A stretch of 45,260 bases of DNA from an uncultured Saprospiraceae bacterium (GTDB lineage Bacteria > Bacteroidota > Bacteroidia > Chitinophagales > Saprospiraceae): NCBI GenBank assembly GCA_937924145.1, contig CALDTJ010000540.1:1-45260 (forward strand). Direction: 5' to 3'. Positions 1 through 45,260 of this stretch are shown one piece after another (the stretch's first letter is position 1; every line of letters starts with the position of its first letter). The position numbers and the translations under genes are program-made. The notes below the pieces were generated by a model. The model was given only the letters and a program-made list of their open reading frames with translations, did no database searches and had not been told where the DNA came from.

Positions 1-65
1 AATTTTTAGTAATGTATATTTATTTGATAATCAAATGTTTGGCAATGGTTTAATGCGAGTAAACT

Positions 66-196
66 GGTAGCACTTCCGATAGCTATCGGAATTAGCCTGT
101 CCCGTTTCAAGGTCTTTAGGCCTTGACATTTAGACAAAAACTAGACGTAGCCGACCTAAAGGTCGCCAAACAGGACAGGCTAAAGCCTGTGCTACC
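66..196. repeat. Intergenic inverted-repeat element with nested palindromes
   Basis: GGTAGCAC (66-73) / GTGCTACC (189-196) and TAGCCTGTCC (93-102) / GGACAGGCTA (173-182); perfect 18-bp palindrome TTCCGATAGCTATCGGAA at 74-91. Confidence 0.75.
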
Positions 197-295
197 GATT
201 TTCGCACTTCAAATTCAACTAGAAGGTTCTAAAAAACATCAATATTCCTGATAATCAATACTTTAAGTATTATATATTTTTTACTTGACGCCAAT

Positions 296-539
296 CCGAT
301 GAAATCGGGGGGAAATGAATAAATAGGGCGTTGAACAAGCCTGAAAGGCTTGAATAATAGGAATTTTAATGTTCAAGTCTTTCAGACTTGTAAGGAAGTG
401 CTTAAAATATCACTTCCCCCAATTTTATTGGGGGCTATTCACCTTCAATCCTTTCAGGATTTGATGATTAAAAGATATGGGTTGTCGATAGCACTGAAAG
501 TGACCCCGTCATTCTGAGCGCTATCAATCAGATGAAATC
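296..539. repeat. Cluster of short palindromes, most with GAA/TTC triloop
   Basis: CCGAT-GAA-ATCGG (296-308), CAAGCCT-GAA-AGGCTTG (336-352), CAAGTCT-TTC-AGACTTG (374-390), AATCCT-TTC-AGGATT (447-461), CACT-GAA-AGTG (492-502), GAT-GAA-ATC (531-539); also CCCCCAA-TTTTA-TTGGGGG (416-434). Confidence 0.8.
492..507 (-). repeat. REP-like repeat copy 1 (CACTGAAAGTGACCCC), followed by GTCAT
   Basis: Reverse complement of GGGGTCACTTTCAGTG at 1323-1338 and 1381-1396. Confidence 0.8.
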
Positions 540-1232
540 GCGTAACTGTCTGCCCATGTCTAAGTTACATAATGTCCCGTTCCTTAACCCTGCATAGTCT
601 TTGGCAGAAGACCAAGTATAATCAATAGCATTTTTAACCATATTAGCGGCTACTGCATTATTATGAAGATAGCAAAAGCAATGGTAACCGTAATTAAAGC
701 CAGTTCGAAAACGGAAGTCTTCTTTTCCATTTTTTTCTAAGGTGACAAATTCATCAATCCAGCCATCTTTTGCTTTACATTCTTCTCTAAATAAACTACC
801 AGTCCAATTTTTTTCTTTGTTAATTGCTCGGGTATATCCTTTTTGTAAATCACCGATAGCGTCGTTTAAAGAGATAGGTTTATTACTTTTAGCTGTCCTA
901 TATCGGTCATGATCTACGGGCATAGCCTTTTTACCATATTTTTTAACTCGTCTCTGGAATTCTACTTTGTCAATATGTGCTCTGAGAATAGCTCTTTCTA
1001 TGATGACGTTTTTAACGTAAAATAACCAATGGAAATGATTTGGCATTAAACACCAAGCTACCAAGTCTCCAAAGGGTAGTAAGTAGGCGCGCATCTTCCA
1101 TAGAAAAAAGTAATAATTTTCATCTGTGAAAAAAAGTTGTCGTTGGTTATTTCCTTGATTGTAGATGTGGAAAAGTTGATTGGTGTAGAAATCCATAGTT
1201 TTGTCACTTTGGTTAATAGTTAGTTTTCTCAA
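528..1232 (-). CDS. REP-associated tyrosine transposase (Y1 / IS200-like TnpA_REP family)
   Basis: AWCLMPNHFHWLFYVKN motif (HUH-type Y1 transposase) in a 234-aa ORF; palindromic repeats on both sides. Confidence 0.85.
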   Translation of the reverse strand: MRKLTINQSDKTMDFYTNQLFHIYNQGNNQRQLFFTDENYYFFLWKMRAYLLPFGDLVAWCLMPNHFHWLFYVKNVIIERAILRAHIDKVEFQRRVKKYGKKAMPVDHDRYRTAKSNKPISLNDAIGDLQKGYTRAINKEKNWTGSLFREECKAKDGWIDEFVTLEKNGKEDFRFRTGFNYGYHCFCYLHNNAVAANMVKNAIDYTWSSAKDYAGLRNGTLCNLDMGRQLRDFI

Positions 1233-1322
1233 TAAAGTTGGGGTGAAGTTAGCAAAAATACTGTTATATCAAAAAGAGAGGGTGTTTTTTCTGAATATAT
1301 GGAACTATTTTCGGTATTCGTC

Positions 1323-1338
1323 GGGGTCACTTTCAGTG
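1323..1338 (+). repeat. REP-like repeat copy 2 (GGGGTCACTTTCAGTG)
   Basis: Exact match to 1381-1396 and inverted match to 492-507. Confidence 0.8.
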
Positions 1339-1380
1339 AAATGCGTCAACTTAAGGTCTGTAGTATAGCAGCAGTGTTTC

Positions 1381-1396
1381 GGGGTCACTTTCAGTG
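1381..1396 (+). repeat. REP-like repeat copy 3 (GGGGTCACTTTCAGTG)
   Basis: Exact match to 1323-1338. Confidence 0.8.
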
Positions 1397-1519
1397 CCCT
1401 CGAAACTTTAATCGCAAACCAATCCAACTTATAAATATATCCACTAAGTTGACGACATTCAACTTTCAGAGCCTCCGACAATTTTCTTCCAACCTCGATT
1501 TATGGTTTTAAATGCATAA

Positions 1520-1550
1520 ATGACGGGGGCACTAGAAGTGACCCCGTCAT
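1520..1550. repeat. REP-like full hairpin ATGACGGGGGCACT-AGA-AGTGACCCCGTCAT
   Basis: Near-perfect 31-bp palindrome with one mismatched pair; right half GTGACCCCGTCAT matches 501-512 region. Confidence 0.8.
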
Positions 1551-2320
1551 AAATAAAATATTTTCAACATATCTCAAGCACTATCAATCAAGTCAGAATA
1601 ATTGATAAAAAAAGTAGAGGTATAAAATAATTTATTGGCATATTTTTATTTAATAATTGATGAAAAACTATGTGTTTCCGTGACCATCAAATCACTTGCT
1701 TATCTGCTTAAAACTCATTATTATTGTATAGCGTCTAGAGTATATGAATCCATTTTAAAGGCTTTTTTACAGCTAATTAAAAAATAGGATAGTAAAGAAC
1801 AGTGACCTATTATACGTTTTAACCTACTGAATTAATTTCAAAAGATACTCTCCATTACATAAGAAATATAGCAAAAAGAAGTATTTAGAAGAAAGAAAAT
1901 GCTATTTAGAGACATGTTGTAGAGGTTTTTTTACATATATGTCAAAAATAGATTATTTTTGGCACTCTAAAACTTACACCATTTAATAAGGTAGTTTAAT
2001 TCAATACTTGATTATCTTTTATTGAATATTCAAGAGAAAGCAATAGCAGATGTGAATAGCAGGCTAAAGTAAATTGTTATTTTCATTTTCTTGAGTACAA
2101 CTCAAATTCCCAATCTCTCTACCATAAGCTACCTATGTTGGTTAGTAACCTACGATTTTAGTAATATAACGATCCCTGCCGATACAATAATGATCTATTT
2201 AAGTAGAACGGCTGCTTTTATAACACTTATAATTAAAAAATAAGAAAGAATATTGGAGTTTTTCCTTTTTTTGAGGAGCATGGAGTACGTTTTTGGTCGC
2301 TACAAAAAAGAAGAAAAACA

Positions 2321-2488
2321 CTTAGGCAAAGTAAAATAATTAATTAGCCATTTATGAGTTCATCTTTTTTCCCTATACTGCGTTGAAAATGCTCGCCATA
2401 GCGGTGCTATGTCTGCGCTTTTCGCCTTGTCTAGAAAAAAAATATTTCCTCAAAATGACCACTTTATTAATTTATTTTGCCTTAAGTA
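2321..2488. repeat. Imperfect inverted repeat enclosing dispersed hairpin repeat
   Basis: CTTAGGCAAAGTAAAATAATTAATTA near 2321 versus TTAATTTATTTTGCCTTAAG near 2466-2485; interior 2382-2433 is inverted relative to 14504-14556. Confidence 0.6.
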
Positions 2489-2645
2489 ATGTGGGTTGAT
2501 TAATCGGGTGAAATTTAGAGCTAAGATTTTTTCGATAGTTTTTGCCAAAAAATCAATGCATAGTACCTCTACGGATTTATTTTTTGGTAAAAAATAGCGG
2601 AAAAAGATAGCTATAAATTACCCGATTAATTGAGCTGCATTACTT
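2484..2645. repeat. ~162-bp quasi-palindrome
   Basis: AAGTAATG...GATTAATCGGGT...TTTTTGCCAAAAAATCAATGCATAGTACC versus the reverse complement of the right half AAGTAATG...AATTAATCGGGT...TTTTTACCAAAAAATAAATCCGTAGAGGTACT. Confidence 0.75.
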
Positions 2646-3093
2646 AATATGCTAATTCTACAATTTTTTTGCTTAATGATTATCAAAGGCGTGCATTAAA
2701 GTTGATATTTAAGTAATATATTTTGTAAATTGAAACTCAATAAATTAGTACATATACTTGACAAAAAACACCACTAGTAAAAAGAAAAAGAAGTAGATTT
2801 TTCAAATAACAAATTTATTATATTTGAACTAATTTTACCTCTACACTTTAGAAGAAGAAACGCAAGATAATCCTGAACATAACTAATCTCGGATATTTTG
2901 CACAGAAAACAAGATTACAAGGCTAGATTTCTAGTAGCATTATTACGAAGGTTTCAAAAAGAAAAAACACAGACAAAGCGCATTGTAGTATATACCAACT
3001 GCAAGCGAAATACCTAATAGTACCCCCCATAAGAAACCTTACCGTAAATTTCTAGAAGAATAGCCGTTTGTTTTTAATCAAAAATTAAGAACT

Positions 3094-4119
3094 GTGCTAA
3101 AAACTTTACATTCTTTAAAATTACTGGCACCCGCCCTCCTCTTGGCGTTGAGCATTCAACTACAAGCCCAAGATATTCATTATTCCCAATTTGGTCGTTC
3201 TCCGATGAACATCAACCCTGCGTTGACTGGTTTGTTCAAGGGAGATTTGCGCTTTATCGGCAACTATCGTAGCCAATGGAATAAAGTACCTGTCAATTAC
3301 ATGACCTTCTCTGGAGGAGTCGATCAGAAATTTATCAACACCAATCTTAAGAACAGTTTATTTTCTGCTGGTATTTATTTCAACCACGATGAAGCTGGAG
3401 ATTTGGAATTGAGTAACACCAACGTTACGCTATCAGGATCTTTTACTCGCCGACTATCAACTAAGCATTATTTGACCGCAGGCATTCAAGTGGGAGGAGC
3501 CCAAAGAGGCTTTAATGCTGGAAACTTGCGAGTTGACAATCAATACGATGGAGATGGCTTTAACAGTGGTTTGTCAACGGGTGAAATATTTGATAATAGT
3601 AGTGTTTTTTATGCCGATCTTTCGGGAGGAGTCAATTATAGATTTCAAAATTTTAAGAATCGAACCAAAATAGATATTGGAACGGCACTATATCATGTGA
3701 ATAGACCTAACCGAAGTTTTTATGCCAATAGTGAAAATCGATTAGCTCAACGCTGGTCAGTTTATGGAACTGCTTCTATGGGGATTGGTGAAATTTTTGA
3801 TATCGGTCTACAAGTTATTGGTCAATTCCAAGGCCCACATGAAGAAATCTTAGTCGGTGGAACGGGTAAAATCCATTTAAATCAAGAAAGAGATAAAGAA
3901 TTAGCATTTGGTCTAGGCTTGTCTTACCGTTTGGGAGATGCTTGGGCACCAAGTGTAGTGCTGGATTATCGAATGTGGTCTTTTGGATTTAGTTACGATA
4001 TTAATTCTTCCCCATTCAATGTTGCCTCTTACAGACGAGGTGGCCCAGAACTTTCAGCAGTTTACATCTTTTCAAAAGTACGAGCTCCAAAGGAATTTGA
4101 AATATGTCCATTGTTTTAG
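3094..4119 (+). CDS. PorP/SprF family type IX secretion membrane protein
   Basis: Signal peptide; QDIHYSQFGRSPMNINPALTGLFKGDLRFIGNYRSQWNKV is characteristic of PorP/SprF; next to OmpA and a SprB-like adhesin. GTG start. Confidence 0.9.
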   Translation: MLKTLHSLKLLAPALLLALSIQLQAQDIHYSQFGRSPMNINPALTGLFKGDLRFIGNYRSQWNKVPVNYMTFSGGVDQKFINTNLKNSLFSAGIYFNHDEAGDLELSNTNVTLSGSFTRRLSTKHYLTAGIQVGGAQRGFNAGNLRVDNQYDGDGFNSGLSTGEIFDNSSVFYADLSGGVNYRFQNFKNRTKIDIGTALYHVNRPNRSFYANSENRLAQRWSVYGTASMGIGEIFDIGLQVIGQFQGPHEEILVGGTGKIHLNQERDKELAFGLGLSYRLGDAWAPSVVLDYRMWSFGFSYDINSSPFNVASYRRGGPELSAVYIFSKVRAPKEFEICPLF

Positions 4120-4121
4120 AT

Positions 4122-4188
4122 GCTGGTTACTGGTTGCTAGTTGCTAGTTATGCCAACCAGCAACCAGCAACTAGCAACCAGCAACCAG
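4122..4188. repeat. Heptamer-iterated inverted repeat
   Basis: GGTTACT GGTTGCT AGTTGCT AGTT then CCAACCA GCAACCA GCAACTA GCAACCA GCAACCA G. Confidence 0.85.
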
Positions 4189-4246
4189 AATCTTACATCT
4201 CTTAACCAAAACACAGTACCTATAAACAATACAACAAGAGAGTAGA

Positions 4247-6718
4247 ATGAAAAAATACTATTGCCTAATTTTTCTAAGCATTTTTCTAAATACGTTGGTT
4301 TTTAGTCAGGCAGCACGATTTGAGGAGGCAGTAAAGGATGCGCTAAATAGTCAACAATTTTTCACTAATGATGATTTTTTCGGCATTAGTGCAAAAGACA
4401 GTTTGGCGATTGAGGACCAATTTGAATTCTCAGAGACAGCCAGACGAATGCGAGCCATTAGCATTGCCGAAAGCGGCTACTTGCGAGTAATAAGAATGGA
4501 TACAACGGATCAGGATATCGACTATCCTTCTGCGATTTATCAAGTGGGAGCGATGAAAAAATTGCAAGGCGATTACCGTGGTGCGCTGGGCTATTTTGAA
4601 CAATATATCTCTAGCCCGCCGCCAATTGATAATCAATTCTTAGCCTTAGCCAAAAAAGATATCGACGATTGTAAGTTTGCCATCGCACGAACTCAACGCA
4701 TTGATAACTTGTATGAAGTCAATCATTTGGGGTCGGAGGTTAATACGCCATTCAATGACTTTTCGCCTCTATTAGTAGGAGATCAACTCTATTTTTCTTC
4801 TTTAAAATATGAGAAAGAAGAAAAGATGGACCCACCTCGATTGTATGCGAAAACGTTAATCTCTGATTTAGAAGTTGGCCCTTCACCAATGGAAGGTATC
4901 AATCGAACGGAGAAATCTGTGGCACATTTAGCTTTTACCAAAGATCAACAACGGGTATACTTTACCATCTGTGATTATATCGGTAAAAGTAGACGGATTC
5001 AGTGCAAAATCTATTATCAAGACAAAAAAGCAGGAGGAACTTGGTCAGATGCAACGGCATTGCCTAAAGAGATTAATAGAAAAGGATTTACGGCAACTCA
5101 TCCAACAATTATTTATGATGAAGAAGGACAAGAGAAGCTATTGTTTAGCTCTAATTGTCCAGGAGGACAAGGAAAAATGGATGTTTGGATGACTCAGGTA
5201 AATCGAAAGGGGAAGTTTACTTCACCAACCAATTATAGCCAAATTAATACTGCTGGTAATGACCTAACGCCTTTTTTTCATCAATCGACCAATACCTTAT
5301 ATTTTAGTTCTGACGGTCGAACAGGTTTAGGAGGATATGATATTTATAGTTTTGCGGATGGAGAGATTCAACATGCAGGTTATCCTTTAAATAGCAGTTT
5401 CAACGATACTCATTTTACCTTAGATCCAACGGGAGATAAAGGCTATTTTTCATCGAGTAGAGAAGGATGTATGCGATTGAGTGAATATGATATGGGCTGC
5501 CAAGATATTTTTGAGGCACGTTTTATCAATATTGATTTAGAAGCATTGACCTTTGATGATTTTACTCAGAAGGCATTAGAAGGTGTGACGCTACAATTAC
5601 TCCGTTTGCCAGAGGGAGATGATCAGGAATTAGCGGCAACGACCGATAATTTTTTAGTAGATGGTCGGACGAATACTTTAGACAATCAATTTCAATTTGA
5701 TAAATTATTAAGAGATGTTCGATACAGATTGGTCGCTAGTAAAGAAGGTTATATCAGTGATACCTTGAATTTTAATACTAGAGGAATTACAGCGTCCATT
5801 ACTTTATTAAAGGAATTATATCTAGCGCCTGATATTTTTGAAATGGACTTAACAGCCTTGACTTTCGATAATGAAAATCGAAAACCACTGACCAATTGCA
5901 TTGTGCAGTTAATAGATATGGTATCGGGTGAGCGTTTTATCAAAGATAACATTGAAGGGAATGATTTCTACTTTGATATTTATTCTCAAAGAGATTATCG
6001 GTTAATAGCTAGTTTAATCGGTTATACCAATGATACTTTGGATTTTGATACTCGATCTTACACACAGGCGGATGGAATTACTTCGATTACCAAAAGATTG
6101 TACTTAGAACCAGGAGGTTTAGTCGAGTTAGATGATTTGTTACCGTTGACGCTCTATTTTGACAATGATTTTCCAGATCCTAAAAGTCGAGCAATTACGA
6201 CGACGAATAACTACGAAGAACTATATGCGAAGTATTACAGAAAGAAAAGTGAATTTATTGTGAATTATACGGAAGGCGCACCAGCGGAAAATTTGCAATT
6301 AAAAACGGATGAGGTAGTCAACTTTTTTGATAATGAATTGAAGGGGAATTACGACACCTTGGGGGTATTTTCTGAGACCTTAATCAAATATTTACAACGT
6401 GGCAATACAGCAGTCATTTCTATCAGAGGATTTGCCAGTCCATTAGCTGCTACAGATTACAATATTAATTTAGGTAAAAGACGAGTGGATTGTCTGATGA
6501 ATCACTTTTCAACCTATCGAGATGGCATGTTAAATCGCTACATAGAAAATGGAAGTTTGGTATTACAAGAAGTCTCCTTTGGGGAAACCCAAGCGAATAG
6601 TCAGATTAGTGAAAATCCAAATGATCGGAAAAATTCAGTATACAGCCCAGCGGCTTCGAAAGAACGAAAAGTACAAATTGTAAAAATAACCATAGGGGAA
6701 AAAGCACAGGGAGAGTAG
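4247..6718 (+). CDS. OmpA family protein with PD40/WD40-like repeats and two tandem carboxypeptidase-regulatory-like domains
   Basis: YFSSDGRTGLGGYDIYSF (PD40-type), two copies of an LTFD..L..V.LQL/I...YRL.AS..GY..DTL.F.TR unit, C-terminal VISIRGFASPLAATDYNINLGKRRVDCL (OmpA-like). Confidence 0.85.
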   Translation: MKKYYCLIFLSIFLNTLVFSQAARFEEAVKDALNSQQFFTNDDFFGISAKDSLAIEDQFEFSETARRMRAISIAESGYLRVIRMDTTDQDIDYPSAIYQVGAMKKLQGDYRGALGYFEQYISSPPPIDNQFLALAKKDIDDCKFAIARTQRIDNLYEVNHLGSEVNTPFNDFSPLLVGDQLYFSSLKYEKEEKMDPPRLYAKTLISDLEVGPSPMEGINRTEKSVAHLAFTKDQQRVYFTICDYIGKSRRIQCKIYYQDKKAGGTWSDATALPKEINRKGFTATHPTIIYDEEGQEKLLFSSNCPGGQGKMDVWMTQVNRKGKFTSPTNYSQINTAGNDLTPFFHQSTNTLYFSSDGRTGLGGYDIYSFADGEIQHAGYPLNSSFNDTHFTLDPTGDKGYFSSSREGCMRLSEYDMGCQDIFEARFINIDLEALTFDDFTQKALEGVTLQLLRLPEGDDQELAATTDNFLVDGRTNTLDNQFQFDKLLRDVRYRLVASKEGYISDTLNFNTRGITASITLLKELYLAPDIFEMDLTALTFDNENRKPLTNCIVQLIDMVSGERFIKDNIEGNDFYFDIYSQRDYRLIASLIGYTNDTLDFDTRSYTQADGITSITKRLYLEPGGLVELDDLLPLTLYFDNDFPDPKSRAITTTNNYEELYAKYYRKKSEFIVNYTEGAPAENLQLKTDEVVNFFDNELKGNYDTLGVFSETLIKYLQRGNTAVISIRGFASPLAATDYNINLGKRRVDCLMNHFSTYRDGMLNRYIENGSLVLQEVSFGETQANSQISENPNDRKNSVYSPAASKERKVQIVKITIGEKAQGE

Positions 6719-6721
6719 GGG

Positions 6722-6770
6722 TAGGCCTTATGCCTATCAAAGTAGGGCAACCACAAGGGATTGCCCGTAC
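6722..6770. repeat. Intergenic hairpins TAGGCCTTATGCCTA and GTAGGGCAACCACAAGGGATTGCCCGTAC
   Basis: Direct palindromes at 6722-6736 and 6742-6770. Confidence 0.75.
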
Positions 6771-6827
6771 AATATCCTTTTTGCAGAATTTTGAAATGTA
6801 TGAGGTAAAAGAATCCCTATTGAAAAA

Positions 6828-9800
6828 TTGAAAAAGTTTCTTATGAACAATAGACAGTTATATTTAGCAATATTGCTAGTAATTAGCATGGTCGGTCAAA
6901 CCTTTGCGACAGAATGGGCAAGGCCTTCTAACGAAGGGCCGCTTACCTTTTCTTTATCATCAGAAAAGACCAATTGTCCTGATGATCCAAATGGAAGTGC
7001 GACAGTTATCGTATCGGGTGGGAAATCGCCCTACACTTACAAATGGAGTAATGGAGGTAATACAGCCACGATCAATAACTTGATTGCAGGAGGCTATTTT
7101 ATCACAGTAACGGATGCTTTAGGAGAGCGGAAAAACTCACACATTACGGTCGAGGCGACTAATCAACTGAAATTGCGATTTAATCAACGGTCGATTGCTT
7201 GTGCAGATCAGACAGATGGAAAAGTAGTCGCTATTCCTGAAGGAGGCGTTGTTCCTTATACCTATCAATGGGATAATGGCAGTAACAAGTCCTTTATCGA
7301 AGGCATCGGAGAAGGAATGTACATGGTAACGGTAACGGATGCTAATGGTTGTCGTGCAGAAGAAGCAGTGATGGTAGAAGTGGCAGACGCAATAAGAGTC
7401 CAAGCAGATATTTTTCATGTTAGTTGTGGAGCAACCGCTGATGGATCTATGAGCCTAAGAGTGACAGGAGGGGTAGCACCTTACACTTACCTTTGGGACT
7501 TTGACAAGCAGGGAGGAGCTAGTAGAACAGGGTTAAAACCAGGACATTATGCAATATGGGTAACGGATGTCAATGGTTGTACGGCATATATTTGCCCAAA
7601 ACTTATACAATCTCAACCACCCCTTCTAACGACCAGTTCTAAACCAGAAACTTGCCCAGGTGAAGGAGATGGAATAGGCTATGTGACCGCCAATGGAGAT
7701 TCTCCACCATATAGGTACGAATGGCCAAACAATATCAGTCAATTCAATCATGTCAGCGGATTGTCCCCGGGTACTTACACCGTAACAGTAACGAATTTTA
7801 GGAATTGTACTTCAACGATAGACGTAGTAGTAGGTCAAGCAGGTGGTGGATTTGGTTTTGTGGTAGAAACGAATGGTGCTTCTTGTGGCAATGCACCAAC
7901 AGGGACGGCTAATGTGCGGATTACAGGTGGAGTAGGGCCGTTTACGTATCAATGGGTTAATGAGCAAACGAATACAGTCATTAGTAGTACTTCAGAAATA
8001 GCAAATGTACCAGCAGGCAATTACAAAGTGAATGTAACGGACGCCAATGGTTGTTTTGGGCAAAGAGATGTGATAATTGAGGAGAAACCAGTACCAACCA
8101 TTTCTGCGGAAGCAATCAAAAACAAAGTTTGTTTTGGTGAAAAAACAGGAACGGCTAGAGCGACCGCGGCAGGTGGTGAGGGTAGTTTTACTTACCTATG
8201 GTCAAATGGACAAACCACACAAGAGGTAAGTAATTTAGGTAGAGGTGTTTATTCCGTAACTGCCACTGATGCCAATGGTTGTCAAGCTTCCACTAGTATC
8301 GAAATTATCGAAATTCCACAAATAGTCATCAATGAACAAGTCAGTAATTTGTTGTGTAATAATGTGCTAGGAGGAGAGATAGTAGCAAATGTATCAGGTG
8401 GATCAGGTGTCTATACTTACGCGTGGAGTAATGGAGGTTCAGCAGATAGGATAAATAATATCAAAGCAGGAACTTACTTTTTAACCATAACAGACAGCGA
8501 AGGTTGTCAAGCCACTAAAGGAATTAATATCGGAGAACCTTCAGCTATAGCAATTAGTTTATCTTCCGAAAATGCAGCAGATGATAGAGGTAGCGCAGAT
8601 GGTTCAGCAAGTGTAGTTGCTACAGGAGGAACGGCTCCGTACACTTACGCATGGAGCAATGGAGCGACTACTGCCACAATTAATAATATTCCAGCGGGGA
8701 CTTATACGGTAACGGTAACAGATGCCAACGGATGTCCAAAGACGACAGAGGTAATCGTCGGAGCAACTTGTACTTTAATGGCAGCAATCACGGATACTCG
8801 TGCAGCTAGTTGTGCAGGGAATGATGGTGCAATCACCTTGACCGTTAGTGGCGAACAAAACGGAGTGAGTTTTAAATGGACGAATGGAGCGACTACTTCA
8901 TCGATCACAGGTTTGACCCCGGGATTTTATGGCGTAACGGTTACGGACGGGAATGATTGTGAATATGCGGCAGGTACATTTGTCAACGATGGTTGTGATT
9001 GTACAGAGCCTATTTTGGAAACAGCATTGGTCTTTGAGGCCAACTGTGGAAAAAGTGATGGTTCATTAGCCATCGAAATGGCAGGTGACAATAATGCTTT
9101 TAATTATCAATGGTCCGATCCAAGTATCACAGGTGCGAAAGGCAATAATTTGGCGTCAGGAACTTACACGGTGACGATTACGGCAAAAGATGATAGTCAA
9201 TGTTCGATAGTAGAAACCATTAATGTAGGGAATACGAACGTAGGCCCTATCACCCTCATACAAAATCAACCAGAAACTTGTAATGGTCCAAAAGGGACTG
9301 TCTTGTTAGTACCTGGTGCTTTGACATATAATTGGAGTGATGGCGGAACAGGAGGATTTAGAGATGACTTATCAGCGGGTGAATATCTAGTAACGGTGAC
9401 CATTCCTAATTTGGAAGGTTGTATGGATATTCTTAGTATCAATGTTGGTTTAGAAAGTGGTCTAAGCCTTACCCCCGTCATTAATAGGCGTCCCGATTGT
9501 GGACAGAGTAACGGCTCTGTATCCATCAATGTGGCAGGTGGCAGTGGCGATTATAGCTACAGTTGGGGCGCTGCTACTAATAATAACTTACCAAGTGGCA
9601 CTTACAATATTATTGTTACTGATAAAGTGACTAACTGTAAAGATTCCCTATTATTTACTCTACTAAATGAGGTGAATGGTGCCGTAGTAGGAATAGATTC
9701 TATTAAAAATGTGAGTTGTGCAGGAGCAGCGGACGGAAGTGTACAAATCTCTGTAGCCATTACGGGCAACTTTGAAGGCGCACCAGAAATTAATATAGTA

Positions 9801-12800
9801 GATGGAAAAGGAAAAATCTATTCCAACGAATCATTACCTGCTGGAAACTATTGCGTTATTGTCAAAAATGGCAGCGGTTGTCTAGCAGGAGAAACTTGTT
9901 TTGAAATAACCGAACCTGAGCATCTATTAGTCGATGTTAGTGTCATCCCAAAAACGTGTAGTGTGGAGAACACTATTCTACTAACAACCAACGGCGGAAA
10001 TGGTCAATACACCTATGATTGGGCAGACCAAGACGGGGAGATCAACCCTAGAGACCGTCGGGCTATTGAAAATGGCAGTTATTCTGTAACCGTGACCGAT
10101 CAAGGAGGATGTAATATTCCTATTGAAGGCATCACGTTGAATGGAGAATGTTTTATCTGTGCATTAGATGTGACGGCAGCAATTGAGGCCATCCCTGAAT
10201 GTGGTTTACCTAACGGTGCCGCAACGATCAACGTAGACAATTCCTTCGGGAATTTGTCCTACAGTTGGGGCGAAACTGCGAACCGAGTCGATTTGCCAGC
10301 AGGTACTTATACGGTTACTGTAACGGATGATTTTAGAGGTTGTGATACAACAGTTTCTTTTACTTTGACGGAGCCAGATTTGCCAATGGAGGCCAACATA
10401 GATGATTTAATTGTTTGTCCATCCGAAACGGGTAAATTGACTTATGACTTAAGTAATTTCCGATGTTTTGCGCAGCCAACAAGTGTGGTTATTACCGATG
10501 AGACGGGGACTATTTATGATGAAAATGCTTTGCCAGCTTTCGGGAATTATATTTTTGTCGTAAAAGATGGAGACGGAACAGAACTCAACCGACAATTTTT
10601 CTCAGTAGAAGGCTACGAACCAATTATTGCCAGTGCAAATACGCTGAATGAAGGCTGCACAACACTTGGTGAAATTGATTTAAATTTAGCTGCTGCTGAA
10701 TCTAATTATACGATCCAATGGGGAGACTTAACTGGAGAAAACCAACCTGCCGACCGAACAGCTTTAAGTGAAGGGACTTACAACGTCACTATTACAGATA
10801 AGTCTGCTGCGGGCTGTTCGGTTACGCAAACCTATATTATTGATAAAACTACTGGTATTGACGCCGAGTTAGAGGAGGTTGCACTGACCTGTGATAATGG
10901 ACCTGTTCAATTAGAACTAAAAGGAGAAGATATTGTCCAGTACGAATGGTCTCCTGAAGTATTTATTATGCAGGGACAAGGTACGGCAACACCAACTATT
11001 TTAGCCAATGAGACAGAGCAAATGATAAAAGTTAAAGCAACGAATGCTTTTGGTTGTGAAATTGAAAAAGAGGTAAGAGTTGTATCGGTGCAAACGAATT
11101 CACCTGGTGGTATTACGACCAGTCCACAATGTGATGGTTTGACGATTGATTTTTCTAGTGAAGGTGTTTCTTCTGCTTATTACCGATGGAATTTTGGAGA
11201 TGGAACAACTTCTGATGAAGTCAATCCTACCCATACGTACGCAGATGCAGGAGATTATGAGGTAACTTTAGAGTTGAAACCAGAAGTTCCTTGTGCATCA
11301 GAGAAAGGGATCATTGCTAGTAGATCGTTTAATCTCGTTGATGAAGCTAGAGTGATAGCTGATTTTGAGGTTAAATATGATGAATGTCAAGACGAAGGAG
11401 TAGTGAGTTTTAAGGATATTTCTATAGTCAATCCAGGGATAATTGATTCTTTTAAATGGGATTTTGGAAATGGCATGACTTCCACAGAACAAAACCCAGA
11501 GATAACATTGATGGAGGGGACTGATTTAAATGTCACCTTGGAAATTATGACCAGTATTGGTTGTGATGGAGCAGTGTCAGAGACTCGTTCTTTTGCAGTC
11601 GTGAATTTACCAAAGGTACCAGAAGCTTTACAAATTTGTCCAGGCATAGCAACCGAATTGAATCCAAATCCTGAGGATGGGGTTACTTACGAGTGGTCGC
11701 CTGCTGAGTTGTTGGATGATCCAAATGCGGCTAATCCAGTTGCCACGGCCTTCAAGCCAACAGATTTTACGGTAAAAATTACAAAAGGGGAATGTGTTAG
11801 AGAAGAAAGTTTACGAGCAGATGTTCCAAGAGAGCAAGAATTTGAATTAAGTGAAGATGAAGAAGTGTGTGATGAAGAATCAAGACTAATCACCGTAGAT
11901 GCACCAGAAAACAGCACTATCGAATGGACCAATATAGAAACGGGGGAAATCATTGGTTCAGTAGCAGAGATAATGGTCAAGCCTGGTATTTATGAAGTGA
12001 AGTTAACGGACGAAAATAATTGTCCAGTGACGGATCAAGTAGCCATCGAAAATTTTGCGATTGATGCCAATATTACAGATGGTACCGATCCTTGTGAAGG
12101 TGGGGTAGGCGTATTGACCATTAATAATAATGGAGAAGCATTTTCCGAAATTCTATGGAAAGATGCCGAAGGAATTATCTCTCCAGATCTAACCTTAGAC
12201 AATATTGAAGTAGAACCTAGTGCGACCACAGACTATGAAGTGACGGTGAAAAACGAGTTTGGTTGTAGCGAAACATTGACAGAAACAGTCCAAGTCTCTC
12301 TATTAGAAAGCATGGTCATTGTTCCGACTAGAGATACTATTTTCAAAGGAGAATCTACAGATATTAATATCGTACCACAAGGAAATTATACCGTTCAATG
12401 GGAAGTAAGCCCAACTTTAGAAAGTATGTCAGGTTTTGATAATACCGCAAATCCAGAAGAAACAACGACTTATACAGTTACGATTATTGATACAGAAACA
12501 AAGTGTGAGATACAACGAGAAGTCACCGTTTTTGTAAGAGATGTAGTTTGTGGTGCTCCGAATATTTTCTTCCCGAATGCTTTCAGTCCAAATGGCGATG
12601 GTCAAAACGATGTACTCTATGTCAGAGGAAATGCGATTTCGCAAGTTTATTTTGCTGTTTATAATCGTTGGGGCGAGCAAGTATTCGAGTCTAATTCATT
12701 GGATGTTGGCTGGGATGGTACTTTCAAAGGGGAGACAGTGGAAACAGATGTTTATGGTTATTATTTAAGAGTTACTTGTTTTTCAGGCGAAGTTTATGAG

Positions 12801-12830
12801 ACGCAGGGAAATGTGACGGTGTTGAATTAG
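6828..12830 (+). CDS. Giant SprB-repeat adhesin with PKD-like domains and gliding-motility-associated (type B) T9SS C-terminal sorting domain
   Basis: About 14-15 units resembling GG..PYTY.WSNG.....NL.AGTYTVTVTDANGC; PKD motif YRWNFGDGTTSDEVNPTHTYADAGDYEV; C-term FFPNAFSPNGDGQND...FAVYNRWGEQVFES...GWDGTFKG. Possible ATG start at 6843. Confidence 0.9.
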   Translation: MKKFLMNNRQLYLAILLVISMVGQTFATEWARPSNEGPLTFSLSSEKTNCPDDPNGSATVIVSGGKSPYTYKWSNGGNTATINNLIAGGYFITVTDALGERKNSHITVEATNQLKLRFNQRSIACADQTDGKVVAIPEGGVVPYTYQWDNGSNKSFIEGIGEGMYMVTVTDANGCRAEEAVMVEVADAIRVQADIFHVSCGATADGSMSLRVTGGVAPYTYLWDFDKQGGASRTGLKPGHYAIWVTDVNGCTAYICPKLIQSQPPLLTTSSKPETCPGEGDGIGYVTANGDSPPYRYEWPNNISQFNHVSGLSPGTYTVTVTNFRNCTSTIDVVVGQAGGGFGFVVETNGASCGNAPTGTANVRITGGVGPFTYQWVNEQTNTVISSTSEIANVPAGNYKVNVTDANGCFGQRDVIIEEKPVPTISAEAIKNKVCFGEKTGTARATAAGGEGSFTYLWSNGQTTQEVSNLGRGVYSVTATDANGCQASTSIEIIEIPQIVINEQVSNLLCNNVLGGEIVANVSGGSGVYTYAWSNGGSADRINNIKAGTYFLTITDSEGCQATKGINIGEPSAIAISLSSENAADDRGSADGSASVVATGGTAPYTYAWSNGATTATINNIPAGTYTVTVTDANGCPKTTEVIVGATCTLMAAITDTRAASCAGNDGAITLTVSGEQNGVSFKWTNGATTSSITGLTPGFYGVTVTDGNDCEYAAGTFVNDGCDCTEPILETALVFEANCGKSDGSLAIEMAGDNNAFNYQWSDPSITGAKGNNLASGTYTVTITAKDDSQCSIVETINVGNTNVGPITLIQNQPETCNGPKGTVLLVPGALTYNWSDGGTGGFRDDLSAGEYLVTVTIPNLEGCMDILSINVGLESGLSLTPVINRRPDCGQSNGSVSINVAGGSGDYSYSWGAATNNNLPSGTYNIIVTDKVTNCKDSLLFTLLNEVNGAVVGIDSIKNVSCAGAADGSVQISVAITGNFEGAPEINIVDGKGKIYSNESLPAGNYCVIVKNGSGCLAGETCFEITEPEHLLVDVSVIPKTCSVENTILLTTNGGNGQYTYDWADQDGEINPRDRRAIENGSYSVTVTDQGGCNIPIEGITLNGECFICALDVTAAIEAIPECGLPNGAATINVDNSFGNLSYSWGETANRVDLPAGTYTVTVTDDFRGCDTTVSFTLTEPDLPMEANIDDLIVCPSETGKLTYDLSNFRCFAQPTSVVITDETGTIYDENALPAFGNYIFVVKDGDGTELNRQFFSVEGYEPIIASANTLNEGCTTLGEIDLNLAAAESNYTIQWGDLTGENQPADRTALSEGTYNVTITDKSAAGCSVTQTYIIDKTTGIDAELEEVALTCDNGPVQLELKGEDIVQYEWSPEVFIMQGQGTATPTILANETEQMIKVKATNAFGCEIEKEVRVVSVQTNSPGGITTSPQCDGLTIDFSSEGVSSAYYRWNFGDGTTSDEVNPTHTYADAGDYEVTLELKPEVPCASEKGIIASRSFNLVDEARVIADFEVKYDECQDEGVVSFKDISIVNPGIIDSFKWDFGNGMTSTEQNPEITLMEGTDLNVTLEIMTSIGCDGAVSETRSFAVVNLPKVPEALQICPGIATELNPNPEDGVTYEWSPAELLDDPNAANPVATAFKPTDFTVKITKGECVREESLRADVPREQEFELSEDEEVCDEESRLITVDAPENSTIEWTNIETGEIIGSVAEIMVKPGIYEVKLTDENNCPVTDQVAIENFAIDANITDGTDPCEGGVGVLTINNNGEAFSEILWKDAEGIISPDLTLDNIEVEPSATTDYEVTVKNEFGCSETLTETVQVSLLESMVIVPTRDTIFKGESTDINIVPQGNYTVQWEVSPTLESMSGFDNTANPEETTTYTVTIIDTETKCEIQREVTVFVRDVVCGAPNIFFPNAFSPNGDGQNDVLYVRGNAISQVYFAVYNRWGEQVFESNSLDVGWDGTFKGETVETDVYGYYLRVTCFSGEVYETQGNVTVLN

Positions 12831-12860
12831 TGTAGATTGTAGTAGAGTTTACGGTTTACA

Positions 12861-13017
12861 GCGACCCGATATTTCCAGTCTCCAGACTGGAAATCCATAT
12901 TCTAGTCGTCTCTGACGACAAACGATATAGGCTGGTCAGGAGACCAGCAGATATTGACCAGCCCGAATGCCTCGGGCGGGCGGGTTTCAAGTCAAGAGAC
13001 TTGAAATATCGGGTCGC
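12861..13017. repeat. Composite palindromic element, copy 1
   Basis: 15-bp perfect terminal IRs GCGACCCGATATTTC / GAAATATCGGGTCGC enclosing TTTCCAGTC-TCCA-GACTGGAAA, GTCGTC-TCT-GACGAC, GCTGGTC-AGGA-GACCAGC and TTTCAAGTC-AAGA-GACTTGAAA. Confidence 0.85.
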
Positions 13018-13070
13018 CTGCTGGGTTCTGTTTGCATGAGAATCGGTTCATCTAGTGACTATCCTCAATT
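13015..13070. repeat. 56-bp degenerate repeat, copy A (relic of O-antigen ligase 3' end)
   Basis: CGCCTGCTGGGTTCTGTTTGCATGAGAAT identical to 15491-15519; remainder diverged but complementary strand still reads ..IEDSH*. Confidence 0.8.
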
Positions 13071-13138
13071 AATCAATCCGCATAAATCACTTAGAGTAAT
13101 TAACAAAAAGAAGCAATTGACCTAATTGGATAAGAAAA

Positions 13139-13165
13139 GGCTTGCAAATATATTATCTGCAAGCC
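13139..13165 (-). terminator. Intrinsic terminator for the lipoprotein gene
   Basis: GGCTTGCA...TGCAAGCC stem; A-rich on + strand before it gives TTTTCTTA after the stem on the - strand. Confidence 0.55.
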
Positions 13166-13195
13166 GCCATTTATGTAAATCGACTTTTAATCTAA

Positions 13196-13690
13196 TTAAG
13201 AGCCAGAGCTAGTATAAACAAAATGGGTTTTCTTTTTTGGTACAGTTACTATCTTAGCATTACATATTGTTGAACAACCTCCACCATCTAAACATTTTTT
13301 TACAAGTTTACCGCAAGCTCTAACACCAGAACATTCTTCCTCCCAATTATCTTTTCCGTCGTTCCCTTCATTATCACAAGATACTTTATAAGTAGCTCTA
13401 GAAGAAGCACTTTCACTTTGTTGATACAAAAAAAGATATTCTATACCTAACTCTTTTTCTTCCTTTCTTTGAATAATTACTTCTTCTGTATTTGGGTTGT
13501 AATCAAATTCAACAAAAATTCCATTACCGTCTTTTGCTGTTTCCTTTTCCAATTGACTTATCAATTCATCCAAGGTGATTTTTGTTATTCGATTTTCATT
13601 CAATTCAGTAACACTTTTTTCACAACTTGTTAATAGAAGAAATACTGAAAAAATGATTAGTAATGGTACAGTTTTTTTTAAGATACTCAT
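13196..13690 (-). CDS. Small Cys-rich predicted lipoprotein
   Basis: MSILKKTVPLLIIFSVFLLLTSC lipobox; C-terminal CSGVRACGKLVKKCLDGGGCSTIC cluster. Confidence 0.65.
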   Translation of the reverse strand: MSILKKTVPLLIIFSVFLLLTSCEKSVTELNENRITKITLDELISQLEKETAKDGNGIFVEFDYNPNTEEVIIQRKEEKELGIEYLFLYQQSESASSRATYKVSCDNEGNDGKDNWEEECSGVRACGKLVKKCLDGGGCSTICNAKIVTVPKKKTHFVYTSSGS

Positions 13691-13771
13691 TTTAATTAAT
13701 TTTGTAGTTAGATAAAATTGTTATTAGGGTTGTTGTCGTAGCTGGCCAAAGTAACGGCAATAACCCTTTTT

Positions 13772-13817
13772 GTTTTTGATGTTGGCATCAAAAACTATAT
13801 TGACTGCGCAGTGTCAA
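13772..13817. promoter_or_regulatory. Tandem hairpins upstream of the lipoprotein gene
   Basis: GTTTTTGATG-TTGG-CATCAAAAAC (13772-13795) and TTGACTGCGCAGTGTCAA (13800-13817). Confidence 0.5.
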
Positions 13818-13985
13818 TTAAGATAAATCGTAGTTTTGCAGCGTAAAATTTTATTGTTTTGAAGATGTCTTGACAAGGCTAACTCTATATTACAGCCTTT
13901 TTTGTAAAGTTATTTGTTTGTAGAATTTGCTATGAAGCTAGATTGTGTTAGGATTACATTACAAAAATAACTAACATTTAACATC

Positions 13986-14035
13986 CATTCTGCCCATTTC
14001 TGCTCTATCTTGCCCAAAATTGCACAAGTTTGCAC
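13986..14035 (-). repeat. Five degenerate 10-bp tandem units
   Basis: On - strand: GTGCAAACTT GTGCAATTTT GGGCAAGATA GAGCAGAAAT GGGCAGAATG; GCA recurs every 10 bp. Confidence 0.7.
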
Positions 14036-14040
14036 TTTAA

Positions 14041-14244
14041 TTATTCGCTGGTTGTCTTTTTCTGTTTATTCGAGCGACGTTTATAGTAAGGACGCCCCAA
14101 TTTTTCATAAATCAATTCCTGTTCCTTTAGGGTAAGTAAGCCTGGGGTTAGTGTGATATTATTGTCTTTTAAAACTTTAGCGAAGGTGTTGCGGTGGTAG
14201 CCGTATTCGTCGGCCATTTCTTGTCTAGTTTTTGCTTTTTCCAT
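14041..14244 (-). CDS. Small helix-turn-helix-like DNA-binding protein (67 aa)
   Basis: TRQEMADEYGYHRNTFAKVLKDNNITL resembles an HTH; basic C-terminus YYKRRSNKQKK. Confidence 0.55.
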   Translation of the reverse strand: MEKAKTRQEMADEYGYHRNTFAKVLKDNNITLTPGLLTLKEQELIYEKLGRPYYKRRSNKQKKTTSE

Positions 14245-14299
14245 TTTAAGGTAAGTTTAAAGGTTTATAAAACCTCCCTCTACCATTGCTCAAAAACGC

Positions 14300-14343
14300 G
14301 TGTATTTAGTGTGTATTTAGCGTGTATTTAGTGTGTATTTAGT
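14300..14343. repeat. Four 11-bp tandem repeats (GTGTATTTAGY)
   Basis: GTGTATTTAGT GTGTATTTAGC GTGTATTTAGT GTGTATTTAGT, followed by dyad GTGTCTAT (14342-14349) / ATAGACAC (14372-14379). Confidence 0.85.
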
Positions 14344-14347
14344 GTCT

Positions 14348-14506
14348 ATGAGAGAGAACATCCATTGTAATATAGACACAAATGTTTACAAAGCAAAACT
14401 TACTCGTAAAAAGTACAAAAGAATGACTCAAAGAAAATTCGATCCAAGAATTAGGGAGTTGGAAATAAATAATGTACCCAATTTTAAGAAGTTATTTTTT
14501 CTTTAG
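14348..14506 (+). CDS. Possible 52-aa basic small protein, divergent from the HTH gene
   Basis: ATG...TAG: MRENIHCNIDTNVYKAKLTRKKYKRMTQRKFDPRIRELEINNVPNFKKLFFL; stop lies inside the dispersed hairpin repeat. No similarity evidence. Confidence 0.25.
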   Translation: MRENIHCNIDTNVYKAKLTRKKYKRMTQRKFDPRIRELEINNVPNFKKLFFL

Positions 14507-14556
14507 ACAAGGCGAAAAACGCAGGCGATGCCTTAGCATCGACGAGTATTTTCAAC
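14504..14556 (+). repeat. Dispersed hairpin repeat copy (TAGACAAGGCGAAAA..TTTTCAAC)
   Basis: Inverted match to 2382-2433; flanks conserved, central stem differs with pairing preserved. Confidence 0.75.
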
Positions 14557-14627
14557 ATGAGCAAACGGAGTTTGTGAACCGCTTGCGGATGGGATGCCTA
14601 AAGGAAAAAGAACAAGTAAAATGGGTA

Positions 14628-14811
14628 GACCCGATATTTCCAGTCTCCAGACTGGAAATCCATATTCTAGTCGTCTCTGACGACAAACGGCATAGGCTGG
14701 CCAGGAGACCAGCAGATATTGATTTCAAGACTCTTGATTTGAAATATCAGTTTCAAATATTGATATAAATGAACGGGTTAAAACTTGAAATATCGTCTGT
14801 AGGACGTCGGG
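14628..14811. repeat. Composite palindromic element, copy 2 (diverged right half)
   Basis: GACCCGATATTTCCAGTCTCCAGACTGGAAATCCATATTCTAGTCGTCTCTGACGACAAACG identical to copy 1; right half rearranged. Confidence 0.8.
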
Positions 14812-14813
14812 AA

Positions 14814-15377
14814 TCATTTTAAAATCCAATAATTCTGATTCCATAATTTGACTAGCTTATCATAATCTTCCTGTTCAATATTGCTATACCCATAACTGAA
14901 CTCTAGTTTTTTAACAAATTCAAAAATATTATCATCAATTTTTTTAAATTGAATATCATCTTCGGCACAAAATTGCCAGATTTCATCAAAATTTTTTTCA
15001 TCACAGCCAAGATATAGACCTCCAAAACCTACTTGTCCTAAAGTTGCTATCCTAATTAATTTATGATTTGACCATTCTATATCCTCCTTTGCATTTGTCC
15101 ATTGGAGTAAGATAGAATTTAAATCAAAGAACTTTTGAAGGAATATGGGTTCACTATCTGGTTCTGTCGGATACAGAATACTACCTATGTTTGATAAATT
15201 ACCAAATTTATTTAAATACTTTTCCTCTTGTAATTTTTTCTCGCCAAGTTCAAATGAATTTGCAAAAAGACGGAATAAAGGCGGAAATTTAAAATTATAG
15301 GTAATTTCTAGATTTTCTACTTCTAAATATCTTTCCGCATTTTTTGTCTGGAAAAAATTAAATCCTTTTTTTATCAT
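14814..15377 (-). CDS. SMI1/KNR4 (SUKH)-like protein
   Basis: VENLEITYNFKFPPLFRLFANSF and RIATLGQVGFGGLYLGCDEKNFDEIWQF pattern; family call is by eye. Confidence 0.5.
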   Translation of the reverse strand: MIKKGFNFFQTKNAERYLEVENLEITYNFKFPPLFRLFANSFELGEKKLQEEKYLNKFGNLSNIGSILYPTEPDSEPIFLQKFFDLNSILLQWTNAKEDIEWSNHKLIRIATLGQVGFGGLYLGCDEKNFDEIWQFCAEDDIQFKKIDDNIFEFVKKLEFSYGYSNIEQEDYDKLVKLWNQNYWILK

Positions 15378-15490
15378 TATTTAAAATTGTATGGTGATTT
15401 GAAAAGTCCTTTGAAAAGTTTCCTAACTAATGATGCTCTTCAGGAGTGAGCTATTTTTTGTATATCGGAGGTAGTAAAAACTTGAAAGAT

Positions 15491-15546
15491 CGCCTGCTGG
15501 GTTCTGTTTGCATGAGAATTGGTTTGCTTAGTAACTATCTTCAATA
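15491..15546. repeat. 56-bp repeat, copy B (overlaps intact O-antigen ligase 3' end)
   Basis: See 13015-13070. Confidence 0.8.
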
Positions 15547-16976
15547 ACTTTCTCCAAATTCACCAAAATGGCCATGCCCATAAAGAAGAAAGAACCCACC
15601 TTATCAGTTTCCACCATATCATTAATCAATAGCAAAGCATCAATAATTACCAAAGACAAAGTTACCATCAAGACCAAGCGTCTTTGAGCGGCAGTAAGTG
15701 CTAAATGATATAATTGTTCTCCTTTTAATAAAACAGCAAAACAAAGCAATAGGAAAATAAATAAACCAATCAATCCTTGTTCCACGGCTGTCATGAGATA
15801 ATAGCAGTGAATACCTGAATGTTCAGGATTGTCACTTACGTAAGTTGTAAAACTATTCACGGTATATTGGGAATAATAAGGATAAAAGTTTCCTGGTCCA
15901 AAACCGAGTAATGGTTTTTCTGCGACCATCTGTACCCCTGCAACCCATCTATACACCCGTTCCATCGTAGAAATATCCTCTCCTTTTGCCGTAGCGTCTA
16001 GGAGGTTGTCAAATTTTTTGTGGGCGATCGTTTTATTAAAATCAGGCGAGAATTCAAGGTACTTATTTTGATGGCTAACGAAATTGACGCCCAAAATCGC
16101 AACGATTAAAGCACCACCTAACACGACCTTCATTAAGCGAAAGCGAATGACAAAATAAGCACCAGCAGCAAGGACTAAACTGACATAAGCTGCTCTGGTG
16201 TATGAAAAGTAAATAGCTGCCAAAAAGAAGACAATTGCACCGACCAAAGCCCACCATTTCATCGAATATCGACTAACCCAACTTGGCGCATACCATAAAA
16301 ACGGAAAAAATACCACTAAAATAGCAGCATAATTCACATGGTTTCGATAGAAAGGATTGAGGACAAAATTGATTTCTTCGAAAGAAAACCCAGTTAAGGC
16401 ATGACGAATCATGACGATAAATACCGTAATAAAGAGTGGAATAAAGACCCATTTAAAAAAGGTCTGAATATCTTTTTCTGTTTTCAACAAAAGACCTGCT
16501 AGAAAATAGTAGGTAACGACATACCAGATTTTAGCCAATAAAAATTTAAAAGCAATGATTTTTTCACCAGCGTGCAAGGTCGTAATCCCAATCCATGCGA
16601 CGTGGAGTAGGAGTAGAATCGTAATTGGATGTTTAAAAAAATGACTACCGAGTTTTTGCCCGTTTCTGATGAAGTATAACAAGTAAATTCCCATTAGGCC
16701 AATCACCAAAAGTTCTGATGGAAAATCGGTTCCAAAACCACCAGGCAGATTTAATTCTGTAGAAAGGGGGATCGTGGCTAATAAGAGGTAGAAAATTTTT
16801 CTAAAATCAACAATCGCCAAATAGCTGCCTAAGTACAAAACAGGCAAGCCAAACAAGAAATAAGCATCCAAAGCAATTCCTCCAAGTATGCCCAATAGAA
16901 TAGTTGCCACCAACCCTGCAAAGAGGATGTTAGTTGAAGACAATTGTTGGACCGCTTGGATTTTTCTAGATAGCAT
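15528..16976 (-). CDS. O-antigen ligase / Wzy_C family polytopic membrane protein
   Basis: Many TM segments; LLGFGPGNFYPYYSQYTVNSFTTYVSDNPEHSGIHCYYLMTAVEQGLIGL typical of the family. Confidence 0.8.
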   Translation of the reverse strand: MLSRKIQAVQQLSSTNILFAGLVATILLGILGGIALDAYFLFGLPVLYLGSYLAIVDFRKIFYLLLATIPLSTELNLPGGFGTDFPSELLVIGLMGIYLLYFIRNGQKLGSHFFKHPITILLLLHVAWIGITTLHAGEKIIAFKFLLAKIWYVVTYYFLAGLLLKTEKDIQTFFKWVFIPLFITVFIVMIRHALTGFSFEEINFVLNPFYRNHVNYAAILVVFFPFLWYAPSWVSRYSMKWWALVGAIVFFLAAIYFSYTRAAYVSLVLAAGAYFVIRFRLMKVVLGGALIVAILGVNFVSHQNKYLEFSPDFNKTIAHKKFDNLLDATAKGEDISTMERVYRWVAGVQMVAEKPLLGFGPGNFYPYYSQYTVNSFTTYVSDNPEHSGIHCYYLMTAVEQGLIGLFIFLLLCFAVLLKGEQLYHLALTAAQRRLVLMVTLSLVIIDALLLINDMVETDKVGSFFFMGMAILVNLEKVIEDSY

Positions 16977-17200
16977 TTAATGCTTAGTTTTTAAATGATC
17001 CTAAGATAGAATCGTAAAAGTAAAAATAAATAGAGAATCATTTTTGTAGTTTGGCTAAATGGCTCCCGTTGTGGATTTCTTCGTTTCAGAAAAGAATCAA
17101 GAAAAGTATAGATAGGATTGCCTGAAAAGCGGTCCTATTTTTTTTGTATGCGCTCAACTGTTTATCTTTGATATTTTAATAAAAACCTTGCATCCTGTCT

Positions 17201-18709
17201 ATGAAAATTCTAACACCAAAACAGATAAAAGCACTGGACGCCTATACTATTGAAACAGAGCCTATTAAGTCGATTGACCTAATGGAACGTGCTTCGAATG
17301 CTTTTGTCAATTGGTTTATTACTCAATATCCAGACACAGAAAGAACCCCAATTAAAGTATTTTGTGGACCTGGTAATAATGGTGGGGATGGATTGGCGGT
17401 TGCTCGTTTATTGAATCGCAAATATTATGGAGTAGAAGTTTACATCTGTGCGATTAGTGCCAATCCTAGTCCAGATTTCAAAAAGAACTTAAAAAGAATA
17501 CCTAGCAGGAGAGGGTTGCCAGTTATAAATATTAAGGAAGGTGCTACTTTTCCAACCTTTGGGAAAAATGCGGTCATCATTGATGCTATTTTTGGATCAG
17601 GGTTGAATCGACCAATTACAGGGTATTGGGGTAAACTAGTAGAACATTTGAATAGTCTGGAAAATGATCGAGTAGCTATTGACATTCCGTCAGGTTTATT
17701 TGCTGAAGAAACGACCAAAGGCATTAGTATAAATGCCAATAAAACGCTAAGTTTTCAATTTCCCAAAAGGGCGTTTTTCTTTCCAGAAAACCAAGATAGA
17801 GTAGGGGATTGTTTTATTAAGCCAATTGGCTTGAGTCGGTATTATATCCAACAGGCGGAAACGGATAACTATTTTATCAACAAAAATCTAGCAAAATTAA
17901 TTTTAAGAAAAAGACAAAAGTTCGATCATAAAGGAACTTATGGGCATGCCTTGTTAATGTTGGGCAGTTACGGAAAGATAGGTGCAGCTGTATTGGCAAC
18001 CAAGGGGTGTTTGAGAAGTGGAGTCGGCTTGTTAACGGTACAAGTGCCAAATTGTGGGTATCAAATTATGCAGATAAGTTGTCCAGAGGCGATGACACAG
18101 GTAGATCAATCGGATAATTATTTATCGACCGTTCCTGATTTAACACCTTACAAAGCAATAGGCATTGGTTGTGGGATAGGGCAGGCATCTTTAACCGAAA
18201 TTGCTCTATTTAAACTATTAGGAAATACTAAATTGCCAATGGTGCTTGATGCGGATGCACTGAATATATTATCAAAAGATCCAGCTAAATTAGATCAAAT
18301 ACCAATCAATAGTATTCTAACACCTCATCCGAAAGAGTTTGAGCGTCTATTTGGTACTACTGAAAATGACTTTGCTAGAAATGAATTACAATTAGCTCAA
18401 GCAAAGGCTTTGAATTGTGTCATTATTTTGAAAGGAGCGAATACAGCGATTGCCTGCCCTGATGGAACTTGTTATTTTAATTCTACTGGAAACCCAGGGA
18501 TGGCGACAGGTGGAAGTGGTGATGTATTGACTGGGATATTGACAGGGTTATTAGCACAAGGGTATACTTCAAAGCAAGCAGCTATATTGGGCGTTTATCT
18601 ACATGGACTATCAGGAGATTTGGCAGCAAAAGATAAAGGGCAGGCAAGTATGATTGCTGGTGATTTGGTGGATTATTTGGGGCGGGCTTTTCAACAACTT
18701 GAGCTATAG
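17201..18709 (+). CDS. nnr: Bifunctional ADP-dependent NAD(P)H-hydrate dehydratase / NAD(P)H-hydrate epimerase
   Basis: CGPGNNGGDGLAVARLL (epimerase) and LTPHPKEFERLFG...NPGMATGGSGDVLTGILTGLLAQG (dehydratase). Confidence 0.95.
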   Translation: MKILTPKQIKALDAYTIETEPIKSIDLMERASNAFVNWFITQYPDTERTPIKVFCGPGNNGGDGLAVARLLNRKYYGVEVYICAISANPSPDFKKNLKRIPSRRGLPVINIKEGATFPTFGKNAVIIDAIFGSGLNRPITGYWGKLVEHLNSLENDRVAIDIPSGLFAEETTKGISINANKTLSFQFPKRAFFFPENQDRVGDCFIKPIGLSRYYIQQAETDNYFINKNLAKLILRKRQKFDHKGTYGHALLMLGSYGKIGAAVLATKGCLRSGVGLLTVQVPNCGYQIMQISCPEAMTQVDQSDNYLSTVPDLTPYKAIGIGCGIGQASLTEIALFKLLGNTKLPMVLDADALNILSKDPAKLDQIPINSILTPHPKEFERLFGTTENDFARNELQLAQAKALNCVIILKGANTAIACPDGTCYFNSTGNPGMATGGSGDVLTGILTGLLAQGYTSKQAAILGVYLHGLSGDLAAKDKGQASMIAGDLVDYLGRAFQQLEL

Positions 18710-18716
18710 TTTTTTT

Positions 18717-18819
18717 GAACCACAAAGAAACAAAGGTCACAAAGCGTTTTCACAAAGAAGAAAGGAATAAAATCTTTGTGAGTTTCCTTTGTGTGCTTTG
18801 TTTCTTTGTGGTTCAAAAA
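18717..18819. repeat. 103-bp hairpin repeat, copy 1
   Basis: Identical over 103 bp to 19349-19451; arms GAACCACAAAGAAACAAAG / CTTTGTTTCTTTGTGGTTC perfectly complementary (19 bp). Confidence 0.95.
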
Positions 18820-18925
18820 TTAAAGGCGAATAGTGCAAAAAATAAATGTAAGGTTAGAATATTGAAATAGTTTTACGTACCTTTTGTGTTAGGAATGTTA
18901 TTCTTTAACACAAAAAATAAAAACT

Positions 18926-19342
18926 ATGAGAAGAATTACAAAATCGTACCTAGATGAATTAACTTATCTTGTAAATGGAGCAGCTATTGAAGTTCACAGG
19001 GAAACAGGTCCTGGACTTTTAGAGAGTGCATATCATGAATGTTTGATAGAGGAGTTAACGCTTCGTAAGATTAATTTTCGAACAGAAATGATTGTTCCAT
19101 TTGATTATAAAGGTAAACAGATGACAACCCAATTTAGGTGTGATTTATATATTGAAAACTGTTTGGTAATCGAATTGAAAGCACAGGAAAAAATCCTACC
19201 AATTCATGAGGCACAAATATTAACCTATATGAAATTATTAAAAGCCCCCAAAGGAGTGCTTTATAATTTCAATGTGACTAACTTGTTTAGAGAGGGGCAA
19301 AAGACTTATGTTAATGAATATTTTAGAATGTTACCAGAATAG
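18926..19342 (+). CDS. GxxExxY protein (PDDEXK_3-like family)
   Basis: NGAAIEVHRETGPGLLESAYHECLIEEL and LVIELKAQEKILPIHEAQILTYMKL. Confidence 0.9.
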   Translation: MRRITKSYLDELTYLVNGAAIEVHRETGPGLLESAYHECLIEELTLRKINFRTEMIVPFDYKGKQMTTQFRCDLYIENCLVIELKAQEKILPIHEAQILTYMKLLKAPKGVLYNFNVTNLFREGQKTYVNEYFRMLPE

Positions 19343-19348
19343 ATTGTA

Positions 19349-19451
19349 GAACCACAAAGAAACAAAGGTCACAAAGCGTTTTCACAAAGAAGAAAGGAAT
19401 AAAATCTTTGTGAGTTTCCTTTGTGTGCTTTGTTTCTTTGTGGTTCAAAAA
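19349..19451. repeat. 103-bp hairpin repeat, copy 2
   Basis: Identical to 18717-18819. Confidence 0.95.
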
Positions 19452-19742
19452 ACAAATTAGTGTGGTGTGCAAATCACCATAAAAGAAAAGAGACAATTTC
19501 AATTTAACAACCATCAAAAAATAGGTCTGTCTATTTGTTTATCATCACTCATAGATCGTTATGCATCCAAAATAATAGGTCAGATAAGGTTTAAAAGTAA
19601 AAAAATAGATTTCTAAAGAAAAAGTTAACCTAAGCAATTTTTGAAAAAAGTTGTTCACACCATATTATATAGGCTAAAATAAGGCCTTCACATCACACAT
19701 CTTTTCTTAAAAAAAAAACGTAGAAAAATTTGCAAATGAAGG

Positions 19743-19773
19743 TTGGAAAACCATTAAAATAATCGTACCTTTG
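19743..19773 (+). promoter_or_regulatory. Bacteroidetes-type promoter upstream of rpsL
   Basis: TTG (19743-19745) - N20 - TACCTTTG (19766-19773), matching TTG/TAnnTTTG consensus. Confidence 0.7.
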
Positions 19774-19924
19774 CATTCGCTTTGGAAAAGGTAGGTTAAT
19801 TTTAGCCTAAAATACCTTTAAAACAAAGAAAAATACGTACTTTTTTTAAAGTACCTCTTTTTAATAAAAAGTTGAAAAAGTGAATTTCTCAATTTTTCAG
19901 CCATATAAAAATATTGCATAACTT

Positions 19925-20299
19925 ATGCCTACTATCAATCAGTTAGTAAGAAAAGGAAGAAAAAAGATCGTCGAGGCGAGCAAGTCTCGTGCTTTAGATT
20001 CTTGTCCTCAAAAAAGAGGGGTTTGTACTCGTGTTTACACGACTACACCAAAGAAGCCAAACTCAGCACTTAGAAAAGTAGCTAAGGTAAGATTGACGAA
20101 TGGTATTGAGGTGATTGCCTACATTCCTGGAGAAGGTCACAACTTACAAGAGCACTCAATCGTATTGATTAGAGGTGGTCGGGTAAAGGATTTACCGGGT
20201 GTACGTTATACAATCGTAAGAGGGGCATTAGATACAGCGGGTGTAGCGGACAGAACTCAGAGTCGATCTAAGTACGGAGCTAAGCGTCCTAAAAAATAA
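19925..20299 (+). CDS. rpsL: 30S ribosomal protein S12
   Basis: [14 protein letters not shown]...[18 protein letters not shown]. Confidence 0.98.
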
Positions 20300-20306
20300 T
20301 TAAGTC

Positions 20307-20494
20307 AAAATTTAAAGTTATAAATCTAAAATCTAAAAGTATTACCTAAAATAAACTTGAAGATAGTTAGAGTGATTTTAAATTTTTTCTAGAATATTTA
20401 GAACTAACTTTTTTCTTAATTAATAATGTAGTTCTGAATTTAAAATTTTCTTCTAGTTCACTTTTAGATTTTAAATTTTAAATTTTTGATTTTA
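20307..20494. repeat. Spacer inverted repeat rpsL-rpsG
   Basis: AAAATTTAAAGTTATAAATCTAAAATCTAAAAGT (20307-20340) / ACTTTTAGATTTTAAATTTTAAATTTTTGATTTTA (20460-20494). Confidence 0.7.
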
Positions 20495-20517
20495 CATTAA
20501 TCTAATTCCTCAGGGAA

Positions 20518-20985
20518 ATGCGTAAAAGAAAACCTAAAGTAAGAGTAATCACACCAGACCCAAGATATAAAGATACATTGGTTACTCAGTTTGTAAATAA
20601 TATGATGTTCTCTGGTAAGAAGAGTACTGCTTTTGCTGTATTCTACGATGCAATGGATATTGTAAAGGAAAAGATGGGCGGAGACGAGCATGCAATTTGG
20701 AAGAAGGCTTTGAATAATATCATGCCTCAAGTTGAAGTTCGATCTAAGCGAATTGGAGGAGCAACATTCCAAATTCCTGTAGAAATCAGACCAAACAGAA
20801 AAGTATCTATTGGGATGAAGTGGATGGTTAATTTTTCTAGAAAGCGTAGTGGAAAAGGAATGGCAGAAAAATTAGCGGCAGAAGTAATGGCTGCAAGTAA
20901 AGGGGAAGGTGCTGCTGTAAAGCGTAAAGAAGATACGCACAAGATGGCAGAATCGAACCGAGCATTCGCACACTTTAAGGTGTAA
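20518..20985 (+). CDS. rpsG: 30S ribosomal protein S7
   Basis: [30 protein letters not shown]. Confidence 0.98.
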
Positions 20986-21138
20986 TTTGATTGTTCGATG
21001 ATTAGTTTATTGGGTGTTTGTTAAAACAGTTAATGATTTAATCATTTCAATAATAAAGATAGACACACGAAGGGCAAACGTTAAACAACAAATTTTAAAC
21101 TCATTTTTTAACTCTTTAATTCCTTTTAGGGCGTTGTC

Positions 21139-23271
21139 ATGGCAAAAGATTTAACTTTTACGAGGAACATTGGTATCGCTGCACACATTGATGCAGGAAA
21201 GACTACCACAACCGAGCGGGTTCTTTATTATACTGGTATTAGCCACAAGATTGGTGAAGTTCACGATGGCGCTGCCACGATGGACTGGATGGAGCAAGAG
21301 CAAGAGAGAGGTATTACCATTACTTCTGCAGCTACAAAAACTAGCTGGACTTGGAAAGATCAAGAATACCCAATTAATATTATTGATACTCCAGGTCACG
21401 TTGATTTCACCGTAGAAGTAGAACGTTCTTTAAGAGTATTAGATGGGATGGTTTTCCTTTTCTGTGCAGTATCTGGTGTTGAGCCACAATCTGAGACAGT
21501 ATGGAGACAAGCAGAGAGATATAGCGTTCCAAGAATTGGATTTGTTAATAAAATGGACCGTCAAGGTGCTAACTTTTTTGAAGTAGTTAAGCAAGTAAAG
21601 GAAATGTTGGGTGGAAACCCAGTACCTCTACAAGTACCAATCGGTTCTGAAGATGAGTTCAAAGGTGTGGTTGATTTGATTACTAACCAAGCAATTATCT
21701 GGAATGAGCATGATAGAGGAATGACTTATGAGGAGATTGAGATTCCTGCTGATTTAGTAGATACAGTTGCTGAGCAAAGAGAATATTTATTAGAGGCAGT
21801 AGCGGAGTATGATGAGACATTAATGGAAAAGTACTTTGATGATCCTGATTCATTGACAGCGGAAGATATCCGTGGCGCATTGAGAGCAGCGGTTATTGAT
21901 ATGAGCTTGATCCCAATGATGTGTGGTACAGCCTTCAAAAATAAAGGAGTACAAGCGGTATTGGATGCAGTATGTGCATTTATGCCTTCTCCATTAGATA
22001 TCGAAGCAGTTGAAGGAACTGATCCTAAGACTGACGAGCCATTATTCAGGAAGCCTGCTGATAGCGAGCCTTTCGCAGCATTAGCATTTAAGATTGCAAC
22101 GGATCCTTTCGTAGGTCGTTTAGCATTCTTCCGTGTATATTCTGGTACATTAGATGCTGGTTCTTACGTAATGAACACTCGTTCTGGTAAGAAAGAGCGT
22201 ATCTCTAGAATTTATCAAATGCACTCTAATGATAGAGAGGCGATGGATCAAGTAGGTGCTGGAGATATTGCAGCAGCAGTAGGATTTAAGGATATCAAGA
22301 CAGGAGATACTTTATGTGATTTGGACAACCAAATTGTATTAGAGAGTATGACTTTCCCTGATCCTGTAATCGGTATCGCAATTGAGCCTAAGACGCAGAA
22401 GGATGTTGAGAAAATGGGTATGGCTTTAGCGAAGTTGACGGAGGAAGATCCAACTTTCCATGCAAAGTTCGATGAAGAAACGAATCAAACTATCATCAGT
22501 GGAATGGGTGAATTACACCTTGAAATCATTGTTGACCGTTTAAAGCGTGAATTCAAAGTAGAAGTAAACGAAGGTGAGCCGCAAGTAAACTATAGAGAGG
22601 CTTTAACAAACTCTGTATCTCACAGAGAGCGTTTGAAGAAGCAATCTGGTGGATCTGGTTTATTCGCAGATATGGAATTTGAATTAGGACCTGCAACTGA
22701 GGAATTCTTAGAAAGTGACGAATTCAAATCAGGAAAAGAAAAGTTAGAATTCGAATGGAAAATCGTTGGTGGATCTATTGACAAGAACTATGTCAAGCCG
22801 ATCAAAGATGGTTTCCGTGCGATGATGGATAACGGTATTTTAGCTGGATACAGCATGGATGCCATGAGAGTAAAGGTTTATGATGGTTCTATGCACGCAG
22901 TAGATTCAAAGCCAATCGCTTTTGAATTGTGTGCAAAGGAAGGTTTTAAATCTGCTGCAAAGCAGTGTAAGCCAGTTTTATTGGAGCCAATCATGAAGTT
23001 AGAAGTAACTTCTCCAGAAGAATACACAGGTGGTGTTATTGGTGACTTGAACAGAAGACGTGGATTGATCAAAGGTCAAGACATGAAGAACAATGCTACG
23101 ATTATCAAGGCAGATGTTCCTTTATCTGAAATGTTCGGTTACGTAACACACTTACGTACAATTACTTCAGGTAGAGCATCTTCTTCAATGGTATTCTCAC
23201 ACTACGCAGCAGCTCCTAGAGGAATCGCTGACGAAGTAATCGCTAAAGCAAAAGGTTTAACTACAGCTTAG
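21139..23271 (+). CDS. fusA: Elongation factor G
   Basis: [25 protein letters not shown]...[21 protein letters not shown]. Confidence 0.98.
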
Positions 23272-23276
23272 TGTAA

Positions 23277-23390
23277 CACAACTCTCTGAGTTGTGCCCAA
23301 AATTGTATTAAAAAGCCAGAGTCAAAGGACTCATTATTGGCACAAAAATATTGGAATAGGTTAGTTGCTCAAAAAAGAGCAATTAACCTA
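23277..23390. terminator. Hairpin cluster downstream of fusA
   Basis: CACAACTC-TCT-GAGTTGTG (23277-23295); GAGTC-AAAG-GACTC (23319-23332) within TTGTGCC...GGCACAA; TAGGTTAGTTGCTC-A6-GAGCAATTAACCTA (23357-23390). Confidence 0.5.
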
Positions 23391-23420
23391 CTTCTAACCT
23401 AAAATAAGTTTGATTTAGGG

Positions 23421-23451
23421 TTGTAAAAACTGCAAATAAGTAGTACTTTTG
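23421..23451 (+). promoter_or_regulatory. Bacteroidetes-type promoter upstream of rpsJ
   Basis: TTG (23421-23423) - N20 - TACTTTTG (23444-23451). Confidence 0.7.
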
Positions 23452-23506
23452 CACTCCGAATTTAACGGCTCGAATTTTTCGAGTTTTAAATCTATATTAA
23501 AAGGTT

Positions 23507-23815
23507 ATGAATCAAAAGATTAGAATTAAACTTCGCTCTTACGATCACAATTTAGTTGACAAATCAACTGAAAAAATTGTAAAAACAGTTCGTAACAGTG
23601 GAGCAGTTGTAACTGGTCCGATTCCGCTGCCAACCGACAAAAAGATTTTCACTGTGTTACGTTCACCTCACGTTAACAAGAAATCTCGGGAGCAGTTTAA
23701 GATGCGGACTCACAAACGCTTAATAGAAATATACACTCCTACCCAAAAGACGGTCGACGCACTGTCAAAATTGGAGCTTCCGAGTGGTGTTGACATTCAA
23801 GTTAAGTTAACTTAA
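23507..23815 (+). CDS. rpsJ: 30S ribosomal protein S10
   Basis: [43 protein letters not shown]. Confidence 0.98.
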
Positions 23816-23819
23816 GTAA

Positions 23820-24055
23820 GTGATTGGTGATTAGTAAATAGTGATTTGTCGGTTTAAAATTTACCTACCTCATTTTTACTATTCCTTCCTTTAAGATTTA
23901 ACTTTTATTCTGATAATATCAATCTTGTACTACTTAACAATAAGCTTTATAAATAGCTCTATTAATAAGTAACTTGTTGGTTTTGTGTTTTTATGGCAAG
24001 TAGTGGTGTCAAAGTCGAGTGAAGACTAATCACTAGTTACCAATCACAAATCACC
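23820..24055. repeat. Heptamer-iterated inverted repeat rpsJ-rplC
   Basis: GTGATTG GTGATTA GTAAATA GTGATTT GT (23820-23849); right arm 24025-24055 pairs at ~26/30 positions. Confidence 0.85.
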
Positions 24056-24080
24056 AAAACAAGATTCAAAATTTATAAAC

Positions 24081-24701
24081 GTGAACGGAATCATCGGTAA
24101 GAAAATTGGGATGACCAGTGTCTTTGATGACGCAGGAAAAAACATTCCATGTACGATTGTCGAGGCAGGTCCTTGTGTTGTTACACAAAAGAAGACAGAG
24201 GATACTGACGGATACGATTCGTTACAATTAGGTTTCGGCGAGAAGAAAGCTAAGAATACCACACAAGCACTCCAAGGCCACTTTGATAAAGCAGGCACAG
24301 CACCTAAAAGAAAGCTAGTAGAGTTTCGGGATTTCGAAATCAACAAGCAAGCAGGAGATATCATCACTGCTGAAGAAGTTTTCGAAGAAGGAGATTTTGT
24401 AAGTGCAATTGGAACTTCAAAAGGTAAAGGTTTCCAAGGGGTAGTTAAGCGTTACAACTTTAAAGGGGTAAACGATGCTACTCACGGACAGCATAACAGA
24501 CAAAGAGCTCCAGGTTCTATTGGTGCAGCATCTTATCCTGCGAAAGTATTCAAAGGAATGAGAATGGCCGGCCGAATGGGTGGAGACAGAGTCAATGTGA
24601 AGAATTTAGAAATTATTAAGATTTTCCCTGAGAAAAACTTAGTATTAGTGAAAGGAGCAATTCCTGGTCACAAAGGTTCTTACGTAATTTTGCAAAAGTA
24701 A
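24081..24701 (+). CDS. rplC: 50S ribosomal protein L3
   Basis: [37 protein letters not shown]. Confidence 0.98.
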
Positions 24702-24776
24702 TTGATTAAATTGTTTTATAGTTTGATTGTTGGTTTACAGCAATCTAACAATTGAACAGTCAAACAATCTAACAAT
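24701..24776. repeat. Octamer-iterated inverted repeat rplC-rplD
   Basis: Right arm CAATCTAA CAATTGAA CAGTCAAA CAATCTAA CAAT; left arm ATTGATTAAATTGTTTTATAGTTTGATTGTTGG. Confidence 0.75.
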
Positions 24777-24791
24777 AATAAATTTTCAGAT

Positions 24792-25418
24792 ATGAAACTG
24801 GAAGTATTAAATATAAGTGGAGATGCAACAGGCAGATCAGTAGAATTGCCTGACAATCTTTTTGGTGGCGAACCAAACGAGCACGCTGTATACTTAGCTG
24901 TAAAAGCTTATTTAGCAGCTCAACGTCAAGGAACGCACAAGGCTAAGGAGAAAGGTGAAATCACTGCATCTACGAAAAAGATTAAGCGCCAAAAGGGTAC
25001 TGGTACAGCGCGTGCTGGTTCTGTGAAGAGTGGAACAATGAGAGGTGGTGGTAGAATGTTTGGTCCTAGACCAAGAAAGTACAACCAAAAGTTGAACAAG
25101 AAAGTGAAAGTAGTCGCTAGACGTTCTGCTTTGGCAAGTAAGTTAGCAAGTGGTCAAGTTAAGGTTGTTGAAAACTTAAACTTTGACGCACCAGCAACTA
25201 AAAACTACGTTAATTTCTTAAGTAGTTTTGACTGTGCTAATGCAAAATCACTTTTGGTAACAGGAGACTATAATGCTAACGTATTATTATCAAGCCGTAA
25301 TGTTCAAAAAGCGGGAGTAGTTACTGCTGACAACTTGAATACTTACGAAGTGATGAATTCTGGTACTTTAATCATATCAGAAGGAGCGGTTGAAAAAATC
25401 GTAGCATCCTTATCTTAG
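24792..25418 (+). CDS. rplD: 50S ribosomal protein L4
   Basis: KRQKGTGTARAGSVKSGTMRGGGRMFGPRPRKY. Confidence 0.98.
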   Translation: MKLEVLNISGDATGRSVELPDNLFGGEPNEHAVYLAVKAYLAAQRQGTHKAKEKGEITASTKKIKRQKGTGTARAGSVKSGTMRGGGRMFGPRPRKYNQKLNKKVKVVARRSALASKLASGQVKVVENLNFDAPATKNYVNFLSSFDCANAKSLLVTGDYNANVLLSSRNVQKAGVVTADNLNTYEVMNSGTLIISEGAVEKIVASLS

Positions 25419-25511
25419 TAAAACTAATGAGTTTAATTGGTTAGGCGGTATTGAAGTTTAGGATTTATTCCTCACAACCTCATAACCTTATAACCTCATA
25501 ACCTTAATAAA

Positions 25512-25808
25512 ATGGCAAAGAAAGTATTAATCAAGCCAATGATCACTGAAAAGTCTAGTGCTTTGATCGACGATCAGAATAAATACACCTTCAAGGTGGA
25601 TAAAAAGGCGAATAAGGTAGAAATCAAGAAAGCAGTGGAGGCAGCTTATAATGTAGCTGTGGAAGATGTGAAAACCATGATTATGCCTTCAAAAGCAAAA
25701 GTTAGAAACACTAAAAAAGGTGTTCAAAGAGGTCGTAAGTCTTCTTTCAAAAAGGCAATTATCAAATTGGCTTTTGGTGAAGAGATTGATTTATACGGCG
25801 AAATATAA
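25512..25808 (+). CDS. rplW: 50S ribosomal protein L23
   Basis: KVLIKPMITEKSSALIDDQNKYTFKVDKKANKVEIKKAVE. Confidence 0.97.
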   Translation: MAKKVLIKPMITEKSSALIDDQNKYTFKVDKKANKVEIKKAVEAAYNVAVEDVKTMIMPSKAKVRNTKKGVQRGRKSSFKKAIIKLAFGEEIDLYGEI

Positions 25809-25887
25809 TCGGTTGTTAGCAAAGGTGGAGTTGATATCCATCAGTAATTGACAGCCATTACGGCAAACAAGTTAAAAAATAAAGAAA

Positions 25888-26721
25888 ATGCCAGTAAAAA
25901 AGTATAAACCGGTATCACCCGGTTCAAGATTCAGAGTAGGTAATACCTTCGAAGAAATCACTGCAAGTAAGCCAGAAAAGAGCTTAACAGTAGGTTTGAA
26001 AAAGTCAGGTGGTCGTAACCACTCTGGAAAAATGACTGTCCGAAATATTGGTGGTGGTCACAAGAGAAGATACCGAATTATTGACTTCAAGAGAAACAAG
26101 GAAGGTGTAGCAGCAGAAGTCTTAACAATTGAATACGACCCAAACCGTAGTGCATATATCGCATTAGTGCAATATAGCGACGGTGAGAAGAGATATATCA
26201 TTGCACCAAACGGATTAAAGGTAGGAGATTCTATCATGTCTGGAAAAGGAGCAACACCAGTAACTGGTAATGCTTTATACTTAGCAGATATTCCTCTAGG
26301 TGCATCTATTCACGCTATCGAGTTAACTCCAGGAAGGGGAGCTGCTTTAGCAAGAAGTGCAGGAACTTACGCTACCTTAACTGGTAGAGAAGGGAAGTAT
26401 GCTTCAGTAAAGTTGCCTTCTGGTGAAGTTAGAAGAATTTTATTGAGCTGTAAAGCAGTTATCGGAACAACTTCTAATCCAGATCATGGCTTACAAGTAT
26501 TCGGTAAAGCGGGAAGAAGAAGATGGATTGGAAGACGACCTAGAGTAAGAGGTGTAGCAATGAACCCAGTCGATCACCCAATGGGTGGTGGTGAAGGTAA
26601 GGCATCAGGTGGTCACCCAAGATCACGTACGGGTATTATGGCAAAAGGTCAGAAGACGCGTAATGTCAATAAGCCTTCAAGTAGGTTAATCATCTCTAAG
26701 AGAAAGACTAAGAAAAAATAA
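25888..26721 (+). CDS. rplB: 50S ribosomal protein L2
   Basis: [28 protein letters not shown]...[17 protein letters not shown]. Confidence 0.98.
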
Positions 26722-26781
26722 GCTATAAAACAGTGAATGGCTTCTAATTTATCAGTAGCCTTCTCAATAAGCATAATAAAA

Positions 26782-27048
26782 ATGGCAAGATCAATAAAAA
26801 AAGGTCCTTACGTATTTCACAAGTTATTAACTAAAGTAGAAAAAGCTAAGGATTCTAACAAAAAGTCAGTTATCAAGACATGGTCAAGATCATCAATGAT
26901 TATTCCTGACATGGTTGGTGAAACGATTGCTGTGCATAATGGAAAGACTTTCATCCCGGTTTTTGTAACAGAAAACATGGTAGGTCACAAGTTAGGAGAA
27001 TTCTCTCCAACTCGTAACTTTAGAGGTCACGGTGGTAAGAAGAGGTAG
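26782..27048 (+). CDS. rpsS: 30S ribosomal protein S19 (start corrected from track 26737)
   Basis: [16 protein letters not shown]; upstream 15 codons of the track ORF are not S19-like. Confidence 0.96.
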
Positions 27049-27049
27049 T

Positions 27050-27115
27050 GATTAGTTGATTAATTATTGATTATTAGTTGGTTGTCAACCAATAATCAAT
27101 CAACCAATAATTAAT
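27050..27115. repeat. Iterated-word hairpin rpsS-rplV
   Basis: ATTAGTTGATTAATTATTGATTATTAGTTGGTTG-t-CAACCAATAATCAATCAACCAATAATTAAT. Confidence 0.85.
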
Positions 27116-27134
27116 ATATTTTAAATTTTTTAAG

Positions 27135-27533
27135 ATGGAAGCGGTAGCTAAATTAAAAAGTGTTCCAATGTCTGTGCGCAAAATGCGCCAAGTTGTGGAC
27201 AATATCAGAGGAAAAGATATTGAAACAGCTTTGAACATGTTGAGATTCACTAAGCGGGAATCTGCAGAATGGTTAGAAAAGTTATTATTATCTGCCATTG
27301 CTAACTGGGAATTCAAGACTGGTGGCGTTGAAAATGCAGATGATTATGATTTGTATATCAAAACAGCCTTCTCTGATGCAGGATCTCAATTAAAGAGATT
27401 CCGACCAGCTCCACATGGTAGAGCTCACAGAATCAGAAAGCACTCTTGTCACGTCACTCTAGTAGTTGAAAACAGAATTGCTTTAGATAGCGAAGGTGTA
27501 GAGGAAGCATTAGAGGAAGAGGCAGCAGAATAA
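27135..27533 (+). CDS. rplV: 50S ribosomal protein L22
   Basis: VPMSVRKMRQVVDNIRGKDIETALNMLRF...GRAHRIRKHSCHVTLVVE. Confidence 0.97.
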   Translation: MEAVAKLKSVPMSVRKMRQVVDNIRGKDIETALNMLRFTKRESAEWLEKLLLSAIANWEFKTGGVENADDYDLYIKTAFSDAGSQLKRFRPAPHGRAHRIRKHSCHVTLVVENRIALDSEGVEEALEEEAAE

Positions 27534-27620
27534 AAAATTAAGTAATAAGTAAAAATATAGATGTACAAATTAGCTTTCGGCTAATTTATCATTTTAAACT
27601 TTACATTTCATCCAATAATT

Positions 27621-28376
27621 ATGGGTCAAAAGACAAATCCAATAGGTAATCGTTTAGGATACATCAAAGGTTGGGAATCTAACTGGTACGGTGGCAAAAA
27701 TTTCGGCGATAAAGTAGTGCAAGATGAGGAAATTAGAAAATACCTTAGAGCGAGAGTTCAAAAAGGAGGTATTAGCCGAATTGCTATTGAACGTACCCTT
27801 AAGCGAATTACTGTAACCATCAATACTTCACGTCCTGGTATCATTATCGGTAAAGGAGGTTCTGAGGTGGATCGTATCCGGGAAGAGCTTAAAAAGTTGA
27901 CTAGTTCTGATGTTCAGATTAACATCATTGAAATTAGAAAGCCAGAATTGGATGCCTACATCGTAGGTGAATCAATTGCAAAGCAAGTTGAATCTCGTAT
28001 CAACTACCGAAGAGCGATCAAGATGGCTATTCAATCAACAATTAGAGCAGGTGCCGAAGGTATCAAAATCAGAATCTCTGGTAGATTGAATGGTGCGGAA
28101 ATGGCACGTTCTGAGGAATACAAAGAAGGTAGAACACCTTTACATACTTTCAGAGCTGATATAGACTACGCTTTAGTTGAGGCTTTAACCGTTTATGGAA
28201 AGTTAGGAATTAAAGTATGGATTTGTAAAGGTGAAGTATTAGGAAAGATTGACTTATTCAGTCAGCCAGTACCTAAGAAAGGCGGTCAAGGAGGAAACAG
28301 AGGCGGTGGCCGAGGAGGAAATAGAGGAGGAAACCGTGGCGGTGGCCGAGGAGGAAATAGAGGCGGAAGACGCTAG
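27621..28376 (+). CDS. rpsC: 30S ribosomal protein S3 with Gly/Arg/Asn-rich C-terminal tail
   Basis: [28 protein letters not shown]...; tail [31 protein letters not shown]. Confidence 0.97.
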
Positions 28377-28573
28377 GAGAATCGAGTAAAAAGCAGTATC
28401 TTTGCGCAGCTTTTGAAAAAAGGCAGAAAAATCGTGCAAAATTGCTAGTTTCTATAGTGTTTTAGTTGATTTTATACCAACTGAAATACCAATTAAAATT
28501 ATTTTCTTTTAAGAATGGGGCAAATTTCTTGCTCAGCTATTAAAAGTTTACAAAAATTCTAAACTTTTCAGAA

Positions 28574-28993
28574 ATGTTACAACCGAAAAGGACGAAATAT
28601 AGAAAGCAGATGAAAGGCCGTTATAACGGTCTAGCTTACAGAGGAAACAAAATCTCTTTTGGATCTTTTGGCTTGAAAGCGGTTACTGCGGGTAGATTGA
28701 CAAGTCGTCAGATAGAGGCAGCGCGGATTGCGATGACCAGATATATGAAAAGAGAAGGTAAGGTATGGATTCGGGTATTTCCTGATAAGCCAATTACCTC
28801 TAAGCCTTTAGAAGTTCGTATGGGAAAGGGTAAGGGTGCTTTAGATCACTACGTATGCCCAATTAAACCAGGTAGAATTATGTTCGAACTTGATGGTGTA
28901 CCATTAGAAGTGGCACAAGAAGCATTGAGATTAGCAGCGCAGAAATTACCTGTTTTAACGAAGTTCTCTATTCGACCTGATTACGTAGGATAA
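28574..28993 (+). CDS. rplP: 50S ribosomal protein L16
   Basis: [25 protein letters not shown]. Confidence 0.98.
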
Positions 28994-29108
28994 AGTACAG
29001 GCGAATTCATTCGCCTCATAAAAATAAATATAAGGAGTTTCTAATAAATTTGTTAGGTGTCAAAGCTTAACTTATGATTTTAAAAACTCACCAAACCATA
29101 ATAAAAAG

Positions 29109-29369
29109 ATGGCAAGTAAAAAGTTTTTGGAATTGAAAGAATTTACTGATGAGGAATTAGTAAATGAATTGCAGTTAACTGTAGCTGCATATCAAAAACT
29201 CGAGTTCGATCATACTATCAAAGGATTAGATAATCCTTTGCAGTTGAGAGAAACTCGAAGAGATATTGCTCGATTAAAGACCGAAGTGAGAAGAAGAGAG
29301 GTAGAGGCATTTACGCCAGAGCAAGCTGCAGGTCGATCAAAAATTAGAGCTAGAAGAAGAAAAGCTTAA
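29109..29369 (+). CDS. rpmC: 50S ribosomal protein L29
   Basis: KELKEFTDEELVNELQL-type start and LRETRRDIARLKTEVRRRE; position in operon. Confidence 0.93.
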   Translation: MASKKFLELKEFTDEELVNELQLTVAAYQKLEFDHTIKGLDNPLQLRETRRDIARLKTEVRRREVEAFTPEQAAGRSKIRARRRKA

Positions 29370-29427
29370 GATAAGATTGTATTAGTTGATGAATAATTAA
29401 CTGGACAATCAAAAATTAAAAATTCTT

Positions 29428-29688
29428 ATGTCAGTAGAAAGAAATTCAAGAAAAACAAGAGTTGGAATAGTAACTAGCTCTAAAATGGATAAGTCCATTA
29501 CCGTTTCCATCGAGCGGAAAATTCAGCACCCAATTTACGGGAAGTCTCTTAAGCGAAATAAGAAATTTATTGCGCATGATGAAGAGAATACTTGTAACGA
29601 AGGAGATACTGTAAAGATCATGGAAACTCGACCATTAAGTAAGCGCAAGAAATGGCGTTTATTAGAGGTAATTGAAAGAGCAAAATAA
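29428..29688 (+). CDS. rpsQ: 30S ribosomal protein S17
   Basis: [45 protein letters not shown]. Confidence 0.97.
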
Positions 29689-29690
29689 AT

Positions 29691-29775
29691 GGTTATCAGT
29701 TATTCAGTTATCAATTATCAGTTGTCAGTTACTTAAATTAATCGACAACCGAGAATCGACAACCGACAACCGATA
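29691..29775. repeat. Heptamer-iterated inverted repeat rpsQ-rplN
   Basis: GGTTATCAGTTATTCAGTTATCAATTATCAGTTGTCAGTTA / CGACAAC CGAGAAT CGACAAC CGACAAC CGATA. Confidence 0.85.
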
Positions 29776-29843
29776 CACTGTAATAATAATATTTTTCTTT
29801 TAGAAGGAGCAGCTTTTCGAGAGTTGCACATAAAGAAAGCGTA

Positions 29844-30209
29844 ATGATACAACAAGAATCAAGATTAAAAGTAGCGGATAATAGTGGTGCCAAAGAGGTA
29901 CTTTGTATCCGTGTATTAGGTGGATCGAAGCGTCGCTATGCATCTATTGGTGACCAAATCGTTTGTACGGTTAAGGATTCATCACCTGGAGGTTTGAAAA
30001 AGGGAACTGTTACTAAAGCAGTAATCGTAAGAACCAAAAAGGAGATTCGTAGAAAAGACGGTTCTTATATCCGTTTTGATGATAATGCAGTCGTATTATT
30101 AAATGCTGGTGATGAGCCAAGAGGAACTCGTATTTTCGGACCTGTTGCAAGAGAATTGCGAGATAGAGAATATATGAGAATCGTTTCATTAGCACCAGAA
30201 GTACTTTAA
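29844..30209 (+). CDS. rplN: 50S ribosomal protein L14
   Basis: [33 protein letters not shown]. Confidence 0.98.
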
Positions 30210-30212
30210 TAA

Positions 30213-30308
30213 AAGAATGAGTAAATGATGAAATGAGTAAATGACGGAATACAAAGCATCTTGCTCCAACTCTAATCATTTAATCATCTACTAATTTTCT
30301 CATTTTAG
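30213..30308. repeat. Octamer-iterated inverted repeat rplN-rplX
   Basis: GAGTAAAT GATGAAAT GAGTAAAT GACGGAAT / AATCATTT AATCATCT ACTAATTT TCTCATTT. Confidence 0.8.
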
Positions 30309-30325
30309 TAAACTTAAGAATAGCG

Positions 30326-30664
30326 ATGGCTAATACAAAATCAAAAAAGTCTCCTAAATTGAATATCAAGAAAGGAGATAGAGTACTTGTAATTGCGGGT
30401 GCAGACAAGGGTACAGAAGGCGAAGTGCTTGAAGTATTCATTGAAAAGCAGCGTGCAGTTGTTGACCAAGTAAATATTGTTAAAAAACATACCAAACCAA
30501 CTCAGGATAACCCTGGAGGAATCAATGAGGTTCCTGCTCCAGTTCACGTATCTAACTTGATGTTGATTGATCCTAAATCAGGAGAGCCAACAAGAATAGG
30601 TCGTAAGGTGGTAGATGGTAAATTGGTAAGATTTTCTAAGAAATCAGGAGAAATTATTAGATAA
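30326..30664 (+). CDS. rplX: 50S ribosomal protein L24
   Basis: [26 protein letters not shown]. Confidence 0.97.
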
Positions 30665-31218
30665 TGAGCTACGTTCCTAGATTAAGAAATAAGTATAATG
30701 ACGAGATTATTGGAAAGTTAAAAGAACAATTCCAATATAGCTCGGTCATGCAAGTGCCTAAGTTGCAAAAGATTTGTTTAAACCAAGGTGTTGGTACTGC
30801 CACTCAAGATAAGAAGATGGTAGATCACGCTTTGAATGAAATGACAATGATTGCAGGTCAGAAGGCAGTATCTACAAAGGCAAAGATTTCTGTATCGAAC
30901 TTTAAGTTGAGAGAAGGAATGCCAATTGGTACTAGAGTGACTTTACGTCATGATAGAATGTATGAATTCTTAGATCGTTTAATTACGGTTGCTTTACCAC
31001 GGGTTCGTGACTTCAGAGGTATCAATGATAAGAGTTTTGACGGTCGAGGAAACTACTCGATGGGAATCACTGAGCAAATCATTTTCCCAGAGATTGTTTT
31101 AGACAAGATTAACAAAATCACTGGTATGGATATTACTTTCGTAACATCTGCTAATACCGATGAAGAAGCATATGCTTTATTAAAGGCATTTGGTATGCCT
31201 TTCAAAAACGCAAAATAG
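30664..31218 (+). CDS. rplE: 50S ribosomal protein L5
   Basis: [43 protein letters not shown] overlaps rplX stop. Confidence 0.98.
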
Positions 31219-31299
31219 TAAATGGTTAACGGTACTAAGTATCAGGCATTTTATGGTGTCTAATTTTACTGAGGAACCCGAACCACAAAACCTAATAAA

Positions 31300-31569
31300 A
31301 TGGCAAAGAAATCAATTATCGCCAGAGAAAGAAAGCGCGAACGTTTAGTAGCAAAGTATGCTGATTTACGTAAGCAGTTAAAAGAAGAAGGCAAGTGGGA
31401 AGAATTGGATAAGCTTCCAAGAAACTCCAACAAAATTCGTTTACACAACCGTTGTAAATTGAGTGGTCGTCCAAAAGGGTACATGAGAATGTTCGGTATC
31501 TCAAGGGTTGCTTTCAGGAAAATGGCACTAGCAGGTAAAATTCCTGGTATTACTAAAGCAAGTTGGTAG
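31300..31569 (+). CDS. rpsN: 30S ribosomal protein S14
   Basis: [24 protein letters not shown]...[29 protein letters not shown]. Confidence 0.97.
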
Positions 31570-31917
31570 ACACTTTAGTTGTCAAATCCAATGCTATTAA
31601 GATGATTGTAAATGTAGTATTCATTAATCATTTTAATTTTTATTAAGATAAGTTGAAGGTCATTGCTAGAGTGAAAAAAGTATTCAAGCGAAGGTAAATG
31701 ACCACTAGATATTGAGACAGTTTTGTTTATTATTAACAATAAACTTGACTAGTCTTTATTATTTATTAAGTAGCCTTAATAGACCTTATGAGTAATTGTT
31801 ACAAATACTTTAAGTGTTTGTACTTTTACCTATTTAGATTTAAAATTTTAGACCAGTTTATCTGGCAGGTTTTGAATTTATAACAGGGGCTATACTGGTA
31901 AATTAAAATTTTTCAAA

Positions 31918-32313
31918 ATGACAGATCCAATTGCGGATTATTTAACACGGATCAGAAATGCTCAGACTGCTGGGCACAAGATCGTGTCGATTCCTGCCTC
32001 TAACTTGAAGAAAAGTATCACCTCGATTTTATACGATCAAGGATACATCAAGAAATACAGGTTCACTGATGAAGGAAAGCAAGGCACAATTGATGTAGCC
32101 TTAAAGTACGACCCAAGTACTAAAAAGCCAGTTATCCAAAAACTAGGCAGAATCAGTAAACCAGGTTTAAGAAAATATGCTAAGGCTGACGGCATACCTC
32201 GAATCATTAATGGTTTAGGTATTTGTATCGTATCTACCTCAAAAGGTCTAATGACCGATAAGCAAGCTCGTAAAGAGAATGTGGGAGGGGAGTTACTTTG
32301 CTACGTATATTAA
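31918..32313 (+). CDS. rpsH: 30S ribosomal protein S8
   Basis: [34 protein letters not shown]. Confidence 0.98.
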
Positions 32314-32369
32314 TCATTTAGAGAGTTTATACTTTCTAAATAATTTTTTCAACCATTAATATTTGAGTA

Positions 32370-32924
32370 ATGTCTAGGATAGGTAAATTACCAATAAATG
32401 TTCCTGCTGGAATCAATATAGATGTCAGCAAAGGAAATTTAGTGACTGTAAAAGGTCCTAAAGGAGAATTAAAGCAGCAGATTGATGCTGATTTAGGCGT
32501 AGGTATAGAGGATGGTGTATTAACAGTGACCAGACCAACTAACCAAAAGCGTCATAGAGCAATGCACGGTTTATACCGTTCATTAATCTCTAATATGATC
32601 GAAGGGGTAACTAACGGTTATACTAAGACACTAGAATTAGTAGGTGTAGGATATAGAGCTAGTAACACGGGAAACTTGTTAGAATTAGCTTTAGGTTACT
32701 CTCACCCAGTCATGTTTTATGTACCTTCTGATATCAAGTTAGAAACTAAATCTGAAAAAGGAAAAAATCCACAGGTGATCCTTTCAGGTATCGACAAGCA
32801 ATTAGTCGGTCAAGTTGCTGCTAAGATTAGAGCATTCAGAAAGCCAGAGCCTTATAAAGGTAAGGGGGTTAGATTCCTTGGTGAAGAAATCAGAAGAAAA
32901 GCAGGTAAGACTGCTGGTAAATAA
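32370..32924 (+). CDS. rplF: 50S ribosomal protein L6
   Basis: MSRIGKLPINVPAGINIDV...PEPYKGKGVRFLGEEIRRKAGKTAGK. Confidence 0.98.
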   Translation: MSRIGKLPINVPAGINIDVSKGNLVTVKGPKGELKQQIDADLGVGIEDGVLTVTRPTNQKRHRAMHGLYRSLISNMIEGVTNGYTKTLELVGVGYRASNTGNLLELALGYSHPVMFYVPSDIKLETKSEKGKNPQVILSGIDKQLVGQVAAKIRAFRKPEPYKGKGVRFLGEEIRRKAGKTAGK

Positions 32925-32925
32925 T

Positions 32926-33067
32926 AAAAGGTTATTAAAGTTATTAAAAGTTATTAAGTTATTAGGGATTATTTAGAATTGGTTCTTTATTCGAATTCTA
33001 AAGCAACATCGAAGTAACATTCAATAACCTTTAATAACTTCCAATAACTCTCAATAACTTTAAAATT
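32926..33067. repeat. Iterated GTTATTA / decamer inverted repeat rplF-rplR
   Basis: GTTATTAAA GTTATTAAAA GTTATTAA GTTATTA / AATAACCTTT AATAACTTCC AATAACTCTC AATAACTTTA. Confidence 0.85.
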
Positions 33068-33104
33068 ACTGGTCAGTAATCAGTAATTATAAAAATAGTT
33101 AAAA

Positions 33105-33458
33105 ATGGGTCTTTCAAAAGCGAAAAGCAGAAGACGAATTCATAATAGAATTAGAAAGAAAATTCAAGGGACAGCTGCGCGTCCACGTCTTGCTGTATTC
33201 AGAAGTAATAAAGCTATTTATTGTCAGCTAATTGATGACTTAAATGGTGTAACCTTAGCTGCTGCCTCTTCTTTAGAGAAAGCTTGCAAAATCGAAGGTA
33301 ACAAAGTTGATCAATCTAAAGTTGTTGGTAAAACTTTGGGCGAAAGAGCAAAAGGTAAAGGAATTGAAACAGTCGTATTTGATAGAGGTGGTTACCTTTA
33401 TCACGGACGAATCAAGGCTTTAGCCGAAGGTGCTAGAGAAGGTGGTTTAAATTTCTAA
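33105..33458 (+). CDS. rplR: 50S ribosomal protein L18
   Basis: [31 protein letters not shown]. Confidence 0.97.
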
Positions 33459-33572
33459 GAATAATCTTAATTAATTTACCAGATTGAGCATTTTAGAAGT
33501 TGATAGTTTGAATTTATTCATTCCACCATCAATCCTTGAATCCTTAAAAATGGTAACTAGTAAATTAGCATA

Positions 33573-34091
33573 ATGGCAAACAGGAAAGATAATCGTGTCA
33601 AAGCCTCTGAATCAGAGTTAAAAGAAAAATTAGTAAACCTTAATCGTGTTGCGAAAGTAACTAAAGGGGGTAGAACATTTAGCTTTGCAGCAATTGTAGT
33701 AGTGGGAGATGGAAAAGGAAGAGTAGGTCATGGTCTTGGTAAGGCTCGTGATGTATCAGAATCAATTGCAAAGGCAGTAGATGACGCAAAGAAGAATTTA
33801 ATTCAAGTACCAATCTATAACGGAACTATTCCTCACGAACAAAAGGGGAAATACGGAGCAGGAAAGGTATTTATTAAGCCAGCTGCAGATGGTACAGGGG
33901 TAATCGCCGGTGGTGCGATGCGTGCTGTATTAGAAATTGCAGGTGTGCAGAATGTATTGGCGAAGTCAATGGGTTCTTCAAATCCGCATAACGTAGTGAA
34001 AGCTACGATTGATGCACTTAAGAGCTTGCGTTCTCCAATCCAGATTGCAAGATCAAGAGGGATCACATTAGAAAAATTGTTTGAAGGATAA
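33573..34091 (+). CDS. rpsE: 30S ribosomal protein S5
   Basis: [39 protein letters not shown]. Confidence 0.98.
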
Positions 34092-34432
34092 ATTGGGTCG
34101 ATGGTAGATAAATAGCTACCGTTGGTACAAGTAATTTCCTTGAAAGGATAGAAATTCAATATATTTGTATGCCTTTTGTAGTCAAATACTTTTAAATAAA
34201 ATTATTAACTAAGCGTTTAGTTTTTAATTTTAATTATTTTAAAAATTATTTGACATATAGAGGTATAAAATAAAGTTTGGCTCGATAATTTAATAGGTTT
34301 TAATCTATTATAGGAATAGCTAAAATAAATTGATTAACTTTAAGATGGCTTAATTCATTTAGCACACTTAGTTTTTCATATTTATTATAATTCCAGCTAT
34401 ACGGTTACGATCCAGCTATTAAATGATTAATC

Positions 34433-34612
34433 ATGGCAAAGGTAAAAGTCACTCAGGTTAAAAGTGGTATTGACCGATCAAAACGTCAAAAAGCAACTTT
34501 ACATGCTTTAGGTTTAAGAAAAATGAACCAAAGTGTTGTACACGAATTAACACCTTCAATCGAAGGGATGATCAAAAAAGTAGCTCACTTAGTAGAGACT
34601 GCTGACGCATAA
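34433..34612 (+). CDS. rpmD: 50S ribosomal protein L30 (absent from ORF track, 59 aa)
   Basis: Translated directly: MAKVKVTQVKSGIDRSKRQKATLHALGLRKMNQSVVHELTPSIEGMIKKVAHLVETADA*. Confidence 0.96.
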   Translation: MAKVKVTQVKSGIDRSKRQKATLHALGLRKMNQSVVHELTPSIEGMIKKVAHLVETADA

Positions 34613-34759
34613 TTCGGAATCATCGACCAGAGGCAATCGCCTTTTAAAGTTGTTTTAATTTAGATAATTATTCAGTTTTTTAATTGAATGGATAGTAAAT
34701 TTTCAGTTTTTGATAATTCTTCTTAGAATTGACAAGATTGAACTAAAGTATAGCAAAAA

Positions 34760-35206
34760 ATGGAATTACATAATTTAAAGCCTGCAGCAGGAGCTACTAA
34801 GAGTAGAAAAAGAATTGCAAGAGGTACAGGATCTGGAAGAGGTGGTACTTCTACAAGAGGACATAAAGGTGCTAAATCTAGATCAGGATATAAATCAAAA
34901 AGAGGTTTTGAAGGTGGACAAATGCCTTTACAAATGCGTTTACCAAAGAGAGGATTTAAAAATCCTAATCGGGTAGAATTTGTACCATTTAACTTAGGCC
35001 GTTTGCAAGAAATTGCGGACAAATACAATCTTTCAGCTATTACAGTTGAGAATTTAGTAGAGAAAGGCTTAGCTAGAAAAAATGACCGAATCAAAATTTT
35101 AGGAGGAGGAGAACTTTCTGCAAAGTTAGACGTAACAGTACATGCAATTTCTGCGGGAGCAAAAGCAGCCGTAGAAGGTAAAGGAGGAAATGTTAATTTA
35201 GTTTAA
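34760..35206 (+). CDS. rplO: 50S ribosomal protein L15
   Basis: MELHNLKPAAGATKSRKRIARGTGSGRGGTSTRGHKGAKSRSG. Confidence 0.98.
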   Translation: MELHNLKPAAGATKSRKRIARGTGSGRGGTSTRGHKGAKSRSGYKSKRGFEGGQMPLQMRLPKRGFKNPNRVEFVPFNLGRLQEIADKYNLSAITVENLVEKGLARKNDRIKILGGGELSAKLDVTVHAISAGAKAAVEGKGGNVNLV

Positions 35207-35307
35207 CACAAAGAATTATTTCATTCCCTACTTTTAATGGATGCCTTTGGGCGTTTTATCTGAAATTAGTGATGATATTACTTTGTTTTAATTTGAAAAG
35301 TTAATCC

Positions 35308-36666
35308 ATGAAAAAGTTTATTGATACCTTAAGTAACATTTGGAAAATTGAAGAACTCCGTAAGCGAATTCTTTTCACGCTTTTAATTTTGATGGTGTAC
35401 CGTTTTGGTTCATTCATTGTACTACCAGGCGTTATTCCATCTGCATTAGATGGCGGAAGTTCAAATGCCAGTGATTTATTGGGTTTGATTAATATTTTTA
35501 CCGGGGGAGCATTTAACAATGCAGCAATTTTTGCCTTAGGTATCATGCCTTATATTACTGCATCGATCATCATTCAGTTGATGGGTTTTGCAGTACCTTA
35601 TTTCCAGCGATTACAGCAGAAAGAAGGGGAGTCAGGAAGAAAGAAAATTACTCAAATCACCCGTTTATTAACAGTAGCAATTACTTTAGTACAGGGTGGT
35701 GGGTATTTAACTTATATTCAAAGTCAAGGTGCAGTTGACCCATCTATTCCTAAAGGAATATTTTGGTTAGCAAACATTGTCATCTTATCTACAGGAACGA
35801 TCTTAGCGATGTGGTTAGGTGAAAAGATCACCGATAAAGGAATCGGAAACGGTATTTCTTTATTAATCACTATCGGTATTATCGCAACTTTACCAGTTGC
35901 TTTAGTTTCTGAATTATCTTTACAGATTAGTGGTGGTAGCCCAATCGTATTCATTTTAGAATTGGTAGCCCTTTTCGCAGTGATTATGGTAACGGTCCTA
36001 TTAGTACAAGGAGTTAGAAAAATTCCGATTCAGTTTGCTAAAAGAATGGTTGGTCGTGGATCTAACGCAATGCCAGTAGCTGGAGCAAGAGATTACATTC
36101 CTTTGAAAGTGAATGCAGCAGGTGTAATGCCTATTATCTTTGCTCAAGCATTGATGTTCTTACCAGCGACTATTGCACAATGGTTTGCAGGCGAAGAGGC
36201 AGCAGCAAGTCCAGTGATTCAGGAATTAGTGAATCCATTCTCTTTGACTTCAAGTATTTTAACTTTCGTATTAGTTGTAGTCTTTACTTATGTATATACT
36301 GCCTTGTTGGTAAATCCAAAGCAATATGCAGAATACTTAAAGAGACAAAATGCGTTTATTCCTGGTATCAAGCCGGGTAAGCCAACAGCTGATTTTATTG
36401 ATACGATCACTACAAGAATTACATTCTGGGGTTCTATCTTTATCGGATTGATTGCTATTCTTCCTGCGATTGCAGTTGGATTTGGAATCAACGTTGCTTT
36501 TGCAATTTTCTTTGGAGGTACTTCTCTATTGATCTTAGTAGCAGTAGTATTAGATACTTTACAGCAGATTGAAAGTCACTTGTTGATGAGAAAGTATGAT
36601 GGATTAGTGAAGTCAGGAAAATTACAAAGTAGAAGTAGAATGCAAGGAATTGGCGCTAGTATGTAA
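35308..36666 (+). CDS. secY: Preprotein translocase subunit SecY
   Basis: Polytopic; MKKFIDTLSNIWKIEELRKRILFTLLILMVYRFGSFIVLPGV. Confidence 0.98.
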   Translation: MKKFIDTLSNIWKIEELRKRILFTLLILMVYRFGSFIVLPGVIPSALDGGSSNASDLLGLINIFTGGAFNNAAIFALGIMPYITASIIIQLMGFAVPYFQRLQQKEGESGRKKITQITRLLTVAITLVQGGGYLTYIQSQGAVDPSIPKGIFWLANIVILSTGTILAMWLGEKITDKGIGNGISLLITIGIIATLPVALVSELSLQISGGSPIVFILELVALFAVIMVTVLLVQGVRKIPIQFAKRMVGRGSNAMPVAGARDYIPLKVNAAGVMPIIFAQALMFLPATIAQWFAGEEAAASPVIQELVNPFSLTSSILTFVLVVVFTYVYTALLVNPKQYAEYLKRQNAFIPGIKPGKPTADFIDTITTRITFWGSIFIGLIAILPAIAVGFGINVAFAIFFGGTSLLILVAVVLDTLQQIESHLLMRKYDGLVKSGKLQSRSRMQGIGASM

Positions 36667-36712
36667 TACTGGTAAACAATTTTTAAAATATACTTGTTAA
36701 AAATATATCCCG

Positions 36713-36746
36713 ATTACCAGTAGAGTTATTCTACTGGTAATTTTTT
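36713..36746 (+). terminator. Intrinsic terminator downstream of secY
   Basis: ATTACCAGTAGA-GTTAT-TCTACTGGTAAT then T-tract; perfect 12-bp stem. Confidence 0.85.
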
Positions 36747-36852
36747 GTTTATTCAAGAATATAATAGAAGTCAGATCATCCCAATGAACCTGCTCGACTG
36801 AGCGGCAGGCAAGTTGGAATTGTCAGAAGTCAGACTTAGTACAAATATTTCA

Positions 36853-36893
36853 TCTGACTTCAGACAACCCCGTACGGGTTGTCTGAAGTCAGA
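36853..36893. repeat. Perfect 18-bp-arm hairpin upstream of map
   Basis: TCTGACTTCAGACAACCC-CGTAC-GGGTTGTCTGAAGTCAGA. Confidence 0.95.
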
Positions 36894-36911
36894 CCTCTCA
36901 AACAACAAAAA

Positions 36912-37748
36912 GTGGCAAAAGATAAAAAAGACATTATTTACAAAACGGATGAGGAAGTTGAGTTAATTAGAAAGAACTGTTTAATGGTTTGTGATGCTTT
37001 AACGCTAGTTGCAGAGCTGATTGGTCCAGGTGTATCAGGAAGAAAGATTGACGAGCAAGCTGAACAATTGATCCGAGATAATGGAGCTATTCCAGGATTC
37101 AAAGGATTATATGATTTTCCTGCAACCTTGTGCGTATCTGTAAACGACGAAGTAGTTCATGGCATTCCCTACAACCATGAGTTTAAAGATGGAGACATTG
37201 TCTCTGTTGATTGTGGAGTTTATTTGAATGACTTTTATGGAGATGCTGCTTATACTTTTTGTATTGGTGATGTAGATGAAAAGATTATGGAGCTTTGTCG
37301 AATTACGAGAGCATCATTGTACAAAGGCATTGAGCAAGCGGTTCCAGGTAATCGGATTGGCGATATTGGTTTTGCCATCCAGAATTACACAGAACGTAAG
37401 CATGGATATGGCGTCGTAAGAGAGTTAGTGGGGCATGGGGTAGGTCGAGTCTTACATGAGGGCCCAGAGGTGCCTAATTACGGTAGAAGAGGGAAGGGGA
37501 CAATGATGAAAAACGGGTTAGTGATTGCAATTGAGCCAATGATCAATTTGGGGAGAAAAGATGTGAAATCTTTTGAAGATGGGACGGTTATTACTAAAGA
37601 TAGAAAACCATCTGCTCATTATGAGCATACGGTTTGTGTAAGAAAAGGTAAGGCAGATATTTTGTCTAATCACGCACCAATTGAGGCTGCGATTTTGAAA
37701 AATCCTAACCTTAAAGAAGTAGCTGATATTTTGGCTACAATTGCATAA
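36912..37748 (+). CDS. map: Type I methionine aminopeptidase (GTG start proposed; track start TTG 36879 lies inside the hairpin)
   Basis: MAKDKKDIIYKTDEEVELIRKN...VNDEVVHGIP...SVDCGVYLNDFYGDAAYTF. Confidence 0.93.
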   Translation: MAKDKKDIIYKTDEEVELIRKNCLMVCDALTLVAELIGPGVSGRKIDEQAEQLIRDNGAIPGFKGLYDFPATLCVSVNDEVVHGIPYNHEFKDGDIVSVDCGVYLNDFYGDAAYTFCIGDVDEKIMELCRITRASLYKGIEQAVPGNRIGDIGFAIQNYTERKHGYGVVRELVGHGVGRVLHEGPEVPNYGRRGKGTMMKNGLVIAIEPMINLGRKDVKSFEDGTVITKDRKPSAHYEHTVCVRKGKADILSNHAPIEAAILKNPNLKEVADILATIA

Positions 37749-37773
37749 AGAATAAAGAAAATATCAAAAGAAT

Positions 37774-37806
37774 AGAAGGAGACGCTGATTGGTGGCTCCT
37801 TCTTTT
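37774..37806 (+). terminator. Probable intrinsic terminator downstream of map
   Basis: AGAAGGAG ... CTCCTTCT followed by TTTATTT. Confidence 0.65.
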
Positions 37807-37952
37807 ATTTAGCCTTTATGTGAGTGTGTTGTAGTATGTTGATTATCAGCCATTTGTAATGGCATAGCTCTCTTGGAGCTGAGAGGTGAAGTTTCCTCTA
37901 AAATAATTAATGATTTTTGCAAATCAAATGTGGAAAATCATTTAAAATGTTG

Positions 37953-37960
37953 TATCTTTG
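37953..37960 (+). promoter_or_regulatory. Candidate -7 element for infA
   Basis: TATCTTTG 18 bp upstream of ATG; fits TAnnTTTG; weak -33. Confidence 0.5.
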
Positions 37961-37977
37961 CACTCCAAATTTCAGAT

Positions 37978-38196
37978 ATGGCAAAACAAGGCTTAATAAA
38001 ACAAGATGGAATTATAGATGAGGCGTTATCAAACGCCATGTTTAGAGTACGTCTTGAGAACGGACATATGATCGTAGCAACTATCTCAGGCAAGATGAGA
38101 ATGAATTACATTCGTATATTGCCAGGTGACAAGGTTGCCGTAGAAATGTCCCCTTACGATTTGACTAGAGGTAGAATTATCTACCGATACAAATAG
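37978..38196 (+). CDS. infA: Translation initiation factor IF-1 (start corrected from track 37873)
   Basis: [53 protein letters not shown]. Confidence 0.97.
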
Positions 38197-38268
38197 AATT
38201 GGAATCCAAGTTATTTGGAGTTCAATATTATCAAATTGTCTTTCTTCGGGAAGCACAAAATTTTTAAA

Positions 38269-38385
38269 ATGAAAGTTAGAGCGTCGATTAAAAAACGATC
38301 TGTAGATTGCAAAATCGTTAGAAGACACGGAAAAATTTACATCATCAATAAGAAAAACCCTAAGTTCAAGCAACGTCAAGGGTAA
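38269..38385 (+). CDS. rpmJ: 50S ribosomal protein L36 (absent from ORF track, 38 aa)
   Basis: Translated directly: [38 protein letters not shown]. Confidence 0.97.
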
Positions 38386-38527
38386 TTTCTATTTTAATGA
38401 TTATAAGAAATTTCTTTCATCTAAGTTGTGAATGCTATTTCACTGCCTTGATTGGTGGTAAATCATATTTACAACACAGATAAAAGTAACTTTTTAAAGT
38501 CAATTAATCTTTTATAATTAATTTAGT

Positions 38528-38905
38528 ATGGCTCGAATTGCAGGTGTTGATTTACCTAGAAATAAACGAGGAATCATTAGTTTAACTTATATTTTTGGCA
38601 TTGGCCCTTCTATCGCAAAAGAAATTTTGGATAAGGCAGGGATGGATCCAAATACTAAGGTTCAAGACTGGACAGACGAAAATATTCGTAACATCACAAA
38701 GATGTGTCAAGATGAATATAGAGTCGAAGGGGTTTTACGTTCTGAGATTCAGATGAATATCAAGCGTTTGATGGATATCGGTTGTTACCGAGGCATCCGT
38801 CACCGTAAAGGATTACCGCTAAGAGGTCAAAGAACGCAGACTAATGCACGTACTCGTAAGGGTAAACGTAAAACAGTCGCTAATAAGAAAAAAGCAACTA
38901 AATAA
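38528..38905 (+). CDS. rpsM: 30S ribosomal protein S13
   Basis: [26 protein letters not shown]. Confidence 0.98.
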
Positions 38906-38999
38906 TCTAACCCTATTAAGACTGGTTCAGTTGGTACCAAGGTTTGTGTTTAACAAATTTTACCTTCAATTGTCCATCTTGTAGCGAACCTAATTCATT

Positions 39000-39392
39000 A
39001 TGGCAAAGAATAGAGCGGCGAAAGCCAAAAAGCGTAAAGTACGAGTTGAACCAGAAGGTGTTATTCACATTCAGGCAACTTTCAACAATATCATTGTGTC
39101 TATCTCTAATAAGCAAGGGCAAGTGATTTCTTGGGGATCTGCTGGTAAAGCTGGTTTTAGAGGATCTAAGAAGAACACACCTTATGCTGCACAGATTGCT
39201 GCAACAGATGCTGCGAAAGTAGCACACGAAGCAGGTATGCGTACAGCTACTGTATTAGTGAAAGGTCCAGGTTCTGGTAGAGAAGCGGCTATTCGTGCCG
39301 TTGATGCTGCTGGTATCAAGATCACTCAGATCAAAGACGTTACGCCAATTCCACACAATGGCTGTCGTCCACCAAAGAAGAGAAGAGTGTAA
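39000..39392 (+). CDS. rpsK: 30S ribosomal protein S11
   Basis: [46 protein letters not shown]. Confidence 0.98.
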
Positions 39393-39554
39393 TTAGTGAA
39401 TTGTGATTGGTTACTTGTTTAGATATTGACCAAACTCAAATTCTCATTTAATTATACATTCATATATATTTTAGCAGCGGATATAGTTCCGTTGATTTAT
39501 TAACAGGATTCATAAAGACTTCTTAAGGAGTATCATTTTAGGAATCTGATTTCT

Positions 39555-39578
39555 GACTATAAATTTTAATTTATAGTC
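39555..39578. repeat. Hairpin GACTATAAATT-TT-AATTTATAGTC in rpsK-rpsD spacer
   Basis: 11-bp perfect arms flanked by heptamer words TCTGATT TCTGACT / TCTGACT TCTGATC. Confidence 0.8.
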
Positions 39579-39641
39579 TGACTTCTGATCTCTTTTCAAA
39601 CTCAACTAAGTCAAATTTATCAATCCATAGTCTTTTAAAAA

Positions 39642-40256
39642 ATGGCTAGATATACAGGACCTCGCGCGAAAAAAGCGAGAGCACTCGGAGAACCAATTTT
39701 TGGTTTCCAAAAAGCATTTGAAAGAAAGAAGTACGCACCGGGCCAACATGGTAACACTCGTAGAAAGAAGCAAGGCTCTGACTACGGCGTACAATTGAAA
39801 GAAAAGCAAAAAGCAAAGTACACTTATGGTGTATTGGAGCGTCAGTTCCGTAACTTATTCGCTACAGCTGCTTCTAAGAAGGGCGTAACTGGTGAAGTAT
39901 TGTTACAATTGCTAGAAGCAAGATTAGATAATACAGTATTCAGATTAGGAATCGCTCCAACAAGAAGAGCTGCAAGACAGTTAGTATCACACAGACACAT
40001 CACAGTGAACGGTGTTATTACAAATGTAGCATCTTGCCAGTTAAGATCTGGAGATGTAATTGCAGTAAGAGGAAAATCTCAAGGCTTAGAAGTAGTAAGA
40101 GACAGTGTGGCAAGTAACAAAGCAGAGGTTAAGAAGTTTGGATGGTTAGAGTGGAACGCTGACAAAATGCAAGGGAAGTTTATGGCTTACCCAGAAAGAG
40201 AGAATATTCCAGAGAAAATTAACGAGCAGTTAATCGTCGAATTATATTCTAAGTAA
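39642..40256 (+). CDS. rpsD: 30S ribosomal protein S4
   Basis: [21 protein letters not shown]...[20 protein letters not shown]. Confidence 0.98.
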
Positions 40257-40272
40257 TTATCGAATATATCGG

Positions 40273-40326
40273 ATCGTGATACGGTGGCATTTTTTGTAAA
40301 AAAGGTGCGTTACACGGTATCACGAT
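40273..40326. repeat. Inverted repeat ATCGTGATAC / GTATCACGAT downstream of rpsD
   Basis: 10-bp perfect arms, ~34-nt loop. Confidence 0.7.
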
Positions 40327-40561
40327 TCGTACGTTATAGCATAGACAAAAAACGAGATAATTTTGTCTATTCTTATACTTTTCTTTGAAGATTACGTGAA
40401 GTTTAATTTGTAGTGTACATTAATGAAATGCTAAATCCCCTCCCAATAAAGGAGTTTTACGTGGTTTGACTTTTTGGTTTTAAATGCTACACATTAAATT
40501 TTACCCCGAAACTATCGGGATCAAATTTTTCATTTTACCATCCTATCAAAGCAAAAAGGTT

Positions 40562-41560
40562 ATGAGTATATTAAGTTTTCAAAAGCCAGACAAAATTGTA
40601 ATGCAGAAGTCAGATGACTTCGAGGGGGTATTTGAATTCAAACCATTAGAGCCTGGATTTGGTCAGACTATCGGTAACTCTCTAAGAAGAGTTTTATTAT
40701 CTTCTTTAGAAGGTTTTGCGATTTCTGCGGTTAGAATTGCAGGTGTGGATCATGAGTTTTCTACTGTCAAAGGTGTGGTAGAAGATGTAGTGGACATCAT
40801 TTTGAATTTGAAGCAGATTCGTCTTAAGCAATTATTAGCAGACGAAAATATTTCTAGTGAGAAAATTTACTTAACGATTAGTGGACGAGAAGAGTTCAAG
40901 GCAGGGGATATTGAAGAAGCTACTAACGTTTTCAAGATAATGAATCCTGATTTGGTAATCTGCCACATGGAGCCATTCGTATCTTTAGAGATCGAATTGA
41001 CTGTGACTAAAGGTAGAGGTTACCGACCAGCAGAAGAAAACTTACCAAAAGATGCACCAATTGGTGTGGTTCCTGTAGATGCTATTTACACACCAATCAA
41101 GAATGTTTCTTACAAGGTGTCAAATACACGGGTAGAGCAGCGTACAGATTATGAGATGTTGACGATTGATGTGAAGACAGATGGTACGATTCACCCTGAA
41201 GATGCAATCAAAGAAGCGTCTCGAATCTTAATTCAGCACTTAATGTTGATTACAGATGAGAACATTACTTTTGATGATGCTTCTACAAGAGAAGAAAATA
41301 TCGTAGATGAGCACATCTTACACATGAGAAAGTTATTGAAGACTTCTTTGGAAGACTTGGATCTTTCTGTACGTGCTTACAACTGTTTGAAAGCAGCAAA
41401 GATCAATTCTTTGGGCGAAATGGTGAAATACGATACACACGAATTATTGAAGTTCAGAAACTTTGGTAAGAAGTCATTGGTAGAAATCGAAGAATTATTA
41501 CAAGATAAAGGACTTACTTTCGGTATGGACTTATCTAAATATAAATTAGACGAAGATTAA
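40562..41560 (+). CDS. rpoA: DNA-directed RNA polymerase subunit alpha (start corrected from track 40484)
   Basis: [53 protein letters not shown]. Confidence 0.97.
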
Positions 41561-41573
41561 TTAGAATTTATTT

Positions 41574-41651
41574 GAGGTTATTGAACGTTATTAGAAGTTA
41601 TTTTTTCTAAGCATAACTTACAATAACGATAATAAATAACCTCTAATAACC
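41574..41651. repeat. Decamer-iterated inverted repeat rpoA-rplQ
   Basis: GAGGTTATTG AACGTTATTA GAAGTTATTT / CATAACTTACAATAACGATAATAAATAACCTCTAATAACC. Confidence 0.8.
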
Positions 41652-41725
41652 ATTTAAAACTGCATTTACGGAGAATAATTTTCTTCGTGATGCGAAGTTC
41701 ACAAATTCAATAAAAATTAATTGTC

Positions 41726-42292
41726 ATGAGACACGGTAAAAAGTTTAACCACTTAGGTAGACAGAAAGGACATAGAAAGGCCTTATTAATGAACCTTTCT
41801 ATTGCATTGATTACTCACAAGAGAATCAACACAACATTAGCAAAGGCAAAGGCATTAAGAATTCATTTGGAGCCTTTAGTGACTAAATCTAAGACCAATT
41901 CAACGCACTCTCGTAGAGTTGTTTTTAGATATTTACAAAACAAAGTAGCCGTTCAGGAATTATTTGATGTAATTTCTGCAAAAGTAGCAGCTAGACCAGG
42001 AGGATATTTAAGAATTATCAAGACTGGTTTCCGAAAGGGAGATGGTGCTGAAATGGCAATGATTGAATTTGTAGATTTCAACGATGTATTCACTAATGCT
42101 AAAGGAGGAGAAGAATCTTCTAGCAAGAAATCTAGAAGATCTAGAAGAGGTAAGAAAGCTGCTGGAGCCGCTGCTGCTGCAACAACAACAACTGTTGTAG
42201 AAGAAGTTGTAGTAGAAAAAGAGGTAGAGAATGTAGGAGATGAAGATCCTGAATTAGCGAAGTTGAATGATCAAGAAGAAAAAGACGCATAA
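41726..42292 (+). CDS. rplQ: 50S ribosomal protein L17 with low-complexity C-terminal extension
   Basis: [45 protein letters not shown]. Confidence 0.97.
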
Positions 42293-42320
42293 TTTATTTA
42301 TGCTGATGAAAATATAAAAT

Positions 42321-42354
42321 AGGGCGATACTAATCATAGTGTCGCCCTTTTTTT
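42321..42354 (+). terminator. Intrinsic terminator downstream of rplQ
   Basis: AGGGCGATACTA-ATCA-TAGTGTCGCCCT followed by T-tract. Confidence 0.9.
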
Positions 42355-42382
42355 ATCAAGTAACAGCCTGTTACTTGATAAA
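42352..42382. repeat. Second hairpin overlapping the terminator T-tract
   Basis: TTTATCAAGTAACAG-C-CTGTTACTTGATAAA, 15-bp perfect arms. Confidence 0.85.
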
Positions 42383-42557
42383 TTTGGATAGATTGGGCAT
42401 TTAGGCAAAACAAGAATTCGTCTTAATTGCTGCCTATTGTACAGGGTAATCGTAAGTTGTTGAAGAAATTCGAGCAATTTAAATTATCAAGCAAGGGTAA
42501 GTTACTTGATAATGAAAAAAAAGGAGGATTATCATTCTTTTCTACCTTGTTTAATCT

Positions 42558-42565
42558 TATATTTG
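42558..42565 (+). promoter_or_regulatory. Candidate -7 element for carA
   Basis: TATATTTG; no clear -33 element. Confidence 0.4.
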
Positions 42566-42637
42566 CGCCAAATTTTGAAAAACAGCCAACCAAGCTAACC
42601 GAATTCACTCATTTTTAGACCAAAAAGTGATATACTT

Positions 42638-43738
42638 ATGCAACAAGTACCAGCCGTTTTATTATTAGAAGATGGAACTGTTTTTCATGGAAAATCCGCA
42701 GGGAAAGTCGGCACGACTGCTGGCGAAATCTGTTTTAATACAGGTATGACGGGTTATCAAGAAATTTTCACAGATCCCTCTTACTTTGGTCAATTATTAG
42801 TAGCCACCAATGCACACATTGGAAATTATGGCACTAAGGATGCCGAAACAGAATCTAAAGACATCAAGATTGCAGGTTTAATTTGTAAGAATTTTACCCA
42901 CCAACACTCTCGTAAGAAGGCAGACCAGTCGATTCAGGAATATTTTGAAGGAGAACAATTAGTCGGTATTTCAGATGTAGATACTCGGGCAATTGTTAAG
43001 CACATTCGCAGCAAAGGCGCAATGAATGCAATTATCTCTTCAGAAGAAACAGATCTGAGCAAGCTAAAGAAGCAGTTGAAAAAAGTACCTAATATGGATG
43101 GGCTAGAACTAGCATCTGTTGTAAGTACTAAAGAATCTTACACGCTTGGAGAACCTAATGCTAAATACAAAATAGCTGCTTTAGACTTTGGTATCAAAAA
43201 GAATATACTAAGGTGTTTTGCCGGAAGAGATTGCTACATTAAGGTATTTCCAGCTAAGACTCCTTTCAAGGAATTAGAAGCATGGGGACCAGATGGTTAT
43301 TTCTTATCGAATGGTCCAGGCGATCCTGCACCAATGAAATATGCGGTAAAAACGGCTAAAGCTATTCTAAAGAAAGACAAGCCATTATTTGGTATTTGTT
43401 TAGGACATCAGATACTTGCTTTAGCAGTAGATATTCCAACTTATAAAATGCACCACGGACATAGAGGGATCAATCATCCCGTTAAAAACTTGGTGACTGG
43501 AAAATGTGAGATTACCAGCCAGAATCATGGTTTCGGAGTAAGTCCAGAAGCAATTAATGCAAATACAGATAAGGTGGAAGTCACTCACCGAAACTTAAAC
43601 GATGATACCATCGAAGGGATCAGAGTGATCGGTAAAAATGCGTTCTCTGTTCAATATCACCCAGAGGCATCACCCGGACCACATGATTCAAGATACCTAT
43701 TCGATTTCTTCATCGAAATGATGGAAAAGAATAAATAA
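42638..43738 (+). CDS. carA: Carbamoyl-phosphate synthase small subunit
   Basis: LLLEDGTVFHGKSAG...GEICFNTGMTGYQEIFTDPSY; LFGICLGHQILALA; QYHPEASPGPHDS. Confidence 0.97.
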   Translation: MQQVPAVLLLEDGTVFHGKSAGKVGTTAGEICFNTGMTGYQEIFTDPSYFGQLLVATNAHIGNYGTKDAETESKDIKIAGLICKNFTHQHSRKKADQSIQEYFEGEQLVGISDVDTRAIVKHIRSKGAMNAIISSEETDLSKLKKQLKKVPNMDGLELASVVSTKESYTLGEPNAKYKIAALDFGIKKNILRCFAGRDCYIKVFPAKTPFKELEAWGPDGYFLSNGPGDPAPMKYAVKTAKAILKKDKPLFGICLGHQILALAVDIPTYKMHHGHRGINHPVKNLVTGKCEITSQNHGFGVSPEAINANTDKVEVTHRNLNDDTIEGIRVIGKNAFSVQYHPEASPGPHDSRYLFDFFIEMMEKNK

Positions 43739-43835
43739 TCGTAGCTTAGGCATTCTTGCCTGAGCACATCTAGTATAGCTCAAACCAAATAGCCCTTTTT
43801 TAACTCAGTGCAAAATTGGCCATTCACTCGGCTAA

Positions 43836-45137
<1,302 letters not shown>

Positions 45138-45147
45138 ATCGGTTATA

Positions 45148-45220
45148 ACGGTTGTCTGTTATCAGTTATCTGTTTCCTATTAAGGAAACTGACAACCGAT
45201 AACAGATAACTGACAACTGA
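45148..45220. repeat. Heptamer-iterated inverted repeat downstream of eno
   Basis: GTTGTCT GTTATCA GTTATCT GTTTCC-tattaa-GGAAA CTGACAA CCGATAA CAGATAA CTGACAA CTGA. Confidence 0.9.
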
Positions 45221-45260
45221 ACTAACTTCTATTCATTTTTTTTGCTAAATTGGGGCTCAT

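Follow-up and report, generated by a model that had tools for sequence, protein, structure and literature searches.

A GxxExxY nuclease gene between identical palindromes and the pairing of GxxExxY lineages with dispersed cognate repeats: a putative two-part mobile element

The window analysed here, a stretch of 45,260 nucleotides from an uncultured Saprospiraceae bacterium, contains a gene of the GxxExxY family enclosed by two hairpin-forming repeats, which raises the question of whether gene and repeats move together and, if so, by what means. The longest run shared by the two repeat copies is exactly 103 bp (copy 1, 18717-18819; copy 2, 19349-19451; neither assigned to a strand), with a start-to-start spacing of 632 bp, and divergence is immediate beyond it. 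Each copy is a three-part hairpin with an outer stem of 19 bp and inner stems of 7 bp and 9 bp, whose DNA folding energy is -33.1 kcal/mol, compared with -11.6 +/- 2.7 kcal/mol for dinucleotide shuffles (z = -8.0). The arms consist of arrayed copies of the word CACAAAG, which in copy 1 is located at 18721, 18738 and 18751, with ACAAAG at 18730; the reverse complements are found at 18774, 18787, 18796 and 18804. The upstream gene nnr (YjeF_N and Carb_kinase domains) ends at 18709, leaving a gap of 7 bp to copy 1, and 6 bp separate copy 2 from the stop codon of the GxxExxY gene, whose last base is 19342; the downstream neighbour of the cassette is the ribosomal gene rpsL. Repeat length, unit size, self-folding and both spacings had been described in the initial annotation and were reproduced.

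Apart from the GxxExxY gene (18926-19342, plus strand, 138 aa), the sequence between the repeats contains no ORF of 80 aa or more, and no gene for a DDE or other known transposase is present there. A candidate Bacteroidota-type promoter (TTG ... TACCTTTTG, 18862-18886, plus strand), read by eye and by the same reading similar to one preceding rpsL, would provide the cassette with a promoter of its own that travels inside it. A comparison of the window with Rfam returned no hit.

The gene is intact, and its product matches TIGR04256 (3e-37, 127 bits against a curated cut-off of 35) and PF13366 (PDDEXK_3; 8e-36, 123.5 bits against a curated cut-off of 22). Residues G30, E33, Y36, D73, E83, K85, Y101 and F115 are invariant among 48 diverse members of the family, while in a second protein set D73, E83 and K85 are invariant and H24, Q97 and Y101 nearly so. 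The window protein thus has the D ... ExK and QxxxY active-site pattern, which the structural model places on the expected fold. The combination of PD-(D/E)XK and QxxxY is the pattern of Cas4/RecB nucleases. The AF2 model (pLDDT 96) has a Cas4-like fold and is nearest to Cas4 SSO0001 (4ic1, E 5e-4), with weaker similarity to lambda exonuclease, LHK-Exo and others. GxxExxY is therefore predicted to be a small Cas4/RecB-type PD-(D/E)XK nuclease. A sequence search for relatives of solved structure returned none, and PADLOC reported weak Cas4 similarity and nothing else. Among phage records there was no relative, plasmid records yielded 8 distant ones, and IMG/VR a single one (L264), on a contig classed as viral. 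Within the order, PF13366 genes are present in 138 of 199 genomes. No description of a function for GxxExxY proteins, or of their pairing with palindromes, was found in the literature searched, which included few subscription journals, and the letters of the repeat appeared in unrelated papers alone. Two-domain GxxExxY proteins (about 264-294 aa, fused in tandem) are encoded at L111:997-1881 and L114:1624-2415, and both genes are flanked by longer arms made of GTTGAC and GGATT words.

The initial annotation named a common intergenic repeat, without enrichment near GxxExxY genes, as the outcome that would speak against its cassette. Among the matches listed, the repeat family occurs at about 28 further places in its own 7.0-Mb, 654-contig genome. 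No other GxxExxY gene lies on a contig that holds one of them, and all 17 gene-less copies that were aligned are intergenic; as one of about 30 dispersed copies, the window repeat is not special to this gene and, taken by itself, belongs to just such a common element. Full-length copies elsewhere in the genome are 75-88% identical. The two window copies are identical to each other, while the other full-length copies among the matches listed reach at most 88%; this suggests that a duplication occurred recently, that gene conversion made the copies alike, or that a unit of palindrome and gene was inserted where a palindrome already stood. Several flanks of the other GxxExxY genes of this genome also contain palindromes, differing in sequence from the window repeat. 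When the best 40 of 350 probe candidates were scored, one of these palindrome types, C200, proved to have at least 30 copies in the genome, and the other types few copies each. Some CACAAAG palindromes hold other palindromes, or arms of other families, in their loops (L126, C45:8911-9233; L127, C87:8778-9040; L128, C651:4304-4345) and are nested insertions into hairpin loops.

PF13366 genes and their flanks were taken from 40 relatives, together with 80 loci from named genomes that span many phyla; the latter set is biased toward the GPGLLES subfamily, because its query alignment was a subset, all 48 proteins being too diverse. An inverted flank match, defined as an upstream versus downstream score of at least 18, was found at 29/49 loci of the relatives' set compared with 5/207 control ORFs, and at 38/80 loci of the many-phyla set compared with 3/245 controls. 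In the pooled material, such a match is present at 69/133 loci (52%), as against 1.0% of mispaired flanks, 0.2% of shuffled flanks and 4/176 (2%) of ordinary intergenic-flanked control genes (p = 2e-26 for the last comparison). At about half of the GxxExxY loci, clear inverted arms were not found within 300 bp. The frequent arm plan consists of an outer ACC followed by a word of the form RYNNAG, repeated 3-4 times with a spacing of 8-9 bp; strict ACC-RYNNAG arrays stand on both sides of the gene at 22/133 loci, against 0/495. The words of this group include CACAAAG, CACATAG, CACTAAG, CACGAAG, CGCAGAG, CACGGAG, CATTAAG and others, and a second group of arms is built on GATT-type words. The pattern occurs in Bacteroidota, Planctomycetota, Proteobacteria, Acidobacteria, Chloroflexota, Cloacimonadota and others. 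At about 20 of the 133 loci (e.g. L173, L190, L238, L161, L162 and L232), as in the window, the gene has a whole palindrome or a long direct repeat on either side. The general unit is a gene between two inverted arms, and two full hairpins are one form of it. The expected enrichment of the repeat near GxxExxY genes does not hold for the window family alone, but emerges only when each nuclease lineage is set against the word of its own arms. On a Sphingomonas plasmid (L240), a GxxExxY gene is located within a fatty-acid synthesis operon (fabD-GxxExxY-fabG), with CGCGAAG-type words upstream. At L113:1090-1300 (C433), a row of tRNA-like sequences lies directly downstream of the GxxExxY gene.

Nuclease lineage and repeat word are associated across phyla. 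Arm similarity correlates with protein identity (Mantel r = 0.52, the largest value in 2000 permutations being 0.16), and r is 0.43 when the protein pairs are limited to those less than 60% identical; part of this correlation could stem from vertical descent. Within one genus, the arms of homologue pairs have similarities of 0.72 (window gene and L107), 0.83 (L109 and L115) and 0.82 (L112 and L118), compared with mostly 0.15-0.35 for non-homologue pairs; for L111 and L114, none of the sister-species arms stood out clearly as a partner in this comparison. Exact ACC-RCNNAG arrays are present in 19 of 20 GxxExxY-carrying genomes from other phyla, with about 690 matches compared with about 15 for the reversed pattern, and often form plus/minus pairs 40-100 bp apart. 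Among the 199 genomes of the order, arrays were found in 46/138 with PF13366 and in 3/61 without it (p = 5e-6, a value that ignores kinship). One exception is G058 (L285-L314), in which PF13366 is absent and 45 single, non-palindromic arms (GCTGACCACAAAGAAC...) are present; these arms might form a family of half-elements, or the nuclease might have been lost from this genome.

Comparison of related genomes points to movement of the gene together with its arms. For the window gene and L107, for L112 and L118, for L110, L116 and L119, and for L114 and L117, homology in the regions compared is confined to the GxxExxY gene, which places the genes of these four groups at unrelated sites; L109 and L115, on the other hand, represent a single conserved site. 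Matching arms accompany the gene at its unrelated sites in the first two of these groups. L107, the closest homologue of the window gene in the genus (70% identical), is located in a sister species and also has CACAAAG arms. The proposal of a mobile cassette gains from this locus and from the hairpin-gene-hairpin loci, and is borne out in part. For the window locus itself, the nnr-rpsL junction is not conserved in the genus and no empty-site counterpart was found.

Several sites are polymorphic. At the sufB-sufC junction of Chryseobacterium and its relatives, G252 has a short, empty gap with no palindrome, G250 and G251 carry a CATTAAG-type GxxExxY gene, G248 a gene of a different subfamily with other arms, G249 an apparent arm relic, and G247 an acetyltransferase-like gene. 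This junction is a recurrent insertion site (L330, L331, L334, L336, L339, L321, L323). At the Flavobacterium hemC site, G041 has neither palindrome nor gene and three other genomes have the gene with arms, while a Flavobacterium site preceding a sufT-like gene holds either gene-less palindromes of two kinds or the gene with arms. Twenty C200-type copies share the ends GTAACTATTCA...TGAATAGTTAC, which are degenerate in some, and 7 of the 20 are bordered by exact 8-bp target duplications, compared with 3.2% between copies (p = 2e-6). In the CACAAAG family, no target duplication was detected in several flank windows, within-copy matches not exceeding those between copies. In the window genome, the GxxExxY gene of C216 (L110:8391-8987), itself located between CACATAG arms, is interrupted by a C184-type palindrome of about 160 bp with the ends TAG...CTA.

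Based on these observations, we suggest that the window gene and its two hairpins may represent a mobile element of two parts, in the form that carries the gene. One part would be the GxxExxY nuclease and the other a palindrome, whose arms would be spaced repeats of a short word recognised by the nuclease; the gene would be carried between two inverted arms or, as in the window, between two whole palindromes, and the scattered gene-less palindromes would be non-autonomous copies, similar to MITEs or REPINs. The palindrome might become accessible by folding into a hairpin or cruciform, on the lagging strand for instance, and the nuclease would bind the word arrays and cut both the hairpin base and the target. 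Host repair would then copy or join the element in; the target would sometimes be a palindrome already present, and the result would then be the hairpin-gene-hairpin form. The role of GxxExxY as the mover of the palindromes is what we infer, together with every chemical step of this scheme; the earlier idea that the nuclease acts on its own flanks seems plausible.

The closest parallel is the REP/RAYT (TnpA-REP) system, or REPtron, in which a single gene likewise lies between two inverted cognate palindromes (PMC2817692, PMC8266576). Nunvar et al. described RAYTs as marked by flanking inverted REPs, as coevolving with them and as correlated with REP abundance (PMC2817692). Coevolution of protein and repeat, abundant cognate gene-less repeats and intergenic placement are shared by both systems. 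However, the REPtron enzyme is an HUH Y1 transposase and the present one a Cas4/RecB-like PD-(D/E)XK nuclease; REPs are 20-40 bp long and GTAG/CGTC-tagged, whereas GxxExxY arms are word arrays of 35-60 bp (ACC-RYNNAG, 3-4 times); and one palindrome family of a GxxExxY genome (C200) is flanked by 8-bp target duplications. The GxxExxY elements share the flanking, coevolution and dispersal features of REP/RAYT, but, since their enzyme is not of the HUH type, they do not belong to it. MITEs accompanied by an autonomous TIR transposon offer a further likeness, as internally deleted, terminally repeated, target-duplicating copies exist beside a gene-bearing form; here, however, that form lacks a known transposase gene, and the window family lacks a detected target duplication. 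Homing endonuclease genes are also lone, small nuclease genes that behave as selfish cassettes, but the GxxExxY element has terminal palindromes, gene-less dispersed copies and sites with an empty form. From Cas4, lambda exonuclease, RecE and AddB-type enzymes, with which GxxExxY shares the fold and the motifs D, ExK and QxxxY, it differs in being paired with palindromes and in occurring outside CRISPR, phage recombination and RecBCD contexts.

We consider it probable that the locus reflects a partnership of the REP/RAYT kind, in which a Cas4/RecB-type nuclease stands in the place of the HUH transposase and mobilises cognate palindromes. Evidence against this reading comes from the GxxExxY loci without clear inverted arms, about half of the total, from the CACAAAG family, for which no target duplication was detected, from G058, and from L111 and L114 with their missing arm partners. 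The recurrent pairing of nuclease and repeat across phyla suggests a mobile element of a kind not yet described; the bolder claim of a new class of prokaryotic elements, in which a lone Cas4-like nuclease mobilises its own and gene-less palindromes in many phyla and follows a readable protein-word code, appears to us evenly balanced. The pairing gives the common GxxExxY family a testable role and would explain a class of repeats found in many environmental genomes. It would also show that a REP/RAYT-like lifestyle can arise with an unrelated nuclease and, if the word-protein pairing is a recognition code, sequence-specific nucleases might be obtained from it.

The strongest competing explanation invokes a conventional transposase, unseen and unrelated to GxxExxY, that moves ordinary MITEs in which the GxxExxY gene lives as a passenger or regulator. 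The shared ends and 8-bp duplications of C200, which resemble those of DDE-transposon MITEs, agree with it, as does the palindrome of the C184 family inserted into the C216 gene. A passenger would not, however, be expected to covary with its arms across phyla, nor does this account fit lineage-specific arm words that flank GxxExxY genes in many phyla and at unrelated sites, with comparable flanks around just 3-5 of about 200-245 control genes; we regard it as rather unlikely. Less likely still is homing, in which the nuclease would cut gene-less palindromes serving as landing pads and repair would copy the cassette in. Such a process would account for the hairpin-gene-hairpin loci, with their similar and locus-specific hairpins, for the greater identity of the window copies to each other than to the remaining listed copies, and for a Flavobacterium site that has gene-less palindromes in two genomes and the gene with arms in others. 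Many loci have single arms instead of whole hairpins, however, the empty sufB-sufC form has no palindrome at all, cutting at some 28 sites would be costly, and the spread of gene-less palindromes with target duplications would be left unexplained.

It is very improbable that the arms are merely autoregulatory operators or terminators of the gene and the dispersed copies unrelated repeats. Hairpins near the start and stop codons, and neighbours that are co-directional at 77-83% of loci, would suit such a role, but cognate copies are dispersed with no GxxExxY gene nearby, gene and arms occur together at unrelated sites, and a simple scan of the window region found no terminator-like site. Least credible of all is a RAYT, an HUH Y1 transposase, as the mover of the palindromes, which would then be REPs: the logic of a gene with dispersed cognate palindromes is common to both, but GxxExxY is of the PD-(D/E)XK type. 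This candidate was rejected, as none of seven palindrome probes occurs in the flanks of the two PF01797 genes that the genome contains. A Y1 (PF01797) gene at L346 (C484) has inverted flanks of its own (score 35.5), of a different sequence, and is a candidate RAYT or IS200-like element.
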